Origin: an uncultured Verrucomicrobiota bacterium
Lineage (GTDB): Bacteria; Verrucomicrobiota; Verrucomicrobiia; Limisphaerales; UBA9464
Assembly (NCBI GenBank): GCA_903842505.1
Contig: CAIMMI010000011.1
Location: forward strand, 1-64,000
Direction of reading: 5' to 3'
Length of the DNA stretch: 64,000 nt
Numbering within the stretch: the stretch's first letter is position 1; each line of letters opens with the position of its first letter. The notes under the pieces were generated by a model. It made no database searches and had not been told where the DNA came from. It worked only from the letters and a program-made list of their open reading frames with translations. Shown piece by piece: positions 1-64,000 of this stretch. The translations under genes and the position numbers were made by a program.

Positions 1-1
1 C

Positions 2-532
2 CAGATGGGCGTGAAGCTCGGGATCCACGAATCCCATATCAAGAGGGTCTCCAAGGGACTCAAGGTGAAGATCACCGTGGACGCATTCCCCGATGACCCG
101 CTCACCGGCGAGGTCCGCAAGGTAGGCGTCCTGCCGGATTCCCAAGGCCGCTTTATGTCCCCTGACATGAAGCTCTACCAATGCACCATCGCGATCCAGG
201 GATCCCGCGATTGGGTCAAGCCTGGCATGTCCGCCAAGGTCGAGATCCTCGTCAAGCAACTGCCCGACGTCGTCTACGTGCCGATCCAGGCCGTCACTTC
301 CCGCACCGGAAAACAGCTCGTTTTCCTCCCCGGTTCCAAGCCCCGCGAACGCGAGGTCACCACCGGCGAGTTCAACGAGTCCTTCATCGAGATCAAGCAG
401 GGGCTTCAGGCGGGCGAAACGGTGCTTCTCCGACTCCCCGATGACGAACGTCAGGCTGGCGAGGGCGAGGCCGACCCCGCCAAACCCGCCCCTTCCACGG
501 CTGGTTCCGCCAAACCCGTGACCGTCCGCTGA
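2..532 (+). CDS. Efflux RND/ABC periplasmic adaptor (membrane fusion protein, MacA/HlyD-like), 5' truncated by window edge
   Basis: ORF open to the left edge; contains the MFP-type 'GMSAKVEILVKQLPDVVYVPIQAVTSRTGKQLVFL' segment; followed directly by ABC ATPase and permease genes. Confidence 0.8.
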   Translation, partial: QMGVKLGIHESHIKRVSKGLKVKITVDAFPDDPLTGEVRKVGVLPDSQGRFMSPDMKLYQCTIAIQGSRDWVKPGMSAKVEILVKQLPDVVYVPIQAVTSRTGKQLVFLPGSKPREREVTTGEFNESFIEIKQGLQAGETVLLRLPDDERQAGEGEADPAKPAPSTAGSAKPVTVR

Positions 533-542
533 CCCCACCACC

Positions 543-1238
543 ATGGTTGCCAGCCCACAGCCCATCGTCCTTCTCGACAAGGTCCGAAAGGCCTACCGCA
601 TGGGCGAGTTCACCGTCGAAGCGCTTCGAGGCCTCGACCTCCACATCGCCCCAGGCGAGTACCTCTCGATCATGGGGCCGTCGGGCTGCGGGAAATCGAC
701 ACTGCTCAACGTCCTCGGCTGCCTCGACCGACCGACCTCCGGCCGCTACCTCCTCGGCGGCGACGACGTCTCCACCATCCCCGACGACGACCTCTCCTCC
801 ATCCGCGGCAAACGCCTCGGCTTCGTCTTCCAGTCCTACAACCTCATCCCGCCACTCACGGTCCTCGAGAACATCGAGGTCCCGCTCTTTTACCAGAACA
901 CCCCGGAGGAAGAGGCTCGATCCATCGCCACGGAACTCGCCGGCCGCGTCGGTCTCGCCCATCGACTGAACCACCGCCCCTTCGAGCTGTCCGGTGGCCA
1001 GCAACAGCGCGTGGCCATCGCCCGTGCCCTCGCCAACAATCCGCTCGTCCTCCTCGCCGACGAAGCCACAGGCAACCTCGATTCCGCCTCCGGCCGCGAA
1101 ATCCTCTCCCTCTTCGACGACCTCCATTCCCAAGGCAAGACCCTGATCATGGTCACCCATGACCTCGGCGTCGGCGAACGCGCCGCCCGCCTCATCCGCC
1201 TCCGCGACGGCGAACTCGAAAGCGATACCCGCCGATGA
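543..1238 (+). CDS. ABC transporter ATP-binding protein (MacB/LolD type)
   Basis: Walker A GPSGCGKST, signature LSGGQQQRVAIARAL, Walker B VLLADEAT. Confidence 0.95.
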   Translation: MVASPQPIVLLDKVRKAYRMGEFTVEALRGLDLHIAPGEYLSIMGPSGCGKSTLLNVLGCLDRPTSGRYLLGGDDVSTIPDDDLSSIRGKRLGFVFQSYNLIPPLTVLENIEVPLFYQNTPEEEARSIATELAGRVGLAHRLNHRPFELSGGQQQRVAIARALANNPLVLLADEATGNLDSASGREILSLFDDLHSQGKTLIMVTHDLGVGERAARLIRLRDGELESDTRR

Positions 1239-1260
1239 TCCCGCCCCCCTTCCCTTCCTC

Positions 1261-1386
1261 CGTAGCCGCCGACGTCAGGAGGCGGTCGCCATGCGTAGCC
1301 GCCGACGTGAGGAGGCGGTCCCTTTCCGTAGCTGCCGACGTGAGGAGGCGGTCCCTTTCCGTAGCTGCCGACGTCAGGAGGCGGTC
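1261..1386. repeat. Tandem repeat, 4 copies of a 27-bp unit (CGTAGCYGCCGACGTSAGGAGGCGGTC) at 33-bp period
   Basis: Copies start at 1261, 1294, 1327 and 1360, separated by 6-bp spacers (GCCATG, CCTTTC, CCTTTC); each unit contains CCGCC/GGCGG arms. Confidence 0.95.
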
Positions 1387-1425
1387 CATGCCCTCGGGAA
1401 CCCCGCACTCGGCCACTTCCCGCTG

Positions 1426-2730
1426 ATGCCCCTTCCCTCCTTCAGCTCCCGTTTCCGCCGCACGGTCCAACTGGGCATCCGCAGCCTCTGGCTGCACCGG
1501 CTTCGATCCCTCCTCACCGTCCTCGGCATCGTCTTCGGCGTCTGCTCCGTCATCGCCATGCTCGCCATCGGCGAAGGCGCCTCCTGGGAAGCCCAACAGC
1601 AGATCAAGAACCTCGGATCCCAGAACATCCTCCTCAAGTCCGTCAAACCCGCCGAAGAGGAGAAGGTCTCCAACCGCCAGCAGAACAACTTCGCACTCGA
1701 GTACGGACTGAAGCAGGACGACATCCGCCGCATCCGCGACACGATTCCGGGCATCGAACTCGTCGTCCCGGCACGCGTCATCCGCGACTACGTCTGGAAC
1801 ATCACGCGGCGGGTGGATGCCGAAATCGTCGGCACGCTTCCCAACCATCCCGCCACCCGGAACCAGAACGTCGCCCAGGGGCGGTTCTTCAACGACCTGG
1901 AGATGGACGCCGCGTCCCCCGTCTGCGTCCTCGGCCATGACGTCGCCCTCAAACTGTTCCCGGCTGAGGAACCGCTCGGACGCGACGTCCGCGTCGGCCT
2001 GAACTACTACCGGGTCATCGGCGTCATGGAACCCCGGGCGCGCAGCGCCGCCTCCGAGGCTTCCGTCGACGGACCCGCCGCCAATGCCGCTCTGGGACGA
2101 ATTTTCATCCCCTTGGAAACGGCGCGCCGACGCTTCGGCGAGATCCTCTCCCGTCGCCGGGGCGGAACCTACGAAGCCGAGAAGGTCGCCCTCCACGAGA
2201 TCACCGTGCGTGTAAGCCGTCCCGAGACGGTCATCGCCATCTCCGAGGTCGTGAAGGACATCCTCGCCCGCCACCACACCCGAAAGGACTACGAGGTCGT
2301 CGTCCCCCTCGAACTCCTCCGCCGGGCTGAGCGGACGAAGCAGATCTTCAACCTCGTCCTGGGATCGATCGCTGCCATCTCCCTCCTCGTCGGCGGAATC
2401 GGGATCATGAACATCATGCTCGCCAACGTCACCGAACGGACCCGTGAGATCGGCATCCGTCGCGCCCTCGGGGCCCGACGCAAGGACATCATCACGCAGT
2501 TCCTCGTCGAGAGCGTCCTGCTCTCCGGAGCCGGCGGATTGATCGGTGTCGCGCTCGGCATCGCCATTCCCTTCGCCGTCTCCGCACTCGCCCACATGAA
2601 GGTCATCGTCACCCCGTGGTCCCCGATCGCCGCCTTCACCCTTTCCGCGCTCGTCGGCATCCTGTTTGGGATCTATCCCGCCCGCCGCGCCGCCGCTCTC
2701 GACCCGGTCGAGGCCTTGCGACATGAGTAG
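1426..2730 (+). CDS. ABC transporter permease (MacB-like, FtsX/MacB_PCD domains)
   Basis: 'RSLLTVLGIVFGVCSVIAMLAIGEGA' N-terminus and 'GGIGIMNIMLANVTERTREIGIRRALGARRKDI' C-terminal FtsX motif; the ORF opens at 1159 but 1426 is the likely start because the upstream part is repeat. Confidence 0.9.
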   Translation: MPLPSFSSRFRRTVQLGIRSLWLHRLRSLLTVLGIVFGVCSVIAMLAIGEGASWEAQQQIKNLGSQNILLKSVKPAEEEKVSNRQQNNFALEYGLKQDDIRRIRDTIPGIELVVPARVIRDYVWNITRRVDAEIVGTLPNHPATRNQNVAQGRFFNDLEMDAASPVCVLGHDVALKLFPAEEPLGRDVRVGLNYYRVIGVMEPRARSAASEASVDGPAANAALGRIFIPLETARRRFGEILSRRRGGTYEAEKVALHEITVRVSRPETVIAISEVVKDILARHHTRKDYEVVVPLELLRRAERTKQIFNLVLGSIAAISLLVGGIGIMNIMLANVTERTREIGIRRALGARRKDIITQFLVESVLLSGAGGLIGVALGIAIPFAVSALAHMKVIVTPWSPIAAFTLSALVGILFGIYPARRAAALDPVEALRHE

Positions 2731-2804
2731 CCCCACCCACGTTTTCTCCCGAAGCCGCGCTTGCCAGCGGGCCTTCGGCTTGGATACTTCCACGGCCGGC
2801 GAGC

Positions 2805-2894
2805 GGAAGGGTGGCTGAGTGGTTGAAGGCACCTGACTCGAAATCAGGCGTACGGGCAACCGTACCGGGGGTTCAAATCCCTCCCCTTCCGCCA
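2805..2894 (+). tRNA. tRNA-Ser, anticodon CGA, with encoded CCA
   Basis: Acceptor GGAAGGG/CCCTTCC, anticodon stem CCTGA-CTCGAAA-TCAGG, long variable arm (gtacgg-gcaa-ccgtac), T arm GGGGGTTCAAATCCCTC, then GCCA. Confidence 0.95.
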
Positions 2895-2955
2895 ATTTTT
2901 CTTCTGCTTGCCCAGCTGTTCCCCCAAGTCGGATCCTCCTCCACGCATCGATCCC

Positions 2956-3429
2956 ATGGGCTCCGTCCGTCCCATCCGCTTCGAACTCGGTCGACCCATG
3001 CTCTTCGCCGGCATCCGCCGATGGCACCCCCACGCTGGGGCTCCCATGTCGATCCCTGCGCAATGGGCAGATTTCCGCAATAGCCCCGGACTCCGCGACA
3101 AGCCCGAAGACTCCTTCGCCTACGGCATCCTCTGCGCCGCCAGGCCGGGCGAGTTCGAGTACATGACCGCCGTTGAGGTCCCCTCGTTCGATGGACTTGA
3201 AACCCGGACTGGCCGAATGCGCCTTCCTCCCCTGAACTTCGCTGTTTTCCAGCACGACGGCGCCATTGCTGAAATCCACCGAACCTGGAAGGCCATCTGG
3301 GAGGACTGGATGCCAACCTCCGGCATGAAGCCGGTGCACGCCCCGGAGTTCGAGCGATACGACCACCGATTCAATCCTCTCACCCGGGATGGCGTGGTCG
3401 AGATCTGGAGCCCGGTCGCCGCCGAGTGA
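2956..3429 (+). CDS. GyrI-like/AraC effector-binding-domain protein
   Basis: C-terminal 'EFERYDHRFNPLTRDGVVEIWSPV' is typical of GyrI-like effector-binding proteins; the ORF opens at 2908. Confidence 0.65.
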   Translation: MGSVRPIRFELGRPMLFAGIRRWHPHAGAPMSIPAQWADFRNSPGLRDKPEDSFAYGILCAARPGEFEYMTAVEVPSFDGLETRTGRMRLPPLNFAVFQHDGAIAEIHRTWKAIWEDWMPTSGMKPVHAPEFERYDHRFNPLTRDGVVEIWSPVAAE

Positions 3430-3519
3430 TCCAAAGGCCCCCCGCCCACCCCGGGCTTCACCCCATGGTTGGGGTCAAAGACAGCCGCTCCAATGGCAGC
3501 CAAACCGCGAAGGGTTGCC

Positions 3520-4644
3520 ATGGAACGAATCAATCCTGCATGCCAACTGGGGAAGCTTCTGGAATGGTGCCGAAACGAGTCGGCTACCGATATCCATGGC
3601 CACGCCGAACACGCTTTCACCTTCCGGCGCGACGGGCGGCTTACCCGGATTCCAGCGGAATCCTTCCCGGTCCCCAGCGACCACGACCTCGTCACCCGAC
3701 TCCGCGAAGCCTTTTCCAGGGCGGTCTGCGAACGGATCGAGCACGAGGCCGAGATGGACCTCAGCTTCCTTTGCGGGCAGTTGAGATACCGCGCCAACTT
3801 CAGCAAGCAACAGGGCACCCAGTCGTTCTCATTCCGGGTTGTATCCCAGTCCATTCCCAACCTCGCCAACCTCCAACTGCCTCCGTCGCTCGCAAACCTG
3901 ATCTCAGAACCCAGAGGGCTCGTGCTGGTCACAGGCGCGTCCGGGCAGGGCAAGAGCACGACCGCCTGCGCCTTCCTCCAACAACTCAACACCACCCGGG
4001 ATCTGCGGATCGTGACCATTGAGGACCCGATCGAGTACGTCTTCGTTGGAGACCGATGCGAATTCGAGCAACGCGAAGTGGGCGTCGACACCGCCACCTT
4101 CGCCGGAGCGATCCGGAACGCAGTCCGTCAGGACCCGGAGATCATCTTCATCGGTGAGATCCGCGACCACGACACCGCTCAGGCAACCCTGCAGGCTGCC
4201 GAAACCGGCCATCTCGTGCTGGCAACCCTGCACGCCGATTCCGCGGCTCAGACGCTGGACCGAATCCGGGAACTGCATCCAGCCGCTGAAAAATCCAACG
4301 CCAGCACCCTCCTCGCACGGTGCCTCAACGCCATCACTTGCCAGCGTCTCTTGCCTGGCACCGATGGCCGGCGGCTCCCGTGCGTGGAAATCCTCCGTCG
4401 GAACGCAGCCACCCAGGACGCCATTGCCCGGAACGACCTCCAACTGCTCACCCGCATCATCGAAGCGTGCACCCAGGAGGGAATGCAGACTTTCGACCAA
4501 CACCTGATCCAGCTTCTCCGAAGCCAGCAGGTCACCGAGGACACTGCCCGTCACTACGCGAACAACTGGAACCGCCTCGAGATGGAACTGCACGGATTCG
4601 TATCCTCCCAGCCAGGAATCCTGAAACCGGACCCAGACCGCTGA
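3520..4644 (+). CDS. PilT-like type IV pilus retraction/secretion ATPase
   Basis: Walker A GASGQGKST, Asp box 'IVTIEDPIEYVF', Walker B 'EIIFIGEIRD', His box 'HLVLATLHADSAAQTLDRI'. Confidence 0.88.
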   Translation: MERINPACQLGKLLEWCRNESATDIHGHAEHAFTFRRDGRLTRIPAESFPVPSDHDLVTRLREAFSRAVCERIEHEAEMDLSFLCGQLRYRANFSKQQGTQSFSFRVVSQSIPNLANLQLPPSLANLISEPRGLVLVTGASGQGKSTTACAFLQQLNTTRDLRIVTIEDPIEYVFVGDRCEFEQREVGVDTATFAGAIRNAVRQDPEIIFIGEIRDHDTAQATLQAAETGHLVLATLHADSAAQTLDRIRELHPAAEKSNASTLLARCLNAITCQRLLPGTDGRRLPCVEILRRNAATQDAIARNDLQLLTRIIEACTQEGMQTFDQHLIQLLRSQQVTEDTARHYANNWNRLEMELHGFVSSQPGILKPDPDR

Positions 4645-4717
4645 CTCGAGGTCTGGCCCCTCCCCGTCCCGGTCGCTAGGGTACCAGATCCGCACGGGCT
4701 GTGCGGCGGGCCCACGC

Positions 4718-6754
4718 ATGCACAACTCCACCTTCCTCCAGGACCTCGCGATCGTGATGATCGTCGCAGGCTTGGTCACACTGTTGTTCCACCGTCTCAA
4801 ACAACCGGTGGTCCTCGGATACATTCTCGCCGGAGTCATCATCGGCCCGCACACGCCCCCCTACGCCCTGATCCGGGATCAGCACACCATCGAGACCCTC
4901 TCCGAACTCGGGATCATCCTCCTCATGTTCTCGTTGGGGCTGGAATTCAACCTCCGGAAGCTGAAGGCCGTCGGGCTAACGGCCCTGATCGGCGCCCTTC
5001 TCGAGATCGTCCTGATGGCCGCCGTCGGATACCAACTCGGCCGGTGGTTCAATTGGTCCCACATGGACAGCCTGTTCCTGGGGGCCATGCTTTCCATCTC
5101 CTCGACCACCATCATCGTCAAGGTCCTCGCAGAACTCGGCCTGACCAAGGAACGCTTCGCCGGGTTGATCTTCGGAATCCTCATCATCGAGGACATCCTC
5201 GCCATCCTCATGATCGCCCTGCTCTCCGGCATCGCCATGACCGGAAGCCTGAGCGTCCGCGATGTCGGTGCCACCCTGGGCAATCTCTCGATCTTCCTCG
5301 TCACCACCCTCGTCCTCGGCCTGATTGCCGTTCCCCGACTCCTCGCCTACGTCGGCCGATTCAAGAGCGACGAAATGCTCCTCGTCACCGTCCTCGGGCT
5401 CTGTTTCGGGTTTTCCCTGCTGGCCATGAAGCTCGGATACAGCGTCGCCCTCGGCGCGTTCGTCATCGGCGCGGTCATCTCGGAGGCACGCGAGATCGGA
5501 CGGATCGAACACCTCATCCAACCGGTCCGGGACATGTTCAGCGCCGTGTTCTTCGTGGCCATCGGGCTGCTCATCGATCCGCGCCTGCTGGTCCAGTACG
5601 CCGTCCCCATCGCAGCCATTTCCCTGGCCGTGGTCCTCGGAAAGGTCCTGACCTGTTCCTTCGGGACCTTTGTTACCGGAAACGACACGCGAACTTCGCT
5701 GAGGGTCGGAATGGGTCTCGCCCAGATCGGTGAGTTCTCCTTCATCATCGCGTCGCTGGGCCTGTCGTTGAAGGTCACCAGCAGTTTCCTCTACCCGATC
5801 GCTGTCGCCGTCTCCGTGGTCACAACGCTCTGCACCCCGTACCTGATCCGGAGCGCCGATGGCCTCGCGGGAGCCTTCGACCGCTCCGCTCCGCCCTCCC
5901 TCCTTGCCTATCTGAACATCTACACCCAGTGGATCGGGCAACTGGGGTCCCGCCGGAAGGCCGGCATGGCAGCCCGCCTGGTGCGGAAGTGGACGGTCCA
6001 GATGCTGCTGAACCTCGCCTTGATCGCAGCCCTCTTCATCGCGGCAGCCTTCGTGGGCCAGCGGCAGTTCGCCTGGCTCCCTGCCTTCCTGAAGGAGCAG
6101 GCCGCCTACCACGCGGTGATCTGGATGGGCGCCATTGTCCTCGCCCTTCCCCTCTTCATCGCCACCTTCCGGAAGCTTCAAGCCCTCGGACTCCTCATCG
6201 CCGAACTGAGTGTCCGTCCGTCGCTTGCCGGACCTAACGCGGACGCCATCCAGACCGTCATCTCCCACGCCATCCCCATCGCCGGCCTCATTGGCCTCAT
6301 CGTGTTCGGACTGGCCCTCAGCTCCACCTTGCTGCCCCCTTTCGAGATCCTCGCCGTCCTGCTGGTCGTCGTCGCCCTGCTGACGGTCCTCCTCTGGAAG
6401 TCCTCGATCCGGCTCTACTCCCAGGCTCAGGTCGCCCTCCAGGAGACCCTCGACGCCAAGCCTATCCTCCGCGCACCGACCCCAGCCACCCTTCCGATCC
6501 TGTCCGAAGCCAACCTTCGCCGGGTTCCAATCCTGGCTACCTCCCCGGCTGCGGGGAGACTCATCCGCGAGATCGCCCTCCGGGGACGCACCGGAACGAG
6601 CATCGTGGGCATCGACCGAGGAAACCAATCCGTGATCAATCCGGGACCGGACGAGGAAATCATCGAGGGAGACCTCGTCCTGATCCTGGGCACCCCCGCC
6701 CAACTCGATGCCGCTGCCGCCGCTCTGGGATTGTCCCCGGAAAGCGCCTCGTGA
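4718..6754 (+). CDS. Monovalent cation:proton antiporter (CPA2/KefB-like) with C-terminal TrkA-C-like domain
   Basis: 'QPVVLGYILAGVIIGPHTPP', 'LSELGIILLMFSLGLEFNLRKL', many TM segments, C-terminal 'NPGPDEEIIEGDLVLILGTPAQLDA'. Confidence 0.9.
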   Translation: MHNSTFLQDLAIVMIVAGLVTLLFHRLKQPVVLGYILAGVIIGPHTPPYALIRDQHTIETLSELGIILLMFSLGLEFNLRKLKAVGLTALIGALLEIVLMAAVGYQLGRWFNWSHMDSLFLGAMLSISSTTIIVKVLAELGLTKERFAGLIFGILIIEDILAILMIALLSGIAMTGSLSVRDVGATLGNLSIFLVTTLVLGLIAVPRLLAYVGRFKSDEMLLVTVLGLCFGFSLLAMKLGYSVALGAFVIGAVISEAREIGRIEHLIQPVRDMFSAVFFVAIGLLIDPRLLVQYAVPIAAISLAVVLGKVLTCSFGTFVTGNDTRTSLRVGMGLAQIGEFSFIIASLGLSLKVTSSFLYPIAVAVSVVTTLCTPYLIRSADGLAGAFDRSAPPSLLAYLNIYTQWIGQLGSRRKAGMAARLVRKWTVQMLLNLALIAALFIAAAFVGQRQFAWLPAFLKEQAAYHAVIWMGAIVLALPLFIATFRKLQALGLLIAELSVRPSLAGPNADAIQTVISHAIPIAGLIGLIVFGLALSSTLLPPFEILAVLLVVVALLTVLLWKSSIRLYSQAQVALQETLDAKPILRAPTPATLPILSEANLRRVPILATSPAAGRLIREIALRGRTGTSIVGIDRGNQSVINPGPDEEIIEGDLVLILGTPAQLDAAAAALGLSPESAS

Positions 6755-6848
6755 CCGACCCACCGTCGACCCGATCCCGAATCGCTGGAAAAATGACATT
6801 GCTGCATCCCGGGCGAACGCCTAGCTTGGCAGGCCGATTTGGAGTGAC

Positions 6849-7073
6849 TTGGGAATGAACTCGGAACTGACGAAGAAAGCCTTGGAGAAGGTGGGTAACC
6901 CCCACATTCTCGTGAACCTGATCTCCCGCCGGGTGCGGCAACTCAATGGTGGTGGTGGCTTCAGCCGCCCCTTGGTTGAGGCTGCCCCGGGGATGGGACT
7001 GGCGGACATCGCCCTCCTTGAGATCATCGAAGACAAGATTGGTTGGGATGTGAAGGACCCCGAGGTGCTGTAA
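6849..7073 (+). CDS. rpoZ: DNA-directed RNA polymerase omega subunit-like
   Basis: Small ORF 'MNSELTKKALEKVGNPHILVNLISRRVRQLNGGGG...LADIALLEIIEDKI' resembles omega; the actual start may be ATG at 6855. Confidence 0.7.
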   Translation: MGMNSELTKKALEKVGNPHILVNLISRRVRQLNGGGGFSRPLVEAAPGMGLADIALLEIIEDKIGWDVKDPEVL

Positions 7074-7117
7074 TCCCGGGTACCGGACCTTGTCCGGAAA
7101 ACGAATCCTGACAGACA

Positions 7118-7147
7118 GCCGGGGACTGCGTCTCCGGCTTCTTTTTT
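7118..7147 (+). terminator. Rho-independent terminator-like hairpin downstream of rpoZ, abutting the smpB start
   Basis: GCCGGGGAC-tgc-GTCTCCGGC (one mismatch) followed by TTCTTTTTT. Confidence 0.75.
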
Positions 7148-7603
7148 GTGTCCGACATCCTCCAGAACGCCAAAGCCCGTCGCGACTATCAGGTCGTGGA
7201 GACGATGGAAGCCGGCTTGGTGCTGCGCGGCACCGAGGTCAAATCGCTGAGGGCGGGGCGTGGCCAGATCACCGAGTCCTTCGCCCGGATCGAGAAGGGG
7301 CAAGCCTGGTTGTACAACGCCCATATCGACGAGTACTCGCACGGGAACGTCTACAACCACATCCCCAAGACCCCTCGACGACTGCTCCTGAACAAGTCCG
7401 AGATCCGTCGCCTGGAGTCCCTCTCGAACGTCAAAGGGCACGCCCTTGTTCCCCTCGCCTTCTACTGGAAGGGCAACCGGGTCAAGGTCCGCCTCGCCGT
7501 CGGAAAGGGCAAAGACTTCGAAGACAAGCGCGAAGACCTCAAGAAGCGCGAGGCTGACCGGGAAATCAAACGGGCAATCGCGCACCGCAGCAAGGGTCGT
7601 TGA
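7148..7603 (+). CDS. smpB: SsrA-binding protein SmpB (GTG start)
   Basis: 'NAKARRDYQVVETMEAGLVLRGTEVKSLRAGR...SFARIEKGQAWLYNAHI' and the basic C-terminal tail. Confidence 0.96.
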   Translation: MSDILQNAKARRDYQVVETMEAGLVLRGTEVKSLRAGRGQITESFARIEKGQAWLYNAHIDEYSHGNVYNHIPKTPRRLLLNKSEIRRLESLSNVKGHALVPLAFYWKGNRVKVRLAVGKGKDFEDKREDLKKREADREIKRAIAHRSKGR

Positions 7604-7701
7604 GCTTCAAGCTCCGTCGATTCCACCGTCCGAATCTGCCACCCCACCGACCGCCCCGAAACCAGTCAGTCCGGGGCATCGACTGCAGTCACCCAAATCG
7701 A

Positions 7702-7731
7702 AAAGGCCGCCCGGTTTGGCGGGCGGCCTTT
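7702..7731. terminator. Bidirectional terminator between convergent smpB and rpmB
   Basis: Perfect 12-bp inverted repeat AAAGGCCGCCCG-gtttgg-CGGGCGGCCTTT with A/T flanks. Confidence 0.85.
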
Positions 7732-7791
7732 CGTGGTTCCACTTCAGGGAACCAAGTCAGTTGGTTTGGTTGGAATACCGGGCGCTACCAA

Positions 7792-8061
7792 TTACTTGGC
7801 AACGGCGGCGTCCTTCTTCCACGTGCGGGGCGGGGCCTTGACGACCAAACCCTTCTTGAGCGCAGAGGCGGCGACACGAATGTAGCGAACCTCGCCCGAC
7901 GGGAGCAGGACCTTCACCCGCTGCAGGTTCGGAAAGAACCGCCGCTTGGTGATGGCCGTCACGTGCGTGCCGATGCCGCCCTTCTTCTTCGCCTTACCCG
8001 AACGCCAGATGTGATTGCCCTTGATGGGGCGCTTACCGGTCACGCTGCAAATCCGAGACAT
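7792..8061 (-). CDS. rpmB: 50S ribosomal protein L28
   Basis: 'MSRICSVTGKRPIKGNHIWRSGKAKKKGGIGTHVTAITKRRFFPNLQRVKV'. Confidence 0.96.
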   Translation of the reverse strand: MSRICSVTGKRPIKGNHIWRSGKAKKKGGIGTHVTAITKRRFFPNLQRVKVLLPSGEVRYIRVAASALKKGLVVKAPPRTWKKDAAVAK

Positions 8062-8339
8062 AATTCAGAGCCTTCTTTCGAAAAGGAGCGCAGTGGGTAC
8101 CAGTCGCAGCCGCTGTCAGCAAGAGATAATTTATGAACACCCAAATCCATCACCCCTGCCCCCTCGCCAGACCCGCCGTCGCAATCAACCGTGTTTGGGC
8201 TTGCCCACCCGTAATCCAATCCAATCCTGCAGGGATGTCTGCACCACCCACCCTCGCCTGTCCTCATCAGGACCCGGAATGGATCACCGGGAGGTCAGGC
8301 ACCCGCCAATCCGCAGGGCAACCCTGAACGACTGGCGCA

Positions 8340-8648
8340 ATGACACTTCTCAACAAGGCTTTGGCCGCCATCTGCTTCTTCTCGCCCCCGCTTCTGGCCG
8401 AGAGCCTTGCGCCATTCTACCTCATCGAACCAATCCTCAACGACGGCGTTCTCCTCCACTTCGACACGGCCCCGTTCCGGCGATACCAACTCCAGGCCAC
8501 CACCAACCTGTTTGTCGCGCCGCCCGCAAAGGTGACTTGGGTAACCCTCTACACGGTTCCCCCGGTCCCATTCCAGAACCACTACATCGTCCTCGATTCA
8601 CGGACCAACGCCCCCTCCAAATGCTACCGCATCGTCGTCTCGCCATGA
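8340..8648 (+). CDS. Small putative secreted protein, hypothetical
   Basis: Signal-peptide-like N-terminus 'MTLLNKALAAICFFSPPLLAES'; its stop overlaps the next start (ATGA at 8645-8648). Confidence 0.6.
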   Translation: MTLLNKALAAICFFSPPLLAESLAPFYLIEPILNDGVLLHFDTAPFRRYQLQATTNLFVAPPAKVTWVTLYTVPPVPFQNHYIVLDSRTNAPSKCYRIVVSP

Positions 8649-9673
8649 TCCCCCTCCGATGTGTGTCGCCCAATCTCGGACTGGTCTCGCTCGCGCTGCT
8701 TTCCTCAGGGATCCCATTGGTCGAGGCCTGCGACCTCTGCGCCATTTATCGGGCTGCCGACGCCAAGGGTGAGTACTCATCCGGCTTCAACGTCAGCATC
8801 GCCGAACAGTTCATCCCGTACCGCACCGAGCAGTTCAACGGCGTCACCTTCAAACGACCGGATCCGGAGTATCTGGATCGTTCCATGACGCACGTGGTGC
8901 TGGGATGGAATGCGACGGAGACCCTGGGCTTCAGCGCGAACCTCCCGATCGTGCACCTGCGATACCAGTTCACCCAGGTGGAGGACGGGTTCACCCCGGA
9001 ACCGATCCGGGGTACGGATACCGGACTCGGCGACCTCGCGTTCGTCGGCCGCTGGCAGGCGATCAACAAATCAACTGCCGATGCTGGGTTCGTGCTGAAC
9101 GTCCTTGGCGGAGTAAAGCTCCCAACCGGTGAATCCAGCGCTCTGGATCGGCAAGAATCCTCCATTGACCGATACGAGGGCATCGTGGGCCCGGGGCACA
9201 ACCACGATTCGCTGGGGCAGGTCTTGTCGGGCATTCACCTGCACGACCTGGCACTGGGCAGCGGGTCGGTGGACGGCGTCTTCGGTCTGGCTGGGCAGGT
9301 CCGTTGGAAGCGGATCTTCCTCAATCACCAGTGGCAGTACTACCTGCGGACCGAAGGCGCTGGCAACTACCGGTTCGCCAACGAATTCATCGCGTCAGGC
9401 GGCCCGGGCGGGTTCCTTTGGCTGAACAAGTCCGGTTCGCTGAGCCTCCAGTTCAACACGGTCTATGACACCCGCGGCGCCGATGAATTCCGAGGCAGGG
9501 CATCGGTGCACACCGGGATGACCGCTTGGTATGCGGGACCCCAGGTCGTCCTCACGCTGGGCGGAAACTTCTCGGCGGTTGCGAGCGTCGACATCCCCAT
9601 CCGGATAGCCGCGCGCGGTTTCCAAAACGTTCCCGACTACCGCCTCAACGGGTCCATCAACTGGCGATTCTGA
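8645..9673 (+). CDS. Putative outer-membrane/transporter-like beta-barrel protein
   Basis: ATG 8645 in the longer 8015..9673 ORF; signal-like N-terminus then 'ACDLCAIY', alternating beta-barrel-like segments, terminal aromatic 'NGSINWRF'. Confidence 0.75.
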   Translation: MIPLRCVSPNLGLVSLALLSSGIPLVEACDLCAIYRAADAKGEYSSGFNVSIAEQFIPYRTEQFNGVTFKRPDPEYLDRSMTHVVLGWNATETLGFSANLPIVHLRYQFTQVEDGFTPEPIRGTDTGLGDLAFVGRWQAINKSTADAGFVLNVLGGVKLPTGESSALDRQESSIDRYEGIVGPGHNHDSLGQVLSGIHLHDLALGSGSVDGVFGLAGQVRWKRIFLNHQWQYYLRTEGAGNYRFANEFIASGGPGGFLWLNKSGSLSLQFNTVYDTRGADEFRGRASVHTGMTAWYAGPQVVLTLGGNFSAVASVDIPIRIAARGFQNVPDYRLNGSINWRF

Positions 9674-9724
9674 AGCAGCCCGGAACCACCCAAGAACACT
9701 CCACTTTCAACCAAATCAATCCGC

Positions 9725-11620
9725 ATGCACCTCGAGACCATCGATTGGATCATCATGGCAGTGGCGTTCGCCATCTACCTGGGCATTGGCCTCTTTGTCG
9801 GCAAGGACGCCGGGAAGGACTATGACAGCTACTTCCTCAGCGGGCGTTCGATGCCGTGGTGGCTTCTGGGCACCTCCATGGTCGCCACCACCTTCGCCAC
9901 GGACACTCCGAACCTCGTTGCGGGCATCGTCCGTCGGGATGGCGTCATGGGCAATTGGGTCTGGTGGGCATTCCTGCTGACCGGTTCCACCACGGTCTTC
10001 CTTTTCGCCAAGCTCTGGAGACGCAGCAATGTCCTCACCGACATTGAGTTTTACGAACTCCGTTACTCTGGCAAACCCGCCGCCTTCCTGCGGGGCTTTC
10101 GAGCCGTCTATCTGGGTGTCTTCTTCAACGTCATCATCATGGCGAACGTCACCCTGGCTGCGATCAAGATCGGGGGGGTGCTCCTGGGACTCACACCCAT
10201 GCAGAGCATCCTGATCGCGTCGGTCATCACGGTGTCCTACAGCATGGTCGGCGGGCTCACCGGAGTCCTCCTGACGGACCTGGTCCAGTTCGGTGTGGCG
10301 ATGGTGGGATCCATCTGGGCAGCCCACTACATCCTCAGCCTGCCTGAAGTGGGTGGACTCGCCAGCCTCGTCGCCCGCCCGGAGGTCCAGTTGAAGATGG
10401 CCATGCTGCCCGACTTCTCCCAGATGCACGGGGAGCCATTCTTGGCCCTGTTCCTCATCCCGCTGATGGTCCAGTGGTGGTCCGCCTACTATCCGGGAGC
10501 GGAACCCGGCGGCGGTGGCTACGTCGTCCAACGCGTGCTCGCCGCGAAGTCGGAAGGTCATGCGGTCGGCGCGACGCTGTTCTTCAATGTCATGCACTAT
10601 GCCCTTCGCCCCTGGCCCTGGATCCTGGTCGCCCTTGCTTCGCTGGTGATCTACCCAATGGACCCGCCGGAGCGGATCGCAGCAGCCCAAAGCGCCATTG
10701 AGCGTGCCGGAGATCCGGCGAAGGTCGACGAAGCAACCCGCCTGGCCGCACGGGGCGTCACCTCGCTCCGGGCTTCGTTCCCAAAGATGCCCGAGGCCCA
10801 GATCGCCCATGACCTCGCCTACCCTGCCCTGCTCACCCGCCTGCCGGCCGGACTACTCGGGATTGTCGTCACATCCCTGATCGCCGCCTACATGAGTACG
10901 ATGTCCACGCAGGTGAACTGGGGATCGAGCATCCTCGTCAACGACGTCTACCGACGCTTCATCCAACCATCCGCAAGTGAGAACCAGATGGTGTGGGTGG
11001 GAAGATTCGGGACCCTTGGGCTGATGGCGGTGTCCTGCGGCGTTGCCCTTCTCCTTCAGGACGCCTTGAGCTCATTCGAATTGCTTCTCCAGATCGGCGC
11101 CGGCACAGGACTGCTCTTGCTGCTCCGATGGTTCTGGTGGCGTATCAATGCAGCCGCCGAGATCACGGCCATGGTGGTTTCCTTCGGAGTTGCCATCGCC
11201 TTCTTCGCCCTCAAGCGTGCGGGCGTCAGTGTTCCATCGGGCTCGAGCCAGATGCTCATCGGCGTTGGAATCACGACCGTGTCGTGGATCCTCGTCGCCC
11301 TGATCACCCCTCCCACCGACGAGGCGACACTCCGCGAATTCTACCGACGCATCCAACCCGGCGGCCCAGGCTGGGCCTACGTGCTGGGTCGCGCTGAGCA
11401 CGAGCGCCTGCAAATCCGGAACACCCAGTTGAAGTCGGACCTTCCAATAGGACTGCTCGCTTCCGCGGGTGCCACGGCCGGCATCTGGGCCCTGATCTTC
11501 GCCAGTGGCTACTACCTGTATGGACGTCCGATGGCAGCGCTCGGCATGGGCATCGTCGCCGCAGTCGGGGCCGCCATCGTCTTCTTCTGCTGGAAGCGGC
11601 TATCCTTCTCCAAAAAGTAG
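9725..11620 (+). CDS. Sodium:solute symporter (SSS) family transporter
   Basis: Multiple TM segments; 'YDSYFLSGRSMPWWLLGTSMVATTFATDTPNLVAGIVRRDG' is characteristic of the SSS fold. Confidence 0.9.
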   Translation: MHLETIDWIIMAVAFAIYLGIGLFVGKDAGKDYDSYFLSGRSMPWWLLGTSMVATTFATDTPNLVAGIVRRDGVMGNWVWWAFLLTGSTTVFLFAKLWRRSNVLTDIEFYELRYSGKPAAFLRGFRAVYLGVFFNVIIMANVTLAAIKIGGVLLGLTPMQSILIASVITVSYSMVGGLTGVLLTDLVQFGVAMVGSIWAAHYILSLPEVGGLASLVARPEVQLKMAMLPDFSQMHGEPFLALFLIPLMVQWWSAYYPGAEPGGGGYVVQRVLAAKSEGHAVGATLFFNVMHYALRPWPWILVALASLVIYPMDPPERIAAAQSAIERAGDPAKVDEATRLAARGVTSLRASFPKMPEAQIAHDLAYPALLTRLPAGLLGIVVTSLIAAYMSTMSTQVNWGSSILVNDVYRRFIQPSASENQMVWVGRFGTLGLMAVSCGVALLLQDALSSFELLLQIGAGTGLLLLLRWFWWRINAAAEITAMVVSFGVAIAFFALKRAGVSVPSGSSQMLIGVGITTVSWILVALITPPTDEATLREFYRRIQPGGPGWAYVLGRAEHERLQIRNTQLKSDLPIGLLASAGATAGIWALIFASGYYLYGRPMAALGMGIVAAVGAAIVFFCWKRLSFSKK

Positions 11621-11646
11621 CCGCCCGGGGAGACTCCTGTCCCAGG

Positions 11647-14600
11647 TCACCCGAGTTTGCGAACCGCTTCCGCGATCGCCGGCTCGGCCCCGATGGTTCC
11701 CACCAACTCGTCCAGATATCCCGGGGTCTTGATCCTTTCGATCATGACCCGGGCGTGGCTCAGCCGATCCCGGATTCCGAGACGTTGGGCTTCCTCGGCA
11801 TAGCCGGGGCGGCCGAGGAACTTCTCCAGGTAATCGCTGTGCCGGCGCCAGAGGCGAAGGTCCAGGGTCTGCTTCGCCTTGAGGCGCTCCAGGTACCACG
11901 CCGAAGCCAGCATGTTTTCTCGGGAGAACAGTTCGCGAACCTTCGACGATTCCACCCCCTCCCCCTCGAAGTGGTCATCCCGCATGATATGCAGCAGCGC
12001 TCGCAGCGGCGGGCAGGCCAACTCGATGGATCCGTCGTTGAAGTAATGCTCGGCAACCCTCCGGTGTGTCTCGAGCACATTTGCCACTCCATCCGCGAAT
12101 TCCGCCGGATCCTGCTGCTCTGGCCTCAGCATCGCTTCCGTCAGCACCGAATGCGGATGGTTGAAGACCCGACCGAAGAAGTTGTTCACGAACCGGGGCG
12201 TGATCCGGTAGCCCAGCCGGCTGGCACGGACGGTCTTTCCGTCGATCTCCACATCCTGGCAGCGCTCCAGGTAACCGTTGGCCAGCAGGGAGCGCGGCTC
12301 CCGTTCCTCCACTCCCATCCGGCACCACAATTCGGGGACCAGAAGCGAGATGTCGTGATCCACTCGAAGTTTCGGCCCCACGCAACCGGCACTCGTCAGG
12401 AACCCGTCATAGCCCGTGACAATGAAGCCAACCAGCGCCGCGTTCAGGTCGTAGATCGGCGGCAGTGCATTGAACGGACCCTTTGTCAGCGCCCCCTCGC
12501 TTCCAGCGCCGGTCATGCTGGGCGATTTTCCCGTCATGCTGGAGATGAACTCCATGAAGAGCTCAGGCAACTCCAGGTAATGGATTGGCCCATAACACGC
12601 GAGGCTGCGGACCCCCTTCTCAGCCGGATTATTCCGCCGACCCGCCAAAACCGCGTGAACCGGCACGTTCAACGGAACACCGACGGGCAAGCGCCTCGCC
12701 AAGCGCGCCCCCACCTCCGCCACGTGCCAAGTGCGTGCGTTGAGCAGGTCCGGTCGCGTCTGGAGGTAGCGCGGATTCTTCGACGGCTTGCCATCGACAA
12801 TCCGCGGCTCCGCAGAGCAGACGAAGTTCTGCTCCGTTGGATGATTCGCCACCGCCGACACCAGTCGCTGCATCGGCTCGGTGAACTGATGGAAGCCCAC
12901 GGACTCTTCCACCATGTTTCGGGCATCCACCCGAGTCAGCGGTTGGTAGTTGCTGAAGAAATTGTCCGTCCTCTCGAAATCGGACTCCGCCGAGTGATCG
13001 TATCCGCGCACAACGGCGTCGTCCGGACGCTGGAAAAGGCGGAACTCCACGTTCTGCACAAACTTCACGGAGGGCTGGATGCTCAGCTCCCCAACTTGCC
13101 CCGCCTTGGACCGGGGAACGATCACGCTGGCCGTGATGTCATCCTCAGCCTGAAGCTTCATCGACGGATGGAAGTCCTTCCGCAGACCGAAGGTCCGCCA
13201 TGCCCCGTCGTCCGCATAGCCCACGCGCAGGAACTGCGTTGCCAGACGCCGCCGGCCCAGGCGCAACTCGTTCGCCGGAGTCCCGTTGATGACGTCCACG
13301 GAGAAATGCTCGCGCCAATGGTCGCCCCAAGACGGCTGCCAGAAACGCTTCACGACCAAGACGAGTTCCTTGATATGCGCCGGAATCGACGCCAACCACC
13401 GATTGTACTCATCCGAAAATTCGCTGCAGGGCGTCAGCAGCTTGATCACGGAACCCAGCGTCCGCTGCGGCGAAAGCACGGGCCGATGATCGCTTCCATT
13501 GCGGGCGTTGTCCCGGAAGCGGCGGGAGAAATCAGACTTCAATACCCCGTCGATGGCGTTGAAGTCGTTGTGGAAGTCCGCCACGAACACGGGTCCGTGG
13601 ATGATGGCATCCGCGATCGGTTTGGAAATCTCGCTCTTGCCGCCGCCGCTGACCGTGCAGGGCTTGTGACAGAGGACACCTTCCGGGCGCGTGCCTACGA
13701 GCCGCCAGGCCCGATTGCCCTGAGGCTTCTCCAGATGAACCTTGAAGCCGCTGGGCAGGACGTAGGTGCGCCCCAACAACAGCTTGAGCCGACCTTCGCT
13801 CCCATCCGACCGCTTCCAGCGCACCGTCTGAGACTCCAGTTCGAACTGCACCGACTCGGGAACGTAAATCACGTCCGGATAGGCCAGGTCCACCGCGTAG
13901 CCCTCCGGCTTCACTTCAACGCCGCCTCCAAGCAGGCCCACCGCCTCTTCAAAGGTGTGCGGATACTCCAGACGATGCTGATTCGCATCGTAGTCGCTCG
14001 CGAGGTCATAGCGCGCGAAGACCAGCGCGCCTCCAGCATGTTCCTCTTCGGAAAGGCCCAGAAGGTTCGAAGCGAAGCTCACCTGGGTCTTCACCTCCTT
14101 CTTGCAGTACCCAAAATAGTTGTCCGAGATGATCGTCACGATCGTGCCCGAGGCATCCCGAGCCGTGATCTTGAACGCGTTGCCCCCGTTGTAGGGTTCG
14201 CCCTCCGTCTTCCAGCACATCCCGTCTCGCCGCTGACGCTCCGTCGCATCCTCCCATCGGGGCAATCCCAACTGGTCCTTGGGCACTCCAGTCAGATGTG
14301 GCGCCAGGATCACGCACCCCGTGTGACCGGACCAGTGCTCCACATCCAGTGCGGCATCGTTCTCCGGGAGATAGGGATCACCGGCATTGCCGAAGATGCT
14401 CTCGACGAAGTCCAGATTGGCCACCAGGGATCCCGGAACCAGAAACCGGATCTCCATCGACTTCGCCGGAAGGAAACCCGGGACCTCCGGGGAAACCACT
14501 GGCCTCAATTGCATCGAGACGAAGCACTCCGCGGCAACGTTCCCGACCGTGAATGGCAACCGTTGCAGTTCCGCCGGTGGCTGGAGGGCTCGCCTCAACA

Positions 14601-15096
14601 ACGCCGCGAACGCTTCCCGGGGAACACCCTTCTTGTCGTCCGGGATCGGAAGCCCGCCTTCAACCACATGGAAGATCCCGGCAGTTGTCCGCCGGTCTGA
14701 CTTCGGATTGTGCAGCACGCCGTTCCGGAGGCGGTAGCTCTTCAGCAACGGCGAACTGACTTGATCCTGCCCGGGCGGTAGCGACAGGACGCGCGCCAAG
14801 CCCGGGCGATCGAGAACCAGGGTCTTGGCGGGCAACTTGGGCGGGACGACGACATCACCCAGATAGTCGTACAGAAAGGACTGGATCCGATTATCGGCTG
14901 GGCACAGGTAGGTCGACAGCAACCGATCCTTCTCGCGTCCGTGCGCAATGAACAAGGCCATCGTCGCGTCCAAAGCCTCGCCCCCGCCCGGCAGCGGAAT
15001 CGGGGAAAACCCCAATTCGGCCAACTTCAAGTTCAGGTGCTGATGCAGCGCTTCAGGGGCTTCAGGCTTCAGCCCGCTTCGATCGGATTGGTGCAT
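11647..15096 (-). CDS. Probable PPi-type phosphoenolpyruvate carboxykinase-like large protein (1149 aa)
   Basis: Single 1149-aa ORF; segment 'GNAFKITARDASGTIVTIISDNYFGYCKKEVKTQVSFASNLLGLSEEEHAGGALVF' resembles, from memory, the PPi-PEPCK family; length is consistent. Confidence 0.6.
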   Translation of the reverse strand: MHQSDRSGLKPEAPEALHQHLNLKLAELGFSPIPLPGGGEALDATMALFIAHGREKDRLLSTYLCPADNRIQSFLYDYLGDVVVPPKLPAKTLVLDRPGLARVLSLPPGQDQVSSPLLKSYRLRNGVLHNPKSDRRTTAGIFHVVEGGLPIPDDKKGVPREAFAALLRRALQPPAELQRLPFTVGNVAAECFVSMQLRPVVSPEVPGFLPAKSMEIRFLVPGSLVANLDFVESIFGNAGDPYLPENDAALDVEHWSGHTGCVILAPHLTGVPKDQLGLPRWEDATERQRRDGMCWKTEGEPYNGGNAFKITARDASGTIVTIISDNYFGYCKKEVKTQVSFASNLLGLSEEEHAGGALVFARYDLASDYDANQHRLEYPHTFEEAVGLLGGGVEVKPEGYAVDLAYPDVIYVPESVQFELESQTVRWKRSDGSEGRLKLLLGRTYVLPSGFKVHLEKPQGNRAWRLVGTRPEGVLCHKPCTVSGGGKSEISKPIADAIIHGPVFVADFHNDFNAIDGVLKSDFSRRFRDNARNGSDHRPVLSPQRTLGSVIKLLTPCSEFSDEYNRWLASIPAHIKELVLVVKRFWQPSWGDHWREHFSVDVINGTPANELRLGRRRLATQFLRVGYADDGAWRTFGLRKDFHPSMKLQAEDDITASVIVPRSKAGQVGELSIQPSVKFVQNVEFRLFQRPDDAVVRGYDHSAESDFERTDNFFSNYQPLTRVDARNMVEESVGFHQFTEPMQRLVSAVANHPTEQNFVCSAEPRIVDGKPSKNPRYLQTRPDLLNARTWHVAEVGARLARRLPVGVPLNVPVHAVLAGRRNNPAEKGVRSLACYGPIHYLELPELFMEFISSMTGKSPSMTGAGSEGALTKGPFNALPPIYDLNAALVGFIVTGYDGFLTSAGCVGPKLRVDHDISLLVPELWCRMGVEEREPRSLLANGYLERCQDVEIDGKTVRASRLGYRITPRFVNNFFGRVFNHPHSVLTEAMLRPEQQDPAEFADGVANVLETHRRVAEHYFNDGSIELACPPLRALLHIMRDDHFEGEGVESSKVRELFSRENMLASAWYLERLKAKQTLDLRLWRRHSDYLEKFLGRPGYAEEAQRLGIRDRLSHARVMIERIKTPGYLDELVGTIGAEPAIAEAVRKLG

Positions 15097-15480
15097 GCGT
15101 TCGCGAGAATTTACGCCGGCAGCAGACCACCGGCGCTGGAACTCTACGGACGATCAGCCAGACGGCAAGCAACGGTCCTGACCCACCCGACGGAATGATT
15201 CATGATCCCGATCAACGACCATTCTCATGAAACCGTCCGTCACGGACCGCATATCGGCAGGACAGCGCCGGGGGCATTCGATGGAACTCCGGACCACTCG
15301 CTCGCACCCAACGTCCTGCATCCAATCATCCCCAAGATCCTGTAATCCCCGGCACTCATCCGGTGTCTCCTTCCACGCGACTCCTCAAACGGAGACCCTC
15401 AATGTGACCTGTCCCAGGAAAACGGCATTTGGATCTGTGCACGGCTGGGCCGCTCAGCGGCCTCCTCCGGCGTCCTTCGC

Positions 15481-16125
15481 ATGACGACGGCCCGAACCCA
15501 CCCTTCCGTTACGTCGGCCAGCCATCCAAACTCTGGCCCGGCGCCTCAACCTGCTTCGACCCTCCTTCTGTCCAAGGTTCGAACCGGTGACGATCAGGCA
15601 GCCCAGGAACTGGTTGAGCACCTCTACCCACTCGTCCTGCGCATCGTTCGGGCTCATCTGCCCCGACGCGCTGCCGAAGAGGATCTAGCCCAGGACATCT
15701 TCCTCAAAGTGTTCCAACACCTCGATCAGTTTCAGGGCCGGGTCCCCTTCGAACACTGGGTCTCCCGCATCGCCGTGAATCATTGTCGCAATGCCATCCG
15801 TGCCCAAACCTCCCGCCCCGAGTGGCGGATGTCCGATCTGGTCGACGACCCTCAGGGGTTGCTGGACCGGCTCGACCACACGGACACAGCAGCGGCCGAG
15901 CCTGGCGACGACCTCGAAGCGGCAGAACTCGTCGAGCGGATCCTCTCGATCCTGCCCCCACGCGACCGAGCCCTCATCCGGTGGCTGGAAATGGAGGACC
16001 GCAGCATCGAACAGATTTCCCGCGAAACCGGGTGGTCAAGCACCCTGATCCGAGTACGTGCCTTTCGCGCCCGCCGGAAGCTCAACGCGAGATTTGGCCA
16101 ACTTCGAAAGGAAGGAAGACTATGA
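15481..16125 (+). CDS. ECF-type RNA polymerase sigma-70 factor
   Basis: Region 2 'EEDLAQDIFLKVFQHLDQFQGRVPFEHWVSRIAVNHCRNAIR' and region 4 'LPPRDRALIRWLEMEDRSIEQISRETGWSSTLIRVRAFRARRKL'. Confidence 0.93.
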   Translation: MTTARTHPSVTSASHPNSGPAPQPASTLLLSKVRTGDDQAAQELVEHLYPLVLRIVRAHLPRRAAEEDLAQDIFLKVFQHLDQFQGRVPFEHWVSRIAVNHCRNAIRAQTSRPEWRMSDLVDDPQGLLDRLDHTDTAAAEPGDDLEAAELVERILSILPPRDRALIRWLEMEDRSIEQISRETGWSSTLIRVRAFRARRKLNARFGQLRKEGRL

Positions 16126-16418
16126 ATCCACTGGATCCTCGATTGAAGGAACTGCTCCGCCGCCACGCGGCCGGGCTTTCCGCGCCAACCTCGCCACCAC
16201 CCGGCTTCGCGGCGACGGTTCTGACCCGCCGACACGTCGACGCAACCGCTGGGGCCAGCGCCGGACTCGACCAGATCCTTTTCGGCGCCACCGTGCTTTC
16301 GCTGCTCGTCATCGCCGTCGTTGGAATCTCCCTCGCCTACCGGTCCAACCATCCTCCGGCTACATCGAATTCGTGGGTCACGGCCTCCCAGTTCGCTGCC
16401 AGCCGCTTCATGCCATGA
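16122..16418 (+). CDS. Small single-TM protein, candidate anti-sigma factor/regulator
   Basis: ATGA overlap with the sigma gene stop; ~98 aa with TM 'LFGATVLSLLVIAVVGISLAY'. Confidence 0.75.
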   Translation: MNPLDPRLKELLRRHAAGLSAPTSPPPGFAATVLTRRHVDATAGASAGLDQILFGATVLSLLVIAVVGISLAYRSNHPPATSNSWVTASQFAASRFMP

Positions 16419-16819
16419 AACCCAGTCGCACCCTTAAGATCGTTGCCGCCATGGTCCTCGTCTTCGTCGCCGGCGGCCTTGCGGGAAGTTTCATCACCGT
16501 CCTGCAAATCCAGCGCGCCTTCGAAAAAAGCCTGCAGTTCGAGAACTGGGCAGCAGACACCGAAGCGAAGCTGAGCCGGAAGCTCTCGCTTTCACCCGAT
16601 CAGCGTTCCAAGACCCGAATCATCATCGGGGACATGGAGACGGAGTTCCGATCCATCTTCAGTCGCACCTTTCGGGAGTCCGCTGAACTCCTCGTCCGGT
16701 CTGGGAAAAACCTGGATACACTCCTGACTCCGGAGCAGAGGGCGATCCATGCCGAGATGAAGGCCGAACTGCGCCGAAATCTGAAGAAGGACCTGAAACT
16801 CGACCTTCCACCGGAATAG
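16415..16819 (+). CDS. Membrane-anchored Spy/CpxP-like (LTXXQ) periplasmic sensor-like protein
   Basis: ATGA overlap with the upstream gene; N-terminal TM, helical C-terminus with 'LSPDQRSKTR' and 'LTPEQRAIHAEMKAELRRNL'. Confidence 0.7.
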   Translation: MKPSRTLKIVAAMVLVFVAGGLAGSFITVLQIQRAFEKSLQFENWAADTEAKLSRKLSLSPDQRSKTRIIIGDMETEFRSIFSRTFRESAELLVRSGKNLDTLLTPEQRAIHAEMKAELRRNLKKDLKLDLPPE

Positions 16820-16917
16820 CCAGCGACGCGCTGCGCGGACGAGTGAGCGGCAAGCCTCGCGAATGCCGCCGCCCACACGCCGCCGACGGAATGACCCTCG
16901 ACGGCTATACCCCCCGA

Positions 16918-17820
16918 TCAGTCTACGTAGCGTCGGGTCAGGTCCCCGTAGGCGTCGATCCGTCGATCCCTCAGGAAGGGCCAATGCGTGCGCGTCACGT
17001 CGACCTTTTCCAGATCGACTTCGACCATCAGGTTCTCCGGACGGTCCACCGAAGCCTTGCCCAGAATCTGTCCGGACGTTCCCGCCACGAAGGACTGGCC
17101 CCAGAACTGGATCCCATCCCCACCCTCCGGCGTCTCGGTTCCAATCCGATTGACCGCGGCCACGTAGCAACCATTGGCGACCGCATGCGAGCGTTGGATG
17201 ATCTCCCACGCGCCATGCTGGTTCGGGCCGTATTCGGCCTTTTCGGATGGGTGCCACCCAATCGCCGTCGGATAAAAGAGGATCTCTGCCCCCTGCAAGG
17301 CCGTCAGCCGTGCTCCCTCAGGGTACCACTGATCCCAGCACACCAGCACCCCCAAGCGACCATACCGCGTGTTCCAGACCCGAAAACCGGTATCCCCGGG
17401 CGTAAAGTAAAACTTCTCGTAGTAAAGGGGATCGTCGGGAATGTGCATCTTCCGGTAGATGCCGAGGAAACTGCCGTCCGCATCGATCACCACCGCCGTA
17501 TTGTGGTAAAGGCCTTCAGCCCGCTTTTCGAACAAGGATGCGATCACGACCGCCTTATGCCGCCGCGCAACCTTCTGGAAGGCCTCCACGGAAGGCCCCG
17601 GGATCCGCTCAGCCAACTTGAAGTACTCGTGCTTCTCCGCCTGGCAGAAGTACTGGGAGCGAAACAATTCCTGGGTGCAGATGATCTGCGCACCGTCCCG
17701 ACCGGCCTGATCGGCCGCCTCCAGACAGGTGCGTAGGTTCTCACGTGGATCCGGTGTGCAGGCATGTTGGAGCAGGCCCAGCGTTACCTTTCGGGATTTT
17801 TTGGCAGTACTTCGACTCAT
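16918..17820 (-). CDS. Carbon-nitrogen hydrolase, N-carbamoylputrescine amidase-like
   Basis: Nitrilase-fold Glu/Lys/Cys motifs: 'LAERIPGPSVEAF', 'YRKMHIPDDPLYYEKFYFTPGDTGF', 'LGVLVCWDQWYPEGAR'. Confidence 0.9.
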   Translation of the reverse strand: MSRSTAKKSRKVTLGLLQHACTPDPRENLRTCLEAADQAGRDGAQIICTQELFRSQYFCQAEKHEYFKLAERIPGPSVEAFQKVARRHKAVVIASLFEKRAEGLYHNTAVVIDADGSFLGIYRKMHIPDDPLYYEKFYFTPGDTGFRVWNTRYGRLGVLVCWDQWYPEGARLTALQGAEILFYPTAIGWHPSEKAEYGPNQHGAWEIIQRSHAVANGCYVAAVNRIGTETPEGGDGIQFWGQSFVAGTSGQILGKASVDRPENLMVEVDLEKVDVTRTHWPFLRDRRIDAYGDLTRRYVD

Positions 17821-18920
17821 CGGAGCTTTCGTTTGATCTGATCGAAAAGAGAGGACCCGCGCACGTTTCCGCTGGTCCGAGCCCGGGTTCGCGCCGTGCC
17901 TCCCGAGTCTTTTGTGCCGCCCGTCCCCCGGGTTGCGGCAGGGATCTTCAAGGTCCCACCCTTCGTTTTGGGGGCCGAGGAATCATCCTCCTCCCGGAAA
18001 AGTTCCCGGATGAACTTTCCCAGGGTCTCGTTCGTTGGACCGTAGCCCTTGTGGTAGATGAAATACTCCAAATCGTAGAGCAGTTCCTCCGCGGTCTGAA
18101 ACCGGTCCGCCACGTTGCGGGCCATGGCTCGGTGCAGCATCTGGTTCAACCGGGGTTCCACATCGGGATTCAGCGTCGTGAAATCCGGCAGCAAACATTC
18201 GACCACTCGTTGACGCGATTCCTCGGCAGTCGTCGCCTTGAAAACATTTTGTCCCGTCAGCAAAAGGGAAAGCACAACGCCGGCCGAGAAGATGTCCGAT
18301 CGCTTGTCCGTGATTTGGAAGTCTGCCTGCTCAGGACTCATGAACTCGGGCTTGCCTGCAACCTCTTCGCCTTCCTTGTCCTTGAGGAACCCCCGTGCCT
18401 TGGCAATGCCGAAATCCGTCAACTTCACGTCCCCCTCAAAGGCTATCATGATGTTCTTGGGACTGACGTCCCGGTGCACGATCCCCAGAAGACGGTCATC
18501 CCGATCCGTCTTGGAATGCGCGTAAGCCAAACCGCGAGCCAACCGGGACACGATGAAGACGGCCAATTCGATCGGGAGCTTCCGGCGCCGTCGTTGGAGA
18601 CACTCGATGAACTGCTCCAGATTCACCCCCCGGATCAGCTCCATGCAGATGTAGTACCCTCCCTCGAAATCCCCAAGATGGTAGGTCTGGACGATGTTCG
18701 TATGGATCAGGTCCGCCACAAGTTTGGCTTCGCCGATGAAGTTCTCGATGAACTCAGGCTGACGGGCGTATCTCTCGCGGATGACTTTGATCGCCACCCG
18801 CTTCACGAATCCGCGGGCCCCCTGTTGCTGTGCCTCGTAAACCACACCCATGCCTCCCTCATAGATCTTGCGTACCATTTCGTAACGCAGTTCACCGGGA
18901 ATCAAGGTCAGCTCAGCCAC
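17817..18920 (-). CDS. Serine/threonine protein kinase (soluble, no obvious TM)
   Basis: 'YEGGMGVVYEA' Gly loop, 'VAIKVI' Lys, 'GIVHRDVSPKNIMI' catalytic loop, 'KLTDFGIAKA' DFG, 'EFMSPEQ'. Confidence 0.95.
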   Translation of the reverse strand: MAELTLIPGELRYEMVRKIYEGGMGVVYEAQQQGARGFVKRVAIKVIRERYARQPEFIENFIGEAKLVADLIHTNIVQTYHLGDFEGGYYICMELIRGVNLEQFIECLQRRRRKLPIELAVFIVSRLARGLAYAHSKTDRDDRLLGIVHRDVSPKNIMIAFEGDVKLTDFGIAKARGFLKDKEGEEVAGKPEFMSPEQADFQITDKRSDIFSAGVVLSLLLTGQNVFKATTAEESRQRVVECLLPDFTTLNPDVEPRLNQMLHRAMARNVADRFQTAEELLYDLEYFIYHKGYGPTNETLGKFIRELFREEDDSSAPKTKGGTLKIPAATRGTGGTKDSGGTARTRARTSGNVRGSSLFDQIKRKLR

Positions 18921-19145
18921 GTCCCGATGGTGCTGGGCCGGGTCATCAAGTCAAGGCAGGCACCGGTGCCAACCCCACAGGCAGTGACCAATCCGGGCGA
19001 TTCAACCCTGAAATCCGATATTTTCTGCGATATTCAGCCCATTCGCCGGAGTTTTTCCTTGCGAGGAAGGGGTGCGTTGTTTGAATCCGGCAACGGTTGG
19101 CGTTGCACGCCCACCTCAATCGCAAAATCTACTCCACGTCATATC

Positions 19146-19433
19146 ATGGCCAAAGCACTCACCAAGTCCCAGCTCGCCGCCGCCATCGCCGATCAGGCGG
19201 AGATCCCCAAGAAGCAAGCCGTTGAGATCCTCGATCTCATCGCAGCCCTTGCCTACAAGCATGCCAAGAACACCTTCACCCTCCCTGGCCTCGGCAAGCT
19301 GGTCCTCGTGAACCGCAAGGCCCGCATCGGCCGCAATCCCGCCACGGGCGCTGAAATCAAGATTCCGGCCAAGAAGGTCGTGAAGTTCCGCGTCGCCAAG
19401 GCGGCCAAGGAAGCGATCCTTGGCACGAAGTAA
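19146..19433 (+). CDS. HU-family DNA-binding protein
   Basis: 'MAKALTKSQLAAAIADQAEIPKKQAVEILDLIAALA...FTLPGLGKLVLVNRKARIGRNPATGAEIKIPAKKVVKFRVAKAAKEAI'. Confidence 0.93.
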   Translation: MAKALTKSQLAAAIADQAEIPKKQAVEILDLIAALAYKHAKNTFTLPGLGKLVLVNRKARIGRNPATGAEIKIPAKKVVKFRVAKAAKEAILGTK

Positions 19434-19452
19434 GCCTTTCGCACCCTGCTAC

Positions 19453-19481
19453 CGGCACCCGGTCATCCCGGGTGCCGTTTT
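19453..19481 (+). terminator. Rho-independent terminator of the HU-like gene
   Basis: CGGCACCCGG-tcatc-CCGGGTGCCG followed by TTTT. Confidence 0.8.
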
Positions 19482-19514
19482 CATTCATACAGCTCAACCC
19501 CAAGCTCTGCGCCC

Positions 19515-20507
19515 ATGAAGATCGCGATCGTCGGCTGCGGTGCTCTGGGATCCTACTACGGAGCGTGCCTCGCCAGGTCAGGGCACGATGTCCACTTTCT
19601 GCTTCGCACCGATCTGGACACCGTCCGCACCCAAGGCGTGCAGATCCTGAGTCCCACCGGCGACTTCCGGGTCCACCCCAAAACTGCGTCTTCACCCTCT
19701 GAGATCGGTGCCTGTGACCTCGTGGTCATTGGCCTCAAGACCACGGCAAACGCCGCCTTTCCGGAACTGATCCCGCCCCTGACCGACGCCCGCACCGCCG
19801 TCCTCACGCTGCAGAATGGCCTCGGAAACGAGGAGTCCCTGGCCCAACTCCTACCAGCAGACAACGTTCTCGGCGGACTCTGCTTCGTGTGCATCAACCG
19901 GATCGCCCCCGGCGTCATCCGCCACCTGGCCCACGGTCGAATCGTCCTCGGTCAGCACTTGCGGACGCCGGACGCCAGAACCCACCAGATTGCCCAAATC
20001 TTCCGCGACGCGGGAGTACCCTGCGATGTGGCACCAGACCTTGCGCATGCCCACTGGCAGAAGCTGGTCTGGAATGTTCCCTTCAATGGCCTGGGAGTCG
20101 CCAGCGCGGCCGGATTGGGCTCCTTGGCTGCGAGTCGCGTCCCAACAGGCCTCGGCTTGGCTCCTTGCCGTTCCTCGGACCAACTCCTCGCGGATCCCCA
20201 GTGGGAATCCTGGGTTCACCGCCTGATGCTCGAGGTGATCGCCACCGCTCAAGCCCTCGGCCATCCAATTCCGCACGACTACGCGCAGTTCCAGATCGAT
20301 CGGACACGGGAAATGGGTGCCTACTACGCTTCCACCCTCATTGACTTCATCGAGCACCGCCCCCTTGAGGTCGAGGCCCTGTTCATCGAACCCTGGCGGG
20401 CAGCTCAGTCTGCCGGGGTCGATGTACCCGCTCTCGACGCCCTCTGCCATGTACTCCGCGATCTCGCCGGCAGGAATGGCCAGGTGATTGAATTGCCTTC
20501 CACCTGA
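19515..20507 (+). CDS. panE: 2-dehydropantoate 2-reductase
   Basis: 'MKIAIVGCGALGSYYGACLARSGHDVHFLLR', 'LTLQNGLGNEE', 'HWQKLVWNVPFNGLGVASAA'. Confidence 0.9.
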   Translation: MKIAIVGCGALGSYYGACLARSGHDVHFLLRTDLDTVRTQGVQILSPTGDFRVHPKTASSPSEIGACDLVVIGLKTTANAAFPELIPPLTDARTAVLTLQNGLGNEESLAQLLPADNVLGGLCFVCINRIAPGVIRHLAHGRIVLGQHLRTPDARTHQIAQIFRDAGVPCDVAPDLAHAHWQKLVWNVPFNGLGVASAAGLGSLAASRVPTGLGLAPCRSSDQLLADPQWESWVHRLMLEVIATAQALGHPIPHDYAQFQIDRTREMGAYYASTLIDFIEHRPLEVEALFIEPWRAAQSAGVDVPALDALCHVLRDLAGRNGQVIELPST

Positions 20508-20578
20508 CCGAGCAAACCCAGTCGCAGTCCAAGGCCTTGCCCACGATCCGCACCCGTGCGACAAACAACTCCACTCGT

Positions 20579-21652
20579 ATGACACGCCGCGAATTCGTCG
20601 CCTCCGTTGCCGCCGTCGGTGCAGCCTCCGCCATCGGTGTCACCCCCATCCGTGCCGCTTCTCCACTGCTCGACTCGAAGGGAGCAAGAATTCGGCTCGG
20701 CATGGACAACTTCGCCATCCGGGCATTCGGCTGGAAGGGACGCGAACTCGTGGACTACGCCGCCGCCCAGAAACTGGACGTCCTTTTCATCACCGACCTG
20801 GCCGCGCTCGGCACCGACACGGAGGACGGATGCAGGGAACTTCGAAAGTATGCCGCCGACAAGGGAGTCGAAATCCTGCTCGGATCCTGGAGCATCTGCC
20901 CCACCTCGAAGTCGTTCAAAAAGGACTGGGGAACCGCTGAAGAACACCTCGCCCGAGGCCTACGCCTCAGCAAGGCGGTCGGCTCCTTTGCCTTCCGGGT
21001 CGTCCTGGGCGCTCGCGAGGACCGCCGAACCCCGGGAGGAATCGAAGCTCGGATCGCGGACACCATCCGCGTGCTCAAATCCCAGAAGTCCCTCGCGTCG
21101 GATCTCGGGGTCAAGGTGGCGATCGAGAATCACGCGGGCGACATGACGGCAACCGAACTCGTTTCGCTCATCGAAGGAGCCGGACGTGACTGGGTCGGCG
21201 CGAATATGGATTCCGGGAACGCACTGTGGACTCTCGAAGATCCGCTCGAGTCCCTTTCGATCCTGGGTCCCTATGCCCTCACCACCAGCCTCCGGGACTC
21301 CGCCGTTTGGGAAACCGAAAAGGGCTGCAAGGTCCAATGGACAGCCTTCGGCGAAGGAGGCTGCATCGACTGGGCCACCTATTTCACCCAATTTGCCAAG
21401 CTCTGCCCCGGAGTGGCGGTCAACATCGAGACCATCGGCGGATTCCAGGTGGAATTCCCATACCTGACTCCCGGATTCTGGGAGGCCTTTCCCAAGAAGC
21501 CCGCCGGCGAGTTCGCCCGTTTCCTATCCATCGCAAAACGCGGAAAGCCCGCCACGGGCTTCGATGCCAACGACCGCGAGAAGCAGCGCGGTGAACTCGA
21601 GCGATCCATCCGGTTCCTTCGCGAACAGATCGGCTTGGGCGGCCGCGCCTGA
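20579..21652 (+). CDS. Tat-exported sugar phosphate isomerase/epimerase-like TIM-barrel protein
   Basis: 'MTRREFVASVAAVGAASAIGV' Tat-like signal; 'VAIENHAGDMTATELVSLIEGAGRDWVGANMDSGN' is AP-endonuclease-2-like. Confidence 0.85.
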   Translation: MTRREFVASVAAVGAASAIGVTPIRAASPLLDSKGARIRLGMDNFAIRAFGWKGRELVDYAAAQKLDVLFITDLAALGTDTEDGCRELRKYAADKGVEILLGSWSICPTSKSFKKDWGTAEEHLARGLRLSKAVGSFAFRVVLGAREDRRTPGGIEARIADTIRVLKSQKSLASDLGVKVAIENHAGDMTATELVSLIEGAGRDWVGANMDSGNALWTLEDPLESLSILGPYALTTSLRDSAVWETEKGCKVQWTAFGEGGCIDWATYFTQFAKLCPGVAVNIETIGGFQVEFPYLTPGFWEAFPKKPAGEFARFLSIAKRGKPATGFDANDREKQRGELERSIRFLREQIGLGGRA

Positions 21653-21682
21653 GGTTGGATCCACCTCTCGCCGCCAAAAAAA

Positions 21683-21710
21683 CGCCTGCCCCGGGAAACC
21701 GGGACAGGCG
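21683..21710 (-). terminator. Terminator downstream of the prepilin-like gene
   Basis: CGCCTGCCCCGG-gaaa-CCGGGACAGGCG (one mismatch); on the minus strand it is followed by seven T (aaaaaaa at 21676-21682 on plus). Confidence 0.75.
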
Positions 21711-21762
21711 GCAAAACCGAGAATCAAACCCAGCGCCTGCCAAGCCGCCAACGGGCGACTCG

Positions 21763-22524
21763 TCAGTTCGAGACGGCGTTGGTCCTCCAACGCTCGGTCA
21801 CCGCCCAGAGGTTCAGGGGAGCAATCGACTTCCCGTGCTTCAGATACCGAGTGCTCCCGTCAGAAAACGCGTAGTTGGACCCACCCCCCACTCCTCCTGA
21901 AGCCGAACGCTGGGTCGTATTGTGCATGCTGTGGTTGAGCACCTCGATGTCGTTACCAAGACGACCTTCAAGGAAATCCATGAAATAGTGGTCGATCGCG
22001 TACAGCTTTTCACCATACACGATCGTGTCCGAAGGCTCCCGGATCGCGGACTCATTGATGGTCTTTCCGACGATAGAGCCCATGTTGAACTCAGAGCCCA
22101 TGGTCTGCTCGAAATAATCATTCCAGCCATTGATGATGTAGGAACGGGAGGATGAATCCCCGATCAGGTTCGTCTGTCCCCTCAAGGTTCCAGGCCGGTT
22201 CTTGCCGTCCGGACCAACATCCGATGGGCAAACAAGCACCCGGACGTCCTTGTAGTTTGGACGGAGTCGCTCTACCCAACGCGGCCCATTGTTTCGTTCC
22301 GGGTAGTTGCCGTTGTTGTCCGAAAGGTAGACCGTCGTCGCCAGTCCGAGTTGACGCATCTGATTCACGCAGGCGATCCGCTTCGCCGCCTCTTTGGCCT
22401 TGCTCAGGCTGGGAAGGAGCATGCCGGCAAGGATCGCAATGATCGCTATCACCACCAGCAACTCGATCAGTGTGAATGCCGTGCTTCGGCGTGTGCCCTC
22501 TGGATTCCTGAATTTCCTGTTCAT
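21763..22524 (-). CDS. Type II secretion/prepilin-like protein (N-methylation domain, G5P/xcpT-like Verrucomicrobia type)
   Basis: '[47 protein letters not shown]' class III/IV prepilin signal. Confidence 0.93.
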
Positions 22525-22656
22525 GCCGGTTGCTTTCTCTGGCTTGTCCCGATTTCGGTTTCATCCGCACCCCAGGCGCGGCTCGCTACTCTTGAGGTGC
22601 ATTTCAAGATCCGCTCGAATCGCCAAAACCACCCCACCGTCCACCGTCAGTACAAG

Positions 22657-23103
22657 ATGAATCGCAAACTCTGGTCCTTGCTCGCGGCCCTCATCCTGCT
22701 GGGTGGCGGTTACGTCTATCGTTTCACCGACTGGCTCGTCGCCCCTCAAATTCAAATCGAAGTCACCACCCGTCCGAGTGGTCGCGGGGCAGCGGATGCT
22801 GCGGTTCTCCCGACCCTGTTCATGCTGGATCGTGAGTACACCCTTCAGTCCCTTCTGGTCACGGCCATCAGCAACGTACCACCCGCCGCCATCGCCAAGC
22901 CAGCCTGGCATCTGACCTCTGAATCCAAACCCCAGCCCCAGCGGGGATTCGCCTATGGCGAACCCCTCAAGGGATACAAGTCCCTGGTCGCACCCGCAGC
23001 ACTCGTACCCGGCGGCACCTACCGAATCGAACTGCGCGCCGGACGGAATCGCGGCACTCGCGAGTTCAAGGCCATCGCCCCCACTGCCGTCGCCACCGAA
23101 TAG
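22657..23103 (+). CDS. Hypothetical membrane-anchored protein
   Basis: ATG at 22657 in the longer ORF; N-terminal TM 'LWSLLAALILLGGGYVYRF'. Confidence 0.6.
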   Translation: MNRKLWSLLAALILLGGGYVYRFTDWLVAPQIQIEVTTRPSGRGAADAAVLPTLFMLDREYTLQSLLVTAISNVPPAAIAKPAWHLTSESKPQPQRGFAYGEPLKGYKSLVAPAALVPGGTYRIELRAGRNRGTREFKAIAPTAVATE

Positions 23104-23208
23104 CCCGCAACCCGTCTTCTTCGACATTGCCGTCAACGCCGGGCGAAGCTCATCTTTCGATGTGCCCCGTCTCCACCGAGAGGGTGGAACCGACTCCTTC
23201 CTGAATCC

Positions 23209-23745
23209 ATGAAGTCCCTTGCCCAGACCCTCCAGGTTGTCTTCCTCAGCCTTTCGTTGGCTTCCGCCTCGGCTCAGGCGCCATCCACCGATTCCCGAAT
23301 TCCCAAGCCAACCCCACCTGCCGGTCTGCGGGTCGCAGGCACCAACGAACCCATCGGCGCCGCGGGTACCCACCTGACGAACCGTCCAGCCCGGAATCGG
23401 CTCCCATTCCAGGGAAGCATCAAGTCGGTCGATGCGACGGCAATGACGGTGACCCTGGCAGGGCCAAAGGATCAGGACCGACTTCTCCGGATGGATGGAG
23501 AGAGCCGCTTGATCAAGGCAGGCAAACCCGCGCCCCTCGCGGAGATCGTCCCCGGAGACTACGCCCGGGGTCTCTTGAAGCGAAACGACCGGGGTGAAGA
23601 GGTCGTGGTCCACTCCACCTTCGGCCCAAAACCCACCCCGAAGCCCAAATCCGCGCCCCGGCCCAAGTCCGCCTCGTCAACTGGCACCACGCCGGCTACC
23701 GAAACCTCACCCCGGCCAGCACCCGCGTCTACGACTCCGAAGTAG
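23209..23745 (+). CDS. Hypothetical secreted protein with Pro/Lys-rich C-terminus
   Basis: Signal peptide 'MKSLAQTLQVVFLSLSLASASAQA'; small beta domain; 'KPTPKPKSAPRPKSA' tail. Confidence 0.65.
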   Translation: MKSLAQTLQVVFLSLSLASASAQAPSTDSRIPKPTPPAGLRVAGTNEPIGAAGTHLTNRPARNRLPFQGSIKSVDATAMTVTLAGPKDQDRLLRMDGESRLIKAGKPAPLAEIVPGDYARGLLKRNDRGEEVVVHSTFGPKPTPKPKSAPRPKSASSTGTTPATETSPRPAPASTTPK

Positions 23746-23858
23746 CGAGATACGGCGCCCCCATTTCTGGAAATGCCCTGGACACATTCCAGTTCTTCAA
23801 TGGGCGATTCCCGCGACACTGAAGCCTCAACATTGCAGCTAAGGAAAAAGGAACACGT

Positions 23859-24962
23859 ATGGGCCTGATGGATTATCTCAAGACGCAGTTTCTGGAAATC
23901 ATCCAGTGGGAGGACGACTCCCGGGACACCCTTTCCTGGCGCTTCCCCGATCAGGACAAGGAGATCAAGAACGGCGCCCAACTGATCGTGCGGGAGTCGC
24001 AGGTCGCCCAGTTCGTCCACCTGGGCCAATTCGCGGACACTTTCGCCCCGGGCAAGCACAGCCTCAGCACCCAAAACATCCCGATCCTTTCGACGATCCT
24101 TGGATGGAAGTTCGGGTTCGAGTCTCCCTTCAAGTGCGACGTCTACTTCGTCAGCACGCGCCTCTTCACCGGAAACAAATGGGGCACCTCCAACCCAGTG
24201 ATGCTGCGCGACCCCGACTTCGGGATCGTCCGCGCCCGAGCCTTCGGCACCTACGACTTCAAGGTGGTCGATCCGAAAGTATTCCTGAAGGAGGTTGCCG
24301 GGACCGATCATCATTTCCGACTCGAGGAGTTCCTGGACACCATGCGGTCCCGTTTGGTGTCTGCCTTCACGGACGCCCTTGCCTCCAGCAAGATCCCGGT
24401 CCTGGATGTCGCATCCCGGTACGCTGAGGTTGGCGATGCCCTTCTGCCGGTCCTGAACCCGATCCTGCGAGGCAAATACGGCCTCGAACTGAGCAGCTTC
24501 ATCATCGAGAACGTCTCGGTTCCCCCAGAGGTCGAGCAGGCCATTGACAAGCGGTCGAGCATGGCCGCGATCGGTAACCTGAACGACTACGTAAAGCTCC
24601 AGATGGCCGAGAGCCTCGGCAAGGGGGATGGGGGCGGCGGACCGGGCGGCCAGGTGACCCAGTTCGCCATGGGCATGGCCCTCGCAAACCAGATGTTCAA
24701 TCAGGCGGGGGGTATCCTCGCGCAAGCGACTCCTCCGGCGGGCGCGGTCCCGCCGCCAATCCCAGGTCAGACTCCGGCAACCCCGACCTCGCCCTCTCCC
24801 GGCCTGCCGGAGTTGCTCACCCCGGCCGATGCTGCGCGCGTGCTCGGGGTCACCGAGTCTGACGTCCTGCAGGCGCTCGGCGATGGTTCTCTCAAGGGCA
24901 AGAAGATCGGCACTGCCTGGCGCATCACCCGCCAAGCCCTTGAGGATTTCCTCAAGAGCTGA
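23859..24962 (+). CDS. SPFH-domain (YdjI-like) protein with C-terminal excisionase-type helix-turn-helix
   Basis: 'MGLMDYLKTQFLEIIQWEDDSRDTLSWRFPDQDKEIKNGAQLIVRESQVAQF...' YdjI/virion-core-like SPFH; C-terminus 'LLTPADAARVLGVTESDVLQALGDGSLKGKKIGTAWRITRQALEDFLKS' fits HTH_17. Confidence 0.88.
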   Translation: MGLMDYLKTQFLEIIQWEDDSRDTLSWRFPDQDKEIKNGAQLIVRESQVAQFVHLGQFADTFAPGKHSLSTQNIPILSTILGWKFGFESPFKCDVYFVSTRLFTGNKWGTSNPVMLRDPDFGIVRARAFGTYDFKVVDPKVFLKEVAGTDHHFRLEEFLDTMRSRLVSAFTDALASSKIPVLDVASRYAEVGDALLPVLNPILRGKYGLELSSFIIENVSVPPEVEQAIDKRSSMAAIGNLNDYVKLQMAESLGKGDGGGGPGGQVTQFAMGMALANQMFNQAGGILAQATPPAGAVPPPIPGQTPATPTSPSPGLPELLTPADAARVLGVTESDVLQALGDGSLKGKKIGTAWRITRQALEDFLKS

Positions 24963-24986
24963 TTCCAGCACGGGCGCGCACGCCCC

Positions 24987-26144
24987 ATGACGCCGTCCCA
25001 GCAATCAGGCACTCCGCCCCCGATCCCGACCGTGGAAGCACAGGCCCGGTCCAAGTTCGCATGCCCCGCCTGTGGGGCGGAGGCAACGTGGAACCCCGCG
25101 AAGCAGGCGCTGGTCTGTGGCTACTGCAATACCATCGCGCCTGCGGTACTCGAGACCTCTCCCGGGGGCGACACGGTCATTCACGAACATGATCTGGTCG
25201 CCGCCCTCAGAAACATCCCGGACAGCCGACGCGGATGGCAGACGACCAAGACCCAGGTGCGCTGCCAGCATTGCAATGCGATCTCGGTCTTTGACTCCGA
25301 CAAGATCGGCAAGCGTTGTGATTTCTGTGGTGCCTCAGCCCTGGTCCCTTACGAGGAGGTCAAGGAAGCCTTCCAGCCCGAGAGTCTCCTGCCAAAACAG
25401 ATCTCGGAGACCCAGGTACGGGATAGGATCCGTGAGTGGTACCGGTCGCGTTGGTTCGCTCCCAGCGCCCTGGGAAAGCGAGCCCTCACCGACACCGTTC
25501 ACGGGGTCTACCTGCCCTACTGGACCTTCGATGCCCACGCTCAAGCTGATTGGACTGCCGAAAGCGGCTACCACTACTACGTCACGGAGCACTACACCGA
25601 TGCCCAGGGAAACCGGCAGTCCCGGCAGGTCCAGAAGACGCGTTGGGAATCCAGCTACGGGCACCTCGAAAACTTCTTCGATGACGAACTCATCGCCGCC
25701 ACCAAGGGCGTCGATTCTTCGTTGCTCTCCAAGGTCGAGCCGTTTCCTACCGCCCAATTGGTTCCCTACGACCCTGCCTTCCTCGCAGGATGGACGGTCG
25801 AACGATACCAGATTGACCTCGTCACCGCAGCAGCCTCAGCGCGGGAAAACATGGAGTCGGAACTTCGATCGCTCTGCAGCCGTCAGGTTCCCGGCGACAC
25901 CCACCGGAACCTCCAGGTCCATGCCCAATGGTCAGATCAGACCTTCAAGCACATCCTCGTCCCGGTCTGGCTGCTCACCTACGACTACCACGGCAAGTCG
26001 TTTCAGGTCCTGATCAATGGCTACACCGGGACCATTGCCGGAAAACGACCTTACAGCTTCTGGAAGATCTTCTTCCTCGTGGTTGGCATCCTCGCCGTCA
26101 TCGGCGTCATCGCACTGGCGGGCGGGCTGGGTGGCCGACGCTGA
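24987..26144 (+). CDS. Zinc-ribbon membrane protein (YdjG/TFIIB-zinc-ribbon-like)
   Basis: 'CPACGAEATWNPAKQALVCGYCN' and 'CQHCNAISVFDSDKIGKRCDFCG' CxxC pairs; C-terminal TM 'FWKIFFLVVGILAVIGVIALAGG'. Confidence 0.82.
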   Translation: MTPSQQSGTPPPIPTVEAQARSKFACPACGAEATWNPAKQALVCGYCNTIAPAVLETSPGGDTVIHEHDLVAALRNIPDSRRGWQTTKTQVRCQHCNAISVFDSDKIGKRCDFCGASALVPYEEVKEAFQPESLLPKQISETQVRDRIREWYRSRWFAPSALGKRALTDTVHGVYLPYWTFDAHAQADWTAESGYHYYVTEHYTDAQGNRQSRQVQKTRWESSYGHLENFFDDELIAATKGVDSSLLSKVEPFPTAQLVPYDPAFLAGWTVERYQIDLVTAAASARENMESELRSLCSRQVPGDTHRNLQVHAQWSDQTFKHILVPVWLLTYDYHGKSFQVLINGYTGTIAGKRPYSFWKIFFLVVGILAVIGVIALAGGLGGRR

Positions 26145-26158
26145 CCCATCGACATGGG

Positions 26159-27052
26159 TCACAGCGCCGCCTTGCGCATCGCCTGAAGCAACTGATCCGG
26201 CGTCCATCGATTCCCGACGATGATCTCGACCACCCGCCCCTGCGGATCGAGTACTACCGTCCGCAGATTGTGGTTCTGGTTGTCCGGCGTGACGTTCCGC
26301 CCGAAATAGAGCCCAAAATGGGAACCCAGCGGCTGGATCTGGTCGTAGGCTCCAGTGGCAAAGGTCCAGCGCTCGGGATCGTACTGATGACGCTTCGCGT
26401 AGGATTCCAACACACGCGGGGTATCCATCTCGGGTTCGAACGAGACCGAGAGCAGGTGCCAGTTGGTCGACAAGGGAGCGCCGGAGCGCAACGTGCGCAT
26501 CACCTGCGAAAGATTGTCCGCCTCCCGAGGGCAAAAGTCCGGCAACGGGCAACGTGTGAAGAAGAAATTGAAGACGAGCACCTGGCCCCGAAATCCCGAC
26601 AGGGAGACGGATTTCCCGAACTGGTTGGTCAGTACGTAGTCCGGTACGACGTCTCCAACCTTCAGTTCAGGAACATCCTTGTAGAAGGAAACACCATTGG
26701 GGTCATTCAACACGGGAGGCGCGGGAACGGAGACCTGTTGGGGACCGACATTGCTCAGCACCTGGAAGCCAGCCGCCCAGGAGTCCTTGGGCTCGACGTA
26801 GAGCTGGAAACGAACGACATCCCCGGAGCGCAGGCCGTCCAGCAGACGCACGTCCTTGACGTCAAACGGCATGGTCATGGCATCCATGTACCCCGGAATC
26901 TTTTCGTGCCGGATGACGGCTTCAGAATTGGTGGCCCGAACCTCAACCACCACGCCCCGGACATCGTAGACCGTCCGGTCCCGGCACCCCGCAAGCAACC
27001 CCGCCATTCCCAGGAACACCCATCCAACCCACCGTTTGATGCCTGATCGCAT
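26159..27052 (-). CDS. SCO1/SenC-family copper protein with N-terminal CusF-like domain; lipoprotein
   Basis: Lipobox 'LAGC'; 'GVVVEVRATNSEAVIRHEKIPGYMDAMTMPFDV' CusF-like; 'FNFFFTRCPLPDFCP' Sco-like Cys motif. Confidence 0.85.
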   Translation of the reverse strand: MRSGIKRWVGWVFLGMAGLLAGCRDRTVYDVRGVVVEVRATNSEAVIRHEKIPGYMDAMTMPFDVKDVRLLDGLRSGDVVRFQLYVEPKDSWAAGFQVLSNVGPQQVSVPAPPVLNDPNGVSFYKDVPELKVGDVVPDYVLTNQFGKSVSLSGFRGQVLVFNFFFTRCPLPDFCPREADNLSQVMRTLRSGAPLSTNWHLLSVSFEPEMDTPRVLESYAKRHQYDPERWTFATGAYDQIQPLGSHFGLYFGRNVTPDNQNHNLRTVVLDPQGRVVEIIVGNRWTPDQLLQAMRKAAL

Positions 27053-27117
27053 GCCGCCAACCTTCTTCACGCCCGCAAGCATTTCAAGGCTCCGAAAGTC
27101 CAACTCCTCTCCCCCCG

Positions 27118-27429
27118 TCAGGCGACTCCACCAACGCCCTGGAGCACTCGGATGATCTCCAGCACCTCCACCCCGACCACGCGGACCACCTTATGCTGGG
27201 AGGTCGCGCCCCGGATCAGGATCACCTGTCGTTTCCCGCAACCCAACGTCGCGGCCAGGTACTCCACCAGCGCGTCGTTCGCCGCACTGTCCACGGGCGG
27301 AGCCGCGATTCGAACCTTCAACTCGGCCCCATGCATCCCCACGATGGAGGTCTCCCGCGCTCGAGGTTGGGCCTTGATGGAGATCAGGCACCCACCCGAG
27401 TCGACCACGATATAGGCAGGCAGTCCCAT
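27118..27429 (-). CDS. DUF167/YggU family protein
   Basis: 'ISIKAQPRARETSIVGMHGAELKVRIAAPPVDSAANDALVEYLA'. Confidence 0.88.
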   Translation of the reverse strand: MGLPAYIVVDSGGCLISIKAQPRARETSIVGMHGAELKVRIAAPPVDSAANDALVEYLAATLGCGKRQVILIRGATSQHKVVRVVGVEVLEIIRVLQGVGGVA

Positions 27430-27443
27430 CTCAAGCTACCCCG

Positions 27444-28337
27444 TCAACCCAACGGCAAACTTCGGAACACGGTCGGCAGGATACCGAACTCCATCCAGTC
27501 CGGCATTCCTGGGAGCGCAGACTTCAACCACGGAAAGCCAAACCCCAGAAGGTTCATGCCACACCACAGCACCAGCGTTGCGGGAATGGGCGAGAGATCC
27601 AACGGCCCCAGGCGAGCGAAGGAAAACGGCTTCGAAAGCCTGTCGCCTGTTTGTTGAATGAAGTCCCAGAACGGGTGCGACCCCAAGTAGACGTAGAGGT
27701 TGAGGAGGTGGAGCAAGAGGACTCCCACAAGCAACCATCGCAACACGCAGAAGTGTGACAAACCCATGAGCACGCCCTGCTGCACCAGATGCGATCCGTC
27801 CCTCAACGCCGGCATCATCCGGTACTGGGCAGCGAACCATCCCACAGCCATCCAACCGGCCGCAGCCACCAGGATCGGGACGAGCGCAAGAACACCCACC
27901 GGCAGGCTCCCAACCCATCCCAGTTGGCGCCGGATAGCCCGGGTAACCCCATCCCGCTCCTTGCCGCCCCGGTTGATCACCAGCACGGCCACCCCCCAGG
28001 TATACCAGTTCAGCAGCAGCCACCCAAAACTCAACAAGGAGTAGGACAGCATCCGTAGAAAGCTGTCCGACCGGAAGGGCAGTGTTACAGCCGCCACCGA
28101 CCAGTTCGGGTGCCACGGCAATGCCGGCCCCACCTGTCGGTAAATGACAGCACGAAAGAAGAGCAACCCCAGGAGCGCCACCAGATAGCCCCACCGAGGC
28201 TCTCGGGTACGCTCCGCAGGGCGCAGGTTTCCAAGAATGGTTCCAGCCGACCCCGCCGCCTCCAATCCGCTGATGCCCCGCCAGGAGACCCACATCAGCA
28301 GGCCCGCCAGATTCAGTAGGAGATCAACGAGTGACAT
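27444..28337 (-). CDS. YggT-family membrane protein
   Basis: Multi-TM; C-terminal 'YLGSHPFWDFIQQTGDRLSKPFSF...LDLSPIPATLVLW' is YggT-like; adjacent to yggU-like gene. Confidence 0.8.
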   Translation of the reverse strand: MSLVDLLLNLAGLLMWVSWRGISGLEAAGSAGTILGNLRPAERTREPRWGYLVALLGLLFFRAVIYRQVGPALPWHPNWSVAAVTLPFRSDSFLRMLSYSLLSFGWLLLNWYTWGVAVLVINRGGKERDGVTRAIRRQLGWVGSLPVGVLALVPILVAAAGWMAVGWFAAQYRMMPALRDGSHLVQQGVLMGLSHFCVLRWLLVGVLLLHLLNLYVYLGSHPFWDFIQQTGDRLSKPFSFARLGPLDLSPIPATLVLWCGMNLLGFGFPWLKSALPGMPDWMEFGILPTVFRSLPLG

Positions 28338-28415
28338 GGTCGACGGGCGGAAGAACGGCCGGTGGGAGCCTTGGTCACCCGCTCCAACCAGCCCGATTCC
28401 GCCTGCACCCGGAAA

Positions 28416-29306
28416 CTACATCATCCGGAGCAGCGTGTCCGCCATCTCGCTGGGGGTAGCAGCCACTCCGATTCCTGCCTTGCGGAAGGCATCAATCTTG
28501 GCCTGCGCCGTGCCCTTGCCACCGCTGACAATCGCACCCGCATGCCCCATCCGACGCCCTGGAGGCGCGGTAGCACCCGCAATGAAACCAGCCACCGGCT
28601 TGGTGCCAAACCGGCCGATCCACTCGGCAGCTTCCTCTTCAGCGGCACCACCGATCTCACCGATCATGATGATCCCGTGCGTCTCCGGGTCCGCCATGAA
28701 CATCTTGATGACATCCAGATGGGATGTCCCGTTGACCGGATCCCCACCAATACCCACGCAGGTCGATTGACCCACGCCCCGGCAGGTCAACTGCCATACG
28801 GCTTCGTACGTCAGCGTTCCCGAACGACTCACCACACCCACGTGTCCCTTCTTGTGGATGTAACCCGGGGCGATTCCGATCCGGCAACCGCCATGGGATT
28901 GCGGGCCCTCGCCCGGCGTCACCAACCCAGGACAGTTGGGTCCGATCAAACGGGTCTTCGACCCCTGCATGGCCCGCTTGACGCGCACCATGTCGTTTAC
29001 CGGAATCCCTTCCGTGATGCAGACCACCAAATCAAGGCCGGCATCCACCGCCTCGAGAATCGCATCGGCGGCGAAAGGAGGCGGAACAAAGATCGCCGAA
29101 GCCGTGGCGCCAGTCTGGCGCGCCGCCTCGGAGACGGTGTCAAACACGGGAACCTTCCCTTCAAACAGCTGTCCGCCCTTTCCAGGGGTGACGCCGGCGA
29201 CAACCTGCGAACCGTACGCGAGCGAGAGTTGGGCGTGCTTCGCGCCGAACGATCCTGTGATCCCCTGAACGAGGATCTTGGTCTGCGGAGTGACAAGAAT
29301 GGCCAT
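28416..29306 (-). CDS. sucD: Succinate-CoA ligase, alpha subunit
   Basis: '[35 protein letters not shown]', '[12 protein letters not shown]', '[17 protein letters not shown]'. Confidence 0.97.
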
Positions 29307-29337
29307 GGTAAATCGAGTTGGAAGTTGAATTGTCGCT

Positions 29338-30546
29338 TCAGGCCGCCCGGGTTGCCTTCACCACCTTCTGCGCGGCGTCCGACATTGAATCGCCCGAGAT
29401 GATCGTCAGGCCTGATTCCGCCAGCGTCTTCTTGCCGGCAGCCACATTGTTGCCTTCCAGGCGTACAACCAACGGCAGCTTGAGGCCCGTCTCACGGACC
29501 GCCTCGACGATGCCCGTCGCGATCACGTTGCAGTCCATGATCCCGCCGAAGATGTTCACAAGGATGCCCTTCACGGCGACATCGCTCAGGATGATCCGGA
29601 AGGCCGCTGCGACCTGATCCTTCGAGGCGCCACCTCCGACGTCGAGGAAGTTGGCCGGTTCCCCGCCAAAATGCTTGATGATGTCCATCGTCGACATCGC
29701 CAGTCCCGCCCCGTTCACGAGGCAGGCAATGTTGCCGTCCAGCTTGATGTAGTTCAGCGCGTACTTGCTGGCCTCCACCTCCAGCGGAGATTCCTCAGCG
29801 AGATCCCGCATCGCCTGGATGTCCGTATGCCGATACAACGCGTTGTCATCCAAGCCAATCTTCGCATCAACCGCCACGATCGCTTCCTTGCCACCGGGCC
29901 CTTCGACGATGCAGAGCGGATTGATCTCAACCAAAGCCGCATCGGTCTCCCATGCGGTCTTGTAGACGGCGGCGATCAGCTTGCACGCCTGATTGAAAAG
30001 GTCGCCCTTCAACCCCAACGCCGCTGCAATCTTCCGGGTCTGGTAGGGCATCAAACCCACGGCCGGATCCACGTTTTCGCGGATGATCTTCTCAGGGGTA
30101 TGCGCTGCCACCTCCTCGATGTCCACGCCACCCTCGGTGCTGGCCATGATCAAGGGCCGGGATGCAGCCCGATCCAGCAGCACTGCCAGGTAAAACTCCT
30201 TTTTGATCATCTCCGCTGCCGCAATCAGGATCGTCTGGACGACCCGCCCCTCGGGCCCCGTCTGCTTCGTGACCAGCGTCTTGCCCAGCATGTTGCCGGC
30301 GAAGTTCACCGCCTCATCCACCGACTTGGCCAGCTTCACGCCGCCCTGGAACCCGTGGGTGAACGTGCCCTTGCCCCGGCCACCGGCATGGATCTGGGAC
30401 TTGATCACGATCAATGTGTGACCCGCGGCGAAAAGCCTCTCCGCCACCGCGCGGGCTTCGTCGACCGTCTTGCAGGGATCTCCCGCCGGCACGGCAACCC
30501 CGTGACGCGCGAGCAATTGCTTGGCTTGGTATTCGTGAATGTTCAT
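29338..30546 (-). CDS. sucC: Succinate-CoA ligase, beta subunit
   Basis: '[22 protein letters not shown]', ATP-grasp fold, '[16 protein letters not shown]', '[19 protein letters not shown]'. Confidence 0.97.
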
Positions 30547-30687
30547 CGGCTAACTTAATCGTTTGACCCGGTAACTCACCGCCGGGCACGGCCGGAAGTC
30601 AGTGACTCCCGACAGGCTGGAAAAACTTCGAACCCCGGGGCCGCCCAGTTCAGGCAGCTCACCCGGTCCCGTACAGGTCTCGTGGGA

Positions 30688-31827
30688 TCAACGCTCGGCC
30701 AGCGGAACCACCTTGAGACCCACCGGCCCGGTGTAGACCGACTGCGGCCGGATAAGCTTGTTGTCCGCCAACTGCTCCAACACATGCGCCGTCCACCCAC
30801 TCGTCCGCGCAATCGCAAACAGCGGCGTGAAAAGGTCCGTCGGAATCCCGAGGGAGTAGTAGACCGTCGCACTGTAGAAATCGACGTTCGCGTGGAGCTT
30901 CTTCTCGTCCAGCATGATCGACGCGATCCGCTCGGACATCAGGATCCACTTCGGCTCGCCCAACTTCGCCGACAGGACCTGCGCCATGCGCTTCAGGTGC
31001 GGGGCCCGGGGATCCAACACCTTGTAGACGCGGTGGCCGATACCCATGATCTTCTGCTTCTGTCGCAGGCACTCGGCCACGTAGGCATCCACGCCTTCCA
31101 GCGAACCGATCTGCTTCAGCATCTTGATCACGCCCTCGTTGGCGCCGCCGTGAAGCGGTCCCTTCAGGGTCCCGATGGCCGACGTGATGGCCGAGTACAT
31201 GTCGCTTTGGGTAGCGATCGTCACCCGGGCACTGAACGTCGATGCATTCATCCCGTGGTCAGCATGCAGGACATAGCACATGTCCATCGTGCTGACCTTC
31301 TCCGCCGACGGCTTCTCACCGTCGATCATGTAGAGGAAATTCGCGGCCTCGCCGAGTGTTGGATCCGGAGCCACCAGCGGCAAACCCTGCCGCGACCGAT
31401 GGAAATAAGCCGTGATGACGGGGATCTGCGCGATCAACCGGAACGCCTTCCGGCGCTGCGCATCCATCGTCTCATTGTCAGCCGTGGTATCGTAGCATCC
31501 CAGCGCTGAAACCCCGGTCCGGATCGCGTGCATCGGCGCCGCGTCTTTCGGCAACCGCGTGATCATGTCGGTCACGCCCTGCGGGAGGTCACGGAAGCCG
31601 GCGAGCATCGCCTTCAAGTCCGCCAGTTCCGAAGCGTTCGGAAGGCGGTTGTGGAACAGGAGATGCACCACCTCCTCAAAGGTCACCTTCCCCGCGAGTT
31701 CATCGATGTCGTACCCGCAGTAGATCAGTTGGCCGACATCGCCCCGCACATCGCTCAGGCGCGTATGCGCTGCAATGATTCCGTCGAGACCCTTCGCAAA
31801 GACAGCGGCATTTTCAGCAGTACTCAT
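30688..31827 (-). CDS. gltA: Citrate synthase
   Basis: 'LIYCGYDIDELAGKVTFEEVVHLLFHNRLP', 'LHADHGMNASTF', 'GPLHGGANEGVIKML', 'MGIGHRVYKVLDPRA'. Confidence 0.95.
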   Translation of the reverse strand: MSTAENAAVFAKGLDGIIAAHTRLSDVRGDVGQLIYCGYDIDELAGKVTFEEVVHLLFHNRLPNASELADLKAMLAGFRDLPQGVTDMITRLPKDAAPMHAIRTGVSALGCYDTTADNETMDAQRRKAFRLIAQIPVITAYFHRSRQGLPLVAPDPTLGEAANFLYMIDGEKPSAEKVSTMDMCYVLHADHGMNASTFSARVTIATQSDMYSAITSAIGTLKGPLHGGANEGVIKMLKQIGSLEGVDAYVAECLRQKQKIMGIGHRVYKVLDPRAPHLKRMAQVLSAKLGEPKWILMSERIASIMLDEKKLHANVDFYSATVYYSLGIPTDLFTPLFAIARTSGWTAHVLEQLADNKLIRPQSVYTGPVGLKVVPLAER

Positions 31828-32099
31828 GTCGTGGTGGGATGCTTCAAACCGAATTCCGCAAACCGACAAACTCTGTTGACCGCCCTGCCGGGGCGTCAAC
31901 GGATTTCCCGGATTTCACGGATAAATGAGCCGATTGTTCAGGCCCAGAAGATCCTTGGCTGGGAATTCCTACGAAACCCCACTCCAGAGCACTTGGAGGT
32001 GAGGTTTCCTGACCCCGCCTCCGCCCACAACAATCGCGCCCTCACCATGCACACGGACCGTTGCTTTGCAAACCCACCATCTCCCACGATGTTCACGAC

Positions 32100-32825
32100 A
32101 TGACACTCTCGGTGGTCATCCCGGCCTTCAACGAGGAACGACTCCTCCCTGCAACCCTCACTGCCCTGCATCAGTCGCTCGAATCCTTTCATCAGCGCGC
32201 CTGGTCCTCCGAGATCATCGTCTGCGACAACAACTCTTCGGATCGCACCCCTGAAATTGCCCGGGCTCACGGCGCCCGCGTCGTCTTTGAACCGATCAAC
32301 ATGATCGGCCGTGCACGCAATGCCGGAGCCGCAGCTGCGAACGGGCAATGGATCCTGTTCCTCGACGCCGACTCCATCCCGTCCCCAGCCCTCCTGACCT
32401 TGGTCCTCCAGGCGATTGAGTCCAGTAGGGTCTTTGCCGGTGGAAGCACGATCCGTCTCGACGAAGGGCCACCCTCCGCCCACTTCGCTACCGGCGTCTG
32501 GAACCTCATCAGTCGACTCGGCCGACTCCCGGCGGGATCGTTCATCTTTGTCGAAGCCGATGCATTCCGCGAGGTGGGCGGTTTCAGCCTGAAGCAGTAC
32601 GCCGGCGAAGAAATCGACCTCGCGCGACGACTGAAGAAGTCGGAACGGGCACGCGGACGGTCCCTTGCCATCCTGTCGGGAGCGCCGCTGGTCACCTCGG
32701 CGCGGAAGGTCCGGCTCTACAAACCCTGGGAGATCGCGTCCTTCATGATTCGGGCTGTGTTCCGCCCCAAGTCCACGATGTCCAACCGCGAGGCCTGCTC
32801 CATCTGGTACGACGGCAGGCGTTGA
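32100..32825 (+). CDS. Glycosyltransferase family 2
   Basis: 'MTLSVVIPAFNEERLLPATL', 'IIVCDNNSSDRTPEIA', 'ILFLDADS'. Confidence 0.93.
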   Translation: MTLSVVIPAFNEERLLPATLTALHQSLESFHQRAWSSEIIVCDNNSSDRTPEIARAHGARVVFEPINMIGRARNAGAAAANGQWILFLDADSIPSPALLTLVLQAIESSRVFAGGSTIRLDEGPPSAHFATGVWNLISRLGRLPAGSFIFVEADAFREVGGFSLKQYAGEEIDLARRLKKSERARGRSLAILSGAPLVTSARKVRLYKPWEIASFMIRAVFRPKSTMSNREACSIWYDGRR

Positions 32826-32850
32826 GCGGATACCCAAGGACCTGCCCCCG

Positions 32851-34038
32851 CTACCCAGCCGCTTCGTTGACCCGCGGAAGCGTGAAGTAGAAGCAAGTCC
32901 CTCGACCCAACTCGCTCTCCACCCGGACTTCTCCCCCGTGCGCCTGCACGATGTGCTTCACGATGCTCAAGCCCAACCCCGTCCCGCCCTGCTCCCGCGA
33001 ACGTCCCTTGTCCACCCGGTAGAACCGCTCGAAGATCCGGTCCCGGGCCTCCGCAGGAATCCCAACCCCGTCGTCCGCCACCCACGCCTCCACGATGTCC
33101 TCGTGCAGCGCGCGCGCTCCGACCACCACACGCCCTCCTGGGCGCCCGTACTTGATCGCGTTGTCGACCAGGTTCGAGATCACCTGCTGCAAACGGTCGC
33201 CGTCGCCGTGGATCCGCATCTGCTGCGGCACCTCATTCCGCAGTTCCGTCCCTCGTTCCGCCGCCTTGGCCCGCAGGTCCTCGACCACCTGCACCACCAC
33301 CTCGTAAAGCCCGGTCGGTTGCAGGTTCATGATCACCTGTCCCGACTCCAACCGAGAGATGGTCAGCAGGTCCTCGATCAGGAAGGTCAACCGGTCGGCA
33401 TGCTTGTCGATGATCTGCAGGAACCGCATCGCCGTCGCCGGATCATCCTTCGCCCCGCCCAGCAGCGTCTCGGTGTAACCCTTGATCAACGACAAGGGTG
33501 TCCGCAGTTCGTGGCTGACATTGGCAACAAACTCCCGCCGTTGCTCAGCCAACCGCTTGTGCTGGGTCAGGTCGTGAAACACGAACAGGGTCCCGGCCAG
33601 CAATCGATCCGGATCCCGCAACGCCACCGCGTTGACCTGCAGTGTCCGGACCGGTTCCCCATCCAACGTCAACTCCTGCTCGGTCAAACGCCCCTGCTGC
33701 ACCGTGCGACGCGCCAAATCGTCCAACCCCGACACGGGCAGGGCTTCCGCGACCGCCTTTCCCCGGCTCTCGCCTGGCAGACCAAATAGCCGCACCAATG
33801 CCGGGTTCATGTGCTGGACACGCCCCTGCGGATCCAGCAGCAGCACCCCTTCGACCATGCTGTCCAGCAGCGCCTGCTGCTTCGACTGCTCTTCCACCAG
33901 TTCCAGATGACGCTGGGTCTTCAGCTCCGCCAGTCGCAGGGACACTTCCCGCAACCGTTCCCGCGCCATCTGCTCACGCCGCAACAGCCAGCCAATCACG
34001 GCCACCGCAGACGCCCCCGCTGCAAATCCAAGCCACAT
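32851..34038 (-). CDS. PAS-containing sensor histidine kinase (PhoR-like)
   Basis: H box 'FVANVSHELRTPLSLIKGYTETLL', N box 'NLVDNAIKYGRPGG', 'GGTGLGLSIVKHI'. Confidence 0.94.
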   Translation of the reverse strand: MWLGFAAGASAVAVIGWLLRREQMARERLREVSLRLAELKTQRHLELVEEQSKQQALLDSMVEGVLLLDPQGRVQHMNPALVRLFGLPGESRGKAVAEALPVSGLDDLARRTVQQGRLTEQELTLDGEPVRTLQVNAVALRDPDRLLAGTLFVFHDLTQHKRLAEQRREFVANVSHELRTPLSLIKGYTETLLGGAKDDPATAMRFLQIIDKHADRLTFLIEDLLTISRLESGQVIMNLQPTGLYEVVVQVVEDLRAKAAERGTELRNEVPQQMRIHGDGDRLQQVISNLVDNAIKYGRPGGRVVVGARALHEDIVEAWVADDGVGIPAEARDRIFERFYRVDKGRSREQGGTGLGLSIVKHIVQAHGGEVRVESELGRGTCFYFTLPRVNEAAG

Positions 34039-34050
34039 GTTCGCCCGGGT

Positions 34051-34731
34051 TCAGCCTTCGACGAAGCGATAGCCAACCCCGCGCACCGTATCCAGAAAGC
34101 GCGCCGCCGCACCCAGCTTCTCCCGCAACCGGCGCATGTGCGTGTCCACCGTCCGCGTGTCGATCACGTTGTCGTACTCCCACACGTCCTGCAGCAATTG
34201 GTCCCGGCTCTGCACCCGCCCGCGCCGCTGCGCCAAGGTCGTGAGCAGCTTGAATTCCGTCGCCGTCAGGTCGATCCGCTTCCGGTCCACCAACACCATG
34301 TGCCGGGGGATGTCGATCGTCAGTTCGTCGAAGGTCAGTTCCTCCGGCTGATCGGTCGGCTCCGTCTTCCGCTTCAGCAGGTTCTTGACCCGCAAAACCA
34401 ACTCCCGCGGGCTGAAGGGCTTCGTCACGTAGTCGTCCGCTCCCAACTCCAGCCCCAGCACCCGGTCGATCTCCGCCGCCTTGGCCGTCAGCATGATGAC
34501 CGGAATCGAGGCCGTCGCCACATCCCGCCTCAACGCCTTGCACACCTCCAACCCATCCACCTCCGGCAACATCAAATCCAGCAGGATCAGGTCCGGCAGG
34601 GTTTCCCTCGCCTTCTTCAACGCTTCCGCGCCGTCATCTGCCGTCGAAACCTCGAATCCGGCCTGCTTCAGATTGAAGCCAACCAACTCCAGGGCGTCCG
34701 GCTCGTCATCCACCACCAGAATCTTTGCCAT
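34051..34731 (-). CDS. OmpR/PhoB-family response regulator
   Basis: 'MAKILVVDDEPDALELVGFNLKQAGFEV', 'DLILLDLMLPEVDGLEVC', C-terminal winged helix 'VDTHMRRLREKLG...DTVRGVGYRF'. Confidence 0.95.
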   Translation of the reverse strand: MAKILVVDDEPDALELVGFNLKQAGFEVSTADDGAEALKKARETLPDLILLDLMLPEVDGLEVCKALRRDVATASIPVIMLTAKAAEIDRVLGLELGADDYVTKPFSPRELVLRVKNLLKRKTEPTDQPEELTFDELTIDIPRHMVLVDRKRIDLTATEFKLLTTLAQRRGRVQSRDQLLQDVWEYDNVIDTRTVDTHMRRLREKLGAAARFLDTVRGVGYRFVEG

Positions 34732-35011
34732 GCTGGGCCCAGTCCTAGGCATGGGCGGACCGTGAATCAATGGCAGAACCGTTACAAGGCAGTGACGAAC
34801 CCACCGCCCGGCGCATCCTGACACGGCCCCTGCGTCCCGTGATGGACGGCGACGTCCTCGTTTTCCTCCCAGCCTGCTTCCCAAGGCGACGAGGACGTCG
34901 TCACCCCGTTCCTATCCTCAAGCGGGGGGCAGTCTCGAGATGAGCCCACCACCGCTCCTTCTTCAGCTCCCGCCTTGCCTCAACCTCCCCAACCCGGAAT
35001 CCTGCCCACGG

Positions 35012-35362
35012 ATGCAGCCGTTCCAGATCATCTTCAATCCGACCAGTGCCGCCGAACTCGGCAAGCTCCCCAGGGACCTCCAATTGCACATCCTCGGCCA
35101 GTTCCGCGGCCTCCCGCAGGAACTCCAACGCGAGGACTCCCACTTCGGCTCCCTGACCCGCGACGGACGCACCCTCACCCGCTACCGCCTCGGCGACTAT
35201 CGCCTCTACTTCGAACGACATGTGCTCGGCATCGTCGTCCATCGCATCCTGAGCCGGAACACGCTCCGCGATTTCCTCTTCCGGTCGAACCTGCCCACGG
35301 GCGAGGACGAACAGCTTCAGGACAACCCGAAGTTTTGGGAAATGATCGAGCGGGCGCGTTGA
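35012..35362 (+). CDS. RelE/ParE-like protein (putative toxin family), no partner seen
   Basis: 'SAAELGKLPRDLQLHILGQFRGL...LTRYRLGDYRLYFERHVLGIVVHRILSRNT' RelE-like beta core. Confidence 0.65.
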   Translation: MQPFQIIFNPTSAAELGKLPRDLQLHILGQFRGLPQELQREDSHFGSLTRDGRTLTRYRLGDYRLYFERHVLGIVVHRILSRNTLRDFLFRSNLPTGEDEQLQDNPKFWEMIERAR

Positions 35363-35405
35363 CTCCTGGCGAAGCCGGGCTGTTCCTCCACGGCCATCCG
35401 CCGGT

Positions 35406-37073
35406 TCATCTCCCGCCCTTGCAATGGGCACACGCGGCCCCGTGCATGAACCGACTCTTGAAGTAAGCTTCCCTCCCGCTCTCCTTGGGCGCGCCTCGGT
35501 CCGCCGCTTCCTGCATCTCCTTCAGCAATTCCGGGAACCGGCGAGGGGCCCATCCGTGCTTCTCTCCCGGTCCATACTCGATCCGCGCCTCCGCGCCCGG
35601 GGACGCCTGCTTCAGGAATCCATCCATCCGATGCACGGCATGGTTCAGGAAGTACTCGTCCGCCTCCCCCACCCATACCCGCAACTTCCCCTTCAACTTC
35701 GGCCCCAGCGTCGCCCAGTTCGTCTCCATCACGTTCCTCAGGTCCCAGCGCTTCCAGGCCTCGATCGCTTCCCGATTCAGCGCTCCCGTCCGCGGATCCC
35801 AGGCCGCCACGGGCAACCGACTGGCGTCGCGTCCACCGAACGCCGCATTCCAGGCCCCCCACTGACCTCCGCTGCGCGTGTAACGGTTCCCCAGACCCAG
35901 CACGTTCTCGTACTGGACCTCGTGCCGCATCGTGAACTGCACGTCGCCCCGCACCGTCCGGGCACTTGGCCGTTCAAACCCGTCCACATTCACGAAGGCG
36001 TTGGTGTCCCGGTAGAGGTTCACCAGTTGAAAATCCCGGAAATCCAAAGGATCGGGATAGCCGCTCCAACACCCGCCAAACAGGTCCGGATACAAAACCT
36101 GCAAGGCGAACGAGACCCATCCACCCGTCGACCCACCCGTCGTGAACCGTGCCCACGGCTGACCGATCGCCCGGAACTCATGCTCCAACGCCGGCAGGAT
36201 CTCCTCCACCAACGCCGTGCCGTAAGGTCCGTGGTTCTCTGAATCGACCTGGTAAGGATCCCCCAACGGCCCGGCCCCATCCATCGTGACCCAGATGACC
36301 TGCGGTGCCTCCGGAGCCGTCCATGCGCTGCGCAATGCCCCCCCGGCTCCAAGCCAGCCCTCCGCCCGATCGTATCGGCTCGCGTACCCGCCGATGTCCA
36401 CGACCAGCGGATACCGCCGAGCCGGCTCGGTCTCCCAGGAACGCGGGAGCACAACCCCAACCCGCACGAACATCTCCCGGCCCCAGAAACGGCTGAGCAC
36501 TTCGGACCGGATCTTCCGGTACCGGACAAACTCCCGCTCCGCAGGCAAAGCGTCCACCGGTTCGGACGCCGTCAATTCAACGCTCACCACCTGCTTCTGC
36601 CGCGGATCCACCGACACCGTCGACGCCGCCGAATACCAGTTCCCCGGCGCCCCTGGAAACCACAGGTCGCGGTTCGTCATCAGGACGGCCTGCACCGCGT
36701 ATCGCCCCGCAGGCAATTCCCCGAGCGCCCGCCAGGGAAACACCGCCGAGCCGTCACCCAGTCGAACCTTGGCCGCCTTGCTCCCAGCCGGAACATCCAC
36801 GCCGATCAACGTCGGCGCCTGCCCCCCCAACTTGCCAATCCGATCGCGCGGTTCACCTCGCCCCGGCGGGGCCAGGACCACCAGCAGTCGCGCGTCCTGA
36901 GGCAACCCGCGCAATGCCGCTGGCAACCCAACCTCGAACGCCACCCGGGCCGCCTCCGCTACCGGGGGAACATTCTCCGAAGCCGGGTTGCCCCCGGCCC
37001 AGGCCACGATGGCCGCCCGCAAAAACAGCAACCCGGAAAGGCCACCAAACGCCAGTCTGCGCCACGAAAGCAT
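35406..37073 (-). CDS. Secreted alpha/beta-hydrolase (putative esterase family)
   Basis: Signal-like N-terminus; nucleophile elbow 'TTGGSTGGWVS'; 'GPGEKHGWAPRRF' catalytic His region. Confidence 0.8.
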   Translation of the reverse strand: MLSWRRLAFGGLSGLLFLRAAIVAWAGGNPASENVPPVAEAARVAFEVGLPAALRGLPQDARLLVVLAPPGRGEPRDRIGKLGGQAPTLIGVDVPAGSKAAKVRLGDGSAVFPWRALGELPAGRYAVQAVLMTNRDLWFPGAPGNWYSAASTVSVDPRQKQVVSVELTASEPVDALPAEREFVRYRKIRSEVLSRFWGREMFVRVGVVLPRSWETEPARRYPLVVDIGGYASRYDRAEGWLGAGGALRSAWTAPEAPQVIWVTMDGAGPLGDPYQVDSENHGPYGTALVEEILPALEHEFRAIGQPWARFTTGGSTGGWVSFALQVLYPDLFGGCWSGYPDPLDFRDFQLVNLYRDTNAFVNVDGFERPSARTVRGDVQFTMRHEVQYENVLGLGNRYTRSGGQWGAWNAAFGGRDASRLPVAAWDPRTGALNREAIEAWKRWDLRNVMETNWATLGPKLKGKLRVWVGEADEYFLNHAVHRMDGFLKQASPGAEARIEYGPGEKHGWAPRRFPELLKEMQEAADRGAPKESGREAYFKSRFMHGAACAHCKGGR

Positions 37074-37175
37074 GCCTCAGTCTGGCCCCGAAGCCGCTCG
37101 CGACAACCCGATTCTGATCCCGTGTCGGCGGGAGTTCAAAACGAGACTGATCGACGCGAACCATGCGTTCCTCCC

Positions 37176-38462
37176 TCACCACCTGCGCAAGGCCACCCAC
37201 GCTCCCAGCGCCCCCAACAGAGACGCCGTCAGGACACCGATCGTCGACTGCGTCGCGGCAGCAGCAGGACGCGGAAAATCCGGAGTGACCCCACAAGACT
37301 GCAACCGGTCGTACAGGTTCGGATGCGAGAGATTCTCCGTCAGCACGGCCGGAATCAGGTTGAGCTCGTGCATCCGGAGCAACGCCCGCCCATACGCCAC
37401 CGGATCCGCCGCCGCGCCACTGGAGTCCGCCTTCACCTCGTGCCGCACCACCCATCGTGAAATGATCCGCGGCATGCACGCCGCCCAAAGCATCAGCGGT
37501 CCCAACACGATGTTCCCAAACTCCGACACGAGCGGACGCACCAGCAGGATTGGCAGGAAAGCGTTCGCCGAGACCACCCGCGCCGCAGTCATCCAACGCG
37601 ACTCGCGAAGGTGATCGAGTTCGTGGGCGAGCACCGCCTCCAACTCGGCCGACTCGAACTGCTCAACCAAGCTACGCGTCAGCAGGATCTCCTTGCTGAA
37701 CGGGAGCGCATAGGCTGCCGCCATTTCGGTATCCGCCACCACCACACGCCGCAGACCGGTGCCCGTATCCCGCGCCAACCGCTCCGCCACTTCCCTTACC
37801 TTCTCAGGCGCCGGCAGCAACCCGCCCGCGCTGAGAAGCCCTCCGACGCCCCAGAGATTCGCCATGACCACACGGGCCAGGACGATCAGGAACAATCCCC
37901 AAGCCTCCCACCCAAACACGTCCGGCATGAGCACGAGGATGCCTCCGTAGAAAACCGAGGGCTGCCCCAGCAGGATTTTCGGCCAATGCCTCAGCAGAAT
38001 CCGCTGCCGCAACCCGATGGCCAACCCCAACGGGATGGATCCCAACAGCGCTCCAAGTGCCGCCACCACCCCGATGCCAATCAGCACCACCGCCCCCGCT
38101 CCAAGCGTCAGATGTGCCGCCAACATCAGCACTCCGGGCAAGCTCGCCACGACCACCGCCGTTCCAGATCGGTGCGGATGCAATCGTCGGGCCGTCTCCG
38201 ACCAGTGCTCTTGCGAACGACGACGCAGCGCCAGGATCCCCGGAAGTCCCGTCAGCCAGGTCCAAAGGAAAGCCAATAGCCCCACTCCCGGAATGAGGTA
38301 CGCAATCGTGACGGCATCCAGCACGACGCCACCGAACCCCCCTCTGACAACGGGCATCAAGCATCCCGCCATGGCCACCGTCATCACCGCGGCATGCCAC
38401 ACGCGGAACGGTTCGCCGCCACCCTTTTTCCCAATCGATCCCCGCAGTTCGCTGCCTTCCAT
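37176..38462 (-). CDS. M48-like membrane zinc metalloprotease
   Basis: Multi-TM with 'AVLAHELDHLRESRW' HExxH and downstream 'EVKADSSGA'; the ORF opens at 38558. Confidence 0.82.
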   Translation of the reverse strand: MEGSELRGSIGKKGGGEPFRVWHAAVMTVAMAGCLMPVVRGGFGGVVLDAVTIAYLIPGVGLLAFLWTWLTGLPGILALRRRSQEHWSETARRLHPHRSGTAVVVASLPGVLMLAAHLTLGAGAVVLIGIGVVAALGALLGSIPLGLAIGLRQRILLRHWPKILLGQPSVFYGGILVLMPDVFGWEAWGLFLIVLARVVMANLWGVGGLLSAGGLLPAPEKVREVAERLARDTGTGLRRVVVADTEMAAAYALPFSKEILLTRSLVEQFESAELEAVLAHELDHLRESRWMTAARVVSANAFLPILLVRPLVSEFGNIVLGPLMLWAACMPRIISRWVVRHEVKADSSGAAADPVAYGRALLRMHELNLIPAVLTENLSHPNLYDRLQSCGVTPDFPRPAAAATQSTIGVLTASLLGALGAWVALRRW

Positions 38463-38630
38463 CCTCGGCCAGCCTAGCCTCGCGCAAACTCGCGACACAA
38501 ACCCGGACCTCGGCTTCGGACTGGTGCACGAACCCTCACCACCCGGCTCACGGTCCAACCCGGCGATGTCAGCCGTGCCATCAACGAAATGCGCGCTGCC
38601 GAAGTCGAGGTGCTGCCGTGATCCATCCCG

Positions 38631-41600
38631 TCAGACAGCCACGCTTTCCCCGGTAGCCAGGAAGTGCAGCCACCGCCCCGTGACCGGCCTGCCATGGATC
38701 CGGGCCAGCGCCAGCGCATACACCGCCAATTGCGGCCGATAGGTCTCCGCCTTTGCCAACGTGGCACGCCCTGGCTCCACCCGATCGGTCTTGAAATCGA
38801 GGATCACGATTCCCTCCGGCCCCACCAGCGCCAGATCCACCACGCCCTGCCCCACCACGAATTCCTCCGGCAAAAGGTCCTCCGAAATCCGGAAGCCCAG
38901 CGCCCGAAGGTCGGCAGCCGTCAGGCGCACCGTGAAGGGAATCTCCCGTTGAAGGTCTCCCGACCGCCGCCGGACTTCCTCGCCCAACGGCGAATTCCAG
39001 AAGTGCACGATCGCGGGCACGTCCAGCAAACCCACCTCCAACTCGCTCATCCACCCACGGCCAACCAGGCGGCTCATCTCACCCCGGATTGCCGCCTCGT
39101 CCAGCGTCGCCGCCGGCTCCACCAATTCCATGAAACGGTGCAACGCCAAACCCCGATCCACCGCCGTGCCATCCTTGGGATCCGAAGCACCATGCTTCAT
39201 CCCGAACGCCCGCTTCCCGACGTCCAACCCATCCTGATCTTCAGACATCCGGCGCCTCAATCCCGTCGCGGTCACCTTGGCAGGCTCCACGGTCGCGCCC
39301 CGATGCCCATAGCTCCAGACCTCCAATGCCTCCTCTTCTTCCGAGACGGCTACCGCCGTCGGACGTTCCATCGGCACCTCGTCAGGAACCTCCCGCCACA
39401 ACCGCCAATCAAAGTCCTCGCCGCGCCCCGAATCCTCGGTCCCCCATGCTTCCCCGGCTCCCTTCGCCAGAACCGGCCCCAACCAATCGATCGGCGACGA
39501 AGCCGACTCAATCTCCGCCGCCGTCCAGGCTCCTCCGTCCGCCGGGAACCGGTCCGCTCCCGCCGCCCACGTCTCCGAAACAGCCTTCGAACTCGCCGTC
39601 CCAAACAACAACAACCGGTCCGCGGCACGCGTCAGAGCCACATACAGAAGCCTCAACTCCTCACCCAGTGCCTCACGCCGCTGCCGCTGCTGCGCCAACC
39701 ACAGCGCCACACTCGGGTAGCGCCGTCCGTCCACTGGCGACACGACCAACGGGCACAACCCCATCCGCTCATCCCGGATCACGCGGGCGGACGTCAAATC
39801 CGACATCTGAAACCGGTTGCCCAATCCCGCAACGGCCACCACCGGAAACTCCAATCCCTTGCTCCGGTGCACCGTCATCAACTGCACCGCCGACCGCACC
39901 ACCCCAGTCGCTGGCTCCGCCCGATCCGCCGCCTCCTCCGCATCCAACCAAACCAGAAACCGGTAGAGTCCGCCGCGCGAGCCCCGATCAAATTGCCGCG
40001 CCATCTCCAGCAACCGACGGACGTTCGCCACCGTTTCCCCACCGTCCGACTGCGCTGCGGCCCACTCTTCATAGCCCGTGTCATCGAGCGCCGCCTCCAA
40101 CGCCGCTGCGGCTCCCGACCGAACCGCCAGCCGACGCCATTCCTCATAACGGACATGAAACCGCTCCAACCGCTCCCACGCCAACCGCGCCACCGCCGAC
40201 GTCGCCGGATTCCGGAACAGATCCAGGTCCCGCACCGCCTCCTCTCCCACGGGCTCGCCCGCTTCAGGCCCGTCACCCGATCCCGCACCCCGCCCGAGAC
40301 CCGCCATCCTTCCCAGGTCCCGGAACCGCTGGACCAGTGTCCACCAGCGCTCGCGTGCCCCACGGGTCAACCTCACCGCCACCAGTTCATTCGGATCCCA
40401 CAACCCCACGAGAGGCGAGCGCAGGACAGCGCCCAGCGGGATGTCCTGCAGCGGATTGTCGAGGATCCGCAGCAGGTTCCGAAGATCCGAGACCGCCGTA
40501 ATCTGGAAGAACCCCGCCTGCCTCGCGACCAGCGGAACCCCGGCTGCCCGGAACTCACGGGAAAAGTCCTCGGCACGACCCCGCTCAGCCCGCAGCAAGA
40601 CCGCCATGTCAGACCACTCCACCGGGCGCAGCGACCCACGACGCCGATCCCAGACCTTCAGGCCGGATTCCTTCAACTCCCGCAAACGCAGGGCCACCAA
40701 CCGAGCTTCGGCGGCGACTGGCGACAGCGCCTCATCCCCCGCCTCGTCCGCTCCCGCCTTCGCCTTCACCCGCACGTGGAACTCGATCCGTGGCGAATCA
40801 TCCCCCGCCGCCGCCAAAACCGAGCGTCCCTCCGGATCCCCGAATGACAAAGCGGCATCCGCTCCGTAATCCACGCCGCCAACCTCACGCCGCAGCAGGC
40901 GCCGACAAACCCGGTTGACGAAGCCCAACAAGGCCTCCGCCGAACGGAAATTGCCCGTCAACGGAATCACACGCCCTCCGCCTCCCTCCCGCGTCCAGGT
41001 CTCCGCCGTCGCCTGGAATATCCGCGGGTCCGCCAGGCGGAATCGATAGATGCTCTGCTTCACGTCCCCCACCAGGAACCGGTTCGCCCGCTCCCCGTCC
41101 CGGCTTACCGCCCGAAGGATCGCATCCTGGGCCGCATTGAGGTCCTGACACTCGTCCACCACCACCAGGTCGAACCGGTCCCGGCACCATTCCACCACCC
41201 CAGACGGTCGTCGTACCAGCAGGTCGAGGGCATGCTGCTCCAGATCCGAAAAATCCACGCCTCCGCGCGTCCGCTTCTCCAACTGGAACGACTCGCCAAA
41301 CCCACGCACCACCGACAATAGAGTCCGCATCCAACCCCGGCTCCATTCCCAGTCCTCTGCCATGGCATCTCCGGCTCCCTCGCCCGGTTCCAACTGCCGA
41401 AGGAACTCCACCTGCCCGAAGAAAGCCTCCAAGGGCTCCCGCTCCACCGTCTTCTTTCCACGCGTGTACTCCGCCGGATCCTCCGCCAACCCACAATACC
41501 AGGCGGACCGCTCGGCACCCGATGCCGGAACCCCGGCTGCCAGCAACCGCGCCCGCCGCCCCGCGAGGGCATCCGCCCCCGCGACCTCCAGAAGTTGTTC

Positions 41601-42263
41601 CCCCCAACCACGGCTCCATTCCGGCAGGAACTCTTCCAGCCACCGTCGCCACTTCACCGGCGTCGACTCGGCCCAGATGGCTTCCTGCTCCGCGAGCCAG
41701 GCTTCAGGCTCCGCCAAGGTCCGCGCATAGCCATGTACCCCACGCACCGTCTCCCAAAGCGCGCCAGGATCGCCGTCGAACCACCCGTCCACCATGGCGC
41801 GGAATGCCTCGCCCTCTGGCCCAACCGCCCCCAACCAGGACTCCAACCGACGCCCCCAGACCAGCGTTGCCAACCGCCCCGCTTCCACCGAATCCAACAC
41901 CGAGAGTTGGGGCTCCAACCCCAACTGCGTCCCGTGCTCCCGCAACAACTGCAGACAGAAACTGTGCAGCGTCCCGATCACGGCCAACTCCAACCGAGCC
42001 ACCTGCTCCACCAATCCCCCAACCGCTCCCGCTGCGACCTCCTCCACACGCTCCCGCAACCGCGATCGCATCTCCGCTGCCGCCGCCTCCGTGAAAGTCA
42101 CCATCAACAACCGATCCGCCCGCACGGGGTCCACCGACCGCGTCAATCGGTCCACGACCCGCGCCACCAGCGTCGACGTCTTCCCGGTCCCCGCACCGGC
42201 CATCACCAGCACGTTGCCCTCCGCCGCAACCGCCGCCGCCTGCTGCGCTGTCAGATTCGCCAT
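38631..42263 (-). CDS. addA: UvrD-type helicase/PD-(D/E)XK exonuclease, AddA-like
   Basis: 'LTAQQAAAVAAEGNVLVMAGAGTGKTSTLVARVV' Walker A, 'DLVVVDECQDLN', 'LMTVHRSKGLEFPVV', nuclease 'GIVILDFKTDRV'. Confidence 0.9.
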   Translation of the reverse strand: MANLTAQQAAAVAAEGNVLVMAGAGTGKTSTLVARVVDRLTRSVDPVRADRLLMVTFTEAAAAEMRSRLRERVEEVAAGAVGGLVEQVARLELAVIGTLHSFCLQLLREHGTQLGLEPQLSVLDSVEAGRLATLVWGRRLESWLGAVGPEGEAFRAMVDGWFDGDPGALWETVRGVHGYARTLAEPEAWLAEQEAIWAESTPVKWRRWLEEFLPEWSRGWGEQLLEVAGADALAGRRARLLAAGVPASGAERSAWYCGLAEDPAEYTRGKKTVEREPLEAFFGQVEFLRQLEPGEGAGDAMAEDWEWSRGWMRTLLSVVRGFGESFQLEKRTRGGVDFSDLEQHALDLLVRRPSGVVEWCRDRFDLVVVDECQDLNAAQDAILRAVSRDGERANRFLVGDVKQSIYRFRLADPRIFQATAETWTREGGGGRVIPLTGNFRSAEALLGFVNRVCRRLLRREVGGVDYGADAALSFGDPEGRSVLAAAGDDSPRIEFHVRVKAKAGADEAGDEALSPVAAEARLVALRLRELKESGLKVWDRRRGSLRPVEWSDMAVLLRAERGRAEDFSREFRAAGVPLVARQAGFFQITAVSDLRNLLRILDNPLQDIPLGAVLRSPLVGLWDPNELVAVRLTRGARERWWTLVQRFRDLGRMAGLGRGAGSGDGPEAGEPVGEEAVRDLDLFRNPATSAVARLAWERLERFHVRYEEWRRLAVRSGAAAALEAALDDTGYEEWAAAQSDGGETVANVRRLLEMARQFDRGSRGGLYRFLVWLDAEEAADRAEPATGVVRSAVQLMTVHRSKGLEFPVVAVAGLGNRFQMSDLTSARVIRDERMGLCPLVVSPVDGRRYPSVALWLAQQRQRREALGEELRLLYVALTRAADRLLLFGTASSKAVSETWAAGADRFPADGGAWTAAEIESASSPIDWLGPVLAKGAGEAWGTEDSGRGEDFDWRLWREVPDEVPMERPTAVAVSEEEEALEVWSYGHRGATVEPAKVTATGLRRRMSEDQDGLDVGKRAFGMKHGASDPKDGTAVDRGLALHRFMELVEPAATLDEAAIRGEMSRLVGRGWMSELEVGLLDVPAIVHFWNSPLGEEVRRRSGDLQREIPFTVRLTAADLRALGFRISEDLLPEEFVVGQGVVDLALVGPEGIVILDFKTDRVEPGRATLAKAETYRPQLAVYALALARIHGRPVTGRWLHFLATGESVAV

Positions 42264-42293
42264 CGCCTCGGTGGGTTCAGAGGGTTGGGGTGA

Positions 42294-42608
42294 CTAGGCC
42301 TTCCCGGTCGACGCCGCCGCCACCCGCCGGATCCACTCCCAGGTGTACAAACCCGTATTGTGCCCGTCCCGCCACACGAGTTGCACCGCATACCCACCGA
42401 CCGGAAGGAATCGAGCCACCTCGAATGCCCCAACCCCGTAAGCCCGCTCCGGTGCCCGGTAGGTCTTCCCGAAGATATCCTTCTCCCCAAGACACGCCGC
42501 ACACGGACAAAACCGCCGCAACGTCTCCAAGGCCACGAAGTCCTCGCTCCCATCCGACCACTTCACGGCCAACTCCGCCCCTACCACCTGCATGTCCACC
42601 GGTTGCAT
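42294..42608 (-). CDS. DUF971 (gamma-butyrobetaine hydroxylase-like N-terminal) protein
   Basis: 'ELAVKWSDGSEDFVALETLRRFCPCAACLGE...AVQLVWRDGHNTGLYTWEWIRRV'. Confidence 0.88.
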   Translation of the reverse strand: MQPVDMQVVGAELAVKWSDGSEDFVALETLRRFCPCAACLGEKDIFGKTYRAPERAYGVGAFEVARFLPVGGYAVQLVWRDGHNTGLYTWEWIRRVAAASTGKA

Positions 42609-42759
42609 CCACCCACCTTGCCCCAGACCGCTCCGAATGCCTAGCAACCCGTTGCCCACACAGCACCGACAAGTTGCTTCATCGTTCCAATGAACCAATT
42701 TTAAACCTTCCCGGAAAACCGCGCTTGTTTGCCCCGCGCCTCAGGCGTAATCCGATCCT

Positions 42760-44199
42760 GTGCTGCAAGGGTACGATCCGAACGGGTTTTTCGACGAGAT
42801 GTTCGCAACTCCCACGGAGGTGCGTCGCCACTACGAACGCTTCCGAAACCTCTTCGAGCAAATCAGCCCGGACGAGTTCGACCAACGCCGGGCCGAAGTC
42901 GACCTCGCCTTCATGCGTCAAGGCGTGACCTTCAACGTCTATGGCGATTCCCAAGGCGCCGAGCGGATCTTCCCCTTCGACCTCATCCCACGGATCATCG
43001 GTGCCAAGGAGTGGGAATATCTGGAGCGCGGCCTGATCCAACGCATCACCGCCCTCAACCTCTTCCTCCACGACCTCTACCACGACCAGCGCATCGTCAA
43101 GGACGGCGTCATCCCCGCGTACTACATCCTTTCTGCCCGCCACTTCCGTCGCGAGTTCGTTCAGGTCAAGATCCCCAAGGACATCTACATCCACATCTGC
43201 GGAACCGACCTCATCCGCGGCGGCGATGGTTCCTGGATGGTGCTCGAGGACAACGGCCGGACGCCCTCCGGTGTCAGCTACGTCCTTGAGAACCGGCAGG
43301 CCATGAAGCGGACCTTCCCGCAACTCTTCGAGGAAACCGGCGTCCGCCCCGTCGACCATTACCCGCAGGAACTCCTCAAGACCCTCCAGCACATCGCGCC
43401 CGGCGGCGTCGTCGATCCCACGGTCGTCCTGCTCACCCCCGGCGTCTACAACAGCGCCTACTTCGAACACACCTACCTCGCCCGGCAGATGGGCATCCAG
43501 ATCGTCGAGGGCCGCGACCTCCTCGTCCGCGATGCCCGGGTGTTCATGCGCACCACCAAGGGCCTCCAACCCGTCCACGTCATCTACCGCCGGATTGACG
43601 ACGATTTCCTCGATCCCACCGTCTTCCGACGCGACTCGGTCCTCGGCGTTCCCGGCCTGATCTCCGCCTACCGCGCCGGCAACGTCTCCCTCGCCAACTC
43701 CGTCGGCACCGGCGTGGCCGACGACAAGGTCATGTATTATTTCGTCCCCAAGATGATCAAATACTACCTCGATCAGGACCCGATCATCCCGAACGTCCCG
43801 ACCTACCTCGCCAGCGAGGAGTCGGATCGGAAGTACATCCTCGAAAACCTCAGCAAGCTCGTCGTCAAGGCCGCCAATGAGTCCGGCGGCTACGGCATGC
43901 TCATGGGTCCGAAATCCTCGAAGGAGGAGATCGAGATCTTCCGCGGCAAGATCGAGGAGGACCCCCGCAACTACATCGCCCAGCCCATGATCTCGCTCTC
44001 CACCCACCCGACGCATGTGGGCGATGCCAAGTTCGAGGGGCGCCACGTGGACCTACGCCCCTTTATCCTCTACGGCGAGAAGCCGGTCATCGTCCCGGGC
44101 GGCTTGACCCGCGTCGCCCTGCGCAAGGGTTCGCTGGTGGTCAACTCATCCCAGGGCGGCGGATCGAAGGATACCTGGGTCCTCTTCGGCGACGAATAG
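42760..44199 (+). CDS. Circularly permuted type 2 ATP-grasp protein
   Basis: '[11 protein letters not shown]', '[48 protein letters not shown]'-type motifs, 'GGYGMLMGP', '[12 protein letters not shown]'. Confidence 0.93.
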
Positions 44200-44236
44200 C
44201 GCGGCGCACCCCCCGAACCCGAACCCCCTTCCTCCC

Positions 44237-45262
44237 ATGTCCACCATGCTCTCCCGGGTTGCCAACTGCCTCTACTGGCTCGCCCGCTACATTGAACGCG
44301 CGGACAACACCGCGCGCATCGTCGACGTCAACCTGCAACTCCTCCTCGAAAGCCGACGCCTCGACCCAGCCCAACTGGCCGCCTATTGGATGCCCATCGT
44401 CGAGAGCACCGGCGATCACGAGCACTTTGCGACCCTCTACCCAAGCCCGACCGGAGAATCCGTCACCGAGTTCCTGCTCTTCGACCAGCGCAACGGCAAC
44501 TCCCTCGCCTCGTCGGTCTCCCAGGCCCGCGAGAACGCCCGCATGGTCCGCGACCAGGTCCCGGCTGAGATGTGGGAGGAGATCAACCGACTCTTCCTCT
44601 TCTTCCGCTCGGACAAGGCCCGCGAACTCTGGGAGTCGAGCCCCTTCGACTTCCTCCAGCAGGTGCGTTCGTCCGCCCTCACCTTCGTCGGCATCTCCTA
44701 CGCATCAACGCCGCAAAACGAGGGCTGGAACTTCATTCAGGTCGGCAAGTTCCTCGAACGCGCCGACAAGACCACCCGGATGCTCGACATCCGGCATGCC
44801 ACCCTTCCCAAGCGCGGCATCCCCGCCACGGTCAGCCAGGCCGACGCCCTCGGTTGGTCCGCCGTGCTGCGCTCCTGCTCGGCCTGGGATGCCTACAAGG
44901 CACTCCACGGTTCCGAGGTCCACCCCCGACTCGTCGCCGAATACCTGCTCCTGAGCGACGAATTCCCGCGTTCCCTGAAGTTCTGCGTCGACCGCCTCGA
45001 CGCTTCGCTTCGCCAGATTTCAGGGGTTGCCCCACGACGCTTCAGCAACGATGCCGAACGACTCAGCGGCCGCCTGCTCGCCGAACTGCAGTACTCCAAG
45101 ATCGAGGAGATCTTCGACATCGGACTCCACGATTACCTCGATCAGGTCCAACTCCGCCTCAACCAGATCGGCGACGCCCTCTTCAAGACCTACATCTTCC
45201 AACCCTTCGTGAATCTCGAAGACGAGATCCTCGTGCAGCAGGAATACCAACAGCAGCAGTAG
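44237..45262 (+). CDS. Alpha-E domain-containing protein
   Basis: 'MLSRVANCLYWLARYIERADNTARIVDVNLQLLLE', 'LERADKTTRMLDIRHA'. Confidence 0.93.
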   Translation: MSTMLSRVANCLYWLARYIERADNTARIVDVNLQLLLESRRLDPAQLAAYWMPIVESTGDHEHFATLYPSPTGESVTEFLLFDQRNGNSLASSVSQARENARMVRDQVPAEMWEEINRLFLFFRSDKARELWESSPFDFLQQVRSSALTFVGISYASTPQNEGWNFIQVGKFLERADKTTRMLDIRHATLPKRGIPATVSQADALGWSAVLRSCSAWDAYKALHGSEVHPRLVAEYLLLSDEFPRSLKFCVDRLDASLRQISGVAPRRFSNDAERLSGRLLAELQYSKIEEIFDIGLHDYLDQVQLRLNQIGDALFKTYIFQPFVNLEDEILVQQEYQQQQ

Positions 45263-45335
45263 CCAACCCCAGGACTGCTCTCGGCCCGAGGGACCGTGGC
45301 GCCCCCTGCTTGCATCCCCAGGCTTGCCACGGGCA

Positions 45336-46079
45336 TTACGCCCGCCATCGCCGCCGGAGCTCGTGCCCGATCACTGCAGCAGCCGCCAAGGCTGCCGTGT
45401 CCGCACGCAGTACCGTGGTTCCCAAGGTCACCGGGTGAAACCCGGCCACGGTCAGGGCTTTCAGCTCGGCGGCGTCGAAGTCTCCTTCCGGACCAATCAC
45501 CACCCCCACCCGCCGCGCACCCGCGTTCTGGGCCATGATGTCACCCATCTCCCCGGCACCCGGCGCCAATGCCGCCACCATCCCAACGTCGAATCGCGGA
45601 TTGCCAGCCAGCCATTCGTCGATCGCAACCGGATCCGACACCTGGGGCAACCACGGTGTCCCACACTGCTTCGCCGCCTCGGCCACCGCCGCCTGCCAGT
45701 CCTGCCGCCGCCGAGCCCGCTCCTCGCGTGCAACCTTGACGACACAATTCCGCGTCAGCAAAGGCACGATGCCAGCCACGTCCAGCTCGGTCCCTTTCTG
45801 GAGCAGTGCATCCCACGCCTTGCCCTTCGTGACCGCCGCCACCAACACCACTTCCCATGCCCGCCGCGGAAGGACCCGACGTTCCTGAACCTCGATGTCC
45901 ACGGCGCGCTTGGTGACCTTCTGGACCAGTCCCTCCGCCACCGTACCCTCGCCGTCGAGAAGCGTGACGACCTCACCCGACTCCAGACGCAACACCACCG
46001 CTGCATGGTGGCTGTCCGATTCACCCAGGGTAACCACTCCCCGACTCAAGGCCTCCGGCGATACGATGAATCGGTGCAT
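45336..46079 (-). CDS. rsmE: 16S rRNA (uracil(1498)-N(3))-methyltransferase
   Basis: 'MHRFIVSPEA', 'VTKGKAWDALLQKGTELDVAGIVPLLTRNCVVK', 'VVIGPEGDFDAAELKAL', 'VTLGTTVLRADTAALAAAAVIG'. Confidence 0.94.
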   Translation of the reverse strand: MHRFIVSPEALSRGVVTLGESDSHHAAVVLRLESGEVVTLLDGEGTVAEGLVQKVTKRAVDIEVQERRVLPRRAWEVVLVAAVTKGKAWDALLQKGTELDVAGIVPLLTRNCVVKVAREERARRRQDWQAAVAEAAKQCGTPWLPQVSDPVAIDEWLAGNPRFDVGMVAALAPGAGEMGDIMAQNAGARRVGVVIGPEGDFDAAELKALTVAGFHPVTLGTTVLRADTAALAAAAVIGHELRRRWRA

Positions 46080-46115
46080 GCGAGAAGCCCTCACCCCCTC
46101 AACCCGGGACCGAGA

Positions 46116-47273
46116 TCAGCTGAAGAAATCCTTCGCCCGATCAAAGAAGCTCTTGGCTTGCGGATTGACACTCTCGTCACAGAGCCGGCCGAACTCCTCC
46201 AATTTGGCCCTCTGGGCCGCATTGAGCCGCGTCGGAATCTCCACGCTCACCCGCACATGAAGATCTCCCAGACTCCCGTCCTGCAGACTCTTCACTCCTC
46301 GCCCCTTCAACCGGAACAACGTCCCCGTCTGCGTCCCCGTCGGAATCGAGATCCTCGCCTTCCCCGTCAGGGTGGGAACGTCGACCTCACCCCCCAGCGC
46401 CGCCGCCACAAAACTGATCGGAACCTCACACAACAGGTCATCCCCATCGCGTTGGAAGATGTCGTGCTGAGCCACCGACAGGACCACGTACAGGTCCCCC
46501 GACGGTCCGCCACGCGAACCCGCCGCGCCATTCCCGCTCGACCGCAACCGGGAGCCCGAATCAACGCCGCCCGGAACCCGGATGCGAACCGTCGTCGACG
46601 CATCCACTCGTCCATCCCCGCCACAAGCCCGGCAGGGTTTCTCGATCGCCTGCCCGGCTCCCTCGCAGCGCGGACAGACCTGCTGGATGGAGAAGATCCC
46701 CCGCGACATCACCACCCGACCACGCCCATTGCACTGCGGACACTTGATGACTTTGGATCCCTTCTCCGCACCGGATCCACTGCAGGGTTCACACTTGGTT
46801 GGCTTGGTGAACTTGATCTCCTTTTCACACCCGTTCACCGCCTCCTCCAGCGTGATCCGAAGATCATACCGCAGGTCGTCACCGCGCTGCGGCCCCGATG
46901 GATCCCGCTCCTCCCCTCCGCCACCGCCACCAAAGAACGCGTCGAAGAAGTCCGATCCACCAAACGCCTGCCGGAAGATGTCGGAGGGATCCACCCCGCC
47001 CGCGCCCGGCCGAAAACCTCCGGCCCCAGCCCGGGAACGCGGATCAAACGCGGCATGCCCATGCTGATCGTAAGCTGCCCGCTTCTGCGGGTCGCTCAGC
47101 ACCGAGTAAGCCTCCCCCAATTCCTTGAACTTCTCCTCCGCGACCTTGTCCCCCGGATTCTTGTCCGGGTGATACTTCACCGCCAGCTTGCGGTAGGACT
47201 TCTTCAGATCCTCGTCCGAGACCCCCTTGGCCACGCCAAGGACTTCGTAGAAATCACGCTTCGTCACAGCCAT
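46116..47273 (-). CDS. dnaJ: Chaperone protein DnaJ
   Basis: J domain '[38 protein letters not shown]', CxxCxGxG zinc-finger repeats. Confidence 0.97.
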
Positions 47274-47279
47274 GGCGAA

Positions 47280-47867
47280 TCAGGATTGGGTCCCCTTGGA
47301 GGTTGCTTCCGCCGGAGCTCCCGGCGCACGCGCCACCACAACACTGGCCGGCCTCAGCAATCGATCGCGACACCGGTAGCCTTTTCGCAACTGCTGCACG
47401 ACCTGACCTTCCGGAACACTGGCCGTTTCCTGCTGGGACACGGCCTCGTGCAGCGACGGATCAAACACCTGCCCCAGCGCCGAGACCTCCTCCACTCCAA
47501 GCTCGCCCAGGACCCCACGCAACTGACCGTGAATCATCGAGACTCCCGCCTTCAAGGTCTCCACGGTCGTCCCCGGCATCTGCGCCGCCTGCAAAGCCAT
47601 CTCGAACGTGTCGATCACCGGCAGGATCCGGGTCACCACCGACTCCGTCGCCGCCCGTCGTGCTTCATCCCGCTCCCTCTGGGCACGCTTCTTGAAGTTC
47701 TCAAAGTCCGCGTAAAGCCTGATGAAACGCTCCTGGGCCTCAGCACCGCGCTCCGCGGCGGTCTTGAGCTCCGCCACCTGCTCCGGCGTCAGCGTCTCGG
47801 CTGCCGCGGCGGTTTCAGGGTTCGTGTTCTCAGGTGGGTTCGTACCGGGGATGGATTCGCTGCTCAT
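47280..47867 (-). CDS. grpE: Nucleotide exchange factor GrpE
   Basis: 'RLYADFENFKKRAQRERDEARRAATESVVTRILPVIDTFEMAL'; immediately upstream of dnaJ. Confidence 0.94.
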   Translation of the reverse strand: MSSESIPGTNPPENTNPETAAAAETLTPEQVAELKTAAERGAEAQERFIRLYADFENFKKRAQRERDEARRAATESVVTRILPVIDTFEMALQAAQMPGTTVETLKAGVSMIHGQLRGVLGELGVEEVSALGQVFDPSLHEAVSQQETASVPEGQVVQQLRKGYRCRDRLLRPASVVVARAPGAPAEATSKGTQS

Positions 47868-47944
47868 CTTCTTCCAGAAATTCCAGTTCAAAGGCGCGCC
47901 AAAGTAGTCAACCAATCAGGACCCGGCAATAGCCGCGGACCGCG

Positions 47945-49015
47945 TCACGGCACCAATCCTGCCGTTTCAGGATACCCGCAGATCAGGTTCAGGCTCTGCA
48001 CGGCCTGACCACTGGCTCCCTTCAGAAGATTGTCCTGGGCACTCAGCACGATCAGACGCCCAGTCCGCGGATCCAACCGCCATGCAAGCTCCAGATGGTT
48101 CGTTCCCACCACGTTCTTCGTGTCCGGAAGTGCCTTGCCTTCCAATACCCGCACGAACGGTTCGTCCGCGTACGCCTCCGCATAGCACGCCGCTATCCGC
48201 TCCCCGATCACCGCCGCTTCCGCCGCCGTCGTGAAGGCCGTCGTGGGCGCCAGATAAAGCGTCGTATGAATCCCTCGGTTCACCGGCACCAGATGCGGCG
48301 TGAATTGGATCGTGACCGGAATTCCCGCCGCCAACCCCAATTGCTCCTCGATCTCCGACAGATGCCGATGCTTCGGGACGCCGTACGCCCGCAGACTTTC
48401 GTTGCACTCGCAAAACAGGTAGTCCACCTCCGCCTTCCGACCCGCCCCCGTCACACCACTCAGCGAATCCGCAATGATCCCCGTGGGCCGCACCAACCCA
48501 GCCCTCAACAACGGCAAAAGCGGCAGCAGGATGCTCGTCGGATAACACCCCGGCGACGCTACCAACCGGGTATTCCGGATCGCCTCCCGGTACACCTCGG
48601 GCATGCCGTACACCGCCGTCGCCAACAATCCGGGCGCCGGATGCGGATGCCCATAGAACTCCTGATACACCGCCGCACTCCGCAACCGGAAGTCGGCGCT
48701 CAGATCAATGACCACCTTCCCCGCCTCCACCAAGGGCACCGCATACTCCGCAGCCACTCCATGCGGCAAGGCCAGCAGGATCACGTCCGCCGTCTCCACC
48801 AACGCCGCCACGTTCGGCTCCGTGAACCGCAAGGCGCGTGCCTTCGGATGACTCGCGAATCGGGGAAAAACCTGGCCCACCGTCTGACCAGCCGATTGCC
48901 GGGAGGTCACCGCCACCAACTCGGCATAGGGATGTTGCAGGAGCAGGCGGACCAGTTCCTCTCCCGAGTAACCGGACGCCCCAACAATGGCGACGCGCTT
49001 GGACATGTTTGACAA
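47945..49015 (-). CDS. argC: N-acetyl-gamma-glutamyl-phosphate reductase
   Basis: 'VAIVGASGYSGEELVRLLLQHP', 'LVASPGCYPTSILLPLLPLL', 'FTPHLVPVNRGIHTTLY'. Confidence 0.96.
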   Translation of the reverse strand: MSNMSKRVAIVGASGYSGEELVRLLLQHPYAELVAVTSRQSAGQTVGQVFPRFASHPKARALRFTEPNVAALVETADVILLALPHGVAAEYAVPLVEAGKVVIDLSADFRLRSAAVYQEFYGHPHPAPGLLATAVYGMPEVYREAIRNTRLVASPGCYPTSILLPLLPLLRAGLVRPTGIIADSLSGVTGAGRKAEVDYLFCECNESLRAYGVPKHRHLSEIEEQLGLAAGIPVTIQFTPHLVPVNRGIHTTLYLAPTTAFTTAAEAAVIGERIAACYAEAYADEPFVRVLEGKALPDTKNVVGTNHLELAWRLDPRTGRLIVLSAQDNLLKGASGQAVQSLNLICGYPETAGLVP

Positions 49016-49050
49016 CCTGAGGGACGTGGAAGGAATGGGACGATGAAAAC

Positions 49051-49081
49051 AAAAAGTCCCCGCCGGGTTGCCAGCGGGGAC
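49051..49081 (-). terminator. Rho-independent terminator between rpsI and argC
   Basis: On the minus strand: GTCCCCGC-tggcaacccg-GCGGGGAC-TTTTTGTTTT. Confidence 0.85.
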
Positions 49082-49098
49082 CTGAAATTCGCCGAGGA

Positions 49099-49494
49099 TC
49101 AGCGCTTCGAGAACTGGAAGCGCTTGCGGGCGCCCGGTTGGCCGTACTTCTTGCGCTCGCGCATACGCGGATCGCGGGTCAGCAAACCATCCGCCTTCAG
49201 CAGGGGCCGCAGGGCCGCATCCACTTCCAGCAAAGCACGGGCAATGCCGTGCCGCACCGCACCGGCCTGGCCGGCAGGCCCGCCACCTTCAACGTTCACG
49301 CGGACATCGAACTTGCCGATGGTCGCCGTAACCGTGAAGGGCTGGAGCACCGCACCACGGTGCTGCTCCAACGGGAAATACACCTCGAAAGCCCGGCCAT
49401 TGATCGTCACCTTGCCGGTGCCAGTCGAAACGCGGACCCGGGCCGTCGACGTCTTGCGCCGACCGGTACCAAGGAATTCGGTAATCTGAGCCAT
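49099..49494 (-). CDS. rpsI: 30S ribosomal protein S9
   Basis: '[26 protein letters not shown]', C-terminal '[25 protein letters not shown]'. Confidence 0.97.
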
Positions 49495-49540
49495 AACGGA
49501 ATTGAGCAGGATTCTTGTGGAGGGGATGAGCCAGCCTCGA

Positions 49541-49975
49541 TCAGCCAGCGTAGGCCATCGTCTTCGGCTGCTGCGCGGTGTGCGGATGCTCGGTGCCGGA
49601 GTACACCTTGAGCTTCGTCAGCAACCGGTCACCCAACCGGTTCTTGGGGAGCATTCCCTTCACCGCGTGCATCACCAACCGCTCCGGGTGATTCTCGCGA
49701 ACCTCACGCACGGAACGATAGCGTTCGCCACCCTTCCATCCGGAGTAGCTCATGTACTCCTTGGCAGATTCCTTGTTGCCCGTCAGCACCACGTCAGCGG
49801 CGTTGATGACAACCACGAAATCGCCCGCATCAAGATGCGGGGTGTAGGTGGGCTTGTCCTTGCCGCGCAGAGCGTCGGCAACTTGAACAGCGAGGCGACC
49901 GAGAACGGCACCCTTGGCGTCGATCACTCGCCACTCGCGACGCTGTACGTCGATCTTCGGCAGAAACGTCTTCAT
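49541..49975 (-). CDS. rplM: 50S ribosomal protein L13
   Basis: '[48 protein letters not shown]', '[29 protein letters not shown]'. Confidence 0.97.
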
Positions 49976-50065
49976 CTAAAATCCGAAAGCAAAGGAGCGG
50001 GATTTCTATCAAAGGAACCTCCAACGTCAACAAGTCATTCCCGAAAGATGCAGGATTTCACCACT

Positions 50066-51133
50066 TCACCCTCCGATACAGCTCATCGTACGGGCCGGTT
50101 GGACGAAATCCGGCTTCCCGATCCGGTGCCCCGCTTCCTTACCCCGCACGATTTCCACCAACCGCCAAGCCAACTCGTCATCCGTCGCTCCCCCCCGCAG
50201 CAGCGGCCTCAGATCGTGCTCTCCAATGCTGAACAGGCACGTCCGGATCTTGCCATCCGCCGTCAACCGCAGTCGGTTGCAATGCCCGCAGAACGGCTCA
50301 CTCACCGGCGCAATCACGCCGATCTCGCCGCGCCCACCCGCAAAGCGCCATCGCCGCGCCGTCTCGCTCGGTTGCCCGGACTGATCCACGGCCTCCAACC
50401 CAAATCGCGCCTTCAACCGCTCGAGGATCTCACGCCCAGGCACCACCAGGTCCCGTTGCCACGCCCGACTGCTGTCCAACGGCATGAACTCGATGAATCG
50501 GAGGGACAGGCCACGCTCCATCGCGAATTCCGCCAAGGTCTCCAATTCGTGGTCGTTCATCCCCCGGATCACCACCGCATTCACCTTCACCGGCGAAAAC
50601 CCCATCTCCTGCGCGATCCGGATCCCTTCCAGCACCTCGGCCAACCCATCCCGCCCCGTCATCCGACGGAAATTCTCCCGATCCAGCGAGTCCATGCTGA
50701 AGCTCACCCGTCGCAACCCGGCCGCCCGAAGCGCCTCGGCCTTCCGCGCAAAGAGGAAGCCATTCGTCGTCATCGCCAGATCCTCAACCCCGGCCAACCC
50801 CGCCAGACTCCCCACCAACTTTTCCACCCCTTGCCTCAGCAAGGGCTCCCCACCCGTGACGCGCAGCTTCGTCACACCCAGTTCCACCGCAATCCGCGAA
50901 ACACGCACAATCTCCTCGTATGTCAGCAACTCCACCTTCGGCTTCCATTCGTAGGCAATCGGGCCAGCCGGCCCAGGCAGCTTTCCCAAACCCTCCCAAC
51001 GGGTCCGATAGAAGTTGGCCGCCTCCTCGGTTTCCGGCAGGCAATACAGGCAGCGGAAATTACACCGGTCGGTGACGCTGACCCGAAGGTCCCGCATCAC
51101 CCGACCGTGCGAATCCCGAAGCTCTGACAACAT
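50066..51133 (-). CDS. moaA: GTP 3',8-cyclase MoaA
   Basis: Radical SAM 'DRCNFRCLYC', C-terminal 'FCGHCNRLRLTADGKIRTCLFS', terminal GG. Confidence 0.93.
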   Translation of the reverse strand: MLSELRDSHGRVMRDLRVSVTDRCNFRCLYCLPETEEAANFYRTRWEGLGKLPGPAGPIAYEWKPKVELLTYEEIVRVSRIAVELGVTKLRVTGGEPLLRQGVEKLVGSLAGLAGVEDLAMTTNGFLFARKAEALRAAGLRRVSFSMDSLDRENFRRMTGRDGLAEVLEGIRIAQEMGFSPVKVNAVVIRGMNDHELETLAEFAMERGLSLRFIEFMPLDSSRAWQRDLVVPGREILERLKARFGLEAVDQSGQPSETARRWRFAGGRGEIGVIAPVSEPFCGHCNRLRLTADGKIRTCLFSIGEHDLRPLLRGGATDDELAWRLVEIVRGKEAGHRIGKPDFVQPARTMSCIGG

Positions 51134-51222
51134 GGCCCGAGTCTACGTGAAGCCACCGCTCCCGCCAACCCGCGCAAAATCCTGAACTCGGATTCTTCGC
51201 CCGCACCCGCTACCTTGCCCCT

Positions 51223-51960
51223 GTGGAAACTTCCACTCCGCCACCGCTTACCCCCGGCACGTTGTACCTCGTCGCCACCCCCATCGGGAACCTCGAGGAT
51301 ATCACCCTGCGCGCCCTCCGCGTCCTCCGCGAGTGCGACCTCGTCGCCGCCGAGGATACCCGCCACACCGGCCAACTCCTGCAGCACTTCAACATCCGGA
51401 AGCCCATGGTCTCCTACTTCCGGTTCAACGAGGCCCGACGCTCCGCCGAGATCACCGACCGCCTCCGTGCAGGCGCCACCGTCGCGCTCGTCACCGACGC
51501 CGGCACCCCAGGCATCTCCGACCCCGGCTCCCGGGTCGTCGCCGAGGTCATCGCCGCGGGACTCCGGGTCGAACCCATCCCGGGCGCCTGCGCCCTCGTG
51601 GCAGGCCTCACCGCTTCCGGGCTTCCCACGGACGAATTCCATTTCGCCGGGTTCCTCCCGGTCAAATCCGGCCAGCGCGCCCGTCGCCTGGCGGAACTCC
51701 TCGCGTTGCCCGGAACCTTGTGTGTCTACGAGTCGCCCTACCGCGTGACCCGCCTCCTCCAGGAAATCGCCAACGCCTGTCCGGAACGCCGGGTCGTCGC
51801 CTGCCGCGAGCTCACCAAGAAGTTCGAGGAATGGCTCCGCGGCACCGCCGCCGCCGTCGCCGCCGACCTGGAACGCCGCCCGCGGAAGGGCGAGTTCGTC
51901 GTCCTCGTCGCACCAGCCAGCGAATTGCCGGAACCCACCGACCTTCCTGAAGCCGGTTAG
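51223..51960 (+). CDS. rsmI: 16S rRNA (cytidine(1402)-2'-O)-methyltransferase (GTG start)
   Basis: 'LYLVATPIGNLEDITLRALRVLRECDLVAAEDTRHTGQLLQHF', 'ALVTDAGTPGISDPG'. Confidence 0.95.
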   Translation: METSTPPPLTPGTLYLVATPIGNLEDITLRALRVLRECDLVAAEDTRHTGQLLQHFNIRKPMVSYFRFNEARRSAEITDRLRAGATVALVTDAGTPGISDPGSRVVAEVIAAGLRVEPIPGACALVAGLTASGLPTDEFHFAGFLPVKSGQRARRLAELLALPGTLCVYESPYRVTRLLQEIANACPERRVVACRELTKKFEEWLRGTAAAVAADLERRPRKGEFVVLVAPASELPEPTDLPEAG

Positions 51961-51967
51961 GCGGATC

Positions 51968-54580
51968 CTACCGATCCGTTCCAGAGGGCGGGAGCTTCAC
52001 CAAGCCAAACTCCTTCGCGCGTTCGTCCAGGAAACTCACGATCAGGCGCGTGAGGTCGAGCTCTGCCAGGCGGATCCGCCACGCAACCAATGGGAGCACC
52101 AGCAGCAACGCCCACCACCAACCACCCAGGAAACCAATCACGATCAGCAGGGCTCCCGCCAGCGAGCAAAACAGGGCCCGCGACACGAAACTCCACGATC
52201 CATCCAGCCGGCACCTCAGCACCTGCGTCCCGTTCGCCAGATACTCTCCCGCCGTCACCAACCGGAGCCGCGCCCATCGATTGCCGTAGATCTCCACGTC
52301 GTACCGGCTCCACCCGCCATCGGGCTTGTTTTGCCAGGACCGCTCATCCAACCGCTCCAGCACCCGGCGCAGGAATGCCGTCCGATCGATTGCCCCCTCG
52401 GACCAGTACCTCAGCAGGCGCAGCGATTCGTCCTGACCCTGCAGGCTGAGCGACTCCAGCGTCTCCCGGGCGCTCAAGGGCGTCTGCTGGCCCCGGAGGT
52501 GGTTTCGGTGCCTCGACCATCCGCGAACCACCGGTTGCAGCAGGAACAGCAATGCCACCAAAGGCCGCGACCACCAACGAAGCCGACTCTTCGGCAAATC
52601 CGCCTGCCAGGCCGCAGCCGCGCACATCACCAGCGACAGAACCAACGACGCCACCCCGATCGTCGCCACGTTCGGCACCACCGAACCCAGCACCAACAAT
52701 GGCACCGTTGCGAGGCAATGGTATTCCAGGCTCGTCAAGACCAGCAGCGTCAGCCCCGGACTCACGTTGTAGATGCTCTGGAAGAACCCGGTCCCGAATA
52801 GCCCGTGATAAATGATCGGACGGCTCGTCTCGACCCCGATCTTGGCTGGCGAATAGATCCGTCCGTGCCAGATCGATCCGCCGAACCGATTGAAGTTCTC
52901 GGGATGCCGCCGCTCCAGCAATGCCTCCGCATCGCCATAACCCGCCTGCTGCTTGAGGTACGCCTGGATCGTGTTCCGTCGGTAGTGCCAAACGAACCCG
53001 CCTGGACTGAACCCGATCCGGTAACCCCGTTGCTGCAGCCTCCAGCAGATATCCACATCGTCGCCCGCCTTCCGGTAAACCGGATCGAAACCTCCCAACT
53101 CGATCAACGCCCACCGATGGAAGGCCATGTTGCAACCCGGAATGTGCTCCGCCACCCGATCCGTCAACATCACGTGTGCCGGCCCTCCGGGCGACACCAT
53201 CACCGCCGCCGCCACCGCCGAATCATCCGGCGGCAGGAAATTGTGCCCGCCCACTCCCGCAAAACCCGAGTACAACAGGTCACCCACGAGGTACCGCAGC
53301 CAGTCTTCGTCCGCCCGGCAGTCCGAATCCGTGAAAGCGATGATCTCCCCCGTCGCCGCGTAGATTCCCGTATTCCGGGCCGCGCTCAATCCCTGGTTCT
53401 GCTCGTGCCGGATGTTCCGGATCCGGGGGAAAAGCGCTGCAATCTCCGGCGTGGAATCTGTCGAACCGTCATCCACCAGGATCACCTCGAAGTCGGGATA
53501 GTTGAGCCCCTCCAGGGACTGCAGGCAGGCCTTCAGCGTCGGCGCACCGTTGTAACTCGCCACCACCACCGTCACCCGCGGCGACGCCGGAAGCTCAAAA
53601 TAGGGCGCCTGCCGATACCGGCTCTGGACGGCTTCAAACGCCGGCTTTGGCTCCCGTTCCCGGGTCGTCAACCCAAACGACCAATCCGTGATCAACCGTC
53701 CATCCTTGAACCAGTCATCCGTAAAACTGAACACGAACACCCCGGCACTCCCCGCCCGGAACGACGCCTCAATCTTCCACGACAGGATCTCCGCCTGCCG
53801 CACCTCGCCCTCCCTCAGTGAATCGATCCCGAATTCGCCCAACACCAACGGCTTCGTATCCGCCAGCATTTGCAACCGTGCGAGGTAGTTCTCGAATGGC
53901 CGCCTCTCGTGCAGGTAAACGTTGCAGCACAGGAAATCCATCGACCGCGGCCGCAGGAATTCCGTCGGCGGATAGTTCCCAAAAGTGCACAGCAACTCCG
54001 GATCCTCTGCCTTCGCCTCCGCCACCAAGCCATCAAGGAAGTCCGCCACCGCATCCGCTCCGCTCCAGCGCACGATGTCCGCCGGAATCTCATTCACCAC
54101 GCTGAGCGCGAAAACGGCCGGGTGTGCCCGCAACAACCTCGCCGCCCGCCGGACCCGGTCCCGCGCATCCTGGCGGGACTCCTCCGAATCCAGAAAACAC
54201 AGGTGCTTGTTCCACGGCACGTCCACCAGAACCTTCAACCCCTGCTCGTGGAGCAGGTCCAGGAACCACCGCGGTGGAAGGTGATAGACCCGGACCGTGT
54301 TCGCCCCCAACTCCCGGATCCGCTCCAGATCCAGCAACGTCTGCTCACGCGTCGCGTACCCATCCCCTTCGGGGCCCGACCCAAACGGCCCGTACGTCAC
54401 CCCCTTGGGGTGGAATTTGCGCCCGTCGACTCGGAAGAACTTGCCGTCCACCGTGACCCGGGCTCGTGAGATGACTGCTGTCGGCACCATCAACTCCGGC
54501 ATGCGCACCTCAACACGGCGCGGCCCCGTCGCAATCGGCGACGGCAGGACCTCCGGTTCAAGTAGCACTGCACGGGGCAT
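51968..54580 (-). CDS. Fusion: N-terminal TIM-barrel glycoside hydrolase-like domain + family 2 glycosyltransferase + C-terminal membrane region
   Basis: N-terminus 'FHPKGVTYGPFG...ELGANTVRVYHLPPRWFLDLLHEQGLKVLVDVPW...VVNEIPADIVRW...LGEFGIDS' (GH2/GH5-like barrel); then 'RVTVVVASYNGAPTLKACLQSLEGLNYPDFEVILVDDGSTD' (GT2); several TM segments follow. Confidence 0.9.
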   Translation of the reverse strand: MPRAVLLEPEVLPSPIATGPRRVEVRMPELMVPTAVISRARVTVDGKFFRVDGRKFHPKGVTYGPFGSGPEGDGYATREQTLLDLERIRELGANTVRVYHLPPRWFLDLLHEQGLKVLVDVPWNKHLCFLDSEESRQDARDRVRRAARLLRAHPAVFALSVVNEIPADIVRWSGADAVADFLDGLVAEAKAEDPELLCTFGNYPPTEFLRPRSMDFLCCNVYLHERRPFENYLARLQMLADTKPLVLGEFGIDSLREGEVRQAEILSWKIEASFRAGSAGVFVFSFTDDWFKDGRLITDWSFGLTTREREPKPAFEAVQSRYRQAPYFELPASPRVTVVVASYNGAPTLKACLQSLEGLNYPDFEVILVDDGSTDSTPEIAALFPRIRNIRHEQNQGLSAARNTGIYAATGEIIAFTDSDCRADEDWLRYLVGDLLYSGFAGVGGHNFLPPDDSAVAAAVMVSPGGPAHVMLTDRVAEHIPGCNMAFHRWALIELGGFDPVYRKAGDDVDICWRLQQRGYRIGFSPGGFVWHYRRNTIQAYLKQQAGYGDAEALLERRHPENFNRFGGSIWHGRIYSPAKIGVETSRPIIYHGLFGTGFFQSIYNVSPGLTLLVLTSLEYHCLATVPLLVLGSVVPNVATIGVASLVLSLVMCAAAAWQADLPKSRLRWWSRPLVALLFLLQPVVRGWSRHRNHLRGQQTPLSARETLESLSLQGQDESLRLLRYWSEGAIDRTAFLRRVLERLDERSWQNKPDGGWSRYDVEIYGNRWARLRLVTAGEYLANGTQVLRCRLDGSWSFVSRALFCSLAGALLIVIGFLGGWWWALLLVLPLVAWRIRLAELDLTRLIVSFLDERAKEFGLVKLPPSGTDR

Positions 54581-54695
54581 GAGATTGGGGCGCGGGGGAC
54601 AGGAAGCAAGAATTGGGAAGCCGTACAGGAAATGGCCCGCCGGTGTCTCACGCCGGCGGGCCCGCCTTCTCCTATGCGTTAACCCTGCTGGCAAC

Positions 54696-55136
54696 TCACC
54701 AGCAGAAATGGGCGTGCCCGCGGATGCGGTGATGATGGCCGTGGATCACCACCGGGCGCGGCGCGGGCATGTAGTACGGGGCCGGGCTCACCACCACGGT
54801 CGGGGCGGGAGCGTAGTAAACCACCGTCGGAGCCGGAGCCGGTGCGTAGTAGACCGGGGCTGGCGCAGGCGCGTAATAGACCGGCGCCGGGGGCGCCACC
54901 GGAGCGGCAACCACGACCGGGGGAGCGGCGACATAAACCGGCGGAGCGTAGACCACCGCCGTGGTGGGCGCGCAGGGCGCCGGATCCAGCACATGGGCAA
55001 TCACACCCGCGGCCACGACACCCGTCAGGACCTTGCCCGCCACCGCCCACTCCCGATCCCCTGCCCGGACTTCCGGTGTCAGTGCGCCCAGCGCAAGGGC
55101 GGCAGTTACGGTGGCAGCAATCAATGTCGTTTTCAT
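54696..55136 (-). CDS. Secreted low-complexity protein with Y-A-P-A-P repeats and His-rich C-terminus
   Basis: Signal-like 'MKTTLIAATVTAALALGALTPEVRAG', 'PAPVYYAPAPAPVYYAPAPAPTVVYYAPAP', 'HGHHHRIRGHAHFCW'; start 55136 inside the longer ORF. Confidence 0.7.
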   Translation of the reverse strand: MKTTLIAATVTAALALGALTPEVRAGDREWAVAGKVLTGVVAAGVIAHVLDPAPCAPTTAVVYAPPVYVAAPPVVVAAPVAPPAPVYYAPAPAPVYYAPAPAPTVVYYAPAPTVVVSPAPYYMPAPRPVVIHGHHHRIRGHAHFCW

Positions 55137-55357
55137 GTTGTCGACTTCGTTACCCGAAGCTGGAGGGCTAGACTGTGCCCTTCGGTCTTTATTCAGGAGG
55201 CTTCCAATCACTTGCCCACCAGAAAAAAGACCCCACATGAAATCAGCATCCAACCCGGCACCAAAAGGTTAGGCCTGCACCAACCCAAGCCCTGCCTTTT
55301 CGCCACCGTCGTCCCCCAGCACAACTTTCCACCCATCCGCCGAGGCCCACTTTCCCC

Positions 55358-57745
55358 TCACCGATACGCCAGGAAACGCCCCCGCCGTTCCAGGAACCCC
55401 GCCATGCCGGCGTCCCGGACCTTCACGATCTCCGCCAACGGAAGCCCTGTCCGGATCGCTTCCAGCGTCGCCTCATCCCCCAGCAACGTCGCCATCTTCT
55501 CCAACTTCAATTCGCCCGGATGCAACCGATGCAAGGTCGACGCCAAAAGCATCCCCAGATCCGTAGCCCGAAACCGCTCCCGGTCCGTCACCAGCATCTG
55601 CACACCGCCACATTCCTTCCCCTGGAACACACTCGCCGTAGGCGTGAAACGCACCGGAACGAAGCGCACACCAGCCAAACCCGCGGCATTCAACTCCCCC
55701 GCCAGACGAAGGTCGTCCACGTAGGGCGCCCCGATCACCTCGAAGGGTGTTCCCGTTCCACGGCCAACGCTCACCGCGCAGAATTCCAGCACCCCTACCC
55801 CGGGATACAACGTCGCCTCCGTCAGCGAACGCATGTTCGGCGATGGATTCGTCCAGGGCAGCCCCGTCGAATCATACCAGTCCTTCCGCTGCCAACCGCG
55901 ACACGGAATCACCGTCAGCTTCACGCCCAGTTTCCGCTCCGCATCAAACATCCGAGCCAACTCCCCCGTCGTCATCCCGTGCCTCAACGGGATCTCGTGC
56001 CACGCCACGAAGCTCCTCGCCCCCGTCAGAACCGGTCCCTCCACCGAAACTCCGTTCACCGGATTGACCCGGTCCAGCACCACGAATTCCTTCCCTGCGT
56101 TCGCCGCGGCCTCCAGGCAATTCCCCAACGTCGAGATGTACGTGTAGAAGCGGCACCCGATGTCCTGGATGTCAAAAACCAGAACGTCCACCCCGGCCAA
56201 CTGCTCCCCCACAGGCGCCCGCCGTTCCCCATACAGGCTGTAGACCGGCAACCCCGTCTTCTCGTCCCGTCCATCCGAAACCTTCTCGTCCAGCAAGCCC
56301 CGGATCCCGTGCTCGGGCGAGAACAACGCCACCAACTGAACCCCAGCCGCCTGATGCAACAGATCGATCGTCTGCCGCCGATGCCGGTCCCGCCCGGTGT
56401 GATTGGTGATCAATCCTACCCGCTTCCCCTTCAACTCCGCAAAGCCACCCTGCACCAGCACGTCCACCCCATTGAGCACTCCTTCCCCCGGACGATCTGC
56501 CGCACCAAATCCCCAATCCCCCGAATCCATCGCCGAGGCCGCCTGCTCCACGACCTTCGGCCACTTCACCGCACGCAACGCTTCCGCCGCCAAGGTCCCC
56601 AACCGACGACGCAACGCCCGAACGTCTCCGGCCTCGGTCGGATGATTCCGGTTCGACATCAGCAACACGAACGTCCCCGTTGCCGGATCAATCCACATCG
56701 AGGTCCCGGTCCATCCCGTGTGCCCGTAGGAACCCACCGCGAAATGCGATCCCCGCGGTCCCGCATACGGAGAATCGATGTCCCATCCAAACCCTCGCGC
56801 CGGCAATCCCGCGGGCGACTGCACCGACGTCATCAACCGGACGGTTTCCGCCTGGAGCACCCGTTTGCCATCAAGTTCCCCTCCGTTCAGCAGCATCCGG
56901 CAAAAGCGGGCCACGTCCGAAGCCGTCGTGAACAACCCAGCATGACCCGCCACCCCGCCCATGCGCCGCGCCGTGGGGTCATGAACCTCCCCCCGGAAAC
57001 AGTTTCCATCCACGTACCTTTCCGTGGGCGCGATCCTCGCCAGATCGAGTGTTGGCGCACCCCGTCGGCGATAACCCGTGTCCAGCATTCCCAGGGGACC
57101 ATGGATTTCCGTCCGGACAAATTCATCCAACTCCCGCCCTGAAACCCGCCGGACCAACTCGCCCAGCACGATGAAATTGATGTCGCTGTAGACGAACCTG
57201 CTGCCCGGCGCCTGCGTCGGCGCCTCCTCCACGGCCATCTGGATCGCCGCATCCCATCCATCCCAACCGGAGGGTCTGCCAAGGCCAGGCCGAAGCCCGC
57301 TCGTATGCGTCAGCAACTGCCGGACCGTGATGGCTTCCTTGCCGTTCGCCGCGAACGCCGGCAGATACTTCGATACCGGCGACTCGACGTCCAACTTGCC
57401 CTGCTCGACCAACCGCATCACCGCCGGTGCCGTCGCCAGCACCTTGGTCAGCGACGCCGCATCAAATACGGTGTCCTCCGTCATCGACTCCGCCGCGGGC
57501 TCGATCGCCCGCTGGCCGTAAGCCCGCACGAAGGTCTCGCCGGAATGCTCCAACCACACGACCGCACCCGGCAGGTGCCCGGCCCCGATTTCCTCCAGGA
57601 CCGCCTTGTCGATCTCCACGAGCGTCGCTGGCTTGAAGGCGGACTGTTTCCGCGCCTCGCCCGTGCCAATGTCCCGCACCGCGCATCCCGCCAATCCGGC
57701 CACAAACAGCCAGAGTGCCATCCACATCCAACGTGCCCGATTCAT
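55358..57745 (-). CDS. Lipoprotein fusing a class-C beta-lactamase-like serine hydrolase with a DUF1343/NamZ-like exo-N-acetylmuramidase domain
   Basis: Lipobox 'FVAGLAGC'; 'DTVFDAASLTKVLAT' SxxK and 'RFVYSDINF' YxN-like; then 'KGKRVGLITNHTGRDRHRRQTIDLLHQAAGVQLVALFSPEHGIRG' and 'VLVFDIQDIGCRFYTYISTL' DUF1343 signatures. Confidence 0.9.
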   Translation of the reverse strand: MNRARWMWMALWLFVAGLAGCAVRDIGTGEARKQSAFKPATLVEIDKAVLEEIGAGHLPGAVVWLEHSGETFVRAYGQRAIEPAAESMTEDTVFDAASLTKVLATAPAVMRLVEQGKLDVESPVSKYLPAFAANGKEAITVRQLLTHTSGLRPGLGRPSGWDGWDAAIQMAVEEAPTQAPGSRFVYSDINFIVLGELVRRVSGRELDEFVRTEIHGPLGMLDTGYRRRGAPTLDLARIAPTERYVDGNCFRGEVHDPTARRMGGVAGHAGLFTTASDVARFCRMLLNGGELDGKRVLQAETVRLMTSVQSPAGLPARGFGWDIDSPYAGPRGSHFAVGSYGHTGWTGTSMWIDPATGTFVLLMSNRNHPTEAGDVRALRRRLGTLAAEALRAVKWPKVVEQAASAMDSGDWGFGAADRPGEGVLNGVDVLVQGGFAELKGKRVGLITNHTGRDRHRRQTIDLLHQAAGVQLVALFSPEHGIRGLLDEKVSDGRDEKTGLPVYSLYGERRAPVGEQLAGVDVLVFDIQDIGCRFYTYISTLGNCLEAAANAGKEFVVLDRVNPVNGVSVEGPVLTGARSFVAWHEIPLRHGMTTGELARMFDAERKLGVKLTVIPCRGWQRKDWYDSTGLPWTNPSPNMRSLTEATLYPGVGVLEFCAVSVGRGTGTPFEVIGAPYVDDLRLAGELNAAGLAGVRFVPVRFTPTASVFQGKECGGVQMLVTDRERFRATDLGMLLASTLHRLHPGELKLEKMATLLGDEATLEAIRTGLPLAEIVKVRDAGMAGFLERRGRFLAYR

Positions 57746-57847
57746 CTGCCGAGAATAAGGCACAGGGGGAACCGGAACTTCCAAGGGCGAAGTTTGGTCC
57801 GCGCTTCTTCGGTTGGCTCCCGGCCCCGGGCTGTCTAGCGTTCGCCC

Positions 57848-58618
57848 ATGCTGAGCGCGTCGCTATGGTGGGATATCTCCCACCCCGAGGTATTGCTGCA
57901 GAATCCGCTCTTTTTGATCGGGGTCGTCTTCCAGATCTGGATGGGCATCGACGCCATCCGGCGGGGAGAATGGCTCTGGGCCGCCGCCATCGTCCTCTTC
58001 ACCGTGTTCTCCGCGGCCCTCTACTTCTTCATGGTCTACCGCCCCCAGGGAGCCGCAGGCGGTGGCTCCACCGGCTTCGAACTGCCCGGGGCCCGCGACC
58101 GCGCCCGACTGAAGGAAATCGAGAAGCGCATCCACCACCTCGACCACGCCCGCGATCACCTCGACCTCGCCGATCATTTCTTCTCCAAGGGCAAATTCGA
58201 AAAGGCCGAGGCCAGCTACCGCGAATCCCTCAAGCGCGACCAAAACGACCCCGACGCCGTCGCGCACCTGGGCCAATGTCTCCTCCGCCTGAAGCGCCCG
58301 GCCGAGGCCAAGCCCCTTCTGGAACAGGCCCTCGCCGCCGATCCCAGGCACGACTACGGCCACACCCAGATGGCCCTCGCTGAAACCCAGGCCGCCCTCG
58401 GCAACCCCGACGAAGCCATCGCCACCTGGCAAAAGGTCCTCGCCCACCACGGTTACGCCCGAGCCAAGGTCCAGTACGCCGAACTCGTCGCCGCCAAGGG
58501 CCGCCACGATGAGGCCCGCAACCTCATGCGCGAACTCATCGCTGACGACCAGCATTCGCCCCGCTTCCAGCGCGTCCGCGACAAGGCCTGGATCCGCCGC
58601 GCCAAGAAACTCCTCTGA
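57848..58618 (+). CDS. TPR-repeat membrane protein
   Basis: Two N-terminal TM segments, then TPR-like 'ADHFFSKGKFEKAEASYRESLKRDQNDPDAVAHLGQCLLRL'. Confidence 0.85.
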   Translation: MLSASLWWDISHPEVLLQNPLFLIGVVFQIWMGIDAIRRGEWLWAAAIVLFTVFSAALYFFMVYRPQGAAGGGSTGFELPGARDRARLKEIEKRIHHLDHARDHLDLADHFFSKGKFEKAEASYRESLKRDQNDPDAVAHLGQCLLRLKRPAEAKPLLEQALAADPRHDYGHTQMALAETQAALGNPDEAIATWQKVLAHHGYARAKVQYAELVAAKGRHDEARNLMRELIADDQHSPRFQRVRDKAWIRRAKKLL

Positions 58619-58772
58619 TCCCACCCATCGGTGGCTACGAGCGGTGGGGCGAGTGTCCCCACGAGCCGCTCCCCCAACCCAAAAGAGCCCGTCTGATCGA
58701 GTTCCTCCCGCCGGCTGCAGGGCATCTCGCGGTGCCCGTCCCAACAGGTTTCCAATCCGTGAAATCTGTGGA

Positions 58773-60119
58773 TCAGATACGCTCGAAGTACCGCCCCTTC
58801 TCCCAGTCCGTCACCGCTGAATCAAAGGAGGCACACTCCAGTTTCGCGTGGTGCACGTAGAAATCCACCACCGCGTCCCCGAACGCCGTCCGCGCCAGCG
58901 CCGACTTCTCCATCAACGATGCCGCCTCAGCCAGACTCGACGGCAACCGCGCCAGCTTCGGATCAATGTAAGCATTGCCCTTGTACTCAACGCCGCAATC
59001 CAGCCCTTCCCGGATGCCTGCAAATCCCGCCGCGAACATCGCCGCGAACGCGAGGTACGGATTCGCATCCGCCCCCGGCATCCGGTTCTCGATCCGGAAC
59101 GACTTCCCGTGCCCGACAATCCGGAATCCGCACGTCCGGTTGTCCGTGGACCACGCCATCCGCGTCGGCGCCCAGCTTCCCGCCTGGTAGCGCTTGTAGC
59201 TGTTGATCGTGGGCCCGAAGAACAGGCACAGCTCCGGACAATACTTCAACAACCCGCCGAGGAATTGCCGGAACAGCTTCGATCCCTGCCCCGCCTCCGC
59301 ATCCCAGAACAGCGGCTTGCCATCCCGCCACAGGCTGATGTGCAGGTGACAGGAATTGCCTGCCTCGGACGGCGCGTACTTCGCCATGAAGGTGACCGCC
59401 TTGCCGTGCTGCTCGGTGATCTCCTTCACCCCCTGCTTGAACACGACGTGCATGTCGCACATCGGCAGCGGCTCATCGTGCGTGAAGTTGATCTCGTGCT
59501 GGCCGCGGCTCCACTCGCCCTTGCTGCTCTCCACCGGCACCCGCGCCGCCGTCATCCCATTCCGGATCGCCCGCATCAGCGGCTCATCCCGGGTCGGTTG
59601 CATCAGGTGATAGTCGATCCGGTAATCACTCGAAGGCTTGAGCTTGTGGTAACCGTCCTCGAACGCCTGATGGTACGTCTGGTTGAACAGGTAGAACTCC
59701 AGTTCGCTCGCGCACCGGCAGTCGTAACCCAACTCCTTCAGGCCATCCAACTGCCGACGCAGGACCGACCGCGGCGCTTCCGCCACCATCTGGCCGTCCT
59801 CACGGACGTAATCGCACAGCACCAGCGCCGACGCCGTCTGCCACGGCAACTCCCGCAACGTCGACAGGTCCGGCTTCATGATGAAGTCGCCGAAGCCCGC
59901 ATCCCAGTTCGCCACCTGGAACCCCTCCAACGGGTCCATCTCCATGTTCACCGTCAGCAGGTAATTGCACCCGTGCGTCCCGTGCTCCACCACCGAGTCC
60001 ACGAAGTAATCCGCCCGGAACCGCTTCCCGACCAACCTCCCGAACGGGTCCGGAAACCCCACCAGCACGGTGTCGATCCGTCCGGACGCCACCGCTTCCT
60101 TCAACTGTTCAATCGTCAT
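58773..60119 (-). CDS. Glutamine synthetase family protein (gamma-glutamylpolyamine synthetase-like)
   Basis: 'SELEFYLFNQTY', 'ESSKGEWSRGQHEINF', 'FMAKYAPSEAGNSCHLHISLW', 'RIENRMPGADANPYLAFAAMFAAG'. Confidence 0.9.
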   Translation of the reverse strand: MTIEQLKEAVASGRIDTVLVGFPDPFGRLVGKRFRADYFVDSVVEHGTHGCNYLLTVNMEMDPLEGFQVANWDAGFGDFIMKPDLSTLRELPWQTASALVLCDYVREDGQMVAEAPRSVLRRQLDGLKELGYDCRCASELEFYLFNQTYHQAFEDGYHKLKPSSDYRIDYHLMQPTRDEPLMRAIRNGMTAARVPVESSKGEWSRGQHEINFTHDEPLPMCDMHVVFKQGVKEITEQHGKAVTFMAKYAPSEAGNSCHLHISLWRDGKPLFWDAEAGQGSKLFRQFLGGLLKYCPELCLFFGPTINSYKRYQAGSWAPTRMAWSTDNRTCGFRIVGHGKSFRIENRMPGADANPYLAFAAMFAAGFAGIREGLDCGVEYKGNAYIDPKLARLPSSLAEAASLMEKSALARTAFGDAVVDFYVHHAKLECASFDSAVTDWEKGRYFERI

Positions 60120-60149
60120 GTTGTAATGCCTTGCTGACTGGTTTTCCGC

Positions 60150-61580
60150 TCAGGACGCCACGTAGACGTTCTTGGTTTCCGTGTATCCATCCATCGCCGC
60201 CATGCCCAGATCCCGGCCAAGACCCGACGTCTTGTACCCGCCAAACGGAGCCTCGACATGAACGCTGTTGTGGCAGTTCACGCTCAACACCCCGCTCTCG
60301 ATGAGCCGGCTGACCCGCAATGCCCGCGAAAGATCCCGCGTCCACAATGAACCACTCAATCCGTAAGGCGAATCATTCACCTCCCGGATCATCGTCGCCT
60401 CGTCATCGAACGGTGTGATCGCCACCACCGGCCCGAAGATCTCTTCGCGCCAGCAACGGTCGCTGCTCCCGACATCCAGCAGCACCGTCGGCTCCAGGTA
60501 GAACCCTCGCGACTGCGGCCGACCGCCTCCAGTCGCAAACTTCGATCCCCGAGCCCGCGCATCCGCCAGGAAGGCCTCCACCGTCGTCCGCTGCGCTCCG
60601 CTCGCCATCGGCCCCAACTGCGTGCTGTCCAGAGCCGGATCCCCCACCACCAGCTTCTTGGTTGCCGCCACGAACCGCTCCACGAACCCGGCGTACACCG
60701 ACCGCTCCACGAACATCCGACTCCGTGCGCAGCAGTCCTGCCCCGTGTTCGCAAACACGCTCATCGGCGACGTATCCGCCGCCTTCTCCCAGTCCGCATC
60801 CGCGAACACGACGTTCGGAGACTTGCCTCCCAACTCCAACGAGACTCGCGTCAGGTTCCGCGACGCCAGTTCCATGATCCGACGCCCAATCTCCGTCGAA
60901 CCCGTGAACGACACTTTCCGGATCAGGGGATGCGTCACCAACGCATCGCCAACCGCCGATCCGCTCCCCGGCAAGATCTGCAAAACGCCCGGCGGCAGAC
61001 CCGCCTTCACCGCCAATTCACCCATCTTGATCGCCGTCAGCGGCGAGATCGACGCCGGCTTCAGCACCACCGCATTGCCCGCTGCCAGCGCCGGAGCCGC
61101 CTTCCAGGCCGCGATCGGCAGGGGGAAGTTCCACGGCACGATCGCCGCGACCACACCCATCGACTGCTTCAACGTGAAATCAAAGCCGCCCCGGCCGACC
61201 GGCAAGGTCTGCCCGCCAAACTGCGAGATCGCCCCCGCGTAGTACTCAAACACCCGCCCCGCCAACCCCGCCTCGTCCCGCGCCTCCGCAATCGGCTTGC
61301 CGACCTGCCGCCGCTCCAACTGCGCCAACTCCTCGTTGTGCTCCCGCAACACCCGCGCCACCCGATACAGGATCTCCGCCCGCTTCCCCGGCGCCAGGTC
61401 ACGCCATCCCCCCTCCCACGCCGCATGCGCCGAACGGATCGCACCGTCCACGTCCGACACGGTCGCCGCAGCGACCTCGACGAACGGTTCTTCCGTCGCC
61501 GGGTCCACCAGCGCGATCCGCCGTCCGTCCGCCGCCGCCCGATATCCACCATCCAGAAACAAATCGTTGGGAAAATTCAT
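60150..61580 (-). CDS. NAD(P)-dependent aldehyde dehydrogenase
   Basis: 'VVAAIVPWNFPLPIAAWKAAPALAAGNAVVLKPAS', 'SLELGGKSPNVVFADAD', 'NTGQDCCARSRMFV' catalytic Cys, 'PFGGYKTSGLGRDLG'. Confidence 0.95.
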   Translation of the reverse strand: MNFPNDLFLDGGYRAAADGRRIALVDPATEEPFVEVAAATVSDVDGAIRSAHAAWEGGWRDLAPGKRAEILYRVARVLREHNEELAQLERRQVGKPIAEARDEAGLAGRVFEYYAGAISQFGGQTLPVGRGGFDFTLKQSMGVVAAIVPWNFPLPIAAWKAAPALAAGNAVVLKPASISPLTAIKMGELAVKAGLPPGVLQILPGSGSAVGDALVTHPLIRKVSFTGSTEIGRRIMELASRNLTRVSLELGGKSPNVVFADADWEKAADTSPMSVFANTGQDCCARSRMFVERSVYAGFVERFVAATKKLVVGDPALDSTQLGPMASGAQRTTVEAFLADARARGSKFATGGGRPQSRGFYLEPTVLLDVGSSDRCWREEIFGPVVAITPFDDEATMIREVNDSPYGLSGSLWTRDLSRALRVSRLIESGVLSVNCHNSVHVEAPFGGYKTSGLGRDLGMAAMDGYTETKNVYVAS

Positions 61581-61747
61581 GGCTCAGTTCCGCGTCACTC
61601 TAGAAACCCTCACCCCCACGGGGATAGCCCAATCCCATGCCTCAAAAAGGGGGGGCAAGGGGAGTTCCCGGTCTCCTGCCAATCCGGGGAAGCCCTCGTT
61701 GCAAACCGGCATCTGCAAATCCCGGACTTTCTGCCATCCTTCTGCGC

Positions 61748-62308
61748 ATGGCGTTCATCGCACCGAAACCGCTCCATGAATATCCGTTCTACCTCCGGTG
61801 GTTCTTCCGACGCCAGGAGCGCAAGTACGGCATGACCCTGTCCCCATCATGGCTCTGGGGTCGACTCCCGGCGCACTTCGGCGGCCTGCTCCTGCTCCTC
61901 GGGGCCTTCCAACGGAAACGATTCCCCGTCGACACCGCCCTTCGCAGCCTCGTCTCCGCGCGCATCGCCCAACTCAACGGCTGCGACTTCTGCGTCGACC
62001 TCAATTCCTACAATCTGCTCCAGGCCACCGGCTCGGTCGCCAAGGCTGAGGCCGTCGCGCAATGGCGCACCAGCAGCCTCTATTCCGAACGCGAACGCCT
62101 CGCCCTCGACTACGCCGAGACCATGACCGACACCTCCCGTCGCGTCACCCCGGCCCAGATCCAAACCCTGAGGGCACAGTTCACCGACGACGGCATCGTC
62201 GCCCTCACCGCCTGGATCGCCTTCCAGAACATGAGCGCCAAGTTCAACAGCGCCCTCGGCGCCGAAGACAACGCCCTCTGCCAACGCCCCCGCACCGCCG
62301 GGAAGTAA
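61748..62308 (+). CDS. Carboxymuconolactone decarboxylase/AhpD-like protein
   Basis: 'LVSARIAQLNGCDFCVDLNSYNLLQATG' CxxC motif of the CMD/AhpD fold. Confidence 0.88.
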   Translation: MAFIAPKPLHEYPFYLRWFFRRQERKYGMTLSPSWLWGRLPAHFGGLLLLLGAFQRKRFPVDTALRSLVSARIAQLNGCDFCVDLNSYNLLQATGSVAKAEAVAQWRTSSLYSERERLALDYAETMTDTSRRVTPAQIQTLRAQFTDDGIVALTAWIAFQNMSAKFNSALGAEDNALCQRPRTAGK

Positions 62309-62356
62309 CCAACGCCGCCCACAGCCCGCCCACTTCGCGCCGTCGCGCGACCTCCC

Positions 62357-62845
62357 TCACCGCCCCGGCCCCGCCACTTCCAACTCCGCCTTTTCCCCCG
62401 CCTTCGTCGCCCACTCCAGCCGCTCCCCGGCCAACAACTCATCCGCCTGTCCAGCCCGCCTCAAAACCACCTTCCGCCCCGGCCACGGATTCACCAGTCG
62501 ACACGTCCGCCCGCGCTCGCTCTCGACCACCACCGAGCCCACCTGCCCTTCCCGAAGCTCGGCACTCACCAGAAACGCCCCCGGCGTCCGTAACCGACCA
62601 AACGACGCCGCCCGATCCCGCGGCCACACCGGGAAGACCCGCAGCACGCCCTGATGCGCCTGCACCAGCATCTCGTTGATCGTCGCCGGCACCCCGGAGC
62701 AGTTCTCGATGCCCCCGCCCCCGGTGAAGATCATCAGATTCGGAAATCCACACGCCTCCAACTGCTCACGCATCCGGGCCAGGATCTCCACCGGGTCGTG
62801 CCCCACCCGCACCGCCCCGGGAAACGTCATGCTGAACCCGTTGAA
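62357..62845 (-). pseudogene. 3' fragment of a glycoside hydrolase (GH95-like C-terminal region), 5' truncated
   Basis: 'DPVEILARMREQLEACGFPNLMIFTGGGGIENCSGVPATINEMLVQAHQGVLRVFPVWPRDRAASFGRLRTPGAFLVSAEL' looks like the C-terminal end of a fucosidase-like GH; no N-terminal domain upstream, and the 5' end of the 62357..62962 ORF runs antisense through transposase sequence. Confidence 0.6.
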
Positions 62846-62851
62846 GTGCCC

Positions 62852-63047
62852 GATCCATACGCGTACCTGAAAGACATACTGACGCGACTGCCCGGGATGA
62901 CCAACCAGCAGATCCGGACCGTAACCCCGGCGGCCTGGGCTCAAGCCCAGGATCGGGATCAACGGGCAACGGCTGCGTAAGTGTCATCCGCCATCCATCG
63001 ATCACACTTATCGCAGGTGTGAAGGAGGTGCTTCCGGTGACGCTTAC
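62852..63047 (+). mobile_element. IS66-family remnant: 3' end of tnpC plus right terminal end
   Basis: Plus frame 'DPYAYLKDILTRLPGMTNQQIRTVTPAAWAQAQ...*' (stop TAA 62978-62980) resembles the IS66 TnpC C-terminus; downstream GGTGACGCTTAC ends at 63047 (reverse complement GTAAGCGTCACC, the GTAA-type IS66 end). Confidence 0.7.
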
Positions 63048-63095
63048 GATCCTCCTGTAGTCGGGGGCGTTGGGGCGAATGTGCGCCCCAGATGC

Positions 63096-63147
63096 CCTTC
63101 TGGAGAAGCCCCCCGGACAAGCCGGAATGTGGGGCTTCTCCAGAAGG
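63096..63147. repeat. Long perfect inverted repeat (17-bp arms, 18-nt loop)
   Basis: CCTTCTGGAGAAGCCCC (63096-63112) and GGGGCTTCTCCAGAAGG (63131-63147); nested next to TGGGGCG-aatgtg-CGCCCCA (63071-63090). Confidence 0.9.
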
Positions 63148-63663
63148 CCACCCGGGGCTGGCGCCGGAACATTATCAGGGGTTTCGTTGGAGTTCGCGCA
63201 GTCCTCGCCAACCGGAGCTCGATCCACCCTGCGATCGGCCCGACGCCTGCGGCATCCGTGCTGCCGCGCACCGGCGGTCCAAAATTGGCCCCAGGGGCAC
63301 CCACACAAACTCAGATTGGCGCGCATCTTGAATGCTCCTGCATGGAATCCCCAACGTATCCGTTGGTTTCGATACGGACTCACTCTGTAGTGCAGACGCG
63401 CCCTCTTCCCACCGCCATCTTTCTCCGTAACCTGCCCGTCCATGGGCCTTTTCCTCCGTCGAAACATCCGCCGCAGAACAGCAAGGATCAAACCTACTGG
63501 AGCATCGTTGAAACCCAGCGCTCCCCTTCGACCAAGGCCGCCGGAGCTGCACCGCCCTCTGTCTGAAGGGCGCACCGACAACCTGAAGCCAAGTAACGGC
63601 CTGTCTTGAACTCAACCGCCGCGGACCTCACACGGGTCCGCCGGACGGTTACGACCAATCATA

Positions 63664-63915
63664 GTGCGCTCACGCAATAACGGACCGAGAAATCACGCCT
63701 GTGGTATCGCTCGCTTCGGCGACGAAGCCACAAGCGGCGCTTGCATTGGGAGCGGATGGGTCCACTTGTCAGTTGATGGCTACCACCGGAAAACATCTGT
63801 GATCTTCGGCCTTGGGATCGTTTCGACGTCAGAACCCGAGATAAGAGCCGAGTGCGGTATCTCCGCCTGCTCGGATCTGTGGGGGGCCGGGGGCAACCCC
63901 GGTCCCTACCGCGAC
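63664..63915 (+). ncRNA. Structured non-coding segment resembling a degenerate/partial group II intron (domain V/VI-like 3' end)
   Basis: GTGCGC at 63664; GNRA hairpin GCTTCG-GCGA-CGAAGC (63713-63728); domain-V-like GAGCCGAGTGCGGTATCTCCGCCTGCTCGGATC (63845-63877) with AGC triad; domain-VI-like GGGGGGCCGGGG-gcaa-CCCCGGTCCC-TA-CC ending in CGCGAC; no long plausible ORF across this region. Confidence 0.45.
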
Positions 63916-64000
63916 CGCCTTCGCGGAAAATCAGGCGGCTATAGGGGAATTGCCGAGGAGCATTCCGTCAATGCCCGCTTGGACGATCCCTACTTGTGGA

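Follow-up and report, generated by a model that had tools for sequence, protein, structure and literature searches.

An SPFH protein with a helix-turn-helix tail and its double zinc-ribbon partner: a candidate PspA-independent membrane scaffold in Verrucomicrobiota

Two adjacent genes encode a candidate membrane module in an uncultured Verrucomicrobiota bacterium (assembly GCA_903842505.1, contig CAIMMI010000011.1). The window, i.e. the whole stretch of DNA analysed, covers 64,000 nt. The first gene, P1 (23859..24962, forward strand), specifies a YdjI-like SPFH protein of 367 aa with a C-terminal helix-turn-helix (HTH) tail. The second, P2 (24987..26144), specifies a YdjG-like double zinc-ribbon protein of 385 aa with a single transmembrane (TM) segment and starts 24 bp downstream on the same strand. 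A preliminary description had placed two such open reading frames at 23859-26144, and both the coordinates and the 24 bp gap are borne out. No sigma-70-like site was found in a promoter scan of the P1/P2 locus; one weak hairpin-plus-T site lies 3′ of P2, and such sites are fewer than expected by chance. On the reverse strand, convergent with P2, a gene at 26159-27103 encodes a CusF-type copper-binding domain fused to SCO1/SenC.

P1 comprises an SPFH domain, a linker and a tail. The Band_7_1 domain (PF13421, E = 1.6e-84) spans residues 27-236 (23937..24566). The AF2 model of P1 has a mean pLDDT of 75.9, with confident SPFH and HTH parts and a poorly predicted linker. In Foldseek, it matches stomatin, HflK/C, prohibitin, erlin and flotillin (E down to 6e-9); domain and fold, from Pfam and Foldseek respectively, are thus those of an SPFH protein. 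The linker, delimited by alignment (residues 237-318, 24567..24812; pLDDT 39-58), consists of helical stretches and then a low-confidence Gly/Pro/Ala-rich segment with a PPPIP motif, which precedes the tail. No TM segment above a Kyte-Doolittle value of 1.6 was found in P1, in keeping with the solubility of YdjI-type SPFH proteins. The tail itself (residues 319-366, 24813..24956) is an HTH_17/excisionase-type domain, scoring above the curated cut-offs of both Pfam (PF12728, E = 2.9e-8, 34.3 bits versus 27) and NCBIfam (TIGR01764 excise, 33.5 bits versus 28.8). It is predicted as helix-helix-hairpin-helix with a pLDDT of 91-96, so that profile and structure prediction agree on the HTH_17 fold proposed in the preliminary description. 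HTH_17 recurs in 40 of the 44 aligned relatives of P1, the remaining four carrying GYF_2; a chance reading of the HTH is excluded by this conservation. At E ≤ 1e-3, HTH_17 is matched only once in the window genome, by the P1 tail, whereas several such matches are found in many genomes of the phylum.

P2 has two zinc ribbons and a C-terminal membrane segment, as first described, and a large core between them. Ribbon 1 is built on C26, C29, C44 and C47 (25056..25133) and ribbon 2 on C93, C96, C111 and C114 (25257..25337). These eight cysteines, forming two CxxC-CxxC pairs, are invariant across the family alignment. The TFIIB-type ribbon PF08271, to which ribbon 1 corresponds, is matched by 35 of 39 family members (Pfam); P2 of the window by itself has no significant Pfam match, its ribbon falling below the cut-off. 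NCBI names relatives of P2 ‘TFIIB-type zinc ribbon-containing protein’. The core (25374..26054) is predicted with very long beta strands (about 171-204, 210-237 and 305-334; pLDDT mostly 85-98) within a model of mean pLDDT 84.6. Against the PDB, Foldseek gave no fold match for the core (best E = 0.028), and the beta-rich matches obtained were dismissed as meaningless at a TM score of about 0.1. Likewise, a PDB sequence search returned no close relative of P1 or P2. The single strong hydrophobic segment of P2 (Kyte-Doolittle, about 355-384; maximum 2.95 at residue 361) coincides with an AF2 helix at residues 358-382 (26058..26132), taken as the TM helix. Among predicted structures, the core resembles two giant-virus proteins annotated as DnaJ-like subfamily C member 3, from Yasminevirus (E = 2e-11, TM 0.53) and Edafosvirus (E = 6e-9, TM 0.39), hinting that P2 may share with viral proteins a fold that is either joined to DnaJ chaperones or called after them.

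The closest known system is that of Bacillus. There, the SPFH protein YdjI joins a band-7 domain to a C-terminal zinc ribbon, and YdjG has two zinc ribbons, a further conserved domain and a TM segment (PMC11237479); YdjG carries a TF_Zn_Ribbon domain (PMC9239133). YdjI is likely soluble and is assisted in its membrane localisation by YdjG and YdjH, and the arrival of PspA at the membrane requires YdjI (PMC8581546). P1 resembles YdjI of the B. subtilis pspA-ydjGHI operon in its Band_7-type SPFH domain, its solubility, its small C-terminal module and the adjoining gene for a double-ribbon membrane partner, a place taken here by P2. The tail differs: P1 has HTH_17 where YdjI has a zinc ribbon, and no zinc ribbon was found by Pfam at the C-terminus of P1. 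P2 in turn resembles YdjG in its two TFIIB-type ribbons, conserved domain and C-terminal TM segment (PMC9239133, PMC11237479). This comparison runs through an Enterococcus homologue. Three consecutive genes of an Enterococcus plasmid encode an SPFH protein that ends in a zinc ribbon, then a ribbon protein and then a TPM protein, and P2 aligns with the second of these at 27% identity over 380 columns (E = 4e-38). Because of this homology, and since the make-up of the Enterococcus operon matches Bacillus YdjI/YdjG/YdjH, P1 and P2 are assigned to the YdjI/YdjG type, as the preliminary description had proposed.

The partners of the Bacillus system appear to be missing. PspA (PF04012), already noted as not adjacent, and a YdjH-type TPM protein (PF04536) were not found anywhere in the window genome; given an assembly that is 95.6% complete, both are probably absent. 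PF04536 occurs in some relatives, away from P1 and P2. PspA above the cut-off was not found in 61 of the 65 relatives bearing P1, and the five relatives with a strong PspA all lack P1. It could be argued from the homology to pspA-ydjGHI (PMC8581546, PMC11237479) that P1 and P2 form an ordinary Psp-type complex whose task is to bring in PspA and in which the HTH plays no particular part. YdjI works with PspA and YdjH, whereas P1 resides in a genome with neither PspA nor a TPM protein, and this reading, highly improbable overall, is largely refuted for the window genome.

P1 and P2 travel together. Among 116 related genomes, P1 is present in 65 and P2 in 63; 62 have both and 50 neither, leaving three with P1 only and one with P2 only. 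Both are thus found in 62 of the 66 relatives having either protein. Kinship of the 116 genomes inflates any p-value for this co-occurrence; even so, the two genes are retained or lost together. Of the 62 genomes, 39 have the two genes no more than 3.5 kb apart and 23 have them far apart or on different contigs, in some cases deep within long contigs. P2 adjoins P1 at 58 of 80 loci taken from named genomes; no other neighbour is conserved there. Other neighbour clusters were rejected as reverse-strand or out-of-frame shadows of P1 and P2 or as small lineage-specific sets, such as apparent glycyl-tRNA synthetase genes in Comamonas. Two aberrant copies were encountered: a P2 homologue interrupted by a single in-frame TGA (G089:C57:9746-10849) and a Polaromonas P1 (L124:5001-5249) whose open frame ends at 82 aa while the match extends to residue 366. 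Both are read as decayed, frameshifted or misassembled.

The SPFH+HTH architecture is common. Carriers are found among Verrucomicrobiota, Comamonadaceae, Lysobacteraceae and MAGs of Acidobacteriota, and named isolates among them are, for instance, Comamonas testosteroni, Lysobacter, Stenotrophomonas terrae, Arenimonas and Verrucomicrobium. This sample was picked by similarity to P1, so that more distant SPFH+HTH proteins may exist, and several MAG labels among the carriers are untrustworthy (e.g. Akkermansia and Bordetella). NCBI already names the architecture ‘SPFH and helix-turn-helix domain-containing protein’; an example is WP_224153175.1 of Comamonas odontotermitis, which has the architecture of P1 and a ‘TFIIB-type zinc ribbon-containing protein’ as neighbour. 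A literature search found no functional study of proteins of this name and no paper relevantly joining SPFH to excisionase, DUF4339, GYF_2 or helix-turn-helix. The preliminary description missed that the architecture is widespread and already named, and that the tail is swappable.

At least four modules occupy the tail slot of P1, namely HTH_17, GYF_2, a zinc ribbon (DZR) and SHOCT, with representatives confirmed by Pfam. In the same phylum, SPFH proteins about 50% identical to P1 end in GYF_2, and double zinc ribbons form the tail of others. All share Band_7_1 and the linker with P1 and differ in the C-terminal module, and many adjoin P2 homologues, which are found beside GYF_2-type SPFH genes and beside one of the zinc-ribbon type. 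On plasmids of Vibrio, Paracoccus and Tsukamurella, relatives combine a GYF_2 tail with an adjacent P2 homologue. In Burkholderia cenocepacia, the SPFH protein is SHOCT-tailed and its adjoining ribbon protein differs from P2. In a tree built on the SPFH part alone, the 81 HTH-bearing proteins all fall on one side of a single branch with support 100. The HTH tail was thus captured once, by one change on the tree, and then spread widely.

In Paracoccus ferrooxidans (L173:1219-5937), the GYF_2-type SPFH/ribbon pair follows toxic-anion-resistance and DUF2927 genes in the same direction, possibly as part of a larger operon. Two IMG/VR viral contigs (L177:3001-3960 and L178:1504-2481) encode Band_7_1 SPFH proteins that end in SHOCT-type tails and share about 40% identity with P1. 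The tail is confirmed by Pfam in L177, where replication-organiser-like and ParB-like genes lie nearby; phages may therefore carry the SPFH family of P1. Finally, a role in anti-phage defence was considered and rejected, PADLOC giving no support beyond a weak HTH-only match (E = 0.003).

What the HTH does can be approached through its recognition helix. In P1, the corresponding residues 333-342 (24855..24884) read ESDVLQALGD, an acidic stretch with no basic residue. In 105 distinct SPFH HTH tails, the helix (positions 14-23) has a mean net charge of -3.02 (range -4 to -2), and 96% of the tails have no basic residue in it. At position 16, Asp stands in place of the usual Thr in 105 of 105; at position 18, where Tyr is usual in top-scoring HTH_17, every tail except one has Leu, Met, Ile or Val. 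An earlier comparison used only the best-scoring HTH_17 domains and was biased towards the consensus; it was therefore rerun with 40 score-matched controls from the same phylum, of profile score similar to or slightly higher than that of the tails. The mean net charge of the helix in these controls is +1.48, and every one of them has a basic residue in it (p about 1e-25, a value that overstates independence, as the tails are related and the 105 of 105 goes back to a single change that was inherited and then retained). Ordinary HTH_17 helices of the same phylum such as ERTVYDWAQK and RSTLYKLLQD stand against SPFH tails such as ESDVLQALGD and EADVLASIEA. The hairpin shows an opposite trend. Compared with a widened filter to avoid bias, it bears K-x-K-K in SPFH tails where P-x-x-K is usual; the patch K-G-K-K of P1 (residues 346-349, 24894..24905) is kept across the SPFH clade and absent from ordinary HTH_17, and the net charge of the whole domain is near 0.

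The P1 tail thus shares the profile and predicted fold of the HTH_17/excisionase family, but the family signature of basic residues, Thr and Tyr has given way to Asp, Ala and aliphatic residues, with a Lys patch gained in the hairpin. Residues typical of DNA contact are not present in the recognition helix of P1 or of nearly every relative examined. Part of the role of Asp at position 16 may be to cap the helix (S-x-x-D). As the fold is kept, a strictly acidic surface is maintained across several phyla and DNA-contact residues are lost, the tail appears exapted for something other than the usual DNA binding. Judging from these residues, the HTH that P1 bears as its swappable scaffold tail is most likely a module exapted for docking rather than a classical DNA binder.

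These data bear directly on the reading in which the HTH functions in DNA binding, so that the pair would tether DNA (the nucleoid) to the membrane or sense membrane state and regulate genes. Profile scores above curated cut-offs, PHROGs matches to excisionase and DNA-binding families, and a K-x-K-K patch that could contact phosphates speak for it; 105 tails devoid of the Thr/Tyr signature, with nearly all recognition helices free of basic residues and a net charge of about -3, and non-DNA modules in the same slot of relatives, make it quite unlikely. The gained hairpin Lys residues may make weak or unspecific contact with nucleic acid or lipid. Of the two roles suggested in the preliminary description, DNA binding or protein docking, docking is the better half and DNA binding does not hold as a default. 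Protein docking is favoured because the slot is filled by GYF_2, zinc ribbons or SHOCT in relatives and because the DNA-reading helix is acidic.

The docked protein could be P2 itself, the HTH binding for instance its zinc ribbons or core in a closed two-protein unit. That P1 and P2 so regularly occur together, even where unlinked, is consistent with this, as is the fact that P2s partnered with HTH-type SPFH proteins are far closer to one another than to P2s of GYF_2 types. That divergence parallels the divergence of the SPFH proteins, however, and may be plain phylogeny; moreover, P2 homologues accompany SPFH proteins with GYF_2 or zinc-ribbon tails, so that partnership with P2 is not specified by the tail. 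We regard a closed unit as unlikely. Alternatively, the HTH could be a dipolar self-association module, its acidic helix facing the basic hairpin of the next subunit, which would cross-link SPFH rings or close a ring. Acidic helix and basic hairpin are both conserved and belong to one domain of nearly zero net charge, which agrees with such an arrangement, and SPFH proteins are known from structures to oligomerise. Inferred purely from charge, self-association seems distinctly improbable.

The reading preferred here, to which we give about even chances, is a PspA-independent scaffold of the YdjI/YdjG type, in which P2 is the anchor, P1 the SPFH oligomer and the HTH tips dock a protein. P2 would be tail-anchored in the inner membrane by its C-terminal TM helix, with its zinc ribbons and large beta core in the cytoplasm. 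This anchor would hold P1, itself lacking a TM segment, and P1 would assemble beneath the membrane as an SPFH oligomer, presumably a ring. The flexible linkers of its subunits would each bear an HTH_17 domain, so that the ring would display a crown of many HTH copies, and each tip may dock a client, a regulator or a neighbouring ring. A broader proposal, just short of even odds, is that SPFH rings carry an interchangeable C-terminal ‘plug’, that a phage-excisionase-type domain was captured once in one large clade and turned into a docking tip by acidification of its helix, and that ring and ribbon-bearing anchor together would constitute a PspA-free membrane assembly platform. What is new is the acidified recognition helix and the pattern of tail swaps, the SPFH+HTH architecture itself being common and already named.

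YdjI-type SPFH proteins form a group spread over many phyla, and the functional work found on them concerns Bacillus, where they are read as PspA adaptors. Helix residues 333-342 and the basic patch 346-349 offer handles for mutation, and culturable hosts such as Comamonas testosteroni and Lysobacter are at hand. The swappable tail suggests that the docked target is set by the tail and not by the ring. As the SPFH/ribbon pair persists without PspA, it seems to be the core machinery in its own right.
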